64,000 nt of DNA. Source: Ornithobacterium rhinotracheale. GTDB lineage: Bacteria; Bacteroidota; Bacteroidia; Flavobacteriales; Weeksellaceae. A program made the position numbers and the translations under genes. Positions 1-64,000 of this stretch are shown in pieces. The stretch spans positions 1,461,501 through 1,525,500 of the forward strand of contig NZ_CP094846.1 in assembly GCF_022832975.1 (NCBI RefSeq), read 5' to 3'. Every line of letters starts with the position of its first letter. The first letter of the stretch is position 1. Below the pieces are notes generated by a model, which worked only from the letters and a program-made list of their open reading frames with translations, did no database searches and was not told the DNA's origin.

Positions 1-485
1 CAAAACTCACCTACAACAAGAGCGGTGGGAATAATAATGAATCCAAACCAAGGCCTCTTATTCGCTTAGCCGAACTTTACTTAAATTTAGCTGAATGCCA
101 GGCTGAATTAGGCAAAACCCAAGAAGCTATTAGTAATTTAAACATTATTAGAAATCGTGCAGGTGTACCTGACTTGACCTCTGGCGACATTACCCCCGAA
201 ATGTCATTAATTAAATGGGTTAGAAACGAAAGATTCATTGAACTATGGGGTGAAGGACACCGCTACTACGATGTTCGCCGATGGATGATTGCGCCTGAAA
301 CAATGAGCCAAGGAAAAAGAAAAGGGCTAAATGCATATGGTATAAAAGCCCCTTCCTTTGAAGTCTTCAATACGGTGGTAACTATTGAACAACCATTTGT
401 TTGGGTTAATAGAATGTATTTATTACCTCTTCTCACCGTAGAAGTTGCTAAAAACCCTCAATTAATTCAAGCTCCTGGCTATTAA
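1..485 (+). CDS. SusD/RagB-family glycan-binding outer membrane lipoprotein, C-terminal part
   Basis: The reading frame enters from the left edge (first whole codon at base 3) and ends at 485, so only about 160 C-terminal residues are present. They carry SusD family hallmarks: the TPR-like helix IRLAELYLNLAECQAELGK, then NERFIELWGEGHRYYDVRRW, which is the conserved C-terminal SusD segment. SusD proteins sit on the outer surface and hand glycans to a SusC TonB-dependent porin, which should lie just left of the window. The next gene, 25 bases downstream, is a surface lipoprotein, which fits the end of a polysaccharide-utilisation operon. The substrate cannot be read from this fragment. Confidence 0.93.
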   Translation, partial: KLTYNKSGGNNNESKPRPLIRLAELYLNLAECQAELGKTQEAISNLNIIRNRAGVPDLTSGDITPEMSLIKWVRNERFIELWGEGHRYYDVRRWMIAPETMSQGKRKGLNAYGIKAPSFEVFNTVVTIEQPFVWVNRMYLLPLLTVEVAKNPQLIQAPGY

Positions 486-510
486 TATTAATAATTAAAA
501 TTAAGGAATC

Positions 511-1851
511 ATGAGAAATAAGAAAATAATCCCTCTATTTATCAGTGGCTTAATAGCCTCCGCTGGGATTCAATCCTGTGAAGAAAAGTATGACAATTTA
601 ATTCCTAAAGAGTTCAATACCATTCTACTCTTTCAAGACTCGGGAGAAAAATCTCTCACCTTATATGATATAGGTGAAAACGGAACCTTTGAGACCACTA
701 TAATGAAAAGTGGTTACAAACCTGAATCTACTGCTTCTGTGAAAATCAGAATCCTATCAACAGAGGAATTAAAAGAGTATTCAAAATCAACTGGAAAACA
801 GTATATACCGCTCCCAAGTACTTTATATGAATTAGGACAATCTGATTACAGTTTCAGCTCTGATGAGACTTATAAAAAAGCTAACATTACGCTGAAAACT
901 AATGAAATCAAGAAGTTCCTAAACGATTATGGGGCAAGTGGAAATTATGTACTCCCAATTAAGCTAGAGAAAGTAAATGCCAGCGATTCTATCAATGCTA
1001 AACGAGACTTGATTTTGCTTAAACCTCAAGTAGTAACTCCTGTCGTTAGCTTTTTAGATAATAGCGCAACATTACAGATTTCAGAAAACTCAGTAAATCA
1101 AAATGTTACACTATCATTACCATTCACTAGCTTGTGGGATTTTAATGCCACTATCTCCGTTGATGAGGCTAGCCTACCTAGTGGCTACACCATCATTCCA
1201 GCAGACCAGTACACGCTGTCCAACGGCGGAAAGGGTGAATTTAAAGTAGGCAATAATAATAGCTTACCGATTGAAATTAGCATAAAAAATGATGGCTCAT
1301 TATTAGGCCCATCTTACGCCATACCATTTAAAGTCGTGAGCGCCTCAAAACAAGGAATCGAAGGGTCTCAAAATGCGTATGTACTGTATGCTGCGTTTAA
1401 CGCTATTCCATTGACTGCTGATATGATTAGCACAAATGCACAAGAAGCCTCAGAAGGTCCAATTGCTAATGTAATTGATAACAACCCTGCAACATTCTTC
1501 CATTCAGATTGGTCTAACGGAAATCTTTCAGGAGGAAAGCCTCACTACATTCAGATTGACCTTAAAAAATCCGTTACTAATTTTGCATTTAGCTACCAAA
1601 ATAGAAATAGCGGAAATGGGAAGCCTACAATCGTTAAAATCAGCGTAAGTAGCGACGGCAATAACTGGAGAGAGCTAAGCACCATTTCCGAAGGAACTTT
1701 ACCTACAGGTGCTTCAAGCAAGTACAACTCTTCCGTTATGACATCGACAGATGGCCCATTCCAATATGTGCGTTTAGAAGTTTTAAAAACCAATCGCGGC
1801 ACTGCACCTACATATTTCAGCTTGGCTGAGCTAAATGTTTACGGAAAATAG
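511..1851 (+). CDS. Surface lipoprotein with DUF1735 and F5/8 type C (discoidin) domains
   Basis: The 446-residue protein begins with a lipoprotein signal peptide ending in a lipobox (AGIQSC), so it is probably surface anchored. Residues of roughly 35-170 resemble the DUF1735 fold common to PUL surface glycan-binding proteins. A middle beta-rich part follows. The last 150 residues look like a discoidin carbohydrate-binding module (DNNPATFFHSDW near its start, YVRLEVLKTNRG and FSLAELNVYG at the end). It follows susD by 25 bases in the same direction, so it is probably the third gene of the same PUL operon and helps bind the glycan. No catalytic residues are recognisable. An intrinsic terminator follows. 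Confidence 0.85.
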   Translation: MRNKKIIPLFISGLIASAGIQSCEEKYDNLIPKEFNTILLFQDSGEKSLTLYDIGENGTFETTIMKSGYKPESTASVKIRILSTEELKEYSKSTGKQYIPLPSTLYELGQSDYSFSSDETYKKANITLKTNEIKKFLNDYGASGNYVLPIKLEKVNASDSINAKRDLILLKPQVVTPVVSFLDNSATLQISENSVNQNVTLSLPFTSLWDFNATISVDEASLPSGYTIIPADQYTLSNGGKGEFKVGNNNSLPIEISIKNDGSLLGPSYAIPFKVVSASKQGIEGSQNAYVLYAAFNAIPLTADMISTNAQEASEGPIANVIDNNPATFFHSDWSNGNLSGGKPHYIQIDLKKSVTNFAFSYQNRNSGNGKPTIVKISVSSDGNNWRELSTISEGTLPTGASSKYNSSVMTSTDGPFQYVRLEVLKTNRGTAPTYFSLAELNVYGK

Positions 1852-1884
1852 ATAATACTCCATTATCCCAATATCATTTATTAG

Positions 1885-1920
1885 AGCCCGAAAGTTTAAA
1901 GACTTTTGGGCTTTTTCTTT
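1885..1920 (+). terminator. Intrinsic terminator after the PUL operon
   Basis: An 11-bp stem AGCCCGAAAGT / ACTTTTGGGCT (one mismatch or wobble) with a 6-base loop is followed by TTTTCTTT, 33 bases after the DUF1735 stop codon. Confidence 0.85.
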
Positions 1921-1927
1921 ATCTTTG
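1920..1927 (+). promoter_or_regulatory. Bacteroidota -7 promoter element (TATCTTTG) of the AEC transporter gene
   Basis: TATCTTTG matches TAnnTTTG exactly and lies 13 bases before the ATG at 1941. It abuts the T-run of the preceding terminator, so the new transcript would begin immediately after the old one ends. No -33 TTG at the usual spacing is visible. Confidence 0.6.
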
Positions 1928-1940
1928 TGCAAAATTCTAT

Positions 1941-2849
1941 ATGGATAATTTCTTGCTGATTATCATCTGCATCATAGGCGCTATGGTGATGCGCCGCACC
2001 AATCTTTTGCCACAAAATGCACACCTCACGGTAAATAGAATTATCATTTATCTCTCTTTGCCTGCACTAGTTTTATGCTTTATTCCCAAAATTCATTTCA
2101 GTGGAGAGCACTTTTATGCCCTTTTGATGCCTTGGCTTGCGTTTCTTATAAGTCTTATTTTCTTCCTAATTTTAGCCAAAATCTATCAGCTTCCCAGAGC
2201 GCTCACGGGAGCCCTCATTTTACTCTCTGGCTTGGGGAATACCTCCTTTTTAGGCATTCCATTTATCCAAGCCATGTTTGGCGAGCATCAAATCAAAAAT
2301 GTTTTAATCATAGACCAAGCAGGCACCTTTGTAGTACTAAGCACCTTAGGCTTAATCACTTGTTCACAATATTCCAAAGAGGCTTCAAGCTTTAAGGGCA
2401 TTATTCACCGATTTTTCACCTTCCCCCCATTTTTAGCCTTTTTAGTCTCCCTTGGGCTAAATTTTTCAGGGATTAGCCTCCCCATTTTTTTCGCAAAAAG
2501 TATGGAAAGCCTCGGCGCCACCGTAGTCCCCTTGGCATTGCTCTCCATTGGGCTGCAATTGAGATTAGAGCGCCACAGCCTTCATTGGCGATTTGTGGGC
2601 TTAGGCTTGTTTTGCAAATTATTATTAATCCCGCTCATTGTTTATATTTTATACATTCAAATTTTGGGGCTAAATAGTGAGCTTATCAAAGTTACCGTAC
2701 TAGAATCTGCTATGCCCCCAATGGTTACCGCTGGAATCGTAGCCGCCTCTTATGGTATAAAACCTAGATTTTGCGGTTTTTTGGTAGGGTATGGTATTCC
2801 AGCATCCATCATTACACTTAGTTTTTGGTATTGGATTTTAATGCACTAA
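1941..2849 (+). CDS. AEC-family (auxin efflux carrier-like) permease
   Basis: This 302-residue, very hydrophobic protein has about ten predicted membrane segments in two halves. Each half contains a glycine/proline-rich helix break (LSGLGNTSFLGIPF in the first, ESAMPPMVTAGIVAA in the second), which is the signature layout of the AEC/BART superfamily. Bacterial members export or import small carboxylates or similar solutes across the inner membrane; the substrate cannot be predicted. The length is typical. It stands alone between a terminator and the YciO-like gene with its own promoter element. Confidence 0.85.
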   Translation: MDNFLLIIICIIGAMVMRRTNLLPQNAHLTVNRIIIYLSLPALVLCFIPKIHFSGEHFYALLMPWLAFLISLIFFLILAKIYQLPRALTGALILLSGLGNTSFLGIPFIQAMFGEHQIKNVLIIDQAGTFVVLSTLGLITCSQYSKEASSFKGIIHRFFTFPPFLAFLVSLGLNFSGISLPIFFAKSMESLGATVVPLALLSIGLQLRLERHSLHWRFVGLGLFCKLLLIPLIVYILYIQILGLNSELIKVTVLESAMPPMVTAGIVAASYGIKPRFCGFLVGYGIPASIITLSFWYWILMH

Positions 2850-2950
2850 GCCCCAATTTCCTAAACATAAATTTTGTCATAAAAAGCATTTTGATGCTAT
2901 GTTATTAAAAAATTATTGCTATCTTTAGCTAAACAATAAATCTTAATAAC

Positions 2951-3586
2951 ATGGCAAAAGTATTAAAAATTCACCCAGAGAACCCGCACAGCAGAGCGAT
3001 AGAACAAGTGGTAGATGCCCTAAAAAACGGAGCGGTAATTATTTATCCTACAGATACAGTTTATGGGCTTGGATGCGACATTTTCAACCAGCAGGCCATG
3101 GAGAAATTGGCAAAGCTAAAAGGTCTAAAATTAGATAAATCACAATTCTCCATTGTATGTAATGATTTAAGCCATCTTTCAACTTTTACAAGACCTATCG
3201 ACAATACAACCTTTAGATTATTAAAAAGAGCTTTGCCTGGTCCTTTCACCTTTATTTTAAAGGCAAACAACTCTCTACCGTCTTATTATAAATCCAGAGA
3301 AACAGTAGGAATCCGCGTGCCAGATCACAAAGTGCCACACGCCATTGTAAACATGCTAGAAAGTCCTATTGCCTCAACCTCATTATTAGTCTCTGAAGAT
3401 GAAGATGAAAAAGAATACTACACAGATCCTGAATTAATCGCTGAAAAATACGATAAATTAGTAGACATCGTGATAGATAGTGGAAAAGGCGGTTTGGTAG
3501 CCTCTTCGGTAGTAGATTTATCTGAAGGCGATGGAGCTTACGAAGTCTTAAGACAAGGAAAAGGCGATATCGAAGATTATATTTAA
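2951..3586 (+). CDS. YciO/Sua5/YrdC-family protein (putative threonylcarbamoyl-AMP synthase)
   Basis: The 211-residue cytoplasmic protein has the YrdC fold: GAVIIYPTDTVYGLGCD near residue 28, then KGLKLDKSQFSIVCNDLSHL and RALPGPFTFILKA. TsaC and Sua5 make threonylcarbamoyl-AMP for the tRNA t6A37 modification. The length and the loop after KGLK resemble the YciO branch more than TsaC, and YciO activity is weaker and its role less settled. The Sua5 C-terminal domain is absent. The gene is monocistronic, with a near-consensus TATCTTTA about 20 bases before the ATG. No other t6A gene is in the window. Confidence 0.85.
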   Translation: MAKVLKIHPENPHSRAIEQVVDALKNGAVIIYPTDTVYGLGCDIFNQQAMEKLAKLKGLKLDKSQFSIVCNDLSHLSTFTRPIDNTTFRLLKRALPGPFTFILKANNSLPSYYKSRETVGIRVPDHKVPHAIVNMLESPIASTSLLVSEDEDEKEYYTDPELIAEKYDKLVDIVIDSGKGGLVASSVVDLSEGDGAYEVLRQGKGDIEDYI

Positions 3587-3693
3587 TTTTTTTTAAAACA
3601 TAATTTAAGTCAGAAAGTGGGAGTTTTAGCAAACTTCCACTTCTTTTAAATAGAAGAAATTCGTATTTTTACGAAACTTTGAAATTTGAAACG

Positions 3694-5226
3694 ATGAATC
3701 AACATATAAAAAAAGCAGTACTTTCTGCATCATTTACTATTCCTGCTGTTTTATGGGGACAGAGTGATAAGCCCAACATTATTTTCATCTTGGCAGATGA
3801 TTTAGGTTATGGAGATTTGGCTTGCTATGGGCAAAAACATGTCGAAACTCCAAATATTGATAAATTAGCCAAGCAAGGCATGATGTTTACACAGGCTTAT
3901 GCAGGAGCTCCCGTTTGTGCACCTTCTCGCGCTACCATTATGACAGGGCAACATACAGGGCACACGCATGTGCGTGGCAACAAGGAATACTGGCAAAAAA
4001 GTCCTAAAATCATGTACGGACAAAACGAAGAATATAGCCTAGTGGGACAAGAACCTTATGATGCCAATCAAGTGATTTTGCCAGAAGTAATGAAGAAAAA
4101 TGGCTACACCACAGGCATGTTTGGCAAATGGGCGGGTGGCTACGAAGGCTCTCATTCCGTGCCAGAAAAACGTGGAGTAGATGAGTTTTATGGTTACATT
4201 TGTCAGTTTCAGGCACACTCATATTATCCAAATTTCTTGAACCGATATAGCCAAAAAGAAGGCGATACTCAAACCATTCGTGTCGTGATGGACGAAAATA
4301 TAAAGTACCCAATGACAGGCGAAGATTACTACAAGCGTCCGCAATATTCTGCCGACATGATTCATCACAAAGCACTTGAGTGGCTAGACGAGCAAAACGG
4401 CAAAAAACCATTTTATGGATTCTTCACCTACACTCTACCCCATGCCGAGCTGATGCAGCCCAACGATTCATTATTAAAAAAGTATAAAAAACAATTTTTT
4501 GAAGATAAAACTTGGGGCGGTAGCGATGGCAGTAGATACCACGCAACTACGCACACGCACGCACAATTTGCCGCAATGATCACTCGTCTCGATTCTTATG
4601 TAGGCGAAATCATGGAAAAACTAAAAGAAAAAGGCTTAGACAAAAATACAATCGTAGTCTTTAGTAGCGACAACGGCCCTCACGAGGAAGGTGGCGCCGA
4701 TCCAGCATTTTTCGGAAGAGATGGTAAACTCCGTGGGCTGAAAAGACAATGCTATGAAGGCGGAATCCGTGTGCCATTCATCGTAAAATGGCCAGGAAAA
4801 ATAAAACCTGGAACCGTGAGCGATCATCAAATCGCATTTTACGATATTATGCCTACATTTGCCGACATCGTTAAGGATAAAAAATTCCCAAAAAGATATT
4901 TCAATAAAAAATCTCAAAATTCAAGTATCGACGGAATTTCGTTTTTACCAACGCTTTTGGGCGATGACCAAAAACAAAAAGCACACGACCACTTGTATTG
5001 GGAGTTCCACGAGACCAATCAAATTGCCGTGCGCAAAGGCGATTGGAAACTTATTGTAATCAAAGGAGTTCCGCATTTGTATAATTTGGCCACCGACATT
5101 CACGAAGACCACAATGTCGCAGCACAGCATCCCGACATTGTAAAAGAAATGGTGCAAATCATCAAAAAAGAACATACACCAAGTGATATTTTTAAAGTAA
5201 CACTTCCTAAATTTGAGGGAGCTTAA
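3694..5226 (+). CDS. Secreted type I sulfatase (arylsulfatase family)
   Basis: The protein is 510 residues from the ATG at 3694. I chose this start over an upstream TTG at 3679 because it begins a clean signal peptide ending at AVLWGQS, and a near-consensus -7 element (GAAATTTG) ends five bases before it. Metal-binding DD is at residues 35-36 in FILADDLGYGD. The formylglycine site is C75 in CAPSR, the cysteine-type sequence that must be modified by a maturase (not in this window). SSDNGPH and the C-terminal WKLI segment complete the family pattern. It probably removes sulfate from host or algal glycans in the periplasm, consistent with the PUL end nearby. Confidence 0.92.
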   Translation: MNQHIKKAVLSASFTIPAVLWGQSDKPNIIFILADDLGYGDLACYGQKHVETPNIDKLAKQGMMFTQAYAGAPVCAPSRATIMTGQHTGHTHVRGNKEYWQKSPKIMYGQNEEYSLVGQEPYDANQVILPEVMKKNGYTTGMFGKWAGGYEGSHSVPEKRGVDEFYGYICQFQAHSYYPNFLNRYSQKEGDTQTIRVVMDENIKYPMTGEDYYKRPQYSADMIHHKALEWLDEQNGKKPFYGFFTYTLPHAELMQPNDSLLKKYKKQFFEDKTWGGSDGSRYHATTHTHAQFAAMITRLDSYVGEIMEKLKEKGLDKNTIVVFSSDNGPHEEGGADPAFFGRDGKLRGLKRQCYEGGIRVPFIVKWPGKIKPGTVSDHQIAFYDIMPTFADIVKDKKFPKRYFNKKSQNSSIDGISFLPTLLGDDQKQKAHDHLYWEFHETNQIAVRKGDWKLIVIKGVPHLYNLATDIHEDHNVAAQHPDIVKEMVQIIKKEHTPSDIFKVTLPKFEGA

Positions 5227-5265
5227 AAAAAATATAGCAAAATATCATTTTTACTAATTTTGAAG

Positions 5266-5296
5266 AAGTGCTTAGTTTTAGAATTAAGCACTTTTT
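5266..5296 (+). terminator. Intrinsic terminator after the sulfatase gene
   Basis: AAGTGCTTA and TAAGCACTT form a 9-bp stem around an AT-rich loop, followed by a T-run, 40 bases after the sulfatase stop. Confidence 0.75.
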
Positions 5297-5360
5297 AATT
5301 GGCCATAATTTTGCTCAGTTTAAAAAAAATCCTCATTTTTAGCCCTTAAAAAATAAATCT

Positions 5361-5885
5361 ATGGATAAACAAAAAACACCAAACGATTCACTTACAGTAC
5401 TTACCAATGTCGTTTTGCCTAACGAAACCAATCATTTAAACAACATGTTTGGAGGCGAGCTCCTTTCTCGCATGGACAGAGCCTGCTCTATCGCCGCTCG
5501 TCGCCATGCCGAAACTGCCCGCGTGGTTACTGCTTCAGTAAACCGTGTAGATTTCAAAGAACCAATTCCACTGGGGAGCATTGTAAAAGTAGTGGCAAAA
5601 GTTACGCGTGCATTTACCTCAAGTATGGAGGTGATTGCCGATGTTTGGGTAGAAGACACTTCGGCAGGTGAAAAAAGAAAAACCAATGTGGGAATTTATA
5701 CATTCGTGGCCGTGGATGCCAACAACAAACCTATCGAAATCCCGAAAATTACGCCACAATCGGAGCAAGAAACAGAACGCTATGAGCAAGCACTTCGCCG
5801 CAAACAATTAAGCTTACTTTTAAGCAAAAAAATTCAGCCGAGCGAAGTTCCAGATTTAAAGGATTTCCTTTTCCCAGAGGAATAA
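5361..5885 (+). CDS. Acyl-CoA thioesterase (hotdog fold, YciA/BACH type)
   Basis: The protein of 174 residues holds a single hotdog domain. NHLNNMFGGELLSRMDRACS is the conserved region that contains the active-site Asn/Asp loop and the hotdog helix, and TASVNRVDFKEPIPLG follows as the beta-strand pair. Proteins of this group hydrolyse a broad range of cytosolic acyl-CoAs. The C-terminal 30 residues are charged and helical. It is monocistronic after a terminator; the next gene has its own promoter element. Confidence 0.88.
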   Translation: MDKQKTPNDSLTVLTNVVLPNETNHLNNMFGGELLSRMDRACSIAARRHAETARVVTASVNRVDFKEPIPLGSIVKVVAKVTRAFTSSMEVIADVWVEDTSAGEKRKTNVGIYTFVAVDANNKPIEIPKITPQSEQETERYEQALRRKQLSLLLSKKIQPSEVPDLKDFLFPEE

Positions 5886-5925
5886 TTTAAATCTAAATCA
5901 TCATTTAATATTCATAAAAAATTCC

Positions 5926-5933
5926 TATATTTG
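5926..5933 (+). promoter_or_regulatory. -7 promoter element (TATATTTG) of idi, leaderless arrangement
   Basis: TATATTTG is an exact TAnnTTTG match. Five bases separate it from the idi ATG at 5939, so transcription should start within a few bases of the start codon. Confidence 0.65.
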
Positions 5934-5938
5934 GTTTA

Positions 5939-6469
5939 ATGAATACCCCAGTAGAAGAACAAGTCGTTTTAATCAACGAGCAAGACCAAGTGCAGGGTCT
6001 TATGGGCAAAATGCAAGCGCACCAAGAAGGCGTTTTGCATCGCGCTTTTTCAGTTTTTGTGTTTAATGATAAAAACGAAACACTTTTGCAACAACGCGCA
6101 CACGGCAAATACCACAGCCCCGGATTATGGACAAACACTTGTTGCAGTCACCCACGAGAAAATGAAACTTATGCAGAGGCGGCACATCGCCGAATTCAGG
6201 AAGAAATGGGATTTGATTGCGAATTAAAACCTGCTTTTCATTTTATATACAAAGCCGATGTAGGTTTGGGGCTTATCGAGCACGAGTTAGACCATGTTTT
6301 TGTAGGAAATTTTGACGGAACACCGATTCCAAACCCAGAAGAAGTTGCTGATTTTAAATGGATAAGTATGGATGATTTGGTGAAAGATGTTGCTCAAAAT
6401 CCGCAAAACTACACCGAGTGGTTTAAAATTATTTTGAATCAATATCTTAAACATTTAAATAATCAATAA
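5939..6469 (+). CDS. idi: Isopentenyl-diphosphate delta-isomerase, type 1
   Basis: This 176-residue Nudix-fold enzyme interconverts isopentenyl and dimethylallyl diphosphate for isoprenoid synthesis. The catalytic cysteine lies in TNTCCSHP (C69 by alignment with the known TNxxCxHP motif), and the metal/acid glutamates are E114 and E116 in IEHELDHV. H71 and the HRxIQEEMG Nudix-like helix are present. The gene is followed by gcvT after only 3 bases, so the two are co-transcribed, although they belong to unrelated pathways. The start is fixed by the promoter element five bases upstream. Confidence 0.95.
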
Positions 6470-6472
6470 AAT

Positions 6473-7549
6473 ATGAAAAAAACAGCACTCAACGCTAAAC
6501 ACATAGCACTTGGTGCCAAAATGGTGCCTTTTGCTGGATTTGAAATGCCAGTGCAATATTCTGGCGTGAATCAAGAACATATGGTTGTGAGAGAGAAAGT
6601 GGGCGTTTTTGATGTAAGCCATATGGGGCAATTTAGAATCAAGGGCGAAAAAGCACTGGATTTGGTGCAAAAAATCACTTCAAACGATGCCTCAAAATTA
6701 AAAATGAATCAGGCTCAATATTCTTGCATGCCGAATGAAAAAGGCGGAATTGTAGATGATTTAATCGTGTACAAAATCGCTGATGATGAATATTTCTTGG
6801 TAGTAAATGCAGGCTGTTTAGACAAAGATTGGGAATGGGTAAATAAACAAAACGAATTTGGTTGCGAAATCACCAACGAAAGTGATGAAACTTCGCTTTT
6901 GGCGGTGCAAGGTCCCAAAGCGATTGAAGCCATGCAAAGCCTTACCGATGTAAATTTAGCCGAAATTCCATTTTATCATTTCCAAATCGGAAAATTTGCA
7001 GGCGTAGACAATGTAATCATCTCAGCAACAGGCTATACAGGTTCTGGCGGATTTGAAATTTATTTCCCAAATGAATACGCAGACCTTATGTGGGATAAAG
7101 TAATGGAAGCGGGCAAAGATTTCGGGATAGAGCCTTGTGGCTTGGCTGCGCGCGACACGCTTCGTTTGGAAAAAGGTTTCTGCCTATACGGAAACGATAT
7201 TTCTATGGAAACCTCTCCGCTTGAAGCTGGCTTGGGCTGGATTACTAAATTTACAAAAGATTTCATCGGGGCTGATGTCATTAAAAAGCAAAAAGAAGAA
7301 GGCGTTTCAAGAAAATTGGTAGCCTTTAAAATGGTAGACCGCGGAATTCCTCGCCATGATTACGAAATCGTAGACGCCGAAGGCAACAACATCGGAAAAG
7401 TAACTTCTGGTACGCAATCTCCGATTTTGAAAGAAGGAATCGGATTGGGCTATGTGCAAAAAGCTTTTTCTAAAGTAGGGAGCGAAATCTACATCCAAGT
7501 AAGAAACAAAAGACTAAAAGCCGAAGTGGTAAAACTTCCGTTTGTATAA
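6473..7549 (+). CDS. gcvT: Glycine cleavage system T protein (aminomethyltransferase)
   Basis: The full-length 358-residue GcvT transfers the methylene group from the aminomethyl-lipoyl H protein to tetrahydrofolate and releases ammonia. Recognisable segments are [11 protein letters not shown] near residue 42, [14 protein letters not shown] near 185, the [13 protein letters not shown] helix and the C-terminal [16 protein letters not shown]. The gene lies 3 bases after idi. The other cleavage-system genes (gcvH, gcvP) are not in the window, so they are dispersed. A strong terminator follows. Confidence 0.96.
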
Positions 7550-7571
7550 AATTTTTTTAACTCATAAAACC

Positions 7572-7607
7572 AAACTCACTGCAATTTTTGTGGTGAGTTT
7601 TTTGTTT
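7572..7607 (+). terminator. Intrinsic terminator after gcvT
   Basis: AAACTCAC pairs with GTGAGTTT around a 13-base loop, and a T-rich tail follows, 23 bases after the gcvT stop. Confidence 0.75.
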
Positions 7608-7686
7608 TAATTAAAATAAAAAAATCATTAAAAATCTGATTTACATAGGATTTTAAATTATTTCAAATTATTCAAGCAAAAAAGAT

Positions 7687-7694
7687 TAAATTTG
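7687..7694 (+). promoter_or_regulatory. -7 promoter element (TAAATTTG) of trmD, leaderless arrangement
   Basis: TAAATTTG ends five bases before the ATG at 7700. Its last G is the first base of an in-frame GTG at 7694, which therefore cannot be the real start because it lies within the promoter. Confidence 0.65.
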
Positions 7695-7699
7695 TGCCT

Positions 7700-8377
7700 A
7701 TGAGAATCGATATTGTAACTGTAGTCCCCGATTTATTGAGCAGTCCGTTCAATGCATCTATTATGAAACGAGCCCAAGACAAAGGCTTGGTAGAAATTCA
7801 TATTCATAATTTAAGAGATTATGCTACAGATAATTACAAAAGTGTAGACGATTATCCTTACGGTGGCGAAGCGGGCATGGTTATGAAAGTGGAGCCCATA
7901 GAACGCTGTTTTGAACAATTGATGAGCGAGCGCAAATACGATGAAGTGATTTATGTAACGCCTGATGGAAAAACCTTTGACCAAAAAATGGCAAATCAAT
8001 TGTCGCTTAAAGGTAATTTATTGATTCTCTGCGGTCATTACAAAGGCGTGGACCAGCGTGTGCGAGATGAATATGTAACATTAGAAATTTCGGTAGGCGA
8101 TTTTGTGCTCAGCGGTGGCGAATTGGCAGCCGCTTTGATTGTAGATGCTGTGGTGCGACTTTTGCCAGGTGTATTGAACGATGAGACTTCTGCCCTTTCG
8201 GATTCGTTTCAGGATCAGTTGTTGGCACCGCCCGTTTACACGCGTCCGCCCGTGTGGAAAGGTCGTGAAGTTCCTGCCATTTTGATGAGCGGTAATTTTC
8301 CTAAAATCGAAGAATGGAAACACCAGCAAGCCTTAGAACGCACGCAAGAAAGACGCCCAGATTTACTGGAAGATTAA
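7700..8377 (+). CDS. trmD: tRNA (guanine-N1-)-methyltransferase TrmD
   Basis: The 225-residue SPOUT methyltransferase makes m1G37 in tRNAs that read CUN, CCN and CGG codons and so prevents frameshifting. The trefoil-knot SAM site is seen in [14 protein letters not shown] and [14 protein letters not shown], and the C-terminal [16 protein letters not shown] is standard. I chose ATG 7700 because the only earlier candidate (GTG 7694) overlaps the -7 element. The common rpsP-rimM-trmD-rplS cluster is not preserved here. Confidence 0.96.
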
Positions 8378-8409
8378 ATTATTTTGTAATTTAGTATAAA
8401 ATTTAAGTC

Positions 8410-8967
8410 ATGAAAAAATCATTAATAATCAGTTTTTTAAGTCTTTTTATATTCTTTTCTTGTAACAAAAAAGATATTTCTGCAGCCAATACTCAATCGA
8501 TTGTAGAAGAATATCTTGAAAGCAATCCGCCTTATGAAACGGGCTGGATTCAGACCGAGAATTTAAAACTTTCTACTAAAAAAGACCAAAGCCAAGTGCA
8601 GATTATCAAGGATTTGGCTAAAGAAGGCTACATTAACATCGAAGAAGAAAATGTAAAAAAACGATTTTTGTCTAAAGATAGCATTTGGCAATTTTCTTTA
8701 AGTCTTACCGAAAAATCTTTGCCTTATGTCATCAATCAAAAACCGAACAAAACAGAAGTAAAAACAATTGAATATCAACTAAATAAAGATAAAGAAATCG
8801 TTTTTATTAAGAAAAATGAAAAAAGTATTGTGTGCACCGCTGTTTTGCAAAAAGTAAAAACACCTTTTTACACATTTGGAAAAGATAAAACATCTAAATC
8901 AAATTTTATTACCAGAAAATTTAAGCTAAAATACAACGCAGAAAACGGCTGGCAAGTAGTTGATTAA
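8410..8967 (+). CDS. Hypothetical lipoprotein
   Basis: I do not recognise this 185-residue protein. It has a typical lipoprotein signal peptide with a lipobox at FFSC (cysteine at residue 18) and a lysine-rich soluble part of mixed helix and strand. It begins 32 bases after trmD and is followed 14 bases later by a small membrane protein in the same direction, so the two may form an envelope pair. No catalytic motif is visible. Confidence 0.75.
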   Translation: MKKSLIISFLSLFIFFSCNKKDISAANTQSIVEEYLESNPPYETGWIQTENLKLSTKKDQSQVQIIKDLAKEGYINIEEENVKKRFLSKDSIWQFSLSLTEKSLPYVINQKPNKTEVKTIEYQLNKDKEIVFIKKNEKSIVCTAVLQKVKTPFYTFGKDKTSKSNFITRKFKLKYNAENGWQVVD

Positions 8968-8981
8968 ACAACAAAATCCTT

Positions 8982-9425
8982 ATGAAAAATCAAATAAATT
9001 TAATTTTACTACAAGCAATAAGTAGTTTAATTTCAGGTATTTTAGTTTCTAAAATGTCTTGGATTGGCAAAGTGGGAATTGGATTGATTTACCGCGATTA
9101 TACCATTTTAAAAAATTGGTGGCAAGCCGCACTTTTATTTTTTGGCGTGCAACTCATTTTGATTTTGATTCTAAACATCATCCGTTGGATTGCAGGAATT
9201 GGAGCTCAAAAAATCGGTAGCTTTATTTTGCTAATTTTGAGCATTGTAGGCTTGTACTACACCTACATCGACTTTACCGAAACCTCGCATAAAATGCTGA
9301 AAACTAGTTTTCATGCAGGTTTTTATTTAGTATGGGCGAGTGTGATGATTTCGTGCTTGTATTTCTTGCTTTCGCGTAAGAAAATTAAATTTCAAGCGGT
9401 TTCAGAACCTGCGGAAGAATCGTAG
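8982..9425 (+). CDS. Hypothetical integral membrane protein
   Basis: This 147-residue protein has about four predicted membrane helices and a short charged C-terminus rich in Glu and Ser. I cannot assign a family. Its last 41 bases overlap the 3' end of the convergent rnz gene, so both C-termini are encoded by the same DNA in opposite strands. It lies 14 bases after the lipoprotein gene and is probably co-transcribed with it. Confidence 0.7.
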   Translation: MKNQINLILLQAISSLISGILVSKMSWIGKVGIGLIYRDYTILKNWWQAALLFFGVQLILILILNIIRWIAGIGAQKIGSFILLILSIVGLYYTYIDFTETSHKMLKTSFHAGFYLVWASVMISCLYFLLSRKKIKFQAVSEPAEES

Positions 9426-10299
9426 CGGGAAACACATCTTGCGCCTCTTCTTGCAAGACTTTGAAGTCCTGATAGCGATTGGAAAAGTGTCCAATCATTA
9501 ATTTTTTAACTTGTGCTTCCTTGGCAATTGTTGCTGCTTCTCTAGCCGTAGAATGTCCTGTCCTCACCGCAGTAGGCTTTAGTTCGTCTAAAAAAGTAGC
9601 CTCGTGATACAATAAATCTGCCCCTTGAATAATGGGGATAATATCTGGCTTGTACATCGTATCTGAGCAATACGCATATTTTTTAGGCAAAGGCGCTGGA
9701 AAGCTCAAATCTTCATTTTTGATGATTTTTCCGTCGCTTAATTCAAAATCAAAGCCTTTTTTAATCTTGAGATAGTCGCAAGTTTCAATTTCAGGATACT
9801 GCTGAATTGCCTCCACATTGAGTTTTCTTAATTTTGGTTTTTCTATGATTAAATAGCCATTGCAATACACTCGGTGATTAAGCGGAATGGTGTAAACCTC
9901 CACTTTTTTATCTTCATAGATTAATTCGCTTTTGGTTGATTTAAGTTCTTTAAACTCAATTGGAAAACTATTGATGCTATGCGTAAGTTTTAATTGGTGA
10001 TTAATGAAAGTTTTAATCCCTTCTGGTCCAAAGATATAAAGTGGCTTTTCTCGTCCTAAAAGCTGAAAAGTGGAAATCAATCCCACCAGACCAAAGACAT
10101 GATCGCCATGTAGATGAGAAATAAAAATATGGTCTATTTTTGAAAAACGAATTTTGGCTTTTCTGAGCTGTACTTGCGTTCCTTCTCCACAATCTATGAG
10201 CAAAAATCGCTCGTTTACATTCACTACTTGCGCACTTGGATGAGTATGTGCCGTAGGGATTGCAGAGTTAAAACCAAGTACCGTAACCTGAATGCTCAC
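9385..10299 (-). CDS. rnz: Ribonuclease Z
   Basis: The 304-residue metallo-beta-lactamase-fold enzyme trims the 3' trailer of tRNA precursors. The zinc motif HLHGDH (H62, H64, D66, H67) is intact, followed by the exosite-like insertion and the distal histidines in YHEATFLDE and GHFSNRY. HSTAREAATIAKE is the conserved downstream helix. It is the last gene of the LUD-cdsA-psd-rnz operon, 3 bases after psd. The gene is useful for tRNAs such as tRNA-Ser in this window, which lacks an encoded CCA. Confidence 0.95.
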   Translation of the reverse strand: MSIQVTVLGFNSAIPTAHTHPSAQVVNVNERFLLIDCGEGTQVQLRKAKIRFSKIDHIFISHLHGDHVFGLVGLISTFQLLGREKPLYIFGPEGIKTFINHQLKLTHSINSFPIEFKELKSTKSELIYEDKKVEVYTIPLNHRVYCNGYLIIEKPKLRKLNVEAIQQYPEIETCDYLKIKKGFDFELSDGKIIKNEDLSFPAPLPKKYAYCSDTMYKPDIIPIIQGADLLYHEATFLDELKPTAVRTGHSTAREAATIAKEAQVKKLMIGHFSNRYQDFKVLQEEAQDVFPATILPQVLKPLEI

Positions 10300-10302
10300 T
10301 TT

Positions 10303-10959
10303 TTATGCTTTTAGTTCAGCGATTTTAGTGATTGCTCCTTTAGGTTTATCTCCTAATTTACAAAGGATTTCGGCGTCTAAAGGCAAGAAAACATCTAATC
10401 TAGAGCCAAATTTTATGAATCCGTATTCTTGTCCTGCTTTGGCCTCATCTCCCACTTTTGGATAAATGACAATGCGGCGTGCAACGGCTCCTGCTATTTG
10501 TCGAAACAAAACTTCTTGTCCATTTGCTGCTTCCACCACAGTGGTAGTTCTTTCATTCAATTCGGAAGATTTGGGATGAAATGCCACTAAATATTTCCCT
10601 GCGTGGTATTTTACAAATTTCACGATTCCACTTACTGGATATCGGCATACATGCACATTGAGCGGACTCATAAAGATTGAAAGTTGAATCACTTCGCGTT
10701 TCAAATATTCTTTTTCATACACTTTCTCTAGCACGACAACTTTGCCATCAACAGGAGCGATGATATCGAGTGATTCGCTCTCGGATACACGATTTGGATT
10801 TCTAAAAAACCATACGATGAATAAATAAAAACAAGCAATAAAGAACAGCATGATATAATTCCATGGTTCTGGCGTATATCGATTAATCAGTGTTCCTATT
10901 GTTACAAATGCAATTAATGTAATAAGTAATATTTTTTTTCCTTCTTTGTGTAATCTCAT
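10303..10959 (-). CDS. psd: Phosphatidylserine decarboxylase, short membrane-associated form
   Basis: The 218-residue proenzyme has two N-terminal membrane helices (residues 10-50) and the decarboxylase domain. Self-cleavage at G185-S186 in KFGSRLDVFLP would generate the pyruvoyl cofactor; here the usual LGST is FGSR. MSPLNVHVCRYPVSG and FHPKSSELNER are conserved segments. The product is phosphatidylethanolamine. The gene overlaps cdsA by 4 bases, giving translational coupling of consecutive phospholipid steps (CDP-diacylglycerol synthesis, then PE synthesis; pssA is elsewhere). Confidence 0.94.
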   Translation of the reverse strand: MRLHKEGKKILLITLIAFVTIGTLINRYTPEPWNYIMLFFIACFYLFIVWFFRNPNRVSESESLDIIAPVDGKVVVLEKVYEKEYLKREVIQLSIFMSPLNVHVCRYPVSGIVKFVKYHAGKYLVAFHPKSSELNERTTTVVEAANGQEVLFRQIAGAVARRIVIYPKVGDEAKAGQEYGFIKFGSRLDVFLPLDAEILCKLGDKPKGAITKIAELKA

Positions 10960-11777
10960 AATTCAAAAATCATATAATAAGTGTAAACAACAACACTCAC
11001 CATTAAAAAACTATCTAAGCGATCTAAAAAACCACCATGCCCAGGAATTAGATTTCCGCTATCTTTTACCCCAAAGAGGCGTTTGATTTTGGATTCGGCT
11101 AAGTCCCCAAGCGGCGCAAAAATACCAATTAAAATAGAAATTACAATCCAATTTCCACGAATATTTGTTAAATAATACTGAATAAATGCACCTAGAATCA
11201 GTACTGAGATAAATCCTCCTGCTAAACCTTCTAGCGTTTTGTTTTGGGAAATTTTAGTAAAAGTTGTTTTGCCGATTAAGCTCCCTGTGATGTATGCAAA
11301 AGTATCGCTAAACCATATTAAAGCAAAGATTAAGAAGAGTGGCGTAAAGTTTTGAAAATCATTCAATTCACTTTTATGCATAAACCTAAAAACCAATGCA
11401 AACGGAATCCCTAAATATACCGCCATAAAGATTAGTTTTGATGTATCATAAGCGATTTCGTCTAGGCGTTTGAATATGATGTAAATAAGCATAAAAAACA
11501 GCAAACTCGGCATCAAAGCGATAAAACTAAACGGCTCGTAACTTTGCCCATGGTAGAAACGATAAGCATAGGACCCAAATAAATAGGCACTTGCTGCAAA
11601 AGCCGCTACAGCGTACCATAAATTATCAAAATCTAATATTTTTTGCAATTCCCAAAAGCACAAAATAAATAAAAAGCCCAGTCCTATGATTAATCCCCAA
11701 GGGCTATACATACTTATGAAAGCAATCAAAAAAACATAAATTAGGCCTGATGTGGCGCGTAATACAAAATTATTCAT
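10956..11777 (-). CDS. cdsA: Phosphatidate cytidylyltransferase (CDP-diglyceride synthase)
   Basis: This 273-residue polytopic membrane enzyme makes CDP-diacylglycerol from phosphatidate and CTP. The C-terminal signature is clear: SKIKRLFGVKDSGNLIPGHGG followed by LDRLDS, with the acidic residues that bind two metals. About eight helices precede it. The gene overlaps the upstream LUD gene by 8 bases and the downstream psd by 4. Confidence 0.95.
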   Translation of the reverse strand: MNNFVLRATSGLIYVFLIAFISMYSPWGLIIGLGFLFILCFWELQKILDFDNLWYAVAAFAASAYLFGSYAYRFYHGQSYEPFSFIALMPSLLFFMLIYIIFKRLDEIAYDTSKLIFMAVYLGIPFALVFRFMHKSELNDFQNFTPLFLIFALIWFSDTFAYITGSLIGKTTFTKISQNKTLEGLAGGFISVLILGAFIQYYLTNIRGNWIVISILIGIFAPLGDLAESKIKRLFGVKDSGNLIPGHGGFLDRLDSFLMVSVVVYTYYMIFEL

Positions 11778-12369
11778 CTTCTAGTAAAAGTAAATAAATC
11801 TTAGGTTTTAATGAATTTTCTAGATTTGTGTGATGCGCAATATCAGTGCCTCCTATGGATGTTATACTCCCTACAGATTCTTTGCTTCTATTGATTTTGA
11901 TCATCGCATCCTTCAAATTGTTTTCAATTTGTGAGAGTCTTGCAAATACAATAAATGTATGGGGTAAATCTTTAGGAAATCTACCGCCTAAATCTTTAGA
12001 TGATAGGATTATCGAGCCATTGAAAGCGTTTAAACTAATACATTTAATCAAACAACTGTCGGCGGTTGCAGATACGCCATGTATATGAAATACACCTAAT
12101 TGCGTGAGCCATTTTTGTAAATTTTCATCGAAACATATAAGAGGGCCTAACTTTTCATTTTCTAAAATAGTTTTTAGATATTGGCTCGCAATTTTCATAT
12201 TTTCACAATAGAAGAAATTGCCTCCTGCCTTGGTATAATTGGTTACAAATCGCTCATCAGTAGGTATCTCCTCTGGATACGATATATCTATCTCATCAGA
12301 AGTTTCTTCCGCATCATTCAAAACATTCTTGCGAAACAAGTTCTTTAATTCATTCCAAAAGTTAGACAT
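11770..12369 (-). CDS. LUD domain protein (LutC/YkgG-like)
   Basis: The 199-residue cytoplasmic protein has a charged N-terminus of about 45 residues and a LUD domain ending in SVGSITSIGGTDIAHHTN. LUD proteins include LutC of lactate utilisation, but lutA and lutB are not present here. In many Bacteroidota this gene sits directly before cdsA, so its role may be tied to membrane lipid synthesis; that link rests on gene order only. It is the first gene of the operon, with a TATATTTG element about 27 bases upstream. Confidence 0.8.
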   Translation of the reverse strand: MSNFWNELKNLFRKNVLNDAEETSDEIDISYPEEIPTDERFVTNYTKAGGNFFYCENMKIASQYLKTILENEKLGPLICFDENLQKWLTQLGVFHIHGVSATADSCLIKCISLNAFNGSIILSSKDLGGRFPKDLPHTFIVFARLSQIENNLKDAMIKINRSKESVGSITSIGGTDIAHHTNLENSLKPKIYLLLLEDE

Positions 12370-12396
12370 ATTTTTATATAAAAAATATCAATTCAA

Positions 12397-12404
12397 CAAA
12401 TATA
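12397..12404 (-). promoter_or_regulatory. -7 promoter element (TATATTTG) of the LUD-cdsA-psd-rnz operon
   Basis: The reverse complement of CAAATATA gives an exact TAnnTTTG match 27 bases before the LUD start codon. The surrounding 180-base divergent intergenic region is otherwise AT-rich with no other clear signal. Confidence 0.5.
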
Positions 12405-12548
12405 TAAAAAATACTTAATATTCTAAGAAAAAAATATAGCTATTTGATGATTTTCATCCTCCTGAATTTTTAGGCCGATTAAAAAAAACTTAAAAAATTA
12501 AGCATTTAAGCGTTAAATTATCTCCGCCTTTTTTGTGCTATTTTAGAA

Positions 12549-13691
12549 ATGACTAAATTGCGAAACTATATGAGAAAAAAACTTCTAAATTTTTGGCGTA
12601 TATTAAAGAAAACCTCTATCACGTGGTTGGATGCCGATCCGTTTAGGCAAAGTGCAATAATTTCATATTATGCCATATTATCGTTACCAGGGCTACTTAT
12701 CATTATCATATGGTCTTTGGGGCAAATTTGGGGAGAAAGCGCAGTGCATGGCGAGGTAGTTGACCATATCCAAGATATGATGGGGCTCAAATCAGCTGAA
12801 TTTATAGAAAATATTATTCAAAATGCTTATTTAGACGCCAATGCACGCTGGTATATGCAGCTCATAGGTATCGGAACTTTGGTTTTTGCGGCAACTACTC
12901 TCTTTTTTCAAGTGCAGAAAACGCTCAATTATATCTGGAGTGTAGAATTGAAAGAAGATAATGGAATTTGGCGCGTTGTAGTGGATAGAGCAAATTCAAT
13001 GCTATTGATTGTAGTATTGGCTATTCTACTATTAGTTTCATTAGTATCCAGTTCCATTTTGGCCTCTTTTAAAGAAACAATTGAGTTCTATGTAGGGGGA
13101 GAATGGACCTATTTTTTTAAAATCAGCAACTATATCCTCAGTTTTGGAGTGCTATCTGTTCTGTTTTCAATCATGTACAAAGCACTACCAGATGTAAAAA
13201 TACCATGGCGCATGGTCTGGGTAGGCGGATTTGTTACAGCTCTTTTGTTCAACTTAGGTAAATGGGCACTGAGCTATTATTTCAGCATAGCCAATCCAAG
13301 TTCAGGATTTGGAGCGGCTAGCACCATTATATTTATTATGATTTGGATTAATTATACAACTTTAATTTTATTATACGGAGCTCAATTCACGCAAGTTTAT
13401 GGCATTATGAATAATTACAAAATTAAGCCTAATGATTATGCTCGCTGGAACGATCAATATATTTTAAAACATAAAAATATAGTGATGAAAAAACTTTTTC
13501 AAAATAGAATTAAAGAACTGGATACCCTAGATGAAAATATTAAAACAGGGTATTTTAAAGATCCTGATGAAGAAGTAAAATCCTACGAATTTATTGATGA
13601 AATGAAAGAAAATAAAGAATCTTTTGTAAACAGAATTATCGAAGGATATAATAAATTAAAAAAATCACTTAATAAGAAAACAAATGAATAA
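12549..13691 (+). CDS. YihY/BrkB-family inner membrane protein
   Basis: The 380-residue protein has six predicted membrane helices in the YihY layout: DPFRQSAIISYYAILSLPGLL at the first, VQKTLNYIWSVE in the loop, and ASTIIFIMIWINYTTLILLYGAQ near the end. A charged cytoplasmic tail of about 90 residues follows. The family was once called RNase BN, which is incorrect; the function is unclear and export has been proposed. The gene overlaps cmk by 8 bases. The start at 12549 is not certain, since a second in-frame ATG lies 21 bases later. Confidence 0.85.
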   Translation: MTKLRNYMRKKLLNFWRILKKTSITWLDADPFRQSAIISYYAILSLPGLLIIIIWSLGQIWGESAVHGEVVDHIQDMMGLKSAEFIENIIQNAYLDANARWYMQLIGIGTLVFAATTLFFQVQKTLNYIWSVELKEDNGIWRVVVDRANSMLLIVVLAILLLVSLVSSSILASFKETIEFYVGGEWTYFFKISNYILSFGVLSVLFSIMYKALPDVKIPWRMVWVGGFVTALLFNLGKWALSYYFSIANPSSGFGAASTIIFIMIWINYTTLILLYGAQFTQVYGIMNNYKIKPNDYARWNDQYILKHKNIVMKKLFQNRIKELDTLDENIKTGYFKDPDEEVKSYEFIDEMKENKESFVNRIIEGYNKLKKSLNKKTNE

Positions 13692-14367
13692 TCAGCATAT
13701 TATCATCGCAATCGACGGTTTTTCTTCAACGGGAAAAAGCACTATTGCCAAACAGGTAGCCAAACGAAAAAATTTAATCCATGTGGATACTGGGGCGATG
13801 TACCGTGCCGTAACTTTGTATGCGATTCAGAATAAATTGATCGACGAAAAGGGCAATGTAGATGATGATTTTGCAAATCATTTGGCTGAAATTTCAATTG
13901 AATTTAGATACAACAAGGCTGAGCAAATCAATGAGACTTACCTGAACGGACAAAATGTGGAGAACGAAATTCGTGAAATGCGTGTGGCAAATGTAGTGAG
14001 TTTCATCGCTGCAATTCCAGAGGTGCGTGCCTTCTTGGTGGAGCAACAGCGCGACATGGGCAAAAAACAATCACTTGTGATGGACGGGCGCGACATCGGG
14101 ACGGTAGTTTTCCCAGAGGCTGATTACAAATTCTTTATCACCGCGCGACCAGAAGTGCGTGCCAAACGCCGATACGATGAATTAATCGCTAAAGGAAAAG
14201 ATGTAAATCTTGAAGAAATTACCAAAAATGTGATTGAACGCGACCACATCGACACCACTCGAGCTATTTCTCCGCTCAAAAAAGCAGAAGATGCCATCGA
14301 GATAGATAATTCAGATTTAAACCGAGAAGAAACCTTAGAAAAAGTTTTAAGCTATCTTACATTTTGA
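13684..14367 (+). CDS. cmk: Cytidylate kinase
   Basis: This P-loop kinase of 227 residues phosphorylates CMP and dCMP. The Walker A sequence is GFSSTGKST at residues 11-19, followed by HVDTGAMYRAVTLYA (the NMP-binding region) and VMDGRDIGTVVFPEA. The gene starts inside the end of yihY and its stop codon overlaps the TTG start of uvrC, so the three genes form a tightly packed operon. Confidence 0.96.
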   Translation: MNNQHIIIAIDGFSSTGKSTIAKQVAKRKNLIHVDTGAMYRAVTLYAIQNKLIDEKGNVDDDFANHLAEISIEFRYNKAEQINETYLNGQNVENEIREMRVANVVSFIAAIPEVRAFLVEQQRDMGKKQSLVMDGRDIGTVVFPEADYKFFITARPEVRAKRRYDELIAKGKDVNLEEITKNVIERDHIDTTRAISPLKKAEDAIEIDNSDLNREETLEKVLSYLTF

Positions 14368-16154
14368 AAGAAAAAATTAGCCTAATCCTACAAACACTCC
14401 CGCACAAGCCAGGCGTGTACCAGCATCTTGACAAGAACGGAACGGTGATTTATGTAGGAAAAGCCAAAGATTTAAAAAAAAGAGTTTCGTCGTATTTTCA
14501 GAAAGAACACGACTCCGCTCGCACGCGCCTTTTGGTGCGCAAAATCGAGGACATCAAAACCATTGTGGTGGAAACAGAATTTGATGCGCTTTTGCTTGAA
14601 AATAATTTAATTAAAAAATACCAGCCCAAGTACAATGTTATGCTCAAAGACGATAAATCTTACCCTTGGATTTGCGTTAAAAAAGAGCGTTTTCCTCGCA
14701 TTATTTATACCCGAAATATGATTAAAGACGGCTCGGAATATTTCGGCCCCTATGCCAATCCCCGCATTGCCAAAATTTTGCTTCAGCTGTTTAAAGAGAT
14801 TTACAACATTCGCACTTGTAATTATGATTTATCTGAACATAAAATAAATGAAGGCAAATATAAAGTGTGCTTGGAATATCATTTAGGAAATTGCTTGGGT
14901 CCTTGCGAAGGTTTGCAGACCGAAGAAGAGTACATGAAAATGATTGACAATGCGAGAAACATCTTAAAAGGGAATTTTAAAGAAGCCAAAGCTTATCTCG
15001 TGGAGCAAATGAATGAATTTGCTCAAAAATTGGAATTTGAAAAAGCACAAAACATCAAAGAAAAGCTGGAGATTTTAGAAAAATATCAGGCGCGTTCTAC
15101 CGTGATTCACCCATCGATTACCAGTGTAGATGTCTACTCTATCACTTCAGACGAAAGCTATGCGTACATCAATTTCTTTAATATTGTAAATGGAGCCATC
15201 ATTCGCAGCCACACGACTGAAATCAAAAAGAAATTGGAGGAAACCGACAAGGAAATTTTAACTCAAGCCATCATCGAGTTGCGCGAGCGTTTTCCATCGA
15301 ATGCGAGAGAAATTTATCTTCCGTTTGAATTAGATTTTGAAATTCCTGGGGTGAAAATCACCGTGCCACTCATCGGGGATAAGCGAAAAATCGTAGAACT
15401 CTCGGAAAAAAATGCGAAATATTATAAAATTGAAAAATTAAAACAGACCAAAATCGTAGATCCCGATCGCCATACCAATCGCATCATGGCACAAATGAAA
15501 GCGGATTTGCACCTTCCCGTGGAACCTCGCCATATCGAAGGTTTTGACAACTCAAACATTCAAGGAACAAATCCTGTTTCGGCTTGCGTGGTCTTTAAAA
15601 ATGGGAAGCCTAGCAAAAAGGATTATCGCATATTTAATGTAAAAACGGTGGAAGGTCCCGATGATTTTGCGAGTATGGAAGAAGTGATTTATCGACGCTA
15701 CAAACGAATGCTCGAAGAGGGCGAACCTCTTCCGCAATTAATCCTAATTGATGGAGGAAAAGGTCAGTTAGGAGCTGCTTTGAAAAGTTTGGACAAATTG
15801 GGCTTGCGCGGAAAAATTTCAATCATAGGAATTGCCAAAAGATTGGAAGAAATCTTTTTCCCAGGCGACAGCACGCCACTTTATCTAGACAAAACTTCTG
15901 AGACTTTGAAAGTCTTGCAACATGTGCGAAACGAGTCGCACCGATTTGGGATTACACGCCACCGCAATCGCCGCAGCAAAAATGCCTTTAATTCTGAATT
16001 AGAAAACATCAAGGGGATTGGCAATCAGAGTATTAAAGATTTATTGAAGCATTTTAAATCGGTAGAGAGAATTAAACATGCCGAGCAAAATGAGCTGGAA
16101 GAGGTGCTAGGGGTGCACAAAGCGGGTTTGGTTTTCAAATACTTTCATTCTTAA
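14364..16154 (+). CDS. uvrC: Excinuclease ABC subunit C
   Basis: The 596-residue nucleotide-excision repair nuclease is complete. It has the N-terminal GIY-YIG domain (PGVYQHLDKNGTVIYVGKAK), a cysteine-rich segment CNYD...CLEYHLGNCLGPCEG, the UVR helix pair (EKAQNIKEKLEILEKY), the RNase H-like 5' nuclease domain (EGFDNSNIQGTNPVSACVVF, LILIDGGKGQLGAA) and a C-terminal HhH region. The start codon is TTG and overlaps the cmk stop (TTGA); no ATG lies near the conserved N-terminus, so TTG is very likely real. Confidence 0.96.
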   Translation: MKEKISLILQTLPHKPGVYQHLDKNGTVIYVGKAKDLKKRVSSYFQKEHDSARTRLLVRKIEDIKTIVVETEFDALLLENNLIKKYQPKYNVMLKDDKSYPWICVKKERFPRIIYTRNMIKDGSEYFGPYANPRIAKILLQLFKEIYNIRTCNYDLSEHKINEGKYKVCLEYHLGNCLGPCEGLQTEEEYMKMIDNARNILKGNFKEAKAYLVEQMNEFAQKLEFEKAQNIKEKLEILEKYQARSTVIHPSITSVDVYSITSDESYAYINFFNIVNGAIIRSHTTEIKKKLEETDKEILTQAIIELRERFPSNAREIYLPFELDFEIPGVKITVPLIGDKRKIVELSEKNAKYYKIEKLKQTKIVDPDRHTNRIMAQMKADLHLPVEPRHIEGFDNSNIQGTNPVSACVVFKNGKPSKKDYRIFNVKTVEGPDDFASMEEVIYRRYKRMLEEGEPLPQLILIDGGKGQLGAALKSLDKLGLRGKISIIGIAKRLEEIFFPGDSTPLYLDKTSETLKVLQHVRNESHRFGITRHRNRRSKNAFNSELENIKGIGNQSIKDLLKHFKSVERIKHAEQNELEEVLGVHKAGLVFKYFHS

Positions 16155-16162
16155 ATAAAAAG

Positions 16163-16192
16163 AAAGTAGCTCCGAGGGATCGGAGCTACTTT
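16163..16192. terminator. Bidirectional terminator between uvrC and the RclC-like gene
   Basis: A perfect 13-bp stem, AAAGTAGCTCCGA and its complement, encloses a GGGA tetraloop with A/T runs on both sides. It lies 8 bases after uvrC and 36 bases after the end of the convergent gene, so it serves both. Confidence 0.9.
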
Positions 16193-16228
16193 TAATCATT
16201 TTTTTATATTTGAAAAAAGAAACGAATT

Positions 16229-16834
16229 TTATTTTTTAGCCAAAATTCTGCGGGCACAATCAGATGCTGCGATTAATCCGCCTGCCATCATGATAATGTC
16301 TTTGAGCACCAAACGCCCTGCCCCTGAAAGGTATGGGAATCCGTAGTTTGGAGTCGGCATATCTCCGCCTAAATTTGGCACATATACCTCTGGCGTAGTA
16401 ATTAGGAATGAAAGTGTTACGATTGACATTCCGAATGTTAATAATCCTCCCCAAACACCAATTTGCGGTGACCAAATTCCAAGTAAAACTAAAATACCAA
16501 TCGTTACAATCATAGTTCCAAGACCATAAGAGAACACATAAGTTCCGTTTTCTTTGTGCCACTCGATGTTTTCTTTCACCATTTTCCCCTCTGGGTTACG
16601 GTGCAATTTGTATTGTGCCACAGTTTCACCTTTTTCGTTTACACCTGTTTTACCTGCGTTGTTGTAGAAAAAGTTCATAAATGGACTATTTGTTACAAAA
16701 GGCACGATTCCATCTGCTTCGTATTGGCAAACTTTTAATCCACCAATCCATGCCATAACGATGAAAATTGCCACACGCATAAAGTTGATAAACTGTGACT
16801 GACTGTCGCTTAAAAATTGAAATACTTTATTCAT
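16229..16834 (-). CDS. DUF417/YkgB (RclC-like) inner membrane protein
   Basis: The 201-residue membrane protein has four predicted helices and the DUF417 pattern (FMRVAIFIVMAWIGGLKVCQYEADGIVPFVTNSPFM split over the first helix and loop, and LTFGMSIVTLSFLITTPEVYVP later). E. coli RclC is the best known member and is induced by reactive chlorine species. An OsmC-type peroxidase and an AraC regulator lie directly upstream on the same strand, a grouping that suggests oxidant defence. Compared with RclC there is an extra hydrophilic loop of about 35 residues (ETVAQYKLHRNPEGK). Confidence 0.82.
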   Translation of the reverse strand: MNKVFQFLSDSQSQFINFMRVAIFIVMAWIGGLKVCQYEADGIVPFVTNSPFMNFFYNNAGKTGVNEKGETVAQYKLHRNPEGKMVKENIEWHKENGTYVFSYGLGTMIVTIGILVLLGIWSPQIGVWGGLLTFGMSIVTLSFLITTPEVYVPNLGGDMPTPNYGFPYLSGAGRLVLKDIIMMAGGLIAASDCARRILAKK

Positions 16835-16858
16835 AAATTCTATGTTTTTATTCTTTTT

Positions 16859-17263
16859 TTAGTCTAAAGTTGTTGCATTTTCGATTTGGAAATCACCTTT
16901 AATCATACGGTGAACATAGCAATTGTCTGCTTGTTTTAACAATTCAGCCCTTTGCTCTTCTGTGATGTCTCCTTCGATTTTAATTGCCACTTTCACTAAT
17001 GTTTTTAGTCCGTTTTCTCCTTTGCTTACATCTTGCGAAAGCTCTGCAGTGACATCACCGATTTCCCAATTTTTCAATCTTGCTACATAACGCACGGTGG
17101 CTACTTTACACATCGCGATTCCGCCAAGCAAAAACTCTGTAGGAGCCATTCCTAAATCGGTTCCTTTGCTTTTTACCGGCTCATCTCCTATCACGGTGTG
17201 TTTGCCGTTTGTAATGATACTCTGGTAACCTTCTGGTAAGTTTTTAATTTTTATAGTTGCCAT
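16859..17263 (-). CDS. OsmC/Ohr-family peroxiredoxin-like protein
   Basis: From the ATG at 17263 the protein has 134 residues and one OsmC domain. Both redox cysteines are present, in GGIAMCKVATV and in QADNCYVHRM. OsmC/Ohr proteins reduce organic hydroperoxides using lipoamide or other thiols. I prefer ATG 17263 over the longer frame from 17293, because a TATATTTG element (17291-17298) overlaps the longer start. The gene lies 24 bases before the RclC-like gene. Confidence 0.85.
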   Translation of the reverse strand: MATIKIKNLPEGYQSIITNGKHTVIGDEPVKSKGTDLGMAPTEFLLGGIAMCKVATVRYVARLKNWEIGDVTAELSQDVSKGENGLKTLVKVAIKIEGDITEEQRAELLKQADNCYVHRMIKGDFQIENATTLD

Positions 17264-17347
17264 AGTTGTTTGTTTAATTTTTTGACAATGCAAATATAAG
17301 GCAACTTGATTATGCTATAAAATGGACAAAAACAGAAAAAGCATAGA

Positions 17348-18181
17348 CTATTTTGCCACTATGGAGATTCCCACTTCGTCTCGGTAAAAAGTAGGCGAAA
17401 TCCCTACGGCATTTTTGAAATATCGGCTAAAGTAAAATTCATCTTCAAAACCTAGATTACTAGCGATTTCCTTTACCGATTGATAGGTTAAATGCAATTG
17501 TTTTTTGGCTTCTAAAATCGTTCTCTCCTGCAAGAGCTGTGTAGGCGTTTTGCCAAAATGCTTTTTAATCTTTTTACTAAAGGCACTTACCGAAACGCCG
17601 TATAAATCCGCATAAAATGAGGGTGATTTTTCGGTTAAAAAGTATTTTTCTATCAATTGCTGAAAGCTTGCAATATGCGTTAAATCCGTTTTATATTGCG
17701 TAGGATTAGTGATTTTGTGCTGTTTTTCTTTGCTACTTAACGCCAAAATCAGTTGTAAATAGGTTTTTAAAATCGAATTATCGAAATTGTTTTTGGCATC
17801 GCCAAAGTTTTTGATTTTCTGAACAATATCAAGCACTTCGGCATAAGTCTCATCAGACACTGCTACATTTGGCTCATCGTAAATATTATTGAACAGAATT
17901 CCGTTGCAAGCCACTTCTTTTTTATGATATTCGATGCAATAAAAATCGCCATGAAAGGCAATGCTGGTGAGCAAAAGATTGTCTCCCCCCTCCCACTTGA
18001 GCAGTTGGTAAGGCGACAAAAATAAAAGTGTTTTTCCTTGGGTGTTATAGTCTACAAAATCCACAGAAAAGCGTGCATCGCCATCGAACGCCAAAATATA
18101 ATAATATGGCGCACTTAGCCCTTCGGCAAAATCTTGTGAATTTTTGTTTGAAACTTGATATAAATACTCCACCCGTAGCAA
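17348..18181 (-). CDS. AraC-family transcriptional regulator, start codon unclear
   Basis: The 277-residue frame has an N-terminal cupin-like sensing half and a C-terminal pair of helix-turn-helix motifs (FYADLYGVSVSAFSKKIKKHF, then VKEIASNLGFEDEFYFSRYF). It may control the OsmC and RclC-like genes downstream, as RclR does for rclABC. Oddly, it has no ATG in its first 250 codons: the frame opens right after the stop of DUF1080, in the same reading frame, and could start at TTG 18181 or GTG 18172. Reinitiation at either codon or stop-codon readthrough would be needed. Confidence 0.8.
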   Translation of the reverse strand: MLRVEYLYQVSNKNSQDFAEGLSAPYYYILAFDGDARFSVDFVDYNTQGKTLLFLSPYQLLKWEGGDNLLLTSIAFHGDFYCIEYHKKEVACNGILFNNIYDEPNVAVSDETYAEVLDIVQKIKNFGDAKNNFDNSILKTYLQLILALSSKEKQHKITNPTQYKTDLTHIASFQQLIEKYFLTEKSPSFYADLYGVSVSAFSKKIKKHFGKTPTQLLQERTILEAKKQLHLTYQSVKEIASNLGFEDEFYFSRYFKNAVGISPTFYRDEVGISIVAK

Positions 18182-18847
18182 TTATTTTAATTCTTTGATT
18201 TTAATTTTTCTAAAATCAATTGGGAATCCTTCGTATTGCAAAAGAATTCTACCACTTTGCACATTTGGATTTTCTCCTTGGTTCACGATTTTCCCATTCA
18301 GTTTTTGAATAATTTTTCCGTCTTTGCAAATCACTTGCAATTTATTCCATTTTCCGATTGGTTTTTCGTTGGATAAGATACGATCATACACCACACTTTT
18401 TCCAGCCTCGGTTGTTTTTCCATTGATGTCCAAAGTTACACCTTGCAAAAAGATAAAATCTCCCGTAGTGCCTTCTTTAATCTGAAATTGAATCCCTTTT
18501 GGCCAAAGCATATCTTCTTGATTTTCTGGCACGAGATACATTACTCCGCTGTTTTTGGTATCCATTCTGCGTTCTAAGGAGGCATCATCGTTCCATCTGA
18601 ATTGCAAAGTAAGTTTAAAGTTTTTGTATGATTTTTTAGACATTAAATAACCTGGCGTTTTGCCATACATTTTGATTGCTTTATCCTTTATAGCAAATAC
18701 CTCTTCTGCATTATCATGCACGCCAGTTGCTTTGCTATAAGCATACCATTGGCTTAAATCTTTACCATTGAAAAGGCAAGATTTCTGCGCCATGAGGTTT
18801 GTACTTAAAGCAAAAAATAATATAAAAATCGAGTTTTTAAAATTCAT
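18182..18847 (-). CDS. Secreted DUF1080 (3-keto-disaccharide hydrolase-like) protein
   Basis: From ATG 18847 the 221-residue protein has a signal peptide ending at LMAQ and a DUF1080 domain beginning CLFNGKDLSQWYAY. The domain is a concanavalin-like jelly roll; some members hydrolyse 3-keto-glycosides and others bind glycans. The longer frame from 18868 is unlikely, since a TATATTTG element (18866-18873) covers that start. It lies after the DUF2264 gene, and the pair is common in carbohydrate-utilisation regions. RMDTKNSGVMYLVPENQ and KWNKLQVICKDGKI are the conserved parts. Confidence 0.85.
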   Translation of the reverse strand: MNFKNSIFILFFALSTNLMAQKSCLFNGKDLSQWYAYSKATGVHDNAEEVFAIKDKAIKMYGKTPGYLMSKKSYKNFKLTLQFRWNDDASLERRMDTKNSGVMYLVPENQEDMLWPKGIQFQIKEGTTGDFIFLQGVTLDINGKTTEAGKSVVYDRILSNEKPIGKWNKLQVICKDGKIIQKLNGKIVNQGENPNVQSGRILLQYEGFPIDFRKIKIKELK

Positions 18848-18874
18848 GATTTTATTTAATTTCTTCAAATATAC

Positions 18875-20086
18875 TTATTTCATCACAGATTGGTGATAAT
18901 CTTTAGGGAAATCTTTTCCGCCCCAAGCTTTTTGCGATGTCCATTCTTGGTTCGGCGCAGTCCAGAAATCGTGATTGGCTGGCAAACCAAGTGGTAGAAA
19001 GACAAGCGAAGTCATATACATACTTCCGTTGTTTGAATAGTAATCGGCCAAATTAGGATGACTTCCTACAAAGCCTAAATTTAAGAATCCTGCTTTGTTA
19101 AAGTTTCCATCACCGTTGAACAATCTTTTCATCACGCTTGTAAGGGCGTTTCTTACCTGGCCATTGGTCAAAGGTTCTGGCAACTTATATTTCCAAGCCG
19201 CTAAAGCCAATGTCTGGAATGTAGCCATACGATAAGTTACGGAACGGCCAAAGGCTGGATAAGTAGCTTCTGGCGAAATCATTCTTTCAATCAAAATATT
19301 GTATCGTTGCATTCTTCGCAAAGCCAGATCAAAGCTAATGGCTCCTTTTACTTTGTTGCGCTCCATGATTTCTAAATCTTCCACAAGCATTGGGTGCATT
19401 ACATATGCATTGTAATAATCCAGTGAAAATTCTTTTCCATCTGAATAGAATCCATCTCCCACATACCATTCGTTGATTTTGCGAGTGGCTACTTCTAAGG
19501 CAAATCCGTCGTACTCCGCTCCTACCGAAAGTAAAAATGTCTCTATCGTGGCTCTAAAAAGCAACCAGTTGTTATAGGCTGGACGGATTCTTTCTAATTT
19601 TTTAAACGCCTTGATGTAGCGATCTTTGGTCACTTGGTCGAGTGGCTCCCAAAGCGCTTTTGGTGCACGCATAAAGCTGGTAGCAATGTACGAAGCGTCT
19701 ACCAAAATCTGCGTTTCGCCTTCCCATAAAAGATAATCGGGAGATTTAGGATCCACGGCATTTTTATACGCTTGCAATGCCCATTTCTTGAGCTGTTTGC
19801 GCTGTTTCCCTTCTGCGGTATTGTCATCTGGAAGGCTCAGCCATGGTGCAATTCCCGCCATTAAACGCCCAAAAGCTTCCATGTACGCCACTTCTTTGTT
19901 TCTGCCGTCCCAAGTAGGGCTATATTCGGCAGGCATGTTTTTATGCAATTTGCCTTCGCTTAAGTTTTTAAGCACGGGTACCGACATTTTGTAGGCTAAA
20001 TCACTCCAGTATTTTCGGACATTTTCTTGCGCCGAAACTTGTAATTGTACAAAACTTAAAATTACAATTAAAACTATTTTTTTCAT
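18875..20086 (-). CDS. Secreted DUF2264 family protein
   Basis: The 403-residue protein has a signal peptide (cleavage near VSAQE) and a DUF2264 domain with an alpha/alpha barrel look: YSPTWDGRNKEVAYMEAFGRLMAGIAPW, NNWLLFRATIETFLL and DGFYSDGKEFSLDYYNAYVMHPML are split along the chain. The domain is found in predicted polysaccharide-degrading enzymes, but activity is not established here. It is the first gene of a run with DUF1080 and AraC. Its 3' end touches the promoter-like element of DUF1080. Confidence 0.85.
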   Translation of the reverse strand: MKKIVLIVILSFVQLQVSAQENVRKYWSDLAYKMSVPVLKNLSEGKLHKNMPAEYSPTWDGRNKEVAYMEAFGRLMAGIAPWLSLPDDNTAEGKQRKQLKKWALQAYKNAVDPKSPDYLLWEGETQILVDASYIATSFMRAPKALWEPLDQVTKDRYIKAFKKLERIRPAYNNWLLFRATIETFLLSVGAEYDGFALEVATRKINEWYVGDGFYSDGKEFSLDYYNAYVMHPMLVEDLEIMERNKVKGAISFDLALRRMQRYNILIERMISPEATYPAFGRSVTYRMATFQTLALAAWKYKLPEPLTNGQVRNALTSVMKRLFNGDGNFNKAGFLNLGFVGSHPNLADYYSNNGSMYMTSLVFLPLGLPANHDFWTAPNQEWTSQKAWGGKDFPKDYHQSVMK

Positions 20087-20203
20087 ATAACTATAAATTA
20101 AAATTCAGTTGAAAGGTAAAAATTTTAAATTAGGAGACAAAGTAAATGTTTAAAAAACACTATCCTAACTGACAAAAATCTTGTTTTGATAATTTTAAAC
20201 CAT

Positions 20204-20241
20204 AAAAAAATCGCAAAGAATTGTAATCTCTGCGATTTTTT
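20204..20241 (-). terminator. Intrinsic terminator after the YkvA gene
   Basis: AAAAAATCGCA pairs with TGCGATTTTTT around a 16-base centre, with a T-run in the minus-strand direction, 20 bases past the stop. Confidence 0.75.
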
Positions 20242-20261
20242 TAGCTATTTAATTTAAATTT

Positions 20262-20591
20262 CTAATCCACGAAAATCTCGTTTTGTTGTTGCTCTTCCCA
20301 TTCAAGGAATCGCTCAATCTCTTGGTTTACTTTCTTGATTCCGTAGCCCATAATCACGATATCATCTAAGAAACCGCCTGGGATGAAATCTGGAATTAAA
20401 TCTAAAGGAGACACGGCATAAATCACAGCCCCCAATCCTATGATGATATTTGCTTTGCTCTTGGGCTTGTATTCGCCTTTAATCATCAAAGGAACCATAC
20501 GCGAGAATGCTTTTGCTTTTTCCTGAATATTGTCACTATTTATTTCGTGTCTATTGTTCCACAATTCGCTTAATAATTTTCTTTTACTCAT
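20262..20591 (-). CDS. YkvA (DUF1232) family small membrane-associated protein
   Basis: The 109-residue protein contains the DUF1232 signature: GLGAVIYAVSPLDLIPDFIPGGFLDD in the middle (split: YAVSPLDLIPDFIP then GGFLDDIVI). The family function is unknown. It is the last gene of a minus-strand run starting at the symporter, 46 bases after the frameshifted TlpA gene, and is followed by a terminator. Confidence 0.85.
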   Translation of the reverse strand: MSKRKLLSELWNNRHEINSDNIQEKAKAFSRMVPLMIKGEYKPKSKANIIIGLGAVIYAVSPLDLIPDFIPGGFLDDIVIMGYGIKKVNQEIERFLEWEEQQQNEIFVD

Positions 20592-20637
20592 TTTTAAAAT
20601 TAATTTTTAAGTTATTTTTCAAAAATTATTCCGTTTT

Positions 20638-21130
20638 CTAAAGTGAATCCAATATTTGTTTATTTTCATCGTTTTCCCAATCCTGCATACCTATGGCTTC
20701 TTTTACCACTTTTTTATCTTTGTCGATAATGTATGTGGTAGGAAACGCATTAGGCTTTAAATCTTTATCAATTAAAGATTTAGCTTCATACACGGGCACA
20801 TCAATATTATTATCACTCAAAAATGCTTGGTACTTTTCTGGTTTATCGTTCATTGGGATTAGGATAAATTCCACTTTGTCGCCATACTTTTGATACAGCT
20901 TTTGAATGCTCGGCATTTCGGCTTTGCATGGCGGGCACCAACTTCCCCAAAAATGTAAAAAAAATCGGTTTTTGAATGTTTTTTAAGTTCAATTGTTCGC
21001 CCGTAGTTTTTTCCAAATCCAAATCCAATTGACTTGTTTGCAAAGCTTGTCCTTCCTCAAACTTAGGTTCAGGTGCTTTGCAGGCATTCAATGCTAAAAC
21101 GGAAAAAATGATTAAAATTAATTTTCTCAT
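20638..21130 (-). pseudogene. TlpA/ResA-like thioredoxin lipoprotein, frameshifted at an 8-base homopolymer
   Basis: Two overlapping frames make up one protein. The first gives a lipoprotein signal peptide (LNAC) and the start of a TlpA domain, up to IQKPIFF. The second gives MPSIQKLYQKYGDKVEFI and AFPTTYIIDKDKKV, the rest of the domain. Removing one base from the run of eight A (20957-20964, T on the coding strand) restores a continuous frame reading PIFLHFWGSWCPPCKAEMP, with the CPPC redox motif. An intact protein would be a membrane-anchored thiol reductase. The defect may be a real mutation, phase variation, slippage-corrected expression or a sequencing error. Confidence 0.85.
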
Positions 21131-21700
21131 TTATTTTTCTAATAAGTCCAAAAATTCGTTGATAATCGCGTTTCCTTTATCTTTATTATAAGATTTTTGA
21201 AGCTCAATTACAAACTCATCGTGGTTCATTTTACCAGATTTGTATTCAGCCAAAAGTGTTTTAGCCCATTCAGGTCTTGGTCCCCAAACAAAGATTTCTT
21301 CCTTGGTCTCAGCATCCACGCCCACCACGATTGGGATAGATTTTCCGCCATTGGTTAAATGATGTTCAATATAGTCGCTGCTATCCCTTAAAATAAAAGC
21401 GGTATCCAGCTTAGGACTTTGGTTTGCCAAAACTTCTACCACGGGCAAAATCTGTGCAGCATCTCCACACCAGCCTTCGGTAATGGCGAATAAAATTACT
21501 TTTTTGTCTAATTTTTTCACACGCTCTTCTTGCTCTGGGCTTAAAGTCGTTTTCTTGATTAAACGCTCGATGCGTTTCAAGTTTAAATCATAATACTGGT
21601 ATTTATCATCGCTCTGGTCGCCGTTGGCAATCACATCGTTGATGTGGGCAATGTACTTGTCCCAAGTAAGGCTTTGGTTTAAATAATTTTCTACATTCAT
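21131..21700 (-). CDS. Thioredoxin-family protein
   Basis: The protein of 189 residues has a thioredoxin-like core in its middle: KKVILFAITEGWCGDAAQILP, where the usual CxxC is WCGDA with a single cysteine, and a cis-proline segment SIPIVVGVDAE. The N-terminal 60 residues are helical. Bacteroidota proteins of this type are annotated as thioredoxins with an unusual active site. It ends directly at the start of the TlpA-like gene (TAA-ATG) and starts 4 bases after the symporter, so all are co-transcribed. Confidence 0.82.
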   Translation of the reverse strand: MNVENYLNQSLTWDKYIAHINDVIANGDQSDDKYQYYDLNLKRIERLIKKTTLSPEQEERVKKLDKKVILFAITEGWCGDAAQILPVVEVLANQSPKLDTAFILRDSSDYIEHHLTNGGKSIPIVVGVDAETKEEIFVWGPRPEWAKTLLAEYKSGKMNHDEFVIELQKSYNKDKGNAIINEFLDLLEK

Positions 21701-21704
21701 AATT

Positions 21705-23048
21705 CTATATATTTTGATTTTTAATTCTTTTCATTTTATAATTATCGTTCCAGTTTCTAGCTTTTGGAGTGTGTAGTTTGTTCAACGATTTCCCTACACA
21801 AAGCGAAACAAAGGCATCTCCTGTGATGTTCACCACCGTGCGGAACATATCGAGCGGACGATCCACGGCAAAGATTAAGGCCAATCCTACCGCCAATTTA
21901 TCTGCAGGGAACCCTACCGATTCTAGCACAATAACGAGCATCACCATGCCCGCGCCTGGTACCGCTGCCGACCCAATAGAAGCCATTAAGGCAGTGAGCA
22001 CAATCGTAAGCTGGTCTGAAAATTCAAGCGGGAATTTCATCGCTTGGGCAATGAAAACTGCCGCCACGGCTTGGTATAAACTTGTCCCATCCATGTTGAT
22101 TGTCGCCCCCACAGGCAATACAAAACTGCTCACCTCTTCGTCCACACCCAAATGCTCATTTACACGCTCCATAGTTACGGGCAAGGTGGCAGCACTCGAA
22201 CTGGTAGAAAACGCCAATAACTGCGCAGGGGACATGGCTTTGAAAAATTCTTTAGGTGTTTTTTTGGTATAAATGTATCCTGCCGTAACATAAAACACGA
22301 CCAATAAAATTAAACCTATAACCACCGTTCCTGCATAGAAAGCTAATTTTTCTAGAATTTCTGGATCGTTGGACGAAACAATGACATTGGACAACAATGC
22401 AAATACGGCAAAAGGTGCAGTGAGCATGATTAAATCTACCATCTTTAGCACCACTTCGTTAAGCGAATCAAAGAAATCTTTAAGCGGTTTAGCTTTTTCG
22501 TCGTCTACCAATAAAAGACTGATTCCCACAAAAATAGCAAAAAATATAATTTGCAGCATCATTCCATTATCTGTCATAGCACCGATGATATTGTCTGGCA
22601 CCATTTCTACAATAAAATTTAAAGGTCCAGCAGCTTTTTGAGACGCTGCCGTATTAATCTTATCTGAAATATCGGCACTATCGGTATAAGTTGCCGTAAG
22701 CTGATCAATTGTTTCTTGCGGAACGCCTTTTCCAGGAGCAAAAAGATTTACTAAACTTAGCCCAATTACAATCGCTACAATCGTGGTACACATATAAATA
22801 CCTATTGTGCGAATCCCCATATTTTTAAATTTTGAGATATCCTGCAAATCAGAAATTCCTTTTACAAGCGATGCCAAAATCAGCGGAATTGCAATTAGTT
22901 TTAAAAGTTTAATAAAAATAGTACCAAAAGGGGCAATCCAATCGGAAATGAATTGAGCGCCATAAGACCAAAAGGTCATTGCATAGCCAAATGCTACACC
23001 CAACACCATCCCTATCATAATTTGCCAATGCAATTCTAATTTCTTCAT
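21705..23048 (-). CDS. Dicarboxylate/amino acid:cation symporter (DAACS family)
   Basis: From ATG 23048 the protein is 447 residues, the family's usual length, with eight membrane helices and two re-entrant loops. The serine-rich HP1 loop (AFSTSSSAATLPVT) and the NMDGTSLY motif in helix 7 are intact, as in GltP/GltT glutamate carriers. It imports glutamate, aspartate or C4-dicarboxylates with H+ or Na+. A frame extension to a TTG at 23054 is possible. A TACATTTG element lies about 64 bases upstream. Confidence 0.93.
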   Translation of the reverse strand: MKKLELHWQIMIGMVLGVAFGYAMTFWSYGAQFISDWIAPFGTIFIKLLKLIAIPLILASLVKGISDLQDISKFKNMGIRTIGIYMCTTIVAIVIGLSLVNLFAPGKGVPQETIDQLTATYTDSADISDKINTAASQKAAGPLNFIVEMVPDNIIGAMTDNGMMLQIIFFAIFVGISLLLVDDEKAKPLKDFFDSLNEVVLKMVDLIMLTAPFAVFALLSNVIVSSNDPEILEKLAFYAGTVVIGLILLVVFYVTAGYIYTKKTPKEFFKAMSPAQLLAFSTSSSAATLPVTMERVNEHLGVDEEVSSFVLPVGATINMDGTSLYQAVAAVFIAQAMKFPLEFSDQLTIVLTALMASIGSAAVPGAGMVMLVIVLESVGFPADKLAVGLALIFAVDRPLDMFRTVVNITGDAFVSLCVGKSLNKLHTPKARNWNDNYKMKRIKNQNI

Positions 23049-23215
23049 ATTCAATAAAAAGTGATGTGTAATTTAGTAGTAAAAGCAACATGTACTCCTA
23101 CTGAATCCAGACAAATGTAATGAAATTTTTTTATATGATTTTTGTTATGAAAGTTTATATTAAAGATTTTTTATTTAAATTTACTTAATCGTTTTAAACC
23201 AAATTCCTTATCAAT

Positions 23216-23899
23216 ATGAAAAAAAATAATTTTTGGGTAATTTTAGCATTACTTATGCTACCTACCACATTTTATGCACAAAAGATCTCAAATATAGACT
23301 TTGATAGCATAAAAGCTAAAATTCAAGATGAAAAATCGCCAAGCTACTACCCAAACTTAATTGAGCGGTTGAAATTGCACGATCCCACTCTCACAGATGA
23401 TGACTATACTAATTTATATTATGGAAATGTGTTTTATGAAAATTACGATCCATATGCTTTCAACAAAGAAAAATCGGATAATGAAAAGGAACTTGATAAG
23501 CAGATGAAAGCTGGCAACTTCAAAGAAGCCATTCCGCTTGCTTTAGCCATATTAGACAAAAATCCTATTGAATTAGAGCCCCTCACAGCCCTAATGATTT
23601 CTTATGGAAATTTAAAAGACAAAGAATCTGTAAGGAAATTTATCCCCGCTTATGCTGAATTGATCAAAGCCATAGAAAGAAGTGGCGACGGGAAAAGCAA
23701 AGAAACTGCTTATGTGATAAATTCTGTACCAGATGAATACCAATTACTGTATTTCAAAAAATTAAACCCTATTTCCCAGAAACTTGTCGATGCTAGATAT
23801 GATGTGCTCGAAGTAAAAGATGAAAAAGGAAATGTAGAAAATGTGTATTTTGATGTAAGCAAACCGCTTAAAAAATCTAGAGAATATTACAGTAAATAA
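23216..23899 (+). CDS. Secreted DUF4919 family protein
   Basis: The 227-residue protein has a signal peptide ending TTFYAQ and then a DUF4919-type domain with helical repeats; KEAIPLALAILDKNPIELE and DEYQLLYFKKLNP are recognisable. Its function is unknown. It is probably periplasmic. It is transcribed alone, divergent from the symporter. Confidence 0.75.
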   Translation: MKKNNFWVILALLMLPTTFYAQKISNIDFDSIKAKIQDEKSPSYYPNLIERLKLHDPTLTDDDYTNLYYGNVFYENYDPYAFNKEKSDNEKELDKQMKAGNFKEAIPLALAILDKNPIELEPLTALMISYGNLKDKESVRKFIPAYAELIKAIERSGDGKSKETAYVINSVPDEYQLLYFKKLNPISQKLVDARYDVLEVKDEKGNVENVYFDVSKPLKKSREYYSK

Positions 23900-23932
23900 A
23901 CTATAAGTATTCTCCACGACTTAAAAGTTGTT

Positions 23933-23963
23933 TTGGTTAAAAAAATTAAAATTTATACATTTG
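23933..23963 (+). promoter_or_regulatory. Promoter of fabG with -33 TTG and -7 TACATTTG
   Basis: TTG at 23933-23935 and TACATTTG at 23956-23963 are separated by 20 bases, the usual Bacteroidota spacing. The fabG ATG is 25 bases downstream. Confidence 0.7.
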
Positions 23964-23988
23964 TTTCTATCGAAATAAATCGTAAAAA

Positions 23989-24726
23989 ATGGAATTATTA
24001 AAAGGAAAAGTAGCGATTGTAACGGGAGCTACACGAGGAATCGGCAAGGGAATTCTTGAGAAATTTGTGGAAAATGGAGCCAAAGTTGCCTTTACTTACG
24101 CTTCTTCTGCAGAAGCTGCCAAAGCACTAGAAGAAAAATATGGCGAAAGCGTAAAAGGCTTTCAATCAGACGCATCGGATTTTGATGCCGCACAAGAATT
24201 GGTAAACCAAGTGCTTAAAACTTTTGGTCAAATCGATGTTGTGGTAAACAACGCTGGAATCACTAAAGATAACTTATTGATGCGTATGGGCTATGAAGAT
24301 TGGGAAAAAGTAATCAAAGTGAATTTGGATTCTGCCTTTAATCTTACCAAGGCCGTATTGCGCCCAATGTTGAAACAACGCAGCGGCTCTATCATCAATA
24401 TGAGCTCGGTGGTAGGATTACAAGGGAATGCAGGGCAGGCTAATTATTCAGCTTCCAAAGCGGGCCTTTTAGGTTTTACTAAATCAGTGGCACTTGAGCT
24501 AGGCTCTAGAAATATCCGTTGCAACGCCATTGCACCAGGTTTTATCGAAACGGAAATGACTGCAAAATTAGACGAAAAAGTGGTAGAAGAATGGCGAAAC
24601 AACATTCCACTTCGTCGTGGCGGAACACCAGAAGACATCGCCAATGCTTGTTTGTATTTAGGCTCAGAACTTTCGAGCTATGTTACAGGGCAAGTGCTTA
24701 GTGTAGATGGCGGAATGCATACTTAA
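23989..24726 (+). CDS. fabG: 3-oxoacyl-[acyl-carrier-protein] reductase
   Basis: The 245-residue short-chain dehydrogenase matches FabG throughout: NADP-binding TGATRGIGKGI at the N-terminus, NNAGITKDNLLMRM, catalytic Ser in SSVVGLQGNAGQ and the YSASKAG Tyr/Lys pair, and the C-terminal SYVTGQVLSVDGGMHT. It reduces beta-ketoacyl-ACP in fatty acid elongation. It stands alone with its own promoter and a strong terminator. Confidence 0.95.
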   Translation: MELLKGKVAIVTGATRGIGKGILEKFVENGAKVAFTYASSAEAAKALEEKYGESVKGFQSDASDFDAAQELVNQVLKTFGQIDVVVNNAGITKDNLLMRMGYEDWEKVIKVNLDSAFNLTKAVLRPMLKQRSGSIINMSSVVGLQGNAGQANYSASKAGLLGFTKSVALELGSRNIRCNAIAPGFIETEMTAKLDEKVVEEWRNNIPLRRGGTPEDIANACLYLGSELSSYVTGQVLSVDGGMHT

Positions 24727-24736
24727 AAGTTTGAAT

Positions 24737-24770
24737 AACCACCTATCAACAAAATGATAGGTGGTTTAAA
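24737..24770. terminator. Terminator between fabG and the receiver-HEPN remnant
   Basis: A 12-bp perfect stem, AACCACCTATCA and its complement, encloses a 6-base loop. It lies 10 bases after fabG and 6 bases past the convergent gene, so it can act for both. Confidence 0.85.
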
Positions 24771-24776
24771 TTCATT

Positions 24777-26104
24777 CTATAAATTAATCAATCCGTTCTT
24801 CACTATTCTATTTATAGTTAAAATATCATCAATCGTTATTTCTAGTTTTTTCTTTTGGGTAATATCTAAATGAACAAGTGAATTTCTTTTTTCAACTAAC
24901 CCTTCAACGATTTTGTAATCAAATTCATCTTTATTGATGAAATAAAATGTATTTTGAATCTTTATAGACCAAGGTATGTTTGTCTTATTACTTGAAAAAA
25001 TATTTTTTGGTTTGCCTTTTTCAAAATTGTATAATTTTGCTTCTGGGTTTTTAAATAAGAAATAATTATTGCCTTGGGAATCTTTCTTCGGCTCTAGGTC
25101 AATTTTAAAGTTTGCTATAGTTTCGATAACTGAAAACTTAAGCATAAACGATGATAATATTTCATCATCTGTCGTTTTTCTATTTTTAAATACTAGATTA
25201 CTAAGTTTAAGCCATCGAAGTACTTCTCCATAAAAATCTTTTGAAATTATTTTATCATTTTTCTTTTGTAATAAATATTGTTGTACTTCTTCAAAATCTG
25301 TGAACATTACTTTTAAAAAGCTTTTTTTAACGGCTAAACTCATTGCATCGACAAAGTTTTGAATGCTTTCTTTTGTGAAATTAGGATTCACACTATTTTC
25401 TGGGGATTCCTTAATGATAAAACCATCGGCACCTGCAGCGTTTAACTTTTCAAGATTCCAAACTTTATTCGTAGCTGAAAATATAATTACTTGTATACCA
25501 GGATTGATTTTCTTTATTTGCTTTAAGATATTATAGCCTGTTACATTTTCTATTTTTGTACCTCCAAAATCATCTGGATGAAGTCTGAAATCTAAAATCA
25601 CAATTTCTGGATCGTACTCTTCTACATTTTTTATAGTGGCATTTATGATTTCTTCTCTAGATCTATCTTTAAAAGTATCTAAATCCAGATAATTGAAATC
25701 AATTTGATTCTTATCATACAAAATATTGCAATAAATCTCATACCATCCTTTATCTGCCTCATCATCTATATAGAGAACCTTCTTATTTTTAGAATTTTCT
25801 ATTTTTAGATTAACAGCCTCATCAGAAGATTTAATCGGATAAGCTGCTTTTAGGTATTTAAAATATAAATTTTGATTTATATTTTTTTCAATGCGTTCAA
25901 TCCCATCATCTGATGCATTTAAAAGTTTTGCCCATCTATAAATTGCCCACTCATTAGCAATTGAATGATGATCTTCATAACTCGAAGGAATTTTGATGAT
26001 TACATTAGATGTGAATTGTTTCATAAAATCAATATCAGATTCATTTTTAGCTGTATTGTTTAAAACATAAGCACACCATTTTTTAAAACTTTCAATACTA
26101 ATTT
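24777..26104 (-). pseudogene. Receiver domain protein with HEPN-like C-terminus, 5' end removed by the IS
   Basis: The frame runs out of the IS right end (the only start codons are a TTG within the IS at 26150 or internal ATGs), so the natural N-terminus is missing. About 110 helical residues precede a response-regulator receiver domain (numbering from TTG 26150): acidic pair D129-D130 in VLYIDDE, phospho-acceptor D187 in VILDFRL, T227 and K247 in GFIIKES. The C-terminal 190 residues are helical and end with RNSLVH (R422, H427), an Rx4H motif typical of HEPN ribonuclease domains. This could be an effector of a phospho-relay-controlled defence system, but that is inference. Confidence 0.75.
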
Positions 26105-26150
26105 TGTACGTCGTCAAACTAAAGTTTACTGAGGCTAATATAGTAAACAA

Positions 26151-27125
26151 TTAAATAAGTCCAAAACAATAATTTAATTTTCTTTGATTTAAAGTATTTA
26201 TTTTCACTTGTTTTCTTAGTTTTAAGATTTGGTCTTGTCTACCTAGGTATACATCTTCAGGGGTTAAATTATTTAAAGCTTCGTGATATCTTTGCGAGTT
26301 GTAATATTGCACAAATTTATCAATAGCCCTTTCGAGTTGCTCGGGAGCATAATAATGGTGTAATTTGACTACATTTTTCATGGAACGATGATACCGCTCG
26401 ATTTTCCCTTGTGTTTGCGGATGCAATGGTTTTCCATGTATGTGTCTAATTCCATAAGTGTTCATTAAGTAATCTTTGAGCTCCTTAGCAATATAACAAG
26501 GTCCATTGTCGGAGAGCAACACTGGCGGTTGCCTTCTATTTTTTATTTTGGCTTTACTGATGGCGTTATCAATGGTTCTTTTGACGTCTTGTGCAGTCAT
26601 ACTAGGACATAGTTCCCAATGAACGATATATCGGCTGTAGTCATCAATGACGGTGGATAAATAATACCATCCCCAACCGATAATTTTGAAATAAGTAAAA
26701 TCCGTTTGCCACATTTGATGCACGAAATTGGTTTTGGAATGAAACTGATCTGCTGCCGCCAAGAACCTATGCGGTGTATCGGCCAATAATCCCTGTTTTT
26801 TCAAAATGCGATAAACGGATGATTCTGATATGAAAACGCCTTGTTCATCAATGAACCTTGTGGCAATGAGCCTTGGTGTTTCCTGGGGATATTGCAAGGC
26901 AATCTCAACGACCATTTGTTTGATTCTATCGGGAATGCTATTCCATTGTTGCTTTTGATTACGTTTCGCTTTAAGGCCATCAATACCATTTTGGCTGTAG
27001 GCGTGATACCAATTATAAAAGGTTCTTTTGTGAATGCCTAATTGCTTTAAAGTCCTATTAACGCCTAATTCAGAGTTTTTTACCACCTCTATAATCTCTG
27101 CTTTTTCTTCTGCCGTTAGTCTCAT
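26151..27125 (-). CDS. IS3-family transposase OrfB (DDE integrase domain), copy A
   Basis: The 324-residue protein has an N-terminal HTH (LGIHKRTFYNWYHAY) and an rve-type catalytic core. The catalytic triad is D142 (WQTDFTYF), D206 (LLSDNGP) and E243 (QGKIERYHRS). The start lies 20 bases after the OrfA stop in the -1 frame. A -1 slip on the A8 run near the end of OrfA reads without a stop into OrfB, so the functional product is probably an OrfAB fusion. The protein is identical to that of copy B. Confidence 0.92.
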   Translation of the reverse strand: MRLTAEEKAEIIEVVKNSELGVNRTLKQLGIHKRTFYNWYHAYSQNGIDGLKAKRNQKQQWNSIPDRIKQMVVEIALQYPQETPRLIATRFIDEQGVFISESSVYRILKKQGLLADTPHRFLAAADQFHSKTNFVHQMWQTDFTYFKIIGWGWYYLSTVIDDYSRYIVHWELCPSMTAQDVKRTIDNAISKAKIKNRRQPPVLLSDNGPCYIAKELKDYLMNTYGIRHIHGKPLHPQTQGKIERYHRSMKNVVKLHHYYAPEQLERAIDKFVQYYNSQRYHEALNNLTPEDVYLGRQDQILKLRKQVKINTLNQRKLNYCFGLI

Positions 27126-27145
27126 ATATTTTTTAAATTGAGGGG

Positions 27146-27496
27146 TTAATCCAACAGATTTAAGCTTTTTTTTACAATGTCATAACGAATAACCAAATCG
27201 GCCAAAGACTCCTTCAATACGGTATTTTCTCTGCGTAAATCTTTGACTTGCTCACTGGTAGCTTCTCTTGTTTCGTTACCCGAAAGACGTTTCTTTCCTG
27301 CTTCAATGAACTCTTTACTCCATTTGTAATAAGTAGCTTCGCTGATGCCATATTTTCTGCACAGCTCTGCTACACTGAGCTCTGCACGTAAGCCTTCCAT
27401 GACGATTAAAATCTTTTGTTCTGCATTGTACACTTGGCGTGTATTACGGCGAACTTCTTTAATAAGCTTTTCGCTTTTTGTTTGTTTTTTTACCAT
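27146..27496 (-). CDS. IS3-family transposase OrfA (HTH DNA-binding), copy A
   Basis: The 116-residue protein has a helix-turn-helix (AELCRKYGISEATYYKWSKEF) and a C-terminal leucine-zipper-like helix (VKDLRRENTVLKESLADLV). Eight consecutive A (27166-27173 as T on the plus strand) near the 3' end are a candidate slippery site for -1 frameshifting to OrfB. Identical to copy B. Confidence 0.92.
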   Translation of the reverse strand: MVKKQTKSEKLIKEVRRNTRQVYNAEQKILIVMEGLRAELSVAELCRKYGISEATYYKWSKEFIEAGKKRLSGNETREATSEQVKDLRRENTVLKESLADLVIRYDIVKKSLNLLD

Positions 27497-27587
27497 GTTC
27501 TAAGTGGTTTTTGTAAAGTTAGTTTTTTCTTTTTTTAACTATACTATTTTTAACCTAAACTGGTAAACTTTTTGCTGACGATTTACA

Positions 27588-27950
27588 AAAAAAAGCCTGT
27601 GATTTTGGATGGTTTAGAATCCACTTGATGTACTCAGGCAAAACCTTATTTGTATCAGGTGTAATTTTGATAAAACTATTTGAAATAAAAACGGGATAAT
27701 TAATGCCTTTAGGTATAATAGTAGCCACATATCTACCTCTCGTACTAAAAGCAACATCAGTCGATTGAATAATGTATTTAGGATTACATGCATCAATCTG
27801 GATGTTTGGCTTTGTCGTAGGAGACAATTCAGATTCATCATTTAAATCGCTTATATTTAAAGCGATACCATTGTTTAAATGAGAATCTTTCGTTATCTTT
27901 ATATATGAGCCGGACTGTACCTGGCAAATATCTTTTATTTTAAGCTTCAT
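27588..27950 (-). pseudogene. hsdS: Type I restriction specificity subunit (HsdS), N-terminal fragment cut by the IS
   Basis: About 121 native residues remain, beginning MKLKIKDICQVQSGSYIK, followed by IIQSTDVAFSTRGRYVAT and VFISNSFIKITPD, which resemble the first target-recognition domain of an S subunit. The frame then runs into the IS left end and stops at 27555, adding ten foreign residues. A full S subunit has about 400 residues with two recognition domains, so most is lost. No hsdM or hsdR is in the window. The promoter upstream is intact. Confidence 0.78.
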
Positions 27951-27977
27951 ACTTCACTATTTCATATTTCAGATACA

Positions 27978-28006
27978 CAAATATAATGAAAAAATTTAAA
28001 TAGCAA
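27978..28006 (-). promoter_or_regulatory. Promoter of the hsdS fragment
   Basis: On the minus strand, TTG (28004-28006) and TATATTTG (27978-27985) are 18 bases apart, and the hsdS ATG follows 27 bases on. The truncated gene may therefore still be transcribed, into the IS in the same direction as the transposase genes. Confidence 0.6.
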
Positions 28007-28273
28007 GTATATTTAAATTAAAAATATTAAAAAATTCACATGGACTTCAACTTAGAAAACCAAGAAATGTTTTTTGAGCAATGAAATACGTGATATAATA
28101 GAATGAAAAGTATCAAAACTGAAATAAATTAATAGCTGAATAATAATTAAATTACATTATCCTTCAGCTTAACTAGTAACGAAGGGAAGGGGTGGCGATT
28201 ACAAATACATTATTTACGAATCACCAATAACAAATCAAGTAATCGATCTTCTTAAATTAGCACCTAAAAAAGT
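28007..28273. other. Non-coding stretch between hsdS fragment and tRNA-Ser
   Basis: No reading frame of useful length, RNA gene or repeat is recognisable in these 267 AT-rich bases. A 14-codon frame near 28040 (MDFNLENQEMFFEQ) is too short to call. The position next to a tRNA and a damaged restriction gene would fit the decayed edge of an integrated island. Confidence 0.4.
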
Positions 28274-28306
28274 AAATCCCTGCAAGTGAATCACTTACAG
28301 GGATTT
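28274..28306 (-). terminator. Intrinsic terminator after tRNA-Ser
   Basis: AAATCCCTG pairs with CAGGGATTT, with a further inner AAGTGA/TCACTT pairing. ACTTTTTTAGG follows on the minus strand. It starts 4 bases past the tRNA 3' end. Confidence 0.8.
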
Positions 28307-28309
28307 TAG

Positions 28310-28394
28310 CGGAGAGAGAGGGATTCGAACCCCCGGAGGTGTTACCCTCAACGGTTTTCAAGACCGCCGCATTCGACCACTCTGCCATCTCTCC
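28310..28394 (-). tRNA. tRNA-Ser (anticodon UGA)
   Basis: The 85-base cloverleaf has acceptor stem GGAGAGA / TCTCTCC with discriminator G, the anticodon loop CTTGAAA with anticodon TGA on a GCGGT/ACCGT stem, a long class II variable arm (GAGGGTAACACCTC) and the T-arm GGGGGTTCGAATCCC region. The CCA end is not encoded. It reads UCA and UCG/UCU codons by wobble. Confidence 0.96.
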
Positions 28395-28437
28395 GAATGC
28401 GTTTGAAAAACGCCTTATTTGTTTTTCTTTGCGGTTG

Positions 28438-28468
28438 CAAATATAGAGACAAATTTTTAATCTCGCAA
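28438..28468 (-). promoter_or_regulatory. Promoter of tRNA-Ser
   Basis: TTG (28466-28468) and TATATTTG (28438-28445) on the minus strand are separated by 20 bases. Transcription would begin about 40 bases before the mature tRNA 5' end. Confidence 0.65.
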
Positions 28469-28469
28469 A

Positions 28470-29699
28470 TTAAATTTCAATATTTTTTGTGGTTTTTAAT
28501 ATATCGTCGAGATTTTCTCTTTCTCTTATCAGTTTAGCTTCTCCGTTAATCCACAGGATTTCAGCTGGTTTTAGGCGAGAATTGTAGTTCGACGCCATCG
28601 AAAAACAATAGGCACCCGCATTGTAAAAACATAAAATATCTTTTTCTCGCACTTCATTTAGCTTTCGATTTGCACCAAATGTATCGGTTTCGCAGATGTA
28701 TCCTACCACAGTATAGTATCTCGGGCGGCCATCTGGATGAGAAATATTCTCTATTTCGTGATGCGCATTATAGAACATCGGACGGATCAATTGATTAAAT
28801 CCACTATTCACACTCGCAAAAACGGTAGAAGTCGTTTGTTTCACCACATTTACTTCTGCCAAGAATACACCCGATTCGCTCACCAAAAATTTACCTGGCT
28901 CAAACATCAGCATTAGATCCTTGTCATTTTCTTCGCAAAACTCATTAAATCGTTCACTAATTTTCTCGCCAAGGTATTCAATATCGGTTTCGGCACTACC
29001 TTCGTAGTATCTTACCTTAAATCCACTACCAAAATCCAAATACTCTAAATCTTTGAAATCCTTTGCTGCGTTGAATAAAAGCTCCGCACCGTTTAAGAAC
29101 ACATCTACATCCAAGATATCAGAACCTGTGTGCATATGCAGTCCATTTACCTTCAGCCCCGTGTTTTCTACCACGCGTAAAATATGCGGCAATTGATATA
29201 TCGAAATTCCAAATTTAGAATCAATATGCCCCACCGAAATGTTACTATTGCCACCGGCCAAAATATGTGGATTTAAACGAATACAAACGGGATAATCTGG
29301 CATTTCATGGCCAAATTGCTCAAGAATACTTAAATTATCTATATTGATTTTTACGCCTAATTCTACGGCTTCTTTTATTTCTTCAAACGAAACGCCATTG
29401 GGAGTAAAAATAATGTCTTTTGGCTCAAATCCTGCCATTAAACCAAGCTGCACTTCCTGAATCGAAACGGTATCTAGCCCACTACCCAATTTTTGAAAAA
29501 GACGCAAAATATTCAAATTGGTATTGGCCTTACAAGCGTAATTGAGTTTCAATTTCTTAACGCCGGCAAACGAATTCTTTAATCTTGCGTATTGTGTTTT
29601 CATTTTTTCGGCATCGTACACATAAAGTGGCGTACCAAATTCTTCTGCCATTTGAAGCAAATCTTCTGCCGTAAAGCTAAGGTCTTGTATATGTTTCAT
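28470..29699 (-). CDS. lysA: Diaminopimelate decarboxylase
   Basis: The 409-residue PLP enzyme makes L-lysine from meso-diaminopimelate. The Schiff-base lysine is in KLNYACKANTN, the glycine loop in LDFGSGFKV, and the EPGKFLVSESG and CETDTFGANRKL segments (active-site Cys) are present. The length is standard. It is monocistronic, with a TACATTTG element (29735-29742) about 35 bases upstream. Confidence 0.95.
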   Translation of the reverse strand: MKHIQDLSFTAEDLLQMAEEFGTPLYVYDAEKMKTQYARLKNSFAGVKKLKLNYACKANTNLNILRLFQKLGSGLDTVSIQEVQLGLMAGFEPKDIIFTPNGVSFEEIKEAVELGVKINIDNLSILEQFGHEMPDYPVCIRLNPHILAGGNSNISVGHIDSKFGISIYQLPHILRVVENTGLKVNGLHMHTGSDILDVDVFLNGAELLFNAAKDFKDLEYLDFGSGFKVRYYEGSAETDIEYLGEKISERFNEFCEENDKDLMLMFEPGKFLVSESGVFLAEVNVVKQTTSTVFASVNSGFNQLIRPMFYNAHHEIENISHPDGRPRYYTVVGYICETDTFGANRKLNEVREKDILCFYNAGAYCFSMASNYNSRLKPAEILWINGEAKLIRERENLDDILKTTKNIEI

Positions 29700-29734
29700 T
29701 CTTACTTGAATTAAATGTATAAAAAAATATTCTA

Positions 29735-29742
29735 CAAATGTA
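29735..29742 (-). promoter_or_regulatory. -7 promoter element (TACATTTG) of lysA
   Basis: An exact TAnnTTTG match on the minus strand, 35 bases before the lysA ATG. No -33 TTG at the expected spacing is seen. Confidence 0.5.
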
Positions 29743-29786
29743 TGAAATTATAGAATATCTAAAGTATTTTTTCGGAAAAATTTAGT

Positions 29787-30476
29787 TTAAATTAGTTTTT
29801 CGGCTAATTTTTTCACGCCTGCACAAGCTTTTTCTTGAATATGTGTATATGGGTGCCGGCAATAGAGTGTAATTTCGGACGGGTCTATCACAAAAAGCTG
29901 ACAATCTGGTTTCAAAAAATCCACCAACGATGCCGCAGGATACACCTGCATCGATGTACCTATCACCACAAAAATATCGGCTTGCTCGGCAAGGGCAATG
30001 GCATCATTTAATGCTGGAACCGCCTCACCAAACCACACAATGTGCGGACGAACGGGATCACCATTCGGTGCTTTATCTTCCAATGTCATATCACCCTCAA
30101 ATGGGAAAATCAGATTTTCATCATACACACTTCTCCCCTTTTTCAATTCGCCGTGCAGGTGCAAAACTTTGGATGAACCAGCTCTCTCGTGCAAGTCATC
30201 TACATTTTGCGTCACAATTTCTACATCGTATTGCTTTTCTAAATCGGCAAAGAATTTATGTGCATCGTTGGGAGAAACTTCCGATAGCTGCCGGCGCCGT
30301 GCATTGTAAAAATTCAGCACCAACTCGGGATTTGCGGCAAAACCTTCAGGCGTAGCTACATCTTCCACACGATGATTCTCCCACAAGCCATCGCTCGCTC
30401 TAAATGTCTGAATTCCGCTTTCTTGCGAAATCCCTGCGCCCGAAAGCACCACCAATTTAGGCTTCGTACATTTCAT
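29787..30476 (-). CDS. SIR2-family NAD-dependent protein deacylase (zinc-less class)
   Basis: The 229-residue sirtuin has the NAD-binding GAGISQESGIQTFR, TQNVDDLHERAG, catalytic His in LHLHGEL (H108) and the IGTSMQVYPAASLV segment. The Y57/R60 pair in FYNARRR is the mark of class III enzymes that remove succinyl and malonyl groups from lysine. The four zinc cysteines of CobB are absent: the insert reads KKGRSVYDENLIFPF. It overlaps the upstream acyl-CoA ligase gene by 20 bases, so the two are probably co-expressed. Confidence 0.9.
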   Translation of the reverse strand: MKCTKPKLVVLSGAGISQESGIQTFRASDGLWENHRVEDVATPEGFAANPELVLNFYNARRRQLSEVSPNDAHKFFADLEKQYDVEIVTQNVDDLHERAGSSKVLHLHGELKKGRSVYDENLIFPFEGDMTLEDKAPNGDPVRPHIVWFGEAVPALNDAIALAEQADIFVVIGTSMQVYPAASLVDFLKPDCQLFVIDPSEITLYCRHPYTHIQEKACAGVKKLAEKLI

Positions 30477-32238
30477 CGAATAAATTTTTGAATTTTTCGA
30501 TTGTATTTTTGCGTTTATATTTTAAAGTAGGCGTCAAGCAGCCGTTTTCAATCGTCCATTCTTCTGGCGTGAGTCTAAATCTTTTGATTTGCTCCCATCG
30601 TCCAAATTCTTGATTAATTTCTGCCATTGCTTTTTCTATCTCGTCATAAATCACCTGACTATTAGCAATTTCGGCAGGCGTAGTTCCTATTTCTACACCA
30701 TTTTTTTCCGCCCATTTAATTGAAAAATCATAATTAGGCTGAATCAAAGCACAAGGCATTTTTTTACCTTCTCCCACAACCATAATTTGCTCGATAAACG
30801 GAATGCGTTTCATCGCATCTTCCAAGGCTGCTGGCACGATGTATTTTCCTCCACTGGTTTTGAAAATTTGTTTTTTACGATCGGTAAGTTTTAGCAATCC
30901 TTCGTCAAATTCACCGATATCTCCTGTTTTAAACCAACCATCTTCGGTAAAGGCTTCCTTGGTTAATTCTGGATTTTCATAATATCCTTGGAACACGCAA
31001 GGCCCTTTCACGAGCACCTCGCCATCGTCGGCAATTTTTACATCGATGTTTTTAACTATTTTTCCTACGGTTCCGATTTTAAATCCTTTTCTATCAAAAC
31101 AATTCACCGAAATCACGGGCGAAGTTTCAGTGAGTCCGTAGCCCTCCAAAATCGGAATTCCTGCCGCCCAGAACATACGATTTAGTTTTTCAGATAATTT
31201 GGCACTTCCCGAAACGAGCGTTACCATCTTGCCCCCCATTCCTTCTCGCCATTTACTAAAAATCAATTTATTGGCAATTTTGTATTTGACATACCAATTG
31301 AGTGGCATTTTTACTTTAGGGTCATAATCTTTAATTAAATCAAGCGACCATTTAAAGATTTTTGATTTCACAGCCCCAGCATTGGCACCTGTTTCATAAA
31401 TTTTATTAAACACCTTTTCTACCAAACGCGGCACCACAGTCATGATTTGTGGCTGAACGAATTTTAAATCTTCACCAATGGTGTCTAAATTCTGTGCAAA
31501 ATAAATGCTTAAGCCTTTGATTTGGTACAAATTAAGCAATGTTCTCTCAAACACATGGCACACAGGCAAGAAGCTCAATGCACGAGCATTTTCACCCACT
31601 TCGGGAATGCGCTCTTGGCAATCTATGGCATTAGATAGCAGATTTTTGTGCGAAAGCATTACTCCTTTTGGGCTTCCCGTAGTACCTGAAGTGTAAATGA
31701 TTGTAACTAAATCATCTGGATGAACTTTTTCTTTGATTTTTTCGATTTCAGGCTGAAGGCTTTTATCTTCACCTAACTCTAAAATCTCATTCCAATTTGG
31801 TAAGTTTTCCTCCTCGTTTATACAATAGATTTCCTCTAATGTTGGCGTATTTTTCTGAATTCCTGCAATTTTATTGTACAAATCTTTGTGAGAAACAAAG
31901 CACAATTTCACACCAGATTGATTAAAAATATATTCATTTTCTTGTGCTGCAATAGATGAATAAATAGGCACACTAATCGCTCCTACTTTCTGAATTCCCA
32001 TATCTAGAATATTCCATTCCGCACAATTATTATTTACAATAATTGCAATTTTGTCGCCAGGTTTTACGCCCCATTTGAGCAAACCACGACTCACTTTATC
32101 CGATAAATCTATGTAATCTTGTGTTGAATATGCTTTTAATTTTTCCCCAGGTAATACATTAACTAAGGCTCTTTCTAAATTATGATATTTTGCTTGATAG
32201 TCAAGTATATCAAATAAGCGTTTCATTTCCATGTTCAT
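30457..32238 (-). CDS. AMP-binding long-chain acyl-CoA synthetase
   Basis: The 593-residue adenylating enzyme activates fatty acids with ATP and CoA. The AMP-binding P-loop is YTSGTTGSPKGVMLSH, followed by EGYGLTETSPVI, WFKTGDIGEFDEG and LTDRKKQIFKTSGGKYI. The C-terminus is the long FadD15-like form common in Bacteroidota. Three ATGs lie within the first five codons, so the start is uncertain by up to 12 bases. Its 3' end overlaps the sirtuin gene, which acts on acyl-lysines; the shared theme may be chance. Confidence 0.92.
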   Translation of the reverse strand: MNMEMKRLFDILDYQAKYHNLERALVNVLPGEKLKAYSTQDYIDLSDKVSRGLLKWGVKPGDKIAIIVNNNCAEWNILDMGIQKVGAISVPIYSSIAAQENEYIFNQSGVKLCFVSHKDLYNKIAGIQKNTPTLEEIYCINEEENLPNWNEILELGEDKSLQPEIEKIKEKVHPDDLVTIIYTSGTTGSPKGVMLSHKNLLSNAIDCQERIPEVGENARALSFLPVCHVFERTLLNLYQIKGLSIYFAQNLDTIGEDLKFVQPQIMTVVPRLVEKVFNKIYETGANAGAVKSKIFKWSLDLIKDYDPKVKMPLNWYVKYKIANKLIFSKWREGMGGKMVTLVSGSAKLSEKLNRMFWAAGIPILEGYGLTETSPVISVNCFDRKGFKIGTVGKIVKNIDVKIADDGEVLVKGPCVFQGYYENPELTKEAFTEDGWFKTGDIGEFDEGLLKLTDRKKQIFKTSGGKYIVPAALEDAMKRIPFIEQIMVVGEGKKMPCALIQPNYDFSIKWAEKNGVEIGTTPAEIANSQVIYDEIEKAMAEINQEFGRWEQIKRFRLTPEEWTIENGCLTPTLKYKRKNTIEKFKNLFDEMYEA

Positions 32239-32347
32239 CTACTTCTTGGTGTATAAAAGTACGAATTTAATCAAAACTATTAAAGTTTTTTTATCGTTTT
32301 TTTAAATAATTAAAATTTTAAACCTAAACCAAATACAACAAAATAAT

Positions 32348-33439
32348 TTAAAGTAATACTTTTAGTAAATCATCTATCTCCTTAAAAGTGTTGAAATTAT
32401 GTAATGTAATCCGAATCCTTTCTTGTGAAATTGGCACCGTAGGAGATAAAATACTTTTAACCGAAATATTTTTTTCTACTAATTCTTTACACTTGCATTT
32501 CAAGATATTTTTTTCGTTCAAATAAGCTTGAATGGGTGTTTGGGAATTTAAAAAATTTGATTGATTTTCTTTGATTTTTTGTCTGAAATATTCAATATTC
32601 TGTGCTAATTTTTCTTGTGCAAAATTCGATTTTTTAAGGATTTCATGCGCTTGAAAAATCACTTCTACTTCCGCCTCGCTCATTGCTGTGGTATAAATAA
32701 ATGGACGCGCAAAATTCACTAAAAACTGATGCAATTTTTCTCCCCCCACTACGCAAGCACCATGCGTGCCGAGTGCCTTGCCAAAGGTGTGAACGCGTGC
32801 AAAAATTTCCTGCTCAAAATTCTCAAAAATGCCTTTTTTTTGTTTTCCTACCACGCCCGTTCCGTGCGCTTCGTCCAAAATGATGTAGCAATTTTTCTTT
32901 TGGCAAAGCTCCAAAATTTCGCTTGAAACTTCGTCTCCGTCCATGCTATAGACGCTCTCGAGCACCACAAAAATTTCGCCTGAACATTTTTCTATTTTTT
33001 GCGCTAAATCACTCGCATCGTTGTGTTTAAATTTAAAAGATTTAGCGTTACTCAATCGTATGCCATCACGAAGCGAAGCGTGCGATAATTCATCATACAA
33101 AATAAAATCACCACGCTGTGGTATCGCTGAAAGCACCGCCAGATTGGCATTGTATCCGCTATTGAAAAGCAAGGCTTTTTCAGCATCGTAAAAATCCGCT
33201 AAATAGCGTTCAACGTCCTCATAATAAGCACTATTTCCCGAAATCAATCGCGAACCTGTGCTCCCCGCATGATGGTGCGAAATTTGGATTTTTTGCAATT
33301 CTCGAGCGATTCCGAGATAGTCGTTGGAAAAAAAATCGGCATTATTTGTATCAAATACCGAAAGGCTTCTAAAATTATTTTCTTCGATTCTTTTCGCCAA
33401 AAGCTGCTGTGCTTTGGTAGGAAAATCTAAATTTTTCAT
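32348..33439 (-). CDS. bioF: 8-amino-7-oxononanoate synthase-like aminotransferase (alpha-oxoamine synthase)
   Basis: The 363-residue PLP enzyme has the AONS pattern: NDYLGIARE, GSTGSRLISGNSAYYEDVE, DEAHGTGVVGKQ and the PLP lysine in HTFGKALGTHGAC. The reaction would join pimeloyl-ACP or another acyl group to an amino acid. No other biotin gene is in the window; the adjacent ATP-grasp gene 7 bases upstream suggests a dedicated small pathway instead of, or besides, biotin. The symbol is therefore tentative. It is somewhat shorter than E. coli BioF (384). Confidence 0.8.
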   Translation of the reverse strand: MKNLDFPTKAQQLLAKRIEENNFRSLSVFDTNNADFFSNDYLGIARELQKIQISHHHAGSTGSRLISGNSAYYEDVERYLADFYDAEKALLFNSGYNANLAVLSAIPQRGDFILYDELSHASLRDGIRLSNAKSFKFKHNDASDLAQKIEKCSGEIFVVLESVYSMDGDEVSSEILELCQKKNCYIILDEAHGTGVVGKQKKGIFENFEQEIFARVHTFGKALGTHGACVVGGEKLHQFLVNFARPFIYTTAMSEAEVEVIFQAHEILKKSNFAQEKLAQNIEYFRQKIKENQSNFLNSQTPIQAYLNEKNILKCKCKELVEKNISVKSILSPTVPISQERIRITLHNFNTFKEIDDLLKVLL

Positions 33440-33446
33440 GTTTTGA

Positions 33447-34469
33447 TTATGAAAATAAATGAGCCTTCAAAGCTAATAAAAAATCTGGGATTTTGGGCGA
33501 TTTCGCTCCCTTTTCTGCCCATTGTTGAGCAATATTGGATTGGTGGTTGAGCGTTTTGTAGACTTCACGATAAGCCTTGAATAATGAATAATTTTTATCG
33601 TAAATGTGCGTAGGCTCTGAGTTCACACCATTTACTTCTATGACTTTAAATTTCCCTTGTTTTAGCGCGTTATCACTCACGGCTTTTACATCTAATCTAC
33701 CATAAGAATATTGCGGAATTTGGCGAATTACTTTTTCAATTTGGGCTAAAAGTTCTTGCGTTGCTAAATGCGATGCATCAAAAAAACGCGTTCCACGATT
33801 GTGATTTCCAATAGGTTCTAGCAAAATCGTTTCGCCTTTGTGTAAAACTTTGTCCAAAATTGCCGAAAATTTATTTTCTAAATATTTTTTCCTAAAAAAT
33901 GCACGCTCGTTTTGTTGTATAAATTCGCGCAAAGTTTGCCTGCCATTGCCTTTAAATACCAAAAATTCCTTTCCTGTGATGCCTAAAATTCGCCCATGTT
34001 CATCTTTGGGATATTTGCAATAAAATACACCAAACTCTTTGGGTAAATCAATGTATTCCTGCAAAATAATTTTCTGATTATCATTTAATTGGGACAAAAA
34101 TTCATTTAATTCCGATTGATTATTCAAACGAATAACTCCCTTTCCCCGCTCGCCTACATCAGGTTTAGCAATCATGGGAAATTTGGTTAAAATCAGTTTT
34201 TTGTTTTGGTCAAAAATTTGCTCTTTGGCTCTAAATTCTTGCGGAATATATTTTTGAATTTCACTTTTAGAATAGCCGAAAAAGCCTCCGTTTTCCAAAC
34301 TCGGATTGGTTTTACAAAAATAAAGCAAATCACGATTTTTTAAACTAAACCAAAAATATGCTGGTACAAAAGCTGCATAAAACACCCAAACGGGCCAATA
34401 CTCATAGCAAATTATTTTCTGGACTTTGTGTTTAATCCAAAAATGATTAAAATATTGATTTTTTGACAT
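33447..34469 (-). CDS. ATP-grasp domain protein (D-Ala-D-Ala ligase-like fold)
   Basis: The 340-residue protein has an N-terminal part with an aromatic stretch (YEYWPVWVFYAAFVPAYFW) and an ATP-grasp core: FPMIAKPDVGERGKGVIRL, ILQEYIDLPKEFGVFY and FKVIEVNGVNSEPTHIYD, the last carrying metal-binding Glu and Asn. Such enzymes ligate a carboxylate to an amine or thiol through acyl-phosphate. The substrate is unknown. It is 7 bases upstream of the bioF-like gene and likely in the same operon. Confidence 0.8.
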   Translation of the reverse strand: MSKNQYFNHFWIKHKVQKIICYEYWPVWVFYAAFVPAYFWFSLKNRDLLYFCKTNPSLENGGFFGYSKSEIQKYIPQEFRAKEQIFDQNKKLILTKFPMIAKPDVGERGKGVIRLNNQSELNEFLSQLNDNQKIILQEYIDLPKEFGVFYCKYPKDEHGRILGITGKEFLVFKGNGRQTLREFIQQNERAFFRKKYLENKFSAILDKVLHKGETILLEPIGNHNRGTRFFDASHLATQELLAQIEKVIRQIPQYSYGRLDVKAVSDNALKQGKFKVIEVNGVNSEPTHIYDKNYSLFKAYREVYKTLNHQSNIAQQWAEKGAKSPKIPDFLLALKAHLFS

Positions 34470-34502
34470 TTACAAAATCAAAAATGTAGCAAAAAACGAT
34501 TT

Positions 34503-34772
34503 TTACTCTTCAATAATTATGTTATTATTGTAGGATCTAGCAGCCAAGGCTCCCCAAATCATACAAATAGGCCAAATAAAAGGAAGCCCCATGCCCAAAG
34601 TTATAATTCCAACAATTCCAGAAATGATTAACATTATGATTGCTCCCCAAATGGTAGAATAAAGCATTCCTAAAGGGCCAAAGAAAAAGGTCAACAAAAG
34701 ACTAAGCCCTACACTTTTTCTTTGTTTAATGATAATTACTCTTTTTTCAGATTTTGTATTAGAATTTTCCAT
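34503..34772 (-). CDS. Small membrane protein (two to three helices), unknown
   Basis: The 89-residue protein has a charged N-terminus (KSEKRVIIIKQRKS) followed by hydrophobic segments with glycine motifs (FFFGPLGMLYSTIWG, GIITLGMGLPFIWP). It resembles TM2-like small membrane proteins only loosely. It lies 33 bases before the ATP-grasp gene on the same strand. Confidence 0.65.
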   Translation of the reverse strand: MENSNTKSEKRVIIIKQRKSVGLSLLLTFFFGPLGMLYSTIWGAIIMLIISGIVGIITLGMGLPFIWPICMIWGALAARSYNNNIIIEE

Positions 34773-34787
34773 AGTATTTTATTTTTT

Positions 34788-34824
34788 GATAAAAAATTAG
34801 CGCCATGAATCATAGCGCTAATTT
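34788..34824 (-). terminator. Intrinsic terminator after hup
   Basis: AAATTAGCGC pairs with GCGCTAATTT around an 11-base loop, with a T-run (TTTTTTATC) on the minus strand, 29 bases past the HU gene stop. Confidence 0.85.
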
Positions 34825-34852
34825 AGCTTTAATAATAAAACCAGAGAATAGA

Positions 34853-35128
34853 TTATTTATTCACAGCTTCAGATAATTGAGCTCCTGGTTTAAATTTAGC
34901 TACAGTTTTAGCAGCAATTTTGATTTTCTTTTTAGTTTGTGGGTTGATTCCCTCTCTAGCACTTCTTTCAGAAGTTGAGAAAGTACCGAAACCTACAAGC
35001 GCTACTTTTTCTTTTTTAGCCAAAGCTTTTGAAACATTTTCTGTAAAAGAATCTAAAGCTGCTTTTGCTTGTGCTTTTGTGATGCCAGCGTCAGCTGCCA
35101 TAGCATCTACTAATTCTGTTTTGTTCAT
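34853..35128 (-). CDS. hup: HU-family DNA-binding protein
   Basis: The 91-residue nucleoid protein begins MNKTELVDAMAADAGITKAQ and contains VALVGFGTFSTSERSAREG and the arm segment INPQTKKKIKIAAKTVAKF, all canonical for HU. It bends DNA non-specifically. It is monocistronic with a full promoter (35156-35185) and its own terminator, which suits an abundant protein. Confidence 0.96.
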   Translation of the reverse strand: MNKTELVDAMAADAGITKAQAKAALDSFTENVSKALAKKEKVALVGFGTFSTSERSAREGINPQTKKKIKIAAKTVAKFKPGAQLSEAVNK

Positions 35129-35155
35129 AATCTTATAATTAAATTATTATGAAAG

Positions 35156-35185
35156 CAAATTTAATATTTATAAGGGGTTATGCAA
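35156..35185 (-). promoter_or_regulatory. Promoter of hup with -33 TTG and -7 TAAATTTG
   Basis: On the minus strand TTG (35183-35185) and TAAATTTG (35156-35163) are 19 bases apart, and the start codon lies 27 bases beyond. Confidence 0.75.
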
Positions 35186-35243
35186 GTTTTTAACACCTAA
35201 ATTTACACTCAAAACAAATAAAATTAACTATTTTTAACTACTT

Positions 35244-36200
35244 TTAACCGAATAACACATACGAACTATCGTCTAAATTAACCCCATTGGCAAAATCTAC
35301 GATGTTCATTCGGCGTTTTCCTTGCATTTGTACTTCCTCGAGCCACACCCATCCATCGTGATGGGCTACGCCGATTCTTTTATTTTTTTCAACAAGTTGT
35401 CCGCTTTGGTATGAATGATTTGTTTTTTCTATTTCAATTTTAAAAACCTTTAATAATTTAGTTTCACCATTTAATGAAATTTGAGTCCATGCCGCAGGAT
35501 AAGGGTTAAGTCCTCTTACAAAATTGTAAATATTTTCTAAAGAATCACTCCAATTAATCTGAGTATTTTCTTTAAATAATTTAGGAGCATCTTTCGAGGC
35601 TTGGCTGTGATTCTGTGGTGTTGGGTTGATTGTATTTTCTGAAATTCCCTCCAGCGTTTTCAGTACTAAATCTCCTCCCGCATACATTAATTTATCGTGC
35701 AATTCTCCTGCCGTTTCATCAGGCAAAATATCTACTTCTTGTTGATAAATGATATTTCCTGTATCCGTTTTTTCGTCTAAGAAAAATGTGGTGACTCCTG
35801 ATTTTTCTTCTCCATTGATGATTGCCCAATTTATCGGGGCAGCACCTCGATATTGTGGCAAAAGCGAAGCGTGCAGATTAAAAGTTCCCTTGCTTGGCAT
35901 GTTCCAAATGATTTTGGGCAACATTCTAAATGCCACGACTACAAACACATCGGCCTGTAGCGATTCCAAAGTTTCTACAAAACTTTTGGCTTTGAGCTTG
36001 GGGGGCTGCATCAAAAACAAATTATGTTCCTTGGCATATTGTGTTACGGCAGAACTGTGCATTTTCTGTCCACGGCCGGCAGGTTTGTCGGGAGTCGAAA
36101 CCACTCCTACGATTGGGTAGCCTGCTTGGTGGATTTTATCTAAAATATGAACCGCAAAATCTGGCGTGCCCATAAATACTACTTTTAATTTGCTTTGCAT
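35244..36200 (-). CDS. fmt: Methionyl-tRNA formyltransferase
   Basis: The 318-residue enzyme formylates initiator Met-tRNA. It has VVFMGTPDFAVHIL, the folate/catalytic segment FNLHASLLPQYRGAAPINWA (Asn and His of the active site), ETGVT-like KSGVTTFFLDEKTDTGNI in two parts, and the C-terminal OB-fold with RGLNPYPAAWTQ. It overlaps recQ by 16 bases and so is translated from the recQ transcript. Confidence 0.95.
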   Translation of the reverse strand: MQSKLKVVFMGTPDFAVHILDKIHQAGYPIVGVVSTPDKPAGRGQKMHSSAVTQYAKEHNLFLMQPPKLKAKSFVETLESLQADVFVVVAFRMLPKIIWNMPSKGTFNLHASLLPQYRGAAPINWAIINGEEKSGVTTFFLDEKTDTGNIIYQQEVDILPDETAGELHDKLMYAGGDLVLKTLEGISENTINPTPQNHSQASKDAPKLFKENTQINWSDSLENIYNFVRGLNPYPAAWTQISLNGETKLLKVFKIEIEKTNHSYQSGQLVEKNKRIGVAHHDGWVWLEEVQMQGKRRMNIVDFANGVNLDDSSYVLFG

Positions 36201-38068
36201 ATCGAATAATAATTAGGTAATGTAAATTGTATTTTTTCTTCGTCGATTAAGTTTTGCAACAAATCTAGCACACGATGTGCATCAGCCTCTATGAAATGAA
36301 ACAAAATTTCATCTTGTGTTTTTGGATTTTCGCTTAAATAGGCAAAAATCTCTTTTTCGGTGATTTCTTGCGTGCCCTCAGACGGACTGCAAATATTGCA
36401 AATTCCGCATTTTTCTTTCGGTTTTTCGCCAAAATATCTAAGCAGCAATTGACTCTTGCAATACGATGAATCCTCGATAAAGAAATAAACATCGTTGAGC
36501 CTTTTCCATTTTAATAATTGAAGGTCGTAAAATTCTTTCCAATATCGATTTTGCACTAAATTATCATCTCGTTGCGTTAAAAACGAAATCTTTTTAATGG
36601 CTGCATCTCTATAATAAATCTTTCCTTGTTGATTCAGATTTTGGAGTGCTTCTTTTATTGCAGAAGTGCTCGTGTCCAACTTGCGAGAAAGAATGTATTC
36701 ATCTATGGGTTTGGGATCCGAAAACACGCCACCGTAGTGCCTTGCGATGTAATCTAGCAAGCGATCTGGGAGCGATTGTCCTTCTTTTATTTCATAATTA
36801 TCCTCATTGATTTTAACTAAACTTTGTCGCTGCGAATCATGGATTTTGATGCTATTTTTCATCTCCAAAAAGGAAATCACCGACTTGAATTTAGGTTTAT
36901 AAAATTTAAAAGTTTTGATAATTTTCTTTTCAGAAAAAGCATGCTGTCCCTCTCGCAACTCACCTTCGGCTATTTGATAATACGAGTAGAGTTTCCTTAT
37001 CATTATTAAAAACTCTTCTTTGCTCGGCAAAGCTGCTTTAAACTGCTTTATGGCTTTTTTCTTATCCTCCTCGTGATACAGCAAAATCCCGTGAGACAGT
37101 TTGCCATCTCGCCCGCCGCGCCCCACTTCTTGAAAGTAGGATTCTATTGTGCTTGGTGCATTGTAATGCACAACTAAACGCACATCGGGCTTATCGATCC
37201 CCATACCAAAAGCGTTGGTCGAAACTAAGACTAAATCATTGCTCTCGATAAATCGTATTTGTCGTGAATTTTTATCTTCTTTGGACAATCGCGCATGGAA
37301 ATAAGTGGCATTAAACTTCTTTTCTTTTAAAAATTTCGCAATGTCATAAGTTTGCTTTCTGCTTTTGCAAAACACAATGCTACTGCCTGGGTATTTTTTT
37401 AAATAATACACCAAATCATCGAGCTTATCGGCACTTTGATGGATTCGGTAGGCTAAATTTTTTCTTTGTAATGATTTTTTAAAAACGGTTGCATTTTGGA
37501 TTTGCAATTGCTTTAAAATCTCGTTTTGAATATGTGGCGTTGCCGTGGCTGTGAGTGCCAAAATAGGCTTGTCGGGAAATTCGTTTTTAAGCTCTTTTAA
37601 AGCCAAATAAGACGGACGGAAGTCGTGCCCCCATTCCGAAATGCAATGTGCCTCATCTATGGCAAAATAGGATATTTTTAAATTTTCAAGAAAGCTCTTA
37701 AAACTAGTTTGTGCCATTCGCTCTGGCGAAATATAGAGCAGTTTCACCCCTCCATATCGCACATTGTCCATCAAAACTTGCGGACTTTGTTCTGTGTTTT
37801 CAGATGTGAGAAATTCTGCTTTTATGCCTTTTTTCTTTAGGCTTTGTACTTGGTCTTTCATTAAAGCCACAAGTGGCGAAATCACCACACAAACGCCTTC
37901 CATCATCAGGGCTGGAATTTGGAAACAGAGCGATTTCCCGCCTCCTGTGGGAAGCAGTGCAAGAGTATCTTTTCCTGTCAAAATACTTTCTATGATTTCT
38001 TTCTGTGGCACACGGAATTCGGAATACCCCCAATATTGTTGCAATATGTTTTCTGCTGTAGTCTTCAA
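36185..38068 (-). CDS. recQ: ATP-dependent DNA helicase RecQ
   Basis: The 627-residue helicase has Walker A in LLPTGGGKSLCFQIPAL, the DEAH box in YFAIDEAHCISEWGHDFR, motif VI QEVGRGGRDGK and the zinc cluster (CKSQLLLRYFGE then CGICNIC). The C-terminal HRDC domain of E. coli RecQ appears replaced by a shorter winged-helix region. The start is probably TTG at 38068: no ATG occurs for 50 codons and QQYWGYSEFR is the conserved N-terminus. A TATTTTTG element (38082-38089) lies 13 bases upstream. Confidence 0.93.
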   Translation of the reverse strand: MKTTAENILQQYWGYSEFRVPQKEIIESILTGKDTLALLPTGGGKSLCFQIPALMMEGVCVVISPLVALMKDQVQSLKKKGIKAEFLTSENTEQSPQVLMDNVRYGGVKLLYISPERMAQTSFKSFLENLKISYFAIDEAHCISEWGHDFRPSYLALKELKNEFPDKPILALTATATPHIQNEILKQLQIQNATVFKKSLQRKNLAYRIHQSADKLDDLVYYLKKYPGSSIVFCKSRKQTYDIAKFLKEKKFNATYFHARLSKEDKNSRQIRFIESNDLVLVSTNAFGMGIDKPDVRLVVHYNAPSTIESYFQEVGRGGRDGKLSHGILLYHEEDKKKAIKQFKAALPSKEEFLIMIRKLYSYYQIAEGELREGQHAFSEKKIIKTFKFYKPKFKSVISFLEMKNSIKIHDSQRQSLVKINEDNYEIKEGQSLPDRLLDYIARHYGGVFSDPKPIDEYILSRKLDTSTSAIKEALQNLNQQGKIYYRDAAIKKISFLTQRDDNLVQNRYWKEFYDLQLLKWKRLNDVYFFIEDSSYCKSQLLLRYFGEKPKEKCGICNICSPSEGTQEITEKEIFAYLSENPKTQDEILFHFIEADAHRVLDLLQNLIDEEKIQFTLPNYYSICKAN

Positions 38069-38179
38069 AGCTTAATTGTAGCAAAAATAGTAAATTTCTG
38101 CGAGCTTTGGTACTTAAAAAATCGCTTTGATATTGAATTTGTTGTTTTAATTCCTTAAATTTACACTCAAATTTCTACT

Positions 38180-38365
38180 ATGAAAAGAGGTTTTTCATAT
38201 TGGTTTTTAATCATCCTGATGTGGATTTTTGTAATTGGGCTGGTTTATTTGATTTGTGCCTTTATACAATACATAATTTTAGCGGTGGTGTTTTATTTGA
38301 TTATTAAAATTAGTAGTCTTTTTGGCTGCGGCTGTTGTAACCAAACGGAGGATGATGATTTTTAG
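38180..38365 (+). CDS. Small membrane protein, unknown
   Basis: The 61-residue frame has two predicted helices (residues 5-45) and a tail GCGCCNQTEDDDF with three cysteines and four acidic residues. It has no recognised family. It is divergent from recQ with a near-consensus -7 sequence (TAAATTTA) upstream. The composition supports a real membrane protein, but it is short. Confidence 0.55.
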   Translation: MKRGFSYWFLIILMWIFVIGLVYLICAFIQYIILAVVFYLIIKISSLFGCGCCNQTEDDDF

Positions 38366-38375
38366 ATTTTTATTC

Positions 38376-38411
38376 TAAAAAAAATCGCTAAGATTTAAAA
38401 TTCTAGCGATT
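38376..38411 (-). terminator. Intrinsic terminator after the ThrE operon
   Basis: AATCGCTA pairs with TAGCGATT, and TTTTTTTTAG follows on the minus strand, 10 bases past the stop of the small ThrE subunit. Confidence 0.8.
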
Positions 38412-38420
38412 GTCAAAAAA

Positions 38421-38954
38421 TTATCTTTTCAATACTTTTTCTTTAATTACTTTATTTAAGTTTTTATTTTTTACGGTTTTAGTATTAAATAACAAAACTG
38501 GTGCTACGATTCCTAAAGCTAAAGCCATTACAATAAAGGTTGTGAGTAGCCCGTTGCTAAAGGTTTCCATAAAGTCATGAGTCTGAATATTTTGTTTATC
38601 CTCTTCGGTTACTAATTTAATTAAGCCCATCATAAATTGGTATCCAAATTTACCTGGAATCATGTTGATTACGGCAGGAATAGTAAAGACCACAGGTGGT
38701 GTATGCACCAAGTGTGCACAATACACGCCGAGCATTCCTACTGTAAATGCTCCTAAAAACGAGGTTACCACTAATTGATTAGGCATCAGAGTTTTAAGTA
38801 ATACAAATTTGACTGTAAAACCTATTCCTCCCAAAATTGCGGTGGCAAACATGGCTCGGCGTGGTGTGTTGAACAACATAGCAAATCCCACGGCTACCCA
38901 CATTGCCCAGAATATTTTTTCTGATAAATCTATTAAAACATTAAAAAACTCCAT
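38421..38954 (-). CDS. Threonine/serine exporter, small subunit (ThrE C-terminal half, DUF3815)
   Basis: This membrane protein of 177 residues has about five helices and corresponds to the C-terminal half of ThrE (TPRRAMFATAILGGIGF, PAVINMIPGKFGYQFM). Together with the preceding gene it should form an amino acid exporter in the inner membrane. It overlaps the large subunit by 14 bases. Confidence 0.88.
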   Translation of the reverse strand: MEFFNVLIDLSEKIFWAMWVAVGFAMLFNTPRRAMFATAILGGIGFTVKFVLLKTLMPNQLVVTSFLGAFTVGMLGVYCAHLVHTPPVVFTIPAVINMIPGKFGYQFMMGLIKLVTEEDKQNIQTHDFMETFSNGLLTTFIVMALALGIVAPVLLFNTKTVKNKNLNKVIKEKVLKR

Positions 38955-39705
38955 TGTGAAAAAGTGTTAGTGATAAGAAATAGCCTACTGCAATCATAAA
39001 AATCAAAATCATAGCATGCACATATTTGGCAAAACCAGAAATTAAGTGTCCAGAGAGCACATCAATTAATCCGTTGATGAGTGGAACTCCAGGAATCATC
39101 CAAAGTACACAAGTGGTGAATGCTGCACTCATAGGAACATTAAACATGTTGAAAATCCCCACGGTAGAAACCGACGCAAAGGCTCCTACAAACCAGCAAA
39201 TATATACATTGAATTTACGCTCCAAAACCAACGAGCGAGCGTATAATCCTGCAAAAGTTGCTACAAATACGGCGATAAATTGCAGGTAATCTCCATCAAA
39301 AATTCTACACAATGCCGCACCTGCCAAGCCCACAAATGCCCAAGTTAAGTACTTAGGATAGTGCGGTTTTGCCTTAATTTTTTCAAGCTCTTGGCGAATG
39401 TTTTCTAAGCTTAAATTTTCTTCAATAACATTCCACGAAAGGATACTGATGTCCGAAACTGCGTTGAAATTAATCCCATGTGCAGGAATGCTGATAAATT
39501 CACTGAATTTTTCTTTAGTTTTTAAATCTTGAACGGTGAGTACCACACCTGAATACGAGTGAAAAATCTGACAATCGTAATTGAAATGTGTAGCAATTCG
39601 CTTTACATTTCTTAGCGCTCGGTTGGTATTCGCACCACTTTTTATGAGTGTTGCACTTAAATCTGCAAACAACTCCGTGACTGAAATCAAATCGGGTGAT
39701 GCCAT
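38941..39705 (-). CDS. Threonine/serine exporter, large subunit (ThrE N-terminal half, DUF1212)
   Basis: The 254-residue protein carries the DUF1212 domain: a cytosolic N-terminus (FADLSATLIKSGANTNRALRN) and five membrane helices with VPLINGLIDVLSGH. Split ThrE pairs of this kind are widespread. It begins the two-gene operon, with TACTTTTG at 39737-39744 as a likely -7 element. Confidence 0.88.
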   Translation of the reverse strand: MASPDLISVTELFADLSATLIKSGANTNRALRNVKRIATHFNYDCQIFHSYSGVVLTVQDLKTKEKFSEFISIPAHGINFNAVSDISILSWNVIEENLSLENIRQELEKIKAKPHYPKYLTWAFVGLAGAALCRIFDGDYLQFIAVFVATFAGLYARSLVLERKFNVYICWFVGAFASVSTVGIFNMFNVPMSAAFTTCVLWMIPGVPLINGLIDVLSGHLISGFAKYVHAMILIFMIAVGYFLSLTLFHNGVF

Positions 39706-39805
39706 AAAATTTTATTTCATTGTTATTTAGAACAAGCAAAAGTAAAAAAAATTATTCACCCAAGTAAACCATAAAATATGATATAATTTAGCTATATTCT
39801 TTTCA

Positions 39806-40411
39806 TTACAATTTCCCATCGCCCACCAAGTCTGGAACACCAAAGGTCAAGGGGATTAAAAGCTCCTTGGTCTCGCCATTTTCCCCGAAACCAATCAGCC
39901 TTAACTGAGATTTTGCTACGCCACGCGTATAATTTGGCAAAGTGATTTCTGCCTCATTGTTTCTTTTATAAAAAATATCTTTAGACAAAATTGGTACATT
40001 ATTTACAGATGCCAAAACTTTTGCCCCCTCTGGCAAGTATAATTGAAGAGCTTTTTTGCTTGAGTCGTAAGTAATGGGCATCATTTGCAAATCTTCTGAT
40101 TTTTTTGCTGCACTATACTGTTTTGTAGGAATCATGCGATTGGCAAAATTAATAGAGATGCCTAAATAGTCCATCGGGTCTTTTTGTTTTCCGTACATAA
40201 TCAGCTCATAATCTGTGTACACGCGTATCAAAATCCCATCTGGGACATGCGTTACACGATAAGCCGTTTCGTGCACATTGGGAAAATATTTCTCTAAACT
40301 TATAAAAGTGGAATCCTTGCCCAAAGGAACAATGTCGAACAACTTTTCATTTTTTTGTACCTGCAAAAAAGCTAAATTAAATAAAATAACGAGTGTAAAA
40401 AGTTTTTTCAT
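39806..40411 (-). CDS. Hypothetical secreted protein
   Basis: The 201-residue protein has an N-terminal hydrophobic stretch (LFTLVILFNLAFLQV) that looks like a signal peptide, then a mainly beta-stranded domain. I do not recognise the family. It follows the BadF-type kinase gene by 2 bases and is therefore co-transcribed with it. Confidence 0.65.
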   Translation of the reverse strand: MKKLFTLVILFNLAFLQVQKNEKLFDIVPLGKDSTFISLEKYFPNVHETAYRVTHVPDGILIRVYTDYELIMYGKQKDPMDYLGISINFANRMIPTKQYSAAKKSEDLQMMPITYDSSKKALQLYLPEGAKVLASVNNVPILSKDIFYKRNNEAEITLPNYTRGVAKSQLRLIGFGENGETKELLIPLTFGVPDLVGDGKL

Positions 40412-40413
40412 AT

Positions 40414-41277
40414 CTATTTTTTCCTATGTTGAATATGATAAGCTACCAAATCATCTATGGGTTTTTGAATGATTTTGCCCAATTTTAAATAAAACTTATC
40501 GCATACGATTTCTAAAATTTCGTGGTGCGTATGAGCAATTGAGCCTATAAAATTGATTTTACAATCATTTTTTTGTGCATATGGCAAAATCTGATATTCT
40601 ACAAATTCCGTTAAGCATTTTTCAATCAATTGCTGAATGTAGACTTCATGGCGATGCTCATTGGCAAATTCATTAAGAGTTGCCAAAAATGTATTGGGGT
40701 GAGGTGATTTATAAACTTTCATCAACAATTCATCTTTGTTTAAATGATATTTTTGATAAAATTTTTCGGCAAGATTTTTCGGCATTTTTTTAGAAAAATA
40801 ATCACGAACTAAGTTTCGCCCGATGTGATTGCCCGAGCCTTCATCGCCCAAAATAAAACCTAAAGATGGTGTTTCTTGCCAAATTTCTTCTCCGTCAAAA
40901 AAACAAGCGTTGGAGCCCGTGCCCAAAATCGCCACCAAACACGGCTCTCCGCGATAAGCCGCCAAGCAAGCCGCCTTCAAATCCGACTCAATACTGATTT
41001 CAGCATGAGGAAAATGTGCCAAAATCCCATTTTTTATTTCATTTTTTAAGGATTCAGTTGGCACGCCTGCACCATAAAAATAAATTTGAGTAGTTTTATC
41101 TGAAAATGCACCTAATTCCGAATTTTGTGCAAGTGCTTTTTCTATTCCTTCTGCTTGAATAAATAAAGGATTTAGCCCGATGCTCTGCGTTCTTAGAACA
41201 ATTTGATTCTCAGCATTTAGGAAAATCCAATCAGACTTGGTCGAGCCACTTTCTACTATGGTAGTGATTTCGTTCAT
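40414..41277 (-). CDS. BadF/BadG-type ATPase, N-acetylglucosamine kinase-like
   Basis: The 287-residue protein has an actin-like ATPase fold: VESGSTKSDWIF (phosphate 1), AILGTGSNACFFDG, LGFILGDEGSGNHIGR and FIGSIAHTHHEIL. These match eukaryote-type N-acetylglucosamine kinases more than benzoyl-CoA reductase subunits. ATG 41277 is preferred to the GTG at 41283, since TATTTTTG ends just five bases before 41277. It may salvage amino sugars from cell wall or glycans. Confidence 0.82.
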   Translation of the reverse strand: MNEITTIVESGSTKSDWIFLNAENQIVLRTQSIGLNPLFIQAEGIEKALAQNSELGAFSDKTTQIYFYGAGVPTESLKNEIKNGILAHFPHAEISIESDLKAACLAAYRGEPCLVAILGTGSNACFFDGEEIWQETPSLGFILGDEGSGNHIGRNLVRDYFSKKMPKNLAEKFYQKYHLNKDELLMKVYKSPHPNTFLATLNEFANEHRHEVYIQQLIEKCLTEFVEYQILPYAQKNDCKINFIGSIAHTHHEILEIVCDKFYLKLGKIIQKPIDDLVAYHIQHRKK

Positions 41278-41282
41278 GGGCA

Positions 41283-41290
41283 CAAAAATA
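41283..41290 (-). promoter_or_regulatory. -7 element (TATTTTTG) of the BadF-type kinase gene, leaderless arrangement
   Basis: The element on the minus strand ends five bases before the ATG at 41277. Its T-run is also the tail of the hairpin at 41290-41324, so one short sequence appears to end the ROK transcript and to start the next one. Confidence 0.6.
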
Positions 41291-41324
41291 GTGCATTACT
41301 TTTAGTTATAAAAAATAATGCACT
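41290..41324 (-). terminator. Terminator of the ROK kinase gene overlapping the next promoter
   Basis: AGTGCATTA pairs with TAATGCACT around a 17-base AT-rich loop; on the minus strand the stem is followed by TTTTTG. Confidence 0.65.
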
Positions 41325-41354
41325 AGATTAATTATTAAATGTCGAGCATTTTTC

Positions 41355-42320
41355 TTATGCCCAAACAAGTGCACTGGCACCTAGAATCGCTGCATCGGCT
41401 TCGTCAAGCTCACTCACAACGAGTTTTACTTTGCCTCTGAACCCAGGTAGCAAGTTGCGTTCCATGTGCAATCTCGCAGGTTTTAGCAAGAAATCTCCTG
41501 CCTTCACTACCCCTCCGAAAAGCAAAATAGCTTCTGGTGATGAGAACATTACGAAGTTTGCTAATGCCTCCCCCAAACGCTGACCGGTGTAGCGGAATAC
41601 TTCAATGGCAACAGGATCGCCTTTTTCGGCACATTCGTGAACTGTTTTTGCATTGATTTCATCTTCTTTGTATTGGTTTAGCATAGATTCTGGAAATTCT
41701 GCTCGCATTTTCTTAGCCGTAATTGCAATACCTGTAGCAGATGCATAGGCTTCAAGGCATCCTTCAGATCCTGTACCCCAGTGTTTTCTACCATTTGGTT
41801 TTACAATGGTATGACCAAGCTCTCCTGCAAATCCGTCGTGACCATAGATTAATTGTCCGCCACAAACGATTCCACTACCTACACCTGTACCTAATGTGAT
41901 CATGATAAAATCTTTCATACCACGAGCCGCGCCATACATCATTTCGCCCATCGCAGCCGCGTTGGCATCATTGGTAATTCTACAAGGGGCATCAAACTTT
42001 TCTTCCATAAGCGATGCAAAAGGAACGATGCCTTTCCAATCAAGGTTGGTCGCATTCTCTATAGTACCTTTAAAATAATTAGCGTTTGGTGCTCCAACAC
42101 CTATCCCTGCAAAAACGCTGTCTTTTTTATGTTCTTGAATGATAGGGTAAATTTCATCATACAATGCTTGGATATAATCCTCAATCACGGGATATTGTTT
42201 TGTTTTCAAAACTCCTTTAACTAGGATTTCTCCCCTTTGGCTCACTAAACCATATTTAGTATTAGTACCCCCGATGTCTATTCCTAAAGCAAATTGCTTA
42301 GATAAATTCGTTAATGCCAT
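41355..42320 (-). CDS. ROK-family glucokinase-like sugar kinase
   Basis: The 321-residue ROK kinase has LGIDIGGTNTKYGLV for ATP phosphate binding, ITNDANAAAMGE with the catalytic Asp, and ITLGTGVGSGIV. The sugar-contact histidine in GELGHTIV is present. The usual zinc motif CxCGxxGCxE is HWGTGSEGCLE here, so only one Cys of it remains. The substrate is probably glucose or a hexosamine. It is a single gene. Confidence 0.9.
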   Translation of the reverse strand: MALTNLSKQFALGIDIGGTNTKYGLVSQRGEILVKGVLKTKQYPVIEDYIQALYDEIYPIIQEHKKDSVFAGIGVGAPNANYFKGTIENATNLDWKGIVPFASLMEEKFDAPCRITNDANAAAMGEMMYGAARGMKDFIMITLGTGVGSGIVCGGQLIYGHDGFAGELGHTIVKPNGRKHWGTGSEGCLEAYASATGIAITAKKMRAEFPESMLNQYKEDEINAKTVHECAEKGDPVAIEVFRYTGQRLGEALANFVMFSSPEAILLFGGVVKAGDFLLKPARLHMERNLLPGFRGKVKLVVSELDEADAAILGASALVWA

Positions 42321-42439
42321 AATCTGTGTTTAATTTTAAAATTTATTTAAAGGTAATTAATTTCTTTGAATTATGAATCTTAAACTGAAATAAATCATTA
42401 ATTTTATGGCTTAAATATAGTAATTAAAATTTAATAACA

Positions 42440-43042
42440 ATGAATTTTCTACAAGCAATGCAAGAGCGATACACGACCAAAGTGTATGATGAAACTAAAA
42501 AAATTGATGAAAAAGAAATTACGGAACTTAAAGAAATAGTAAGACTTAGCCCTTCTTCTATCAATAGCCAGCCATGGAAATTCTTATTTATAGAAGAGCC
42601 TGAACTCAAAGCAAAATTGGCAGAAAGATCTTTTTACAACGAGCCAAAAATTAAAAATGCTTCTTGCCTGGTGGTTTTTATGGTAAAATCGGTAGAGCAA
42701 TTTGAAAAAGAAATTCACGATTATTTGCCAGAGGGAGCCTTAAATTATTACCAAGGGCACATCATCAATACGCCTAAAGAGGACAAAGAAAAATGGATGG
42801 AAAAGCAAGTGTACATTGCGCTCGGTGTGCTATTGAGTGCATGTGCCGTAAAAGGTATCGACACCACTACAATGGAGGGGATTCAACCTTCTGAATACGA
42901 CGAAGTGTTACAAATCGATGGATACAAAACCATCGTGGCAGTAGCCCTAGGTGGACGCGATGAGGAAAACGATTACAACCAATTGCACCTTTCGCCTAAA
43001 CAGAGAAGAAACGAGGATTTAGTGATAAAACACTATAAATAA
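42440..43042 (+). CDS. Nitroreductase-family NAD(P)H-dependent FMN oxidoreductase
   Basis: The 200-residue flavoprotein fits the NfsB/YdgI type: MQERYTTKVYDETKK (FMN phosphate binding), RLSPSSINSQPWKFLFIE and a VALGGRDEENDYN tail. It reduces quinones or nitro compounds; the natural substrate is unknown. It is followed by the M49-like gene after 7 bases. Confidence 0.9.
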   Translation: MNFLQAMQERYTTKVYDETKKIDEKEITELKEIVRLSPSSINSQPWKFLFIEEPELKAKLAERSFYNEPKIKNASCLVVFMVKSVEQFEKEIHDYLPEGALNYYQGHIINTPKEDKEKWMEKQVYIALGVLLSACAVKGIDTTTMEGIQPSEYDEVLQIDGYKTIVAVALGGRDEENDYNQLHLSPKQRRNEDLVIKHYK

Positions 43043-43049
43043 AAAATAC

Positions 43050-44669
43050 ATGAAAAAACTAATTTTATCGCTTGCAAGCCTTGCTATTTTCTCGGCTTGT
43101 AGCACAACCAAAAACACCAAAGTGGAATACGCCAAAGTAAATTTAGCTCAATATACCCCCGTAAAACTGACTGCCGATTTGTCTAAACTCACTCCGAGCG
43201 AACGAAAAATGATTCCGTATCTGATTGAAGCCGCCAATGTGATGAATGATTTGTTCTGGTACGAAGGTTATGGAAAAAAACAAGCTTTGCTAGAATATTT
43301 AAAAGGTGATACCGAAAAATACGCCATCATCAATTACGGGCCTTGGGATAGGCTAGACAACGATTTGCCATTCGTAAAAGGTGTGGGATTAAAGCCACTA
43401 GGCGCCAACTTCTACCCTACCAATATGACCAAAGAAGAGTTTGAAAAAGCCAATTTACCCGAAGGCAAATCGCTCTATACCTTTGTACGCAGAAACATGA
43501 AAGGCGAATTGTACACAATTCCTTATCACCAAATGTTTGAAAAAGAAGTGCACTATGTTGCTGAATTATTGCAAAAAGCAGCTTCTATTTCAGAAGATAA
43601 AGAGCTTAAAAACTATTTGCTAAAACGCGCCGATGCCATGCTTACCGATAATTATTACGAAAGTGATTTAGCGTGGATCAATATGAAAAACAACACCATA
43701 GATGTCATCATTGGCCCTATCGAAACTTATGAAGATCAATTATTTGGATTTAAAGCAGCACACGAGGCTTATGTTTTAATCAAAGATAAAGAATGGAGCA
43801 AAAAATTGGATAAATATGCAAGCTATCTCCCTGAATTACAAAAAGGATTGCCCGTTCCCGCAGAATATAAAAAAGAAACACCTGGAAGCGACTCAGATTT
43901 AGGTGCTTATGATGTGATTTACTACGCAGGAAACGCCAACTCAGGGAGCAAAACAATTGCCGTAAATTTACCCAACGACGAAAAAATTCAATTGGAAAAA
44001 GGAACTCGGCGCTTGCAACTTAAAAATGCCATGCAGGCAAAATTCGATAAAATCTTAATCCCAATTGTGAACACTCTAATCTCACCCGAACAAAGAAAAA
44101 ATGTGAATTTTGATGCATTTTTTGCCAATACAATGTTTCACGAAGTGGCGCATGGTTTGGGGATTAAAAATACCATCAACGGGCGTGGCACAGTGCGCGA
44201 GAATTTGAAAGAATACGCTTCTGCCCTAGAAGAAGGAAAAGCCGATATTTTGGGTCTTTATATGGTTTCTGAATTGCTCAACAAAGGCGTAATCGATGGA
44301 AACGAAAAAGATTTTATGGTTACTTTTATGGCGGGCATCTTCCGTTCGGTACGCTTTGGAGCATCCAGTGCCCACGGGATTGCTAATACCATTCGCTTTA
44401 ATTATTTTAAAGAGCAAGGTGCTTTTTCTAAAAACAGCGACGGCACCTATGTGGTAAACTTTGATAAATTTAAAGACGCCGTGGAAAGCCTTAGCCGTTT
44501 AATCTTGACGCTCCAAGGCGACGGAGATTACGAAGGCGTAAAACGATTGGTTGAAAAATACGGAAAAATTTCTCCAGAATTACAGAAAGATTTAGATAAG
44601 TTAAACCACGATAATATTCCTGTGGACATTGATTTTATCCAAGGAATAAAAGTTTTAGGCTATAAATAA
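43050..44669 (+). CDS. Lipoprotein zinc hydrolase related to peptidase M49 (dipeptidyl-peptidase III)
   Basis: The 539-residue protein starts with a lipobox (FSAC, Cys 17). The C-terminal half has HEVAHGLG, a candidate zinc HExxH, and about 50 residues later EEGKADILGLY, which corresponds to the EExxAD/E motif that supplies the third ligand in M49 enzymes. Canonical DPP III has HEXXGH with an extra residue, and this protein lacks that residue, so it is a divergent branch. It would act in the periplasm or on the surface on short peptides; this is inferred from the family. Confidence 0.72.
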   Translation: MKKLILSLASLAIFSACSTTKNTKVEYAKVNLAQYTPVKLTADLSKLTPSERKMIPYLIEAANVMNDLFWYEGYGKKQALLEYLKGDTEKYAIINYGPWDRLDNDLPFVKGVGLKPLGANFYPTNMTKEEFEKANLPEGKSLYTFVRRNMKGELYTIPYHQMFEKEVHYVAELLQKAASISEDKELKNYLLKRADAMLTDNYYESDLAWINMKNNTIDVIIGPIETYEDQLFGFKAAHEAYVLIKDKEWSKKLDKYASYLPELQKGLPVPAEYKKETPGSDSDLGAYDVIYYAGNANSGSKTIAVNLPNDEKIQLEKGTRRLQLKNAMQAKFDKILIPIVNTLISPEQRKNVNFDAFFANTMFHEVAHGLGIKNTINGRGTVRENLKEYASALEEGKADILGLYMVSELLNKGVIDGNEKDFMVTFMAGIFRSVRFGASSAHGIANTIRFNYFKEQGAFSKNSDGTYVVNFDKFKDAVESLSRLILTLQGDGDYEGVKRLVEKYGKISPELQKDLDKLNHDNIPVDIDFIQGIKVLGYK

Positions 44670-44672
44670 GTC

Positions 44673-46316
44673 TTAATTTTTCTTTTTCAGAATTAAAGAC
44701 ATAAAGTAAAAAGCAGTCATAACCCCTGCTAGAATCAAGGCGATGCGTCCAACGACATCGCCTGATTTTGTATAAGGCGTAAGCTCGCTGTTAAGATGCA
44801 CCTCGCCACGCAAAAATCCTTTTTCATCATAAGGCAAAGATTGCACAACATCGCCACGCTGATTGATGAATGCCGAAATTCCGCTATTGGCAGCACGCAC
44901 CACATCTCTCCTATTCTCGATAGCTCGGAGCTTGGCATATTCCAAAAATTGTTTGTGCCCCTGCGTATTGCCCCACCAAGAGTCGTTGGTGCTTACAGAA
45001 ATGAAATTTGCCCCATTTTTTACAAATTCAGAAACAAATTCTCCAAAAATAGATTCGTAACACACCAGTGGCGCCACTTTTCCATTGTTTAATGTATTGC
45101 TAAAAACGCTTCGCTCCTTTTGCGTAGTAAGCGAATTTACGCTGCCACCAAAATCAAGCATGGCATCGCCGAGCAATGGTTTCAACACCGACATGTATGG
45201 GAATAGCTCCACGCCTACCACCAATTTTGATTTAAAATAAATTTGCACAGAATCCTTTGTATTCAACTGAGCAACAGCGTTATAATGATTAAGCCAGCCG
45301 CCATTTCTCATTTCTATTGCCGTAGGATTTGGCATTTCTTCTTGGTTAAAGAATTTTACGGCATCCATACCAGAAATAAAATTCACTTGCGGATTATAGC
45401 GTACAAACTCTTTGATTCTCTGAATATAATAATCACTCTCTACATCATTTAACACCACATTGTCCAGCCCTGGAAAAGCCGTTTCTGGCGCAATCACAAA
45501 TTGAGTAGAATCCGTAATTCCTTTTTGGGCTAAATTGAGCAAATCCATCAAAATCTGATCTCCCGATAGTTGGTATTTTTCCCGATACGGATCCAATTTA
45601 GGCTGAAGCAAAACAACTTCTACCGATTGTTCTGATTTTTCTACATAATTATCGTACATAATGTAGGAACCACCTATCGGCAACAGTATGGTGAAAATGC
45701 CCAAAATTAGCATTTTTTTGCCCCACGCTTTCTGATGTTCCAAAAATGAATTAATGCCCAAAAACAAAAATTCATTGACTAAAATTACCCAAAGCGTTCC
45801 GCCCAAGGCTCCCGTTACGCTGTACCATTGCACCCACTTGTGAAAGCTGGCAAAAGCGTTTCCTAAATTTAACCAAGGCCAAGCAAAATCCCAATTTAAG
45901 TGTAATTTTTCAAGGCAAATCCAAATCATGGGCAAAAATGCATAACCTAAAAAATTACCGAATTTAAGTCTTATTTTGTGGAAAAACAGAAAAGCAAGCG
46001 ACATCAATAAACTATTGACAATCAAAGCAAAAAGATAAGCAAACCAAGCTTGTTGCAATTCGCTCGAAGTGGCATCGGTCTCGGGATGCGCATGGCTAAG
46101 CCATGAATAAGTAAGCATATTAAAGATTAAAAACGCAAACAGACTTAATCCGAAAATTTTAAGTCCTTTCTTGCCAAATTCAGCTTCAGAAAATTGTCTT
46201 TCAATCAATAATAAAGGAATGAAGGCAAAAAACACCAACAATGAAAAGCCATTGATAGGCCAACTTAAAACGAAAAGCAAGCCCGCAATTAGGGCCAATA
46301 AAACTGATTTCCACAT
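44673..46316 (-). CDS. lnt: Apolipoprotein N-acyltransferase
   Basis: The 547-residue enzyme adds the third acyl chain to lipoproteins in the inner membrane. It has about eight membrane helices, then a nitrilase-like domain with the catalytic Glu in IAPETAFPG, Lys in YFKSKLVVGVELFP and Cys in VCYESIFGEF. NDSWWGNTQGHKQFLEYAKLRAIE is split over the conserved end. The window encodes several lipoproteins that would be substrates. The gene has its own leaderless-type promoter. Confidence 0.94.
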   Translation of the reverse strand: MWKSVLLALIAGLLFVLSWPINGFSLLVFFAFIPLLLIERQFSEAEFGKKGLKIFGLSLFAFLIFNMLTYSWLSHAHPETDATSSELQQAWFAYLFALIVNSLLMSLAFLFFHKIRLKFGNFLGYAFLPMIWICLEKLHLNWDFAWPWLNLGNAFASFHKWVQWYSVTGALGGTLWVILVNEFLFLGINSFLEHQKAWGKKMLILGIFTILLPIGGSYIMYDNYVEKSEQSVEVVLLQPKLDPYREKYQLSGDQILMDLLNLAQKGITDSTQFVIAPETAFPGLDNVVLNDVESDYYIQRIKEFVRYNPQVNFISGMDAVKFFNQEEMPNPTAIEMRNGGWLNHYNAVAQLNTKDSVQIYFKSKLVVGVELFPYMSVLKPLLGDAMLDFGGSVNSLTTQKERSVFSNTLNNGKVAPLVCYESIFGEFVSEFVKNGANFISVSTNDSWWGNTQGHKQFLEYAKLRAIENRRDVVRAANSGISAFINQRGDVVQSLPYDEKGFLRGEVHLNSELTPYTKSGDVVGRIALILAGVMTAFYFMSLILKKKN

Positions 46317-46321
46317 AAAAG

Positions 46322-46329
46322 CAAAGGTA
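46322..46329 (-). promoter_or_regulatory. -7 promoter element (TACCTTTG) of lnt, leaderless arrangement
   Basis: An exact TAnnTTTG match on the minus strand, with five bases (CTTTT) between it and the lnt ATG. Confidence 0.6.
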
Positions 46330-46461
46330 TTAATTTTATTTTTTCTAAAAATTTAATTTGTGGCTTATGGCTTAAAACTTTTACCTTTATTGAAATTTTT
46401 TTGAAAGACTTTCCAACCTTTTGACAAAAAAATTCGTTTGTATAGATAGAAAGCAATTTTT

Positions 46462-47022
46462 ATGGGCAAAATAATTCCAATGCAAAACACCAACACGCTT
46501 ATCCGAGCGGTGCAGCAAAACAATCGCCGAGCGCAGCGCGAGCTGTATGAGCGATTTGCGCCACGCTTGTTGAGTGTTTGCCATTGGTATATTAAAGATT
46601 TTGAGTTTGCACAAGATGCGATGAGTCGGGCTTTTTTAAAGATTTTTAATTCCATTGCTGAATTTAAAGGGACCGAAGAAAAAGCACTCTACAGCTGGAT
46701 GCGAAAAATCGCCGTGAATGAATGTCTGGATTTTCTGCGTAGTAAAATGGCTAAAAATTCGTTTAACTATTTAGAAGATATGCACGAGCAAATTGCCATG
46801 CCAGACCTTTCGCAACTGACGGAAAAAGAACTCGAAAACATCTTAAACATCTTGCCCACAGGTTGCAGAATTGTTTTTGTTCTCTATGTTTTAGAAGACA
46901 TGAAACACCACGAAATCGCTGAGAAATTAGGCATTTCGGTAGGAACGAGCAAATCGCAACTGGCGTATGCCAAAAATATACTAAAAACGAATTTATCAAA
47001 AGAAACACTCTATGCACAATAA
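46462..47022 (+). CDS. RNA polymerase ECF sigma factor
   Basis: The 186-residue sigma-70 family protein has region 2 (QRELYERFAPRLLSVCHWYI, AQDAMSRAFLKIFNSI, WMRKIAVNECLDFLR) and region 4 (LPTGCRIVFVLYVLEDMKHHEIAEKLGISVGTSKSQ, in two parts), with nothing else. A second ATG at codon 7 is also possible. The next gene overlaps by 11 bases and has one membrane helix, the usual layout of an anti-sigma partner. Confidence 0.9.
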   Translation: MGKIIPMQNTNTLIRAVQQNNRRAQRELYERFAPRLLSVCHWYIKDFEFAQDAMSRAFLKIFNSIAEFKGTEEKALYSWMRKIAVNECLDFLRSKMAKNSFNYLEDMHEQIAMPDLSQLTEKELENILNILPTGCRIVFVLYVLEDMKHHEIAEKLGISVGTSKSQLAYAKNILKTNLSKETLYAQ

Positions 47023-47707
47023 TAATTGGAAAAATCAGCTACAAGATAAAATGAACCAAAGGGAAATTAAGCCCGATGATGCCCTTTGGAATAAAATTGA
47101 ACAGAATTTAAATACCGAAAAACCAAAATTGTTTTTTTGGACATATTTTTCAGTGGCGGCTTCGGTTTTGCTTTTGATTGGATTAGGTATTTATTTTTAT
47201 CCCGAAAAATCTACGCCTAAAGTGGCCGTTCAGCAAACCACTTCTGTGCCCGAAATTAAAGTAGAAACACATAAAAGTGATCCAGAAATCAATACTAAAG
47301 AAACTGAAATTGAGCCTAAAACGCCCGAAATTCAGCCTAAAGAAAAAACACAAATTGCAGCAGCCACACCTACGGATGATTTAGCCAAAAAAAAAGCATT
47401 AAAAAACGAAATTTTACAATCAATTCAGCAGATTGATGATTTGCTTGCTGCTCATCCAGAGCTGAAAGATTCTTTGCAAAAAAATGCACCTACCACAAGC
47501 TATATTTCGGCGCAGGAATTACTCGCCAGTGTAGAAAATGAGAAAATGCCACAAACGCCGTATGAGTATGTGAATATGAATTCGCAACAGCTTTTGGCAC
47601 AAGTGGAAGACGAAATCTTTAGCGAAAAATCTCCGCAACTTTTGGATTTTATTTCCAAAAATTTAAAGAAAATACATTTAGCCCTTCAGAATAAAATTTC
47701 AAAATAA
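47012..47707 (+). CDS. Single-pass membrane protein, candidate anti-sigma factor
   Basis: The 231-residue protein has a cytoplasmic N-terminus with DALWNKIEQNL, a membrane helix at about residues 45-65 (YFSVAASVLLLIGLGIYFY) and a low-complexity Pro/Lys/Glu periplasmic stretch followed by a helical end. The topology and the 11-base overlap with the sigma gene suggest an anti-sigma or signalling role. No known anti-sigma domain is clear. Confidence 0.65.
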   Translation: MHNNNWKNQLQDKMNQREIKPDDALWNKIEQNLNTEKPKLFFWTYFSVAASVLLLIGLGIYFYPEKSTPKVAVQQTTSVPEIKVETHKSDPEINTKETEIEPKTPEIQPKEKTQIAAATPTDDLAKKKALKNEILQSIQQIDDLLAAHPELKDSLQKNAPTTSYISAQELLASVENEKMPQTPYEYVNMNSQQLLAQVEDEIFSEKSPQLLDFISKNLKKIHLALQNKISK

Positions 47708-47714
47708 TACACAC

Positions 47715-48740
47715 ATGAAAAAGTTTACTTTATGGATTAGTTTTGTGCTACTCTGCTCCACAGGATTGGTCAATGCGCAGTCTTTTGAATCTCAAGTAAA
47801 AACCATTAAAAACCGAATTGATTCTATCACGACAAGCGAAAAAAATCTTTTAAAAATTGAAATTAAAAAGATTGATGAAGCTTTCAAAAAAAGGGAAATC
47901 GACCAAGCCACTGCCCAACAAATGAAATTGGATGCCGCGAAAAAATCAAGCGAAAACATCAATCAAAAAGTGGAAAAAGAGAAAGAAAAATTGAATTTGC
48001 TTTTGAGCCAACAAGTGAGCCAGAACATCAAAACGGAAAATCCCCAAAACGCGACCGACACGATTGTGATTGTTCGTAAGAAAAATTCAATCAAGATTAC
48101 GGCTTCATCGCACCGAAAAGATACGCGCAAAAAAGTGAGATATATCAATAGCTATTCGGGATTGAGTTTAGCCATTGGATTGCACGCATTGGATGGCGAT
48201 ATTGCAAAGGATTTTAAAGTTTGGGGTTCCAAATCGATTGAGATTGGCTATGCGAGAAACTTAACTTTGGTAAAAGATAATTCGCTTACATTTCACTATG
48301 GTTTGTCGCTTATGATTGATAAATTAAAATTTAAAAACAATGATTATTTTGTGAATAAAAATGGCGTGACATCGGTAGAGCAATATCCATTAGATTTAAG
48401 TAAATCAAAGCTTAAAACTACTTATTTGATTCTGCCCGTAACATTTAATTATAATTTTCCTTCTCGGACTACTGCTGAAGGTTTTAGAATGGGCGTAGGT
48501 GCCTATGCAGGAACTTTGCTAAACGAAAAACAAGTCTTGCGCTACCGAAATGAGAATGGTAGCAAGATGCGAGAAGCAGTAAAAAACAATTTAGACGCTA
48601 CTCAATGGATTTATGGCGTTTCGGCACATTTTGGCTATGGTACTTGGATTTTTTATGCCAAATACACGCTCACACCATTGTTTGAAAACGCACCGAGCAA
48701 ATCGTATCCGTTCTCCATAGGTGTGCGTATTGGATACTAA
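47715..48740 (+). CDS. Outer membrane beta-barrel protein with N-terminal coiled coil
   Basis: The 341-residue protein has a signal peptide ending VNAQ, a charged coiled coil at about residues 25-100 (KKSSENINQKVEKEKEKLN), then a beta-barrel region with alternating aromatic residues ending in FSIGVRIGY, a typical terminal strand. It is the third gene of the sigma operon, 7 bases after the membrane protein, and may be a target or sensor of that envelope response. Confidence 0.75.
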   Translation: MKKFTLWISFVLLCSTGLVNAQSFESQVKTIKNRIDSITTSEKNLLKIEIKKIDEAFKKREIDQATAQQMKLDAAKKSSENINQKVEKEKEKLNLLLSQQVSQNIKTENPQNATDTIVIVRKKNSIKITASSHRKDTRKKVRYINSYSGLSLAIGLHALDGDIAKDFKVWGSKSIEIGYARNLTLVKDNSLTFHYGLSLMIDKLKFKNNDYFVNKNGVTSVEQYPLDLSKSKLKTTYLILPVTFNYNFPSRTTAEGFRMGVGAYAGTLLNEKQVLRYRNENGSKMREAVKNNLDATQWIYGVSAHFGYGTWIFYAKYTLTPLFENAPSKSYPFSIGVRIGY

Positions 48741-48761
48741 AATTTCTCCCCTATTATAATT

Positions 48762-48799
48762 AAAAAGGCAATTTCACACGGTTAGAAATTGCCTTTTTT
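48762..48799 (+). terminator. Intrinsic terminator after the ECF sigma operon
   Basis: AAAAAGGCAATTTC pairs perfectly with GAAATTGCCTTTTT around a 9-base loop, with a T-run, 22 bases after the barrel gene. It may also act for the convergent gene at 48822. Confidence 0.9.
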
Positions 48800-48821
48800 G
48801 ATGTTTTTAAGTTTAAAATCA

Positions 48822-49220
48822 TCACGAATAATATTTCCATCGCGGAATGATTTCAAACAAGCCGTAACCCACAAAAGTAAAAAGCGTGAACATCGGTAAC
48901 AAAGTCTTGAGCAACGAAAACTCAGGATTTAAAATTACAATGATAAACAAAGCCGAAACGGTGGCGTAAACACCCCATTTTTTGTATTGATAGGTAAACC
49001 AAAGTCCCACGAGCGTTACAATTGCCATGGCAAGTACGGTGTAGCTATACCAAAGTGGCTCAATGCCAATGGTAGGGTCGAGCTGCACAGGATTTTCGAT
49101 GATTCTTTTAATTCTAAAAACCGAAAAAGAAATCGTCATGGCAGCCACGAGTATCAAAACCAGTTTAAAACCGAAACTTTTTTCTGGTGAAACATCTGGG
49201 AAATAATTATCGTCTCTCAT
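48822..49220 (-). CDS. Hypothetical membrane protein
   Basis: The 132-residue protein has an N-terminal acidic/aromatic stretch and about four predicted helices (LVLILVAAMTISFSVF, WYSYTVLAMAIVTLVGLWF and two more). Its family is unknown. It lies 6 bases after the alpha/beta hydrolase gene and is probably co-transcribed with it. Confidence 0.7.
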   Translation of the reverse strand: MRDDNYFPDVSPEKSFGFKLVLILVAAMTISFSVFRIKRIIENPVQLDPTIGIEPLWYSYTVLAMAIVTLVGLWFTYQYKKWGVYATVSALFIIVILNPEFSLLKTLLPMFTLFTFVGYGLFEIIPRWKYYS

Positions 49221-49226
49221 AATCTA

Positions 49227-50105
49227 TTAATATTCAATTTTTTCTATGCCTAAATTTTTGGTATCACGCTCAATAAAGTTTAAAATTTCAGGAAAAATCA
49301 CTTTATTTCGCCAGCTTGGTCGGTATCTTGGCACATGTCCCGCACCTTTCATCACTACCAAACGATGTGGGATTTTCGCATCGGTCAGTGCTTTGTCAAG
49401 CGCAAAACCTTGTGCTTTATTCACCAACAAATCGGTGGTTCCTTGAAACATCAATGTTGGTTTATTAGCCAAGTTGAACAAAGGGCTGGCTTCTTTAAAA
49501 CTTTCAGGGATTTTCTCGCCACGCTTGTATTTGTCTCCCACAGCGATAGACATCGTGCGCTTGGTGTACCAGTAGTAGAATTTCTCATTAGTATAAGCCT
49601 TTGAATAAAAGTCCGTAGGCGACGACATCGAAATCACTTTAGACACATTTTCTGGATGCTCATGCGCATACATCAATGTCAAATGCCCGCCTGCACTTTC
49701 GCCAAGCACGATATAGGGAGACTTGGGTAAATGATATTTTTGGGTATTTTCTTTTAAAAATTCTATGGCTTGCGAAACATCTGCCAGCTGGTCTTTATAA
49801 TTAATTTTCTTGTTGGCCCAGCGATAAGTGATGCTCGCCGTAGGGTATTGTTTTTTATGCAAATAATTCTGAATCATACGCAAGTGCCAAGGCTCGCCCA
49901 AAACCCAGCCACCCCCGTGAATGATGACCACCAAGGGCTTATCATCACGAAATGCGGGCAAGAATAAATCCATGCGATGTCTTTTGTTTTCGCCATAAGA
50001 CAAGTTGAATTCTTTGGTTCCGCCGTAGTAATCCGTTGTTTTTTTATAATTATTACATGAAACAAACATCATAACAATCGAAAATATCAGTATTTTTTTC
50101 ATCAT
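49227..50105 (-). CDS. Alpha/beta hydrolase lipoprotein (esterase/BD-FAE-like)
   Basis: From ATG 50105 the protein has 292 residues and a lipobox MFVSC. The oxyanion motif VVIHGGGWVLGEPW and the nucleophile in VLGESAGGHLTLMYA identify an esterase of the hormone-sensitive lipase or feruloyl esterase group; the catalytic His is in KGAGHVPRYR. The acid is probably in GTTDLLVNK. I rejected the longer frame from 50135, because ATG 50105 starts the signal peptide. It follows the MFS gene closely. Confidence 0.87.
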   Translation of the reverse strand: MMKKILIFSIVMMFVSCNNYKKTTDYYGGTKEFNLSYGENKRHRMDLFLPAFRDDKPLVVIIHGGGWVLGEPWHLRMIQNYLHKKQYPTASITYRWANKKINYKDQLADVSQAIEFLKENTQKYHLPKSPYIVLGESAGGHLTLMYAHEHPENVSKVISMSSPTDFYSKAYTNEKFYYWYTKRTMSIAVGDKYKRGEKIPESFKEASPLFNLANKPTLMFQGTTDLLVNKAQGFALDKALTDAKIPHRLVVMKGAGHVPRYRPSWRNKVIFPEILNFIERDTKNLGIEKIEY

Positions 50106-50138
50106 ATAATCTTTGTTGTTCAAAAAATTAGCCAAAAA

Positions 50139-51410
50139 TCAATTTTTATCATCTTTTATCAATCGCAAAAAGATAATTGCCAAGATAAAAAAGATGCCTA
50201 AACACAAAGCGGAATACTGCATACTTCCCATTAAATAAAGCACTTGCGCAAAGAGAAAACTACCCAGAATAAGCGCAATTTTTTCTACAATGTCGTAAAA
50301 ACTGAAATAAATGGTATTGTCGTTTGATTTGGGTAAAAGCTTGGAATAAGAACTACGGCAAAGTGCCTGAACGCCACCCAACACTAAGCCTACGGCGGCT
50401 CCTAGAGCATAAAATTCAGCGGTTACATAAGTATCGTCTCGATGCATTAAAAACGCTGAAACACAAATTCCTGCCCAAATGACAAGTCCCACTTGCAAGG
50501 CAGATAAATTGCCCATTTTCTTGGATAAATACGCAAAAAGATACGAGCCCGCCACCGCGACAAATTGGATTAAAAGTATCGCAATGATTAATTTATTGGA
50601 ATCTAAGCCTAATTCTTCGTCACCGAAACGGCTCGCCATGTAATTAATGGTCTGAATCCCCACGCTGAGAAAGAAAAATGCCAATAAATAGTATTTTAAT
50701 CGCTGAATTTTGAATAGCTCCTGCCCTACTTTAAACAACTCACGATGTGCGTGACGCCATACTTTGGGAGATTTGTTTTCGGGCTGGGTGTAGCTGTTTG
50801 GCAAGTTTTTAAATGTGTATTGCGCAAATCCAATCCACCAGAGTGCAACGAGCAAAAACGAATAGCGCGTAAGCTCTTCGCTCACAAACATAATCATCGC
50901 CAAACAGAAAATAAGCAAAATTGCCGAGCCGATGTAGCCATACACAAAGCCTTGTGCCGAGAGTTTATCCTGCATTTCTTTGTCGGCGATTTCGGGCAGA
51001 TAGGCATTGTAAAATACTAAACTTCCCCAGTAGCCCACACTCGCCATAATGCTACCGATAACACCAATCCAGAGTGTTTCTTCATTAGTGAAAAAAAATA
51101 GAGAGGCACATCCAAAAGAGCCCAAAGCCGAAAAAATCTTTAAAAATCGTTTTTTGTTCCCAATTTGGTCTGAAATGGCTGATAAAATCGGCGAAAGCAA
51201 AACCACAATCACAAAGGATGCGGTAATGGAATACGAGTACAGAATATCTTTGTCAGAAAACTGAATGCCAAAGACTTTCACTCCCTCTTGTCCGCTGAGC
51301 ACGGCGCCAAAATAAATCGGAAAAATCGCCGTAGTAATTACCAAAGAATATACCGAATTTGCCCAATCATAAAATGCCCATGCAAATTGCTGTTTTTTGA
51401 GTTTTTCCAT
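50139..51410 (-). CDS. MFS transporter of the UMF1 (Atg22-like) group
   Basis: The 423-residue permease has about twelve helices. FAWAFYDWANSVYSLVITTAIFP (in two parts) at its N-terminus is the UMF1 hallmark, and LGGVQALCRSSYSKLLPKSN in helix 10-11 is also typical. The substrate is unknown; fungal Atg22 exports amino acids from vacuoles. It is the first gene of a run with the esterase lipoprotein and the small membrane protein. Confidence 0.88.
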   Translation of the reverse strand: MEKLKKQQFAWAFYDWANSVYSLVITTAIFPIYFGAVLSGQEGVKVFGIQFSDKDILYSYSITASFVIVVLLSPILSAISDQIGNKKRFLKIFSALGSFGCASLFFFTNEETLWIGVIGSIMASVGYWGSLVFYNAYLPEIADKEMQDKLSAQGFVYGYIGSAILLIFCLAMIMFVSEELTRYSFLLVALWWIGFAQYTFKNLPNSYTQPENKSPKVWRHAHRELFKVGQELFKIQRLKYYLLAFFFLSVGIQTINYMASRFGDEELGLDSNKLIIAILLIQFVAVAGSYLFAYLSKKMGNLSALQVGLVIWAGICVSAFLMHRDDTYVTAEFYALGAAVGLVLGGVQALCRSSYSKLLPKSNDNTIYFSFYDIVEKIALILGSFLFAQVLYLMGSMQYSALCLGIFFILAIIFLRLIKDDKN

Positions 51411-51433
51411 AAAATATTTTCAATTCAAAATAG

Positions 51434-51478
51434 AAAAAGCTATCCGCACATACATCGATGTTGGTGGATAGCTTTTTT
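51434..51478 (-). terminator. Intrinsic terminator between ybaB and the MFS gene
   Basis: AAAAAGCTATCC and GGATAGCTTTTTT form a 12-bp stem; on the minus strand it ends in CTTTTTCT, 27 bases past ybaB. Confidence 0.8.
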
Positions 51479-51504
51479 GTTTCAATATCTTGTGATCATA
51501 AACC

Positions 51505-51816
51505 TTAAAACGGCATTCCTGGAATCTGTGGCATACCTTGTCTCGCCACGCGCTCTAGCTCTGCATCGTATTGGTTCTGAGCATTTTCAAGTGCTTTATT
51601 TAAAGTGAGAATTAAATAATCTACTAGTTGCTCTTTGTCTTCTAAAAGCTCGTCTTCAATTTTTATTTCTTTTACTCTTCCCGCTTTTGAAACTTTTACT
51701 TCTAGCAAATTATCAGATGATTTTTCATCTAAAAATTCGTTTTTCATTGCGTCTTTTGCATTTTGTATCTTTTGTTGAGATTCTTGTAATTGTCCCAACA
51801 TTTTCATCATATCCAT
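51505..51816 (-). CDS. YbaB/EbfC nucleoid-associated protein
   Basis: The 103-residue protein has the family layout: MMKMLGQLQESQQKIQNAKDAM, then VKVSKAGRVKEIKIEDELL and a C-terminal helix ending GMPQIPGMPF. These dimers bind DNA. The usual dnaX-ybaB-recR neighbours are absent. TATTTTTG (51845-51852) lies about 28 bases upstream. Confidence 0.9.
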   Translation of the reverse strand: MDMMKMLGQLQESQQKIQNAKDAMKNEFLDEKSSDNLLEVKVSKAGRVKEIKIEDELLEDKEQLVDYLILTLNKALENAQNQYDAELERVARQGMPQIPGMPF

Positions 51817-51891
51817 GGTCTAATTTTTTTGAATTTAATTTGCCCAAAAATACAAAAATTTTGGAATTAAGCTTATTATTTTAGGATTTAA

Positions 51892-52827
51892 TCAAGGATT
51901 TGTAATGTCCTGCTCAATTTTTATGGCTAAATTTTTCTCAGTACCATACAATTTCAATTCGCGAATGTCTGCAGGGAGATTGATGTTTGCCGCCACCAAT
52001 TGATTTTTCACTTCACGAATGATTCTACCGCGCAACACATTTGCCGCTACTTTGTAGTCCTTGGTCGCTACCCAGAACAAAACTTTTAAATTCACGGCAC
52101 TTGCCGCCAATTCATCTTCAATCACAAAACTCTTGTGGGTAGAAGTTTTCATTACATTTGGGTGCTCATCTAAGATTTTTTGGATAATTTCTTTTGCTTG
52201 GTCAATGTCGTCTTCGTAACCGATGCCCACGATGAAATCCATTCGGTAAAAACCATCAATTGTATAATTTTCAACGGGCTTGGTAAGCACATCGCTGTTA
52301 GGGATAAAAATGTCGCGCCCGTCTGAGGTTTTGATGTGGGTGTATCTAAAATTCATGGCTTGCACGCTCCCAAAATGAGAATCTATCTGGATACTATCGT
52401 TGATATTAAACGGACGATTAAAGGCTAAAATAATTCCTGCCAAAAAGTTTTTCCCAATGTCTTGAAAAGCAAAACCTAAAATCAAAGCGATTCCACCTGC
52501 GGCGCCTAAAATGGTGCTTGCCACGCTTTTGAGTCCTGCTACTTCAAGCGCCAGCATTGCCGAAATTAAAAATAAAACTAATTGTACCGTGCGAGACAAA
52601 AATTTGGCCATCAACGGGTCGTTGGCTTTCTTTAAAAATCTTTTTTGATAAAAACTGGTGATGATTTTAGCCAGTAAATACCCTAAAATAATGATTAAAA
52701 TACCTACAAAAATACTCGGTAAATTCGACAAAAAATTGTGATAATGATCCTGTACCGAACCTTTTACAAAATCAATGGATTTTTCGGTTTGGTCTGTGAA
52801 ATTGGTAGTTTGTAAAAAAATGCTCAT
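51892..52827 (-). CDS. MscS-family mechanosensitive ion channel
   Basis: The 311-residue protein has three N-terminal helices, of which the third is the pore-lining, Gly/Ala-rich segment (VASTILGAAGGIALILGFA), followed by AFQDIGKNFLAGIIL and the beta domain (INDSIQIDSHFGSVQAM, DGRDIFIPNSDVL). The C-terminal alpha/beta domain is complete. It protects cells from hypo-osmotic shock. It is a single gene. Confidence 0.93.
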   Translation of the reverse strand: MSIFLQTTNFTDQTEKSIDFVKGSVQDHYHNFLSNLPSIFVGILIIILGYLLAKIITSFYQKRFLKKANDPLMAKFLSRTVQLVLFLISAMLALEVAGLKSVASTILGAAGGIALILGFAFQDIGKNFLAGIILAFNRPFNINDSIQIDSHFGSVQAMNFRYTHIKTSDGRDIFIPNSDVLTKPVENYTIDGFYRMDFIVGIGYEDDIDQAKEIIQKILDEHPNVMKTSTHKSFVIEDELAASAVNLKVLFWVATKDYKVAANVLRGRIIREVKNQLVAANINLPADIRELKLYGTEKNLAIKIEQDITNP

Positions 52828-52936
52828 TTTGAATGTTTTTTTGCTTAAAGTTTGGGCAAAAATACTATTTTTTTAGCATTCTTAAATTTAGCTAAAAACA
52901 AATTCTGCTTTTAACCTTAAAAAAAATCATTTATTG

Positions 52937-52944
52937 TATATTTG
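52937..52944 (+). promoter_or_regulatory. -7 promoter element (TATATTTG) of the lipoprotein gene at 52961
   Basis: An exact match, 16 bases before the ATG. The opposite strand carries TATTTTTG at 52857-52864 for the divergent mscS gene. Confidence 0.5.
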
Positions 52945-52960
52945 ATAAAAATTTAGGCAA

Positions 52961-53485
52961 ATGAAAATCGGGCAATATTTAATTTTAGTATTATTTTTTT
53001 TCTCATGCAAAGGCAAAGTGGAACAAGAAATCATCGTTGCCAAACCCATGGATATTTCTGAAAATGAAATCACAAATTATGTGGAATATTGCAACAACCG
53101 ATTTGATATTTGCATGAATTATCCAAGCAATTTCAAGCCCGAGCCTGAGCCTACCAATGGCGATGGGCGTGTGTTTAGCAACGAACCAGATGATGCAGAA
53201 ATCCGAATTTTTGGTTCTACTTTTTCGCCCAATAGCCAGATAAAGGATATTTTAGAAATCTTGAAAGAAGAACTGGAAATCTATAATTTAAAAAAGGATA
53301 AAAATCGAGTGGAAGTTTTTGGTCTAAATAAAACTAATAACCACTTGCACCACGAAATTATAATCATAAAAAAACAAGCCAAAAGCAAAAATGATGAGCT
53401 TTGTAGCTTGTCTTTCACCTATCCCCACGCCAAGCGCAAGAAGTTTAAATCTTATTGGAGGATTATCTCAAATTCTTTTAACTAA
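52961..53485 (+). CDS. Hypothetical lipoprotein
   Basis: The 174-residue protein has a lipobox (FFSC) at residue 18. The segment [19 protein letters not shown] resembles the start of secreted proteins with a PsbP/Mog1-like fold, but I cannot confirm that. Four cysteines occur after the lipobox. Its 3' end overlaps the convergent obg gene by 4 bases. Confidence 0.7.
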
Positions 53486-54474
53486 ATAGTTTCATTAAGT
53501 TTTTTCCAAAGTAAATCTTTGAGCTCTTGAAGTCCCGTTTGTGCCACCGATGAGATAAAAACATGCGGCACATCTTTTGGCAATTGTTCTGCAATTTCCG
53601 CCTTCAATTCATCATCGAGCATATCCGATTTTGAAATAGCTATCACAAAATCCTTATCGAGCAATTCTTTGTTATAATTTTCTAGTTCATTCTTCAATAT
53701 TTCGTATTCCTTTGCGTAATCTTTGGCATCTGCTGGAATCAAAAACAATAAAAGTGCATTTCGCTCAATATGGCGTAAGAATCTATGTCCTAAACCTTTA
53801 CCCTCCGATGCCCCTTCGATTATTCCAGGTATATCCGCCATCACAAATGAATCATGATTGCGATATTCTACAATACCCAAATTCGGGGTGAGTGTCGTAA
53901 ATTCATAATCCCCAATCTTCGGTTTGGCCGCCGTAAGCACCGAAAGTAGGGTGGATTTTCCAGCATTTGGGAACCCTACCAAGCCCACATCTGCCAGTAC
54001 TTTTAGCTCAAAAGTAGCTTGCATTTCCTTGCCTGGCTCGCCTGGTTGTGCATAGCGAGGTGTTTGGTTTACCGATGTTCTAAAATGCCAATTTCCGAGC
54101 CCTCCACGCCCACCGTGGAGCAACACTTCTTTCTGCCCATCTTCGGTGATTTCAAACAGCTGATGCCCCTGCTCATCTTTCACTACTGTACCAAGTGGCA
54201 CCTCAATATATACATCTTGGCCATCGGCACCCGTGCTCCTTTGCTTGCCGCCATTTCCACCATTTTCAGCCTTTAAGTGGCGTGTATATCTTAGATGAAA
54301 AAGCGTCCAGCGGTGGCTATTGCCCACGATAATAATGTTTCCTCCACGCCCACCGTCTCCCCCATCGGGACCTCCTTTGGGCACATATTTTTCTTTGCGC
54401 AAATGTGCAGAACCAGCTCCTCCTTTCCCGCTGGCTACACTGATTCTTACATGGTCTATAAAGTTGTCTTGCAT
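53482..54474 (-). CDS. obg: Obg GTPase
   Basis: The 330-residue ribosome-assembly GTPase is complete. The glycine-rich Obg fold covers the first 155 residues ([34 protein letters not shown]), and the G domain has [14 protein letters not shown] (G1), [14 protein letters not shown] (G3) and AISKSD (G4). The C-terminal OCT domain is absent, as in other Bacteroidota. The DUF721 gene follows on the upstream side. Confidence 0.96.
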
Positions 54475-54498
54475 TGTTTTTTTGTTTTTTATTGTTAA

Positions 54499-54792
54499 TT
54501 AAATAAAGTGTACATCTTTTAAATACTCTTCGCCCAAACTTTCGTTGATATGAGCTATGATTTTGGCTTTGCCATAACTAAATTCTGATTTAAACGCAGG
54601 AGAAGTCAATCGAACATATAAAACTTGATTTTTAACAAAAATCGTCTCGGTCATATTTTTCACAAAATCGCCCATTTGCGCGTGCCATGCATCGATAACT
54701 TGGCTCTCCTTCACTTGATTGCGGTAGCCATATTTATCTACAAAGTTGGAAAGTCCCTCTGCCAAACTCACTAAATTCTGTTTTTTCTTCAT
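54499..54792 (-). CDS. DUF721 family protein
   Basis: The 97-residue basic protein carries the DUF721 pattern (VIDAWHAQMGDFVKNMTET, LYVRLTSPAFKSEFSYGKA). In many bacteria it neighbours recF or dnaA, as here: it lies 11 bases after recF. Its role is unknown, but a link to DNA replication or nucleic acid binding is usually assumed. Confidence 0.85.
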   Translation of the reverse strand: MKKKQNLVSLAEGLSNFVDKYGYRNQVKESQVIDAWHAQMGDFVKNMTETIFVKNQVLYVRLTSPAFKSEFSYGKAKIIAHINESLGEEYLKDVHFI

Positions 54793-54803
54793 AAAAATTT
54801 AAA

Positions 54804-55880
54804 TTATAATTTAAACACTTTATGGTCGTCATTGATTTTGGCAATGATTGATTGAGTACGCTCAGGGTGCGTATCGGAAATGAAAATTTGCCCAAAATGT
54901 TCCTCGTTTACCAATTTTATCAATTGCTCCACACGCGACTCGTCTAATTTATCAAAAATATCGTCTAAAAGCAATATCGGCGTTACATTTTTTTGTTCTT
55001 TGATGCTTTCTAATTCAGCTAATTTCAAGGCAATTAAAAAAGATTTTTGCTGCCCTTGCGAACCGAATTTTTTGATTAAATGCCCTCGAATATTAAATTT
55101 CAAATCATCTTTGTGCACGCCCTGCGTGGTGTACTGCACCAATTTGTCTTTATTTAAAGATTCTTTTAAATAATTTTCAGCATTTTCTTCCAAATCAGAT
55201 TGATACACGATTTCCACCTCCTCTTTTTCTTGCGAAATAAAGGCGTAATATTTCTGAAACTTAGGTTGAAATGATGCTAAAAAGTCTTTTCTTTTTTCAA
55301 AAATATCTTTGCCCAATTTTAAAATTTCTTCGTCAAAAATCGAAAGTTGCACAGCATCAAAACTGCGATTGGCGGCAAAATATTTAAGCAAGGCATTGCG
55401 CTGAGAAAGCACCTTATTGTATCTCAATAAATTAGAAAAATACGCCGAATCTGATTGCGAAATGATGCGATCAACGAACTTTCGACGCACATCGCTACCC
55501 TCGGTAATCAAATCGCGATCGTAGGGCGAAATAATCACCACGGGAAACTCCCCCACATGGTCGGCAATGCGCTCGTAGGTTTTCTGGTTGCGTTTGGCAT
55601 TTTTCTTTTCGCCTTTTTTCACGCCACACTGCACCCATTCCTCTTTTTGATTTTTGAAAAACCAACCTTCCACAAAAAAGAAATCTTGCGAAATCCTAAT
55701 ATTTTGGGCATCGCTGGCATTGAAATAACTTTTAAAAAGGCTCAAATAATACACTGCATCGAGCAAATTGGTTTTGCCCACGCCATTGTTTCCCACAAAG
55801 GCATTAATCTTTGGGGAAAACTCCAATTCTTTCTCCTCGAAATTCTTGAAATTGATTAAGTGAATCTTTTTTAAATACAT
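54804..55880 (-). CDS. recF: DNA replication and repair protein RecF
   Basis: The 358-residue SMC-like ATPase has Walker A GNNGVGKTNLLDAVYYLS at residue 29, the signature FGSQGQQKSFLIALKLAEL and Walker B PILLLDDIFDKLDE. It loads RecA at gaps together with RecO and RecR. The gene starts a run with DUF721 and obg. Confidence 0.96.
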   Translation of the reverse strand: MYLKKIHLINFKNFEEKELEFSPKINAFVGNNGVGKTNLLDAVYYLSLFKSYFNASDAQNIRISQDFFFVEGWFFKNQKEEWVQCGVKKGEKKNAKRNQKTYERIADHVGEFPVVIISPYDRDLITEGSDVRRKFVDRIISQSDSAYFSNLLRYNKVLSQRNALLKYFAANRSFDAVQLSIFDEEILKLGKDIFEKRKDFLASFQPKFQKYYAFISQEKEEVEIVYQSDLEENAENYLKESLNKDKLVQYTTQGVHKDDLKFNIRGHLIKKFGSQGQQKSFLIALKLAELESIKEQKNVTPILLLDDIFDKLDESRVEQLIKLVNEEHFGQIFISDTHPERTQSIIAKINDDHKVFKL

Positions 55881-55885
55881 TTTTA

Positions 55886-55893
55886 CAAAGGTA
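55886..55893 (-). promoter_or_regulatory. -7 promoter element (TACCTTTG) of recF, leaderless arrangement
   Basis: An exact TAnnTTTG match on the minus strand; five bases (TAAAA) separate it from the recF ATG. Confidence 0.6.
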
Positions 55894-55986
55894 ATGTATT
55901 TCTTTTATTCGCTCTAATTTTAGTCAAAAATCGTTTTTGTTTTGGATTTTTAGACTGGATTTTATGGCTAAACTCGTGCGGTAGTC

Positions 55987-56007
55987 ATTCCGGACTCGAT
56001 TCGGAAT
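55987..56007. repeat. Small palindromic intergenic element
   Basis: ATTCCGGA and TTCGGAAT form an imperfect 8-bp stem with a 5-base loop inside TCATTCCGGACTCGATTCGG. Its GC content stands out from the AT-rich gap. It resembles the dispersed palindromes of other genomes, but only one copy occurs here. Confidence 0.4.
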
Positions 56008-56064
56008 CTATAAAATATGGATTTTAGTATTTTTTTTTGCGATAAAAATTATTATTTACAAAGG

Positions 56065-56517
56065 CTAATCAGCAGGAAAGAAAACAGAATTTGTAGAAGT
56101 TACGCATACCTTTTTTTCAGATGGGATATAGGATAAAACGACTACTTTATCTTGCCCATATGATTGAAATCCTTTTTCCTTCCAGTCTTTGTTAGCTACA
56201 TGATTTTTAGGTATTAAGTAAACGTCATAACTATATCTATTTAAAAGAATAATAGAGCCAGGAAACACTCTATAGTATTCATTATAGATTGGATATTTTT
56301 CTTTAATCAGTTTATCTAGTTTTTTGTTAAAATTTATTATTTCCGTTTTTTGAAAAGAATCTCCTTTAAAAGAATAAAAAACGCCCTCGCTAGAGCCTAT
56401 TTTTATGTAATTAACGACTGATTTTATCTCGTTGGGCGGTGTGTACACTTTTTGTTGAGCATTCAAGTGTATTGATACTAAAAATGAAAAGAGTAATGAA
56501 AAGTTTATTTTGAACAT
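56065..56517 (-). CDS. Hypothetical secreted protein
   Basis: The 150-residue protein has a signal peptide ending LNAQ and a soluble part with mixed strands (YDVYLIPKNHVANKDWKEKG). It has no family that I recognise. The upstream region is a decayed IS end, which begins 19 bases before the ATG, so the original promoter may have been replaced. Confidence 0.65.
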   Translation of the reverse strand: MFKINFSLLFSFLVSIHLNAQQKVYTPPNEIKSVVNYIKIGSSEGVFYSFKGDSFQKTEIINFNKKLDKLIKEKYPIYNEYYRVFPGSIILLNRYSYDVYLIPKNHVANKDWKEKGFQSYGQDKVVVLSYIPSEKKVCVTSTNSVFFPAD

Positions 56518-56536
56518 TTTAATAGGTTTTTAATTC

Positions 56537-56660
56537 ATCTTAAAACTAAGAAAACAAGTGAAAATAAATACTTTAAATCAACGAAAATTAAATTATTGTT
56601 TTTGACTTATTTAATTGTTTACTATATTAGCTACGGTAAACTTTTGTTTGACGACGTACA
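56537..56660 (+). mobile_element. Decayed 3' end of an IS related to copies A and B
   Basis: The 124 bases match the last part of the IS: the end of OrfB (from ATCTTAAAACTAAG to the stop) and the right inverted repeat ending GACGACGTACA at 56660. Several substitutions relative to the intact copies show it is an older or different copy. The OrfB remnant is not functional. Confidence 0.85.
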
Positions 56661-56739
56661 ATAAAAATGACGATAGCGTAAATCTCTTTAAATATTTAGG
56701 AGAAAAATTTAATGTAAAAACAAAAGTTATACTAAAAAA

Positions 56740-57171
56740 ATGGAGCGAATAATAAATAATACAGAAATCTACATATGGAATGATAATGGTCTAATTAACA
56801 CTGAAGAATTGAGTTTTTTTTGTGAAGAAATAAATAAGAAATCAATGTTTCAATTCAATATAGAAAAAAAGAGTTTAAGTACTTACTTTTATCTATCAAA
56901 AAAGAATAGTTTGAATATTGATTTTTACGATAATGGATATGTTTTTTTTGTAGAAGGAGAAATATTAAATTGTATTTTGTTTCTTTATGAATTCGATAGA
57001 TTCTTTAAACAAAGTCATGAATTTTATGTTAGTCCAATACAAAGATTAGATGAAAATACTAAATTTTTATTTGAAAGAGGAATGAAAATTAAGGAGATAG
57101 GAGAATTTTTGGATAAAATTTTTAGAAATAAAGATTATTCCCAATTATTAAAAGAAATATTATCAATTTAA
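56740..57171 (+). CDS. Hypothetical AT-rich orphan protein bracketed by IS ends
   Basis: The 143-residue protein is rich in Phe, Ile, Asn, Lys and Glu, and shows no signal peptide or membrane helix. Segments such as LNIDFYDNGYVFFVEGEILNC look like beta strands, and the C-terminus is helical. Its AT content is higher than that of its neighbours. It lies between two outward-facing IS right ends (56660 and 57196), so it was probably acquired or captured between IS insertions. The size and composition would fit an immunity protein, but there is no sequence evidence for that. Confidence 0.6.
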   Translation: MERIINNTEIYIWNDNGLINTEELSFFCEEINKKSMFQFNIEKKSLSTYFYLSKKNSLNIDFYDNGYVFFVEGEILNCILFLYEFDRFFKQSHEFYVSPIQRLDENTKFLFERGMKIKEIGEFLDKIFRNKDYSQLLKEILSI

Positions 57172-57195
57172 CCTTTAGAAAATTAAGAAATAAAG

Positions 57196-57240
57196 TGTAC
57201 GTCGTCAAACTAAAGTTTACCATAGCTAATTTAGCAAAAA
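57196..57240 (-). mobile_element. Decayed right end of a second IS remnant, opposite orientation
   Basis: The sequence begins TGTACGTCGTCAAACTAAAG, identical for the first 25 bases to the right inverted repeat of copies A and B in reverse orientation, and then diverges (GCTAATTTAGC). The 3' limit is approximate. The body of the element is lost. Confidence 0.8.
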
Positions 57241-57277
57241 ATCTAATTCAATTGAAAATCCCCGCAAACTTTATCCG

Positions 57278-57310
57278 CAAAAAAATCGCTCAGCCAAAAC
57301 GACTGAGCGA
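57278..57310 (-). terminator. Intrinsic terminator after fsa
   Basis: TCGCTCAG and CTGAGCGA form an 8-bp stem, followed on the minus strand by TTTTTTTGCGG, 28 bases past the fsa stop. Confidence 0.8.
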
Positions 57311-57338
57311 AGAGAAACCATAAAAATAATTAAAATGA

Positions 57339-57992
57339 TTAATTTCCTTTTTTATAATCGGCTAAAAATTGCGCCAATCCTTTGTCTGTCAATGGATGAT
57401 TAAGCAATGCCAAAATCGAGTTCAATGGCGAAGTCACTACATCTGCCCCAATAAGCGCACATTGATTGATGTGCATCGGGTTCCTAATCGATGCCGCAAG
57501 AATTTCTGTTTCAAAACCATAATTATCATAAATCGTGCGGATATCCGAAATCAATTGCATTCCGTCTTGCGAGATGTCATCTAAACGCCCCACAAATGGC
57601 GAAACATAAGTCGCCCCCGCTTTGGCTGCCAACAAGGCTTGTCCTGTGGAAAATACTAGTGTACAGTTAGTTCTAATTCCGTTATCGGCAAAATATTTTA
57701 TCGCTTTCACCCCGTCTTTAATCATCGGGATTTTTACTACAATTTGCTCGTGCAGGCTTGCTAGCTCTTCCCCTTCTTTCACCATGCCGTCAAAATCTGT
57801 GGCAATGACTTCGGCACTCACATCTCCCGTAACGAGTTCGCAAATCTTTTGATAATGCTTCAAAATATTTTCTTTCCCCGTAATTCCCTCTTTTGCCATG
57901 AGCGAAGGATTGGTCGTTACACCATCTAAAATACCCAAATCTTGCGCTTCTTGAATTTGGTCTAAATTGGCTGTGTCTATAAAAAATTTCAT
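57339..57992 (-). CDS. fsa: Fructose-6-phosphate aldolase / transaldolase-like
   Basis: The 217-residue TIM-barrel enzyme is of the short TalC/FSA group: [33 protein letters not shown], the Schiff-base lysine in [29 protein letters not shown] and [11 protein letters not shown]. Annotated members in Bacteroidota act as transaldolases of the pentose phosphate pathway, and the neighbour rpe (divergent) supports that role. Confidence 0.93.
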
Positions 57993-58146
57993 ATCGTTTT
58001 AAATTTATTTTACAAGGTACAAATTTTTATTCAAATTTCATTGAAAACTATTCGTTTTTAATTTTTATTTAATATTTAAAAATCGCTTTAATTTTAAATT
58101 TAAAAGTTTAATTATTATCTTCGCCCAAGAATTAAATTTAAAAGTT

Positions 58147-58794
58147 ATGGCAATTGTAGCACCTTCTATGCTAGCGGCAGATTTTCTACATTTAGACAAA
58201 GACATTCAAATGGTAAATGAAAGCCCTGCCGAGTGGTTTCATCTTGATATTATGGACGGCGTTTTTGTGCCCAATATCTCTTACGGAATGCCTGTGATAG
58301 AAGCGATCCGCAAAGCGACCGACAAATTTCTAGATGTGCATTTAATGATTACCCAGCCCGAACGCTATACGCAGACTTTTAAAGCTTGCGGCGCCGATTT
58401 GCTAAGCGTGCATTACGAAGCTTGTCCGCACTTGCACCGAAACATTCAGCAGATTAAAAACGAAGGAATGAAAGCGGGTGTGGCGCTAAATCCGCATACG
58501 CCTGTGCATTTGCTTGGGGACATTATTCAAGATTTGGATTTAGTTTTGATTATGAGTGTGAACCCTGGCTTTGGCGGACAAAAGTTTATTGAAAATACTT
58601 ATAAAAAAGTAGCCGAAGTAAAAGATTTAATTCTACAAAAAAACGCTTCTGCCCTCATCGAAGTAGATGGTGGTGTGGATGCGAGCAATGCCAAAAAACT
58701 CACTGAATGTGGAGCCAATGTTTTGGTCGCAGGAAGTGCCGTTTTTAAAGCTGAAAATCCTTTAGCAATCATAGAAAAATTACAAAATGCCTAA
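58147..58794 (+). CDS. rpe: Ribulose-phosphate 3-epimerase
   Basis: The 215-residue TIM-barrel enzyme interconverts ribulose 5-phosphate and xylulose 5-phosphate. Motifs are APSMLAADFLHLD, WFHLDIMDGVFVPN, DVHLMI, MSVNPGFGGQKFI and LIEVDGGVDASN, covering all metal and catalytic residues. It is divergent from fsa and followed by an overlapping small gene (8 bases). Confidence 0.96.
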   Translation: MAIVAPSMLAADFLHLDKDIQMVNESPAEWFHLDIMDGVFVPNISYGMPVIEAIRKATDKFLDVHLMITQPERYTQTFKACGADLLSVHYEACPHLHRNIQQIKNEGMKAGVALNPHTPVHLLGDIIQDLDLVLIMSVNPGFGGQKFIENTYKKVAEVKDLILQKNASALIEVDGGVDASNAKKLTECGANVLVAGSAVFKAENPLAIIEKLQNA

Positions 58795-59140
58795 TCCTTC
58801 GCACGAAGCACTTGCTTGGGAAAAAGTGCTCGATTTTTTCAAAGAACATCTCACCGACGGCGAAACGCCCAATCTCGACACGATTCTATTTTTAATTGGC
58901 GTGCAGGAGCTAGGCATGGGACACCGCAGGTATAAAAAAGATGAAAAAGTGAATTTGATGCACATTGCCGTGTGCCGATTGCTTGAGCCTTATGGATACT
59001 ACCGATTTGAAGGCAAAGATGCCGATGGCTGGCCACATTTTGAAGTGCTTGAACAATTGCCCCAATTGAAAGCCAACGAGCAAACGCTTTTGATGAAAAA
59101 AGCGATTATTCAATATTTTGAAACCCAAGGATTGATTTAA
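58787..59140 (+). CDS. Conserved hypothetical protein
   Basis: The 117-residue soluble protein has EALAWEKVLDFFKEHL, ILFLIGVQELGMGHRRYKKDEK and a C-terminal helix. It looks like a small conserved Bacteroidota family of unknown role. The start codon is within the end of rpe, which implies translational coupling. It is followed by the convergent rnpB. Confidence 0.75.
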   Translation: MPNPSHEALAWEKVLDFFKEHLTDGETPNLDTILFLIGVQELGMGHRRYKKDEKVNLMHIAVCRLLEPYGYYRFEGKDADGWPHFEVLEQLPQLKANEQTLLMKKAIIQYFETQGLI

Positions 59141-59151
59141 TTCAAGAAAAA

Positions 59152-59474
59152 AAGTGAGCCTATAAGCCGGATTCTGTCATTTCTCTCACGAGAAACGCCT
59201 TGCCATTTATCTACATTTAGCATTACTGCTAAACTCTAGCTGCTTACCCCTTGGCATCGGACGAGCCGCCCTTATCAGCCAATATACATAGCATTGCACC
59301 ACGCAGAGTTTACCTGATTTCACTACAGCCGTACTGTACATTCTTTCTGCTGCACTAGTCCTCCTTGCCCTTCCGAAGAAAAACAAGTGGCGGGTGTTAC
59401 CCGCTGCGTCGCCCTATGGTGTCCGGACTTTCCTCGTACCCTCGCTCAGGCACGCGACAAGGCGGCTCACTTAA
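59152..59474 (-). ncRNA. rnpB: RNase P RNA, bacterial class A
   Basis: On the minus strand the RNA starts with AAGTGAGCCGCC and ends with GGCTCACTT, which pair as the P1 helix. Near the 5' end lies the hallmark GAGGAAAGTCCGGACACC followed by ATAGGGC, the P3-P4 region of class A RNase P RNA. The length of about 323 bases fits. It cleaves tRNA 5' leaders with the RnpA protein (not in the window). TATCTTTG ends five bases upstream of the RNA start. Confidence 0.95.
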
Positions 59475-59479
59475 GTTTG

Positions 59480-59487
59480 CAAAGATA
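59480..59487 (-). promoter_or_regulatory. -7 promoter element (TATCTTTG) of rnpB
   Basis: An exact match on the minus strand. The expected RNA 5' end lies about five bases beyond, which sets the distance from this element to +1 within the window. Confidence 0.7.
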
Positions 59488-59559
59488 GATTTTTTATAAT
59501 TGCTATAAAATTTTTGGTTAAAAATAAGTTTAAGTTTTCCGTTTAAATGCTGAAATAGA

Positions 59560-59595
59560 ATATAAAAAAATGCAAGAAATTAATTTCTTGCATTT
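59560..59595 (-). terminator. Intrinsic terminator after the secreted protein at 59612
   Basis: AAATGCAAGAAA pairs perfectly with TTTCTTGCATTT around TTAA, followed by a T-run on the minus strand. Confidence 0.85.
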
Positions 59596-59611
59596 TCTTA
59601 ATTGGTTATTG

Positions 59612-60319
59612 TTATTGATTATAATTTTCCCAGCCATTTTTAAGGTACTTTTCATTGGGACTAAACTCTGCCACGCCTATATCTAAATCACCGCTATTAG
59701 GGATTCTATAATCTCCAAAATTAGCAGGAATTTGTTTGTTTGTTTTGTAATCGGTAAAATGTCCTGTAAAATAATTATTATTAAAACTATCCGATACAAA
59801 GCCCACGCCATCATATATCAAATGATTATCATTAGTCAAAATATATTTTGATGTAAACTCCCCATCGAAAGAACCTGCGTTTTTCGCTTTTTTATCCATG
59901 TCTAAATGTACTTTGAATTTAGCCTTCCCCTTTATTCCATCAATAACAAAATTTTTGCTTTTCGGTTTTTTATAAACTTTTGATTCTACTAATTCAAAAG
60001 TCCCAGTAAAAGGAACAAAATTTCCGTTTCCGATTTTTGTATTTCCCGTAACATTATAAATATAAGGATTTTGGGAATCTTTTTTCACAGAAGTGAAATC
60101 CAATTGCCAGCGGGTGTAATCGTCGCCAACAGCTCCCAAAATAGCACCACGCTCTACTACTTTTTTATACCCTTCGTTATCTATGCCCTCAAAAGTTTTT
60201 GAACTAATCAAACTAGCGTAATCGACTGATTTTTCAGGGAAAATATTATTAAACAAATCATCTTGTGCAAATATTGTGTTTGACAAAATCACCGAGATCA
60301 TCAAAAATATTTTTTTCAT
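59612..60319 (-). CDS. Hypothetical secreted protein
   Basis: From ATG 60319 the protein has 235 residues and a signal peptide ending IFAQD. The rest is strand-rich (KSKNFVIDGIKGKAKFKVHL, GHFTDYKTNKQIPANFG) and looks like a lipocalin or transferrin-binding-like barrel, but without a recognised motif. The upstream extension to 60364 is unlikely, since the signal peptide begins at MKKIFLMI. It is a single gene. Confidence 0.65.
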   Translation of the reverse strand: MKKIFLMISVILSNTIFAQDDLFNNIFPEKSVDYASLISSKTFEGIDNEGYKKVVERGAILGAVGDDYTRWQLDFTSVKKDSQNPYIYNVTGNTKIGNGNFVPFTGTFELVESKVYKKPKSKNFVIDGIKGKAKFKVHLDMDKKAKNAGSFDGEFTSKYILTNDNHLIYDGVGFVSDSFNNNYFTGHFTDYKTNKQIPANFGDYRIPNSGDLDIGVAEFSPNEKYLKNGWENYNQ

Positions 60320-60460
60320 GGCTAAAATTTTAACATTTATTAGTTTAATAGATTTAATTCTCAAAATTTATACCAATGTAATTTTTAAACACAAAAAAGT
60401 AAATAATTTTCACAAAAAAATCATTTGGGAGATTAAATTTCAGATTATCAAGACTTTTAA

Positions 60461-61162
60461 TTACAAAAACGCCATAAGATTATCCACGCCTAGATTATCA
60501 TTTTTTATGAAACCTTCGCCTGCGTCTTTCCAGATGATGCGTCCCATGTCCTTGGCTCTGTATTCAATACTTTCGGTAAAGTTTTTGTTTGAAATCGCCG
60601 TTTCGGGCTCGGTAGAATTTGGGTCGTGAAATTGTGATTTATAAGCTAAGCAAGATTGAATTTTTTGGTCTAAAAACCCCGTAATATCCACAATAAAATC
60701 GGGTGTGAGCGGCTGCCACTGAATATAGCTAAAAATATGTTTTGGCCGCCATGGTTCCTGTCCTGTTTCAATTTTCTTTAATCCTGAAAGAAAAGCAGCA
60801 TTCTTCACCAATTCGTGTGCACGCGCATGGTCAATGTGGCGGTCGCTCGGTGCCGAAGTAATTACAATTTCTGGCTGATACTTACGAATGATTTCTATGA
60901 TTTTTAATTGATGTTCGGCATCGTTTACAAAGAATCCGTCTTTCATTTTTAAATTTTCTCTTGCCGAAATGCCTAAAATTTCGCCAGCTTTTTTGGCTTC
61001 TTTCATTCGGATTTCTCTACTTCCACGCGTTCCTAATTCTCCTTGTGTAAGGTCGAGAATGCCTATTTTATACCCTTGTTTTGCCATTTTGGCAAGTGTT
61101 CCGCCACAACCTAGTTCTACATCGTCTGGGTGCGGCCCGGTGGCTAATACATCTAATTTCAT
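60461..61162 (-). CDS. bshB1: Bacillithiol biosynthesis deacetylase BshB1
   Basis: The 233-residue zinc deacetylase of the PIG-L/LmbE group matches BshB1: ATGPHPDDVELGCGGTLAK (zinc His/Asp-Asp), DLTQGELGTRGSREIR, APSDRHIDHARAHEL (third zinc His) and AYKSQFHDPNS. It removes the acetyl group from GlcNAc-malate in the synthesis of the thiol bacillithiol. bshA and bshC are not in the window. The mgsA gene is its upstream neighbour, as in the mgsA-bshB1 operon of Bacillus subtilis. Confidence 0.93.
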   Translation of the reverse strand: MKLDVLATGPHPDDVELGCGGTLAKMAKQGYKIGILDLTQGELGTRGSREIRMKEAKKAGEILGISARENLKMKDGFFVNDAEHQLKIIEIIRKYQPEIVITSAPSDRHIDHARAHELVKNAAFLSGLKKIETGQEPWRPKHIFSYIQWQPLTPDFIVDITGFLDQKIQSCLAYKSQFHDPNSTEPETAISNKNFTESIEYRAKDMGRIIWKDAGEGFIKNDNLGVDNLMAFL

Positions 61163-61246
61163 AAAAATCGTGTTTTTTGATATTTTTTAATGTGGATTTT
61201 ATTCCTCAATTTTTAAGCCATAAAAATACATTTTTTAGTATTTTTC

Positions 61247-61280
61247 AACAAAAGAAAAACGCTCGAATGTGGGAGCGTTT
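61247..61280 (-). terminator. Intrinsic terminator after mgsA
   Basis: AAAACGCTC pairs with GAGCGTTT around a short loop, followed on the minus strand by TTTTTCTTTTG, 29 bases past mgsA. It would separate mgsA from bshB1. Confidence 0.75.
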
Positions 61281-61308
61281 AGTGAAATTTCGATTTTTTA
61301 ATATTTTT

Positions 61309-61761
61309 CTATACTTTACGGTTTAGATAATTACTATAGTCTGAAATTTCTGCCGTGTAATCGCTGTGCATATAAGAGGATTTTATCAAAAAATCGGCAG
61401 TGGCAGGGCAGCACGCCATCGGGATATTCCACACTACGCCTAATCTAAGGAGGGCTTTTACATCACTGTCGTGGGGCTGAGCTTCCATGGGGTCCCAAAA
61501 GAAAATCACCATATTTATTTCGCCTGCAGCAATCATGGCTCCTAATTGCTGATCGCCTCCAAGTGGCCCACTCATTACGCGGCTCACCTTTACGCCTAGT
61601 TTTTCTTCGAGCACTTTTCCCGTGGTTTGTGTAGCTACAAGATTGTGTCTTTTAAGCTCTTCTTCGTGGCGATCTACCCACTGCGCAAGCTCTTCTTTCT
61701 TGTGGTCGTGCGCTACGAGTGCTATCGTTTTTTTGACAGGGATTTCTCTTACTTTTTCCAT
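61309..61761 (-). CDS. mgsA: Methylglyoxal synthase
   Basis: The 150-residue enzyme converts dihydroxyacetone phosphate to methylglyoxal. IALVAHDHKKEELAQWVDRH, catalytic Asp in SGPLGGDQQLGAMIA and FFWDPMEAQPHDSDVKALLR are standard. The gene follows the truncated gene that ends at the IS, 8 bases after its stop, so its normal operon promoter may have been lost with the IS event and replaced by an IS-borne one. Confidence 0.95.
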   Translation of the reverse strand: MEKVREIPVKKTIALVAHDHKKEELAQWVDRHEEELKRHNLVATQTTGKVLEEKLGVKVSRVMSGPLGGDQQLGAMIAAGEINMVIFFWDPMEAQPHDSDVKALLRLGVVWNIPMACCPATADFLIKSSYMHSDYTAEISDYSNYLNRKV

Positions 61762-61769
61762 ATGAGAAT

Positions 61770-61896
61770 TTATTTTTTGTTAGGTTTTTCGTCTTCTTTT
61801 TTCAGCGTTTGGTCTTGAAACTTTTGTACTATTTCAAACATTTTTTGGCTGTCTTTTTTATTCTTTTCTAATTTTTTAATGAGCTTGGTGGTAGGA
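61770..61896 (-). pseudogene. C-terminal tail of a gene cut off by IS copy B
   Basis: A 41-codon open frame, from PTTKLIKKLEKNKKD to KEDEKPNKK and stop, runs out of the IS left end toward mgsA. It is lysine-rich, helical and ends 8 bases before mgsA, like a normal operon neighbour. The family cannot be told from the tail. The upstream part is absent; the gene on the other side of the IS is oriented the same way, but I cannot show that the two were one gene. Confidence 0.55.
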
Positions 61897-61987
61897 TGTA
61901 AATCGTCAGCAAAAAGTTTACCAGTTTAGGTTAAAAATAGTATAGTTAAAAAAAGAAAAAACTAACTTTACAAAAACCACTTAGAAC

Positions 61988-62338
61988 ATGGTAAAAAAAC
62001 AAACAAAAAGCGAAAAGCTTATTAAAGAAGTTCGCCGTAATACACGCCAAGTGTACAATGCAGAACAAAAGATTTTAATCGTCATGGAAGGCTTACGTGC
62101 AGAGCTCAGTGTAGCAGAGCTGTGCAGAAAATATGGCATCAGCGAAGCTACTTATTACAAATGGAGTAAAGAGTTCATTGAAGCAGGAAAGAAACGTCTT
62201 TCGGGTAACGAAACAAGAGAAGCTACCAGTGAGCAAGTCAAAGATTTACGCAGAGAAAATACCGTATTGAAGGAGTCTTTGGCCGATTTGGTTATTCGTT
62301 ATGACATTGTAAAAAAAAGCTTAAATCTGTTGGATTAA
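61988..62338 (+). CDS. IS3-family transposase OrfA, copy B
   Basis: The 116-residue HTH protein (AELCRKYGISEATYYKWS) is identical to that of copy A. Its 3' end carries the A8 run at 62311-62318, where a -1 slip gives an open path to OrfB. Confidence 0.92.
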   Translation: MVKKQTKSEKLIKEVRRNTRQVYNAEQKILIVMEGLRAELSVAELCRKYGISEATYYKWSKEFIEAGKKRLSGNETREATSEQVKDLRRENTVLKESLADLVIRYDIVKKSLNLLD

Positions 62339-62358
62339 CCCCTCAATTTAAAAAATAT

Positions 62359-63333
62359 ATGAGACTAACGGCAGAAGAAAAAGCAGAGATTATAGAGGTG
62401 GTAAAAAACTCTGAATTAGGCGTTAATAGGACTTTAAAGCAATTAGGCATTCACAAAAGAACCTTTTATAATTGGTATCACGCCTACAGCCAAAATGGTA
62501 TTGATGGCCTTAAAGCGAAACGTAATCAAAAGCAACAATGGAATAGCATTCCCGATAGAATCAAACAAATGGTCGTTGAGATTGCCTTGCAATATCCCCA
62601 GGAAACACCAAGGCTCATTGCCACAAGGTTCATTGATGAACAAGGCGTTTTCATATCAGAATCATCCGTTTATCGCATTTTGAAAAAACAGGGATTATTG
62701 GCCGATACACCGCATAGGTTCTTGGCGGCAGCAGATCAGTTTCATTCCAAAACCAATTTCGTGCATCAAATGTGGCAAACGGATTTTACTTATTTCAAAA
62801 TTATCGGTTGGGGATGGTATTATTTATCCACCGTCATTGATGACTACAGCCGATATATCGTTCATTGGGAACTATGTCCTAGTATGACTGCACAAGACGT
62901 CAAAAGAACCATTGATAACGCCATCAGTAAAGCCAAAATAAAAAATAGAAGGCAACCGCCAGTGTTGCTCTCCGACAATGGACCTTGTTATATTGCTAAG
63001 GAGCTCAAAGATTACTTAATGAACACTTATGGAATTAGACACATACATGGAAAACCATTGCATCCGCAAACACAAGGGAAAATCGAGCGGTATCATCGTT
63101 CCATGAAAAATGTAGTCAAATTACACCATTATTATGCTCCCGAGCAACTCGAAAGGGCTATTGATAAATTTGTGCAATATTACAACTCGCAAAGATATCA
63201 CGAAGCTTTAAATAATTTAACCCCTGAAGATGTATACCTAGGTAGACAAGACCAAATCTTAAAACTAAGAAAACAAGTGAAAATAAATACTTTAAATCAA
63301 AGAAAATTAAATTATTGTTTTGGACTTATTTAA
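62359..63333 (+). CDS. IS3-family transposase OrfB, copy B
   Basis: The 324-residue DDE transposase is identical to the copy A protein (D142, D206, E243). Sequence identity between copies suggests recent transposition or gene conversion. The downstream 46 bases include the right inverted repeat. Confidence 0.92.
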   Translation: MRLTAEEKAEIIEVVKNSELGVNRTLKQLGIHKRTFYNWYHAYSQNGIDGLKAKRNQKQQWNSIPDRIKQMVVEIALQYPQETPRLIATRFIDEQGVFISESSVYRILKKQGLLADTPHRFLAAADQFHSKTNFVHQMWQTDFTYFKIIGWGWYYLSTVIDDYSRYIVHWELCPSMTAQDVKRTIDNAISKAKIKNRRQPPVLLSDNGPCYIAKELKDYLMNTYGIRHIHGKPLHPQTQGKIERYHRSMKNVVKLHHYYAPEQLERAIDKFVQYYNSQRYHEALNNLTPEDVYLGRQDQILKLRKQVKINTLNQRKLNYCFGLI

Positions 63334-63379
63334 TTGTTTACTATATTAGCCTCAGTAAACTTTAGTTTGACGACGTACA

Positions 63380-63898
63380 TTTATAAAATGTAACATATTC
63401 AATTTCATATTTAGACATTTTTTCAAACATAAACGAAATGCTGTCTTTAAAATTTTTACTAGGCTCTACCCTGTACATCTTATCTTCTTTTTTCATTTGA
63501 GCTAAAAGCTTGTTATAATCATCTGGCGTAAGCTCAATGCGCATTATTACTTGATAATCAACTCCACCAAATGAAGGTGCTTTGTATTTTTTAGAAATAA
63601 TCTTAGCCGATGCAGGCAATTCTTGCTTGGTAACTATTTCATAATGTTTTTCGTAAAAACTCGGCAATGGATATTGCGTAAAATACCAATGACCAAACAT
63701 CAAAACTAGCAAGAGCAAAACAGCAATAATTTTTCTGTATTTATAAATTAAAAAATCTTGATTTAGCTTGAATTTTTTAAACACAAAACCCAAAATCCAG
63801 TAGAACAACAATGCTAAAACGGCACAGAAAAAAAATTCAAAAACAAATGTAATTGAATAGTACAAAATATCAATAATTATATTTTTTACGCTGCTCAT
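63380..63898 (-). pseudogene. Membrane protein with C-terminus removed by IS copy B
   Basis: About 173 native residues remain: two membrane helices (roughly residues 15-38 and 58-74) and a soluble part containing ELPASAKIISKKYKAPSFGG and MRIELTPDDYNKLL. The frame continues five residues into the IS right end (CTSSN) and stops at 63362. I do not recognise the family. Only a small C-terminal part may be missing, so the product could still fold. Confidence 0.6.
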
Positions 63899-63929
63899 AG
63901 ATTACCAATTTGGTTTAAATTTTAACCAC

Positions 63930-63967
63930 AAAAAAAGTGCAAAAAATGATATTTTTTGCACTTTTTT
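63930..63967. terminator. Bidirectional terminator near the right edge
   Basis: AAAAAAGTGCAAAAAAT pairs perfectly with ATTTTTTGCACTTTTTT around a 3-base loop. It lies upstream of the membrane protein gene, so it probably ends a minus-strand gene beyond the window. Confidence 0.75.
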
Positions 63968-64000
63968 GAAAATCTATATTTTGCATTATTTTGAATCAAA

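Follow-up and report, generated by a model that had tools for sequence, protein, structure and literature searches.

In the genome of the poultry pathogen Ornithobacterium rhinotracheale, a 535-bp segment between two facing right ends of an insertion sequence (IS) is very probably the 3' remainder of a toxin-immunity operon of foreign origin, from which the toxin has been lost and an orphan immunity gene has been kept. We propose that the segment originated in an operon for a polymorphic toxin, predicted to contain a nuclease domain, and its immunity protein. Of the toxin frame, the final ~31 codons would remain, overlapping a complete immunity gene of 143 codons. An IS right end lies inside this frame and an inverted right end just downstream of the immunity gene, so that the toxin body would have been lost while the antidote was left. 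The host most likely retains the gene because its protein would bind and block a toxin arriving from competitors. The protein is thus predicted to neutralise a toxin, the gene is presumably expressed, and the IS, because of its adjacency to the break, may itself have removed the toxin body.

The segment lies within a stretch of 64,000 nucleotides (hereafter, the window) of contig NZ_CP094846.1. The host genome comprises 2.42 Mb in two contigs, the second of which is 100% identical to the O. rhinotracheale plasmid NC_011414.1.

The lone gene and the putative toxin tail upstream of it

The segment contains one gene of 143 codons (positions 56740-57171, forward strand), the only open reading frame of at least 60 amino acids listed between the IS remnants, and its G+C content is 0.21, compared with 0.365 for the window. 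These values bear out an earlier note on this DNA, which had described a single 143-residue gene unlike its surroundings. What that note overlooked was the toxin tail at 56660-56752 (forward strand), the clue to the nature of the gene. Translation of positions 56657-56752 revealed an open frame of 31 codons that starts at the left IS tip, by which it is cut, and ends in a stop that falls 13 bases inside the start of the 143-codon gene, such that the two frames overlap.

A profile search of 395 genomes of the class turned up a homologue of the 143-aa product in G409, a distantly related genome of the Bacteroidia (E 4e-19, 34% identity). There, the homologue starts 7 bp past the end of a 365-aa ORF. 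This ORF ends in YISNDKASSKSLFHFLATKHNVPTEVIVSKWP, and the window tail reads YNKNDDSVNLFKYLGEKFNVKTKVILKKWSE. In local alignment, the tail matched the final 31 residues of the 365-aa ORF, up to its very C-terminus, with a score of 66, a value that none of 20,000 shuffles reached (best shuffle, 55); the first Y of the window tail is encoded by the TAC of the IS tip TACA, and that one match is fortuitous. We infer a toxin function for the 365-aa ORF from its setting, close to ORFs for an eCIS_core protein, an AAA ATPase and a PBECR1-like nuclease, and from the weak match of its C-terminal domain to Tox-REase-2 (E 0.0018, below the Pfam cut-off). Given both the match of the tail and the pairing of the homologue with this ORF, the window tail and gene are predicted to descend from a toxin-immunity pair. 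The G409 pair is the only toxin-linked homologue that we found.

The tail is present once in the host genome, and a search of the family with the 31-residue tail alone gave no convincing match. The nine tail matches that looked best were inspected, and in none did a toxin C-terminus precede a small gene of the 143-aa family. Two other candidates were set aside: a weak match to the toxin domain in genome G152, which proved to be an unrelated regulator-like protein, and a match in genome G381 that covered 52 residues of an ORF without a toxin beside it.

By the usual definition, an orphan immunity gene is homologous to a toxin-linked immunity gene and resides in a genome from which the cognate toxin is missing (PMC12247911). 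The homology is provided by G409. The G409 toxin domain, in turn, had no match at E 0.001 in the host genome or in the three other genomes of the genus, a search that a more diverged toxin could escape. With no sign of the toxin domain in these four genomes, the gene is predicted to be an orphan immunity gene in this sense.

Copies of the gene and the locus in relatives

Weeksellaceae bacterium TAE3-ERU29 (G003), another species of the genus, carries a copy of the 143-aa gene (93% amino acid identity) at another locus. This copy has no traces of an IS and lacks the IS ends found in the window; likewise, a search of the G003 genome with the resident IS of the host gave no match anywhere. Because the gene is found there without the IS, its spread can be explained with no part played by the element. 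The G003 copy is the last gene of a toxin-free array of short, co-oriented genes, which includes three 225-aa paralogues and, in the same cluster, an Imm11 immunity protein. Of the three 225-aa paralogues in G003, two are preceded by a short tail different from that in the window, KLYGDGDNNFVDIIKLHK followed by a stop, as is one 225-aa gene in the host genome, where the tail carries one substitution; its stop overlaps the start codon of the gene. In G003, a truncated form of this other tail precedes the 143-aa gene. By analogy with the window tail, these would be toxin tails, and it appears that immunity genes have moved or been duplicated together with a piece of the toxin 3' end.

The host genome contains a second toxin-free, immunity-like cluster (L103:8296-11700; contig C1, about 1,280,300-1,283,700), which consists of 232-, 229-, ~225- and 122-aa genes and a truncated copy of the 225-aa gene; the product of the 122-aa gene is weakly YezG-like. 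This cluster and the G003 array share 94.7% DNA identity over 795 bp, including the 225-aa relative.

Between the host genome and G003, dS is 0.246 for the 143-codon gene and 1.48 for transaldolase (tal). From this disparity in sequence divergence we conclude that the gene has in all probability moved horizontally between the two lineages, either directly or via a common source, which points to an exchange of immunity genes between O. rhinotracheale and a related species.

The interval between recF and tal, which holds the segment in the host genome, is variable: its contents differ among the host genome, G002 and G003, and the gene order differs in G001, in which tal has a different neighbour. 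In G002, the closest relative, with flanks that are ~95.8% identical, ~102 bp containing neither the gene nor an IS replace window positions 56010-57278, and in G003 an unrelated gene occupies the spot. The earlier note had reasoned that the gene would be ancestral if relatives carried it at this locus with no IS traces; the locus is instead empty of the gene in both G002 and G003, and the gene is thus not ancestral at recF-tal, as far as the four genus genomes show. The strain-specific interval missing from G002 also contains a secreted-type ORF of 150 aa (56065-56517, reverse strand; G+C 0.29), which adjoins the IS remnant and has no match in G001, G002 or G003.

IS remnants and the history of the segment

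The left remnant (56537-56660, forward strand) corresponds to IS positions 1360-1483, the last 124 bp of the element, with 95.2% identity, and ends in the tip TACA at 56660. The right remnant (57242-57196, reverse strand) corresponds to positions 1437-1483, the last 47 bp inverted, with 85.1% identity, and its tip is TGTA at 57196. At the latter tip, 25/25 terminal bases match the IS right end and 19/25 match the left end; at 56660, 24/25 match the right end. Both remnants are therefore IS right ends with tips that point at the gene. In all of this, namely the opposed pair, its orientation and the intact 25 terminal bases at 57196, the earlier note had read the remnants correctly.

A census drawn from sequence searches of the genomes placed ten full copies of this IS in the host genome. 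These copies are 100% identical to one another, and both remnants differ from them. Because all ten are identical, the remnants are, to judge by their sequence, either older than the full copies or of another IS lineage; the difference from copies A and B reported in the earlier note thus holds, while the greater age that it assumed is one of two options. The element itself resembles the IS3 family in its two ORFs, its TG...CA inverted ends and its orfB, which exceeds the cut-off of the NCBIfam IS3 model (182.2 bits; cut-off, 160). High, too, is the score of orfB against the IS481 model, at 194 bits, though it stays below the cut-off of 224 for that model. In contrast to IS3-family elements, the segment locus keeps terminal fragments only. 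A target duplication of 8-9 bp flanks two of the ten full copies, and no obvious duplication was seen at the other eight, including both copies in the window (26105-27587 and 61897-63379).

Several features of this IS are recorded here as side observations. G002 carries 6 full copies, against the 10 in the host genome, and in G001 (loci L049-L075) no full IS was matched: its copies are internally deleted, several of them at the same points (after 112 and after 481). The host genome also holds a MITE-like derivative of 133 bp that keeps both ends, with IS positions 1-93 joined to 1443-1483 (L020:2673-2805; contig C1, 1,401,172-1,401,304). Finally, the left remnant contains a possible outward promoter of the Bacteroidota type, TTTG-18-TATATTAG (56601-56630, forward strand), with one mismatch. 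One such site was seen in the IS right end versus 0.1 expected in shuffles, and the same site occurs in the full IS at 63319; aimed at the gene, it offers at most a weak lead.

How did the remnants come to flank the gene? The chances are about even that the fragment came by recombination and that IS copies inserted on either side of it at different times and then decayed. This history fits the inequality of the remnants in divergence and length, the many truncated copies of the IS in the host genome and its relatives, and the presence of the gene without an IS in G003. It must accommodate, however, the closeness of the two tips: in random-placement trials with the 14 right tips listed for the host genome, two facing right tips fell within 540 bp in ~1% of trials. 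A pairing by chance is thus unlikely though possible, and insertion hot spots would raise the figure.

The same ~1% argues for a second history, which is compatible with our interpretation of the segment but which we consider rather less probable than independent insertion: a relic of a composite transposon, in which an inverted IS pair would have brought the toxin tail and the immunity gene into recF-tal and the outer parts would later have been deleted. Consistent with this, the bases CCRTAGCTAAT are common to both remnants and missing from the ten young copies, and the presence of the segment at recF-tal is specific to the host genome. A composite transposon, however, is recognised by intact outer IS ends and a target duplication, whereas here both pieces are truncated outwards, with their outer ends and the target duplications gone. 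Moreover, the remnants are unequal (124 bp at 95% versus 47 bp at 85%), and the gene is found in G003, a genome without such an IS. The suggestion in the earlier note that the gene is cargo captured between IS copies therefore stands in part: a foreign gene does lie between old IS right ends and its capture is possible, but the G003 copy makes the IS dispensable for its spread.

We consider it improbable that the gene is a decaying, functionless ORFan, an AT-rich frame left between IS scars. In favor of this idea, the protein has few homologues and belongs to no family in Pfam or NCBIfam searches; weak matches to Est1 and DUF2204 fell below the cut-off and were dismissed. Neither this protein nor its G409 homologue matched an Imm family at the Pfam gathering score, and plasmid and viral collections contained no homologue of the 143-aa protein. 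The earlier note had proposed both profile searching and structure prediction; the former yielded the distant homologue in G409, while the latter gave a poor model (pLDDT 61.5) and a PDB fold search without a match, and a PDB sequence search with the G409 homologue returned nothing convincing. The ORFan idea is countered by a frame that is intact in three genomes, by the position of the homologue beside a toxin in G409, and by dN, which between the host genome and G003 is 0.031, for a dN/dS of 0.13 (one pair, 143 codons). Because of this ratio, the one sequence pair indicates that the gene has probably been kept as a protein under purifying selection.

Least probable by far is the proposal of the earlier note that the 535 bp form a minimal unit that an active transposase could mobilise via the facing ends: although the terminal bases are preserved at both tips and the ten identical full copies suggest recent IS activity, the polarity is wrong, such that the gene is flanking DNA for both ends; the host genome contains no second copy of the 535-bp segment, the G003 copy stands without IS ends, and, because the tips face the gene and the DNA delimited by each end lies on the far, truncated side, where the outer ends are lost, a transposase acting on the remnant ends would not be expected to excise the segment.

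Relation to known immunity systems

Orphan immunity genes as such are known; the putative antidote family seen here has no Pfam or NCBIfam model. We tentatively suggest, with somewhat less than even confidence, that the 143-aa protein is the founding member of a so far undescribed family of immunity proteins directed against a nuclease-like polymorphic toxin, that modules of a toxin tail plus an immunity gene spread in the genus, and that IS insertion in the toxin frame is one way of freeing the antidote. The present analysis makes a testable antidote of an orphan gene, and a short leftover toxin tail 5' of a lone gene may expose immunity genes that profile libraries miss.

The closest parallels are the orphan immunity genes found in gut Bacteroidales as part of acquired interbacterial defence systems, AID-1 and rAID (PMC12247911). 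Like the window gene, these are toxin-free, short immunity genes of Bacteroidota that were acquired horizontally and are ~30% identical to toxin-linked partners (PMC12247911). In contrast to them, the segment holds one gene, behind a toxin tail cut by an IS, and any link of it to the T6SS would be hypothetical. An rAID system is further marked by a tyrosine recombinase, a co-oriented immunity array and conserved intergenic motifs; the segment has one gene, no tyrosine recombinase was found among the ORFs near it, and none was recognised by eye in the 25 kb around the G003 array.

Two other systems share part of this organization. In polymorphic toxin-immunity operons of the restriction-endonuclease fold (Pfam Tox-REase), a small immunity gene lies right after the toxin C-terminus, as in G409, although the toxin in the window is cut to ~31 codons and the G409 domain matches Tox-REase-2 below the cut-off. 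Strings of esaG immunity paralogues directed against the T7SS toxin EsaD have also been described (PMC9484751). They differ from our case in phylum, proteins and secretion route, but they resemble the G003 array in being tandem immunity paralogues.
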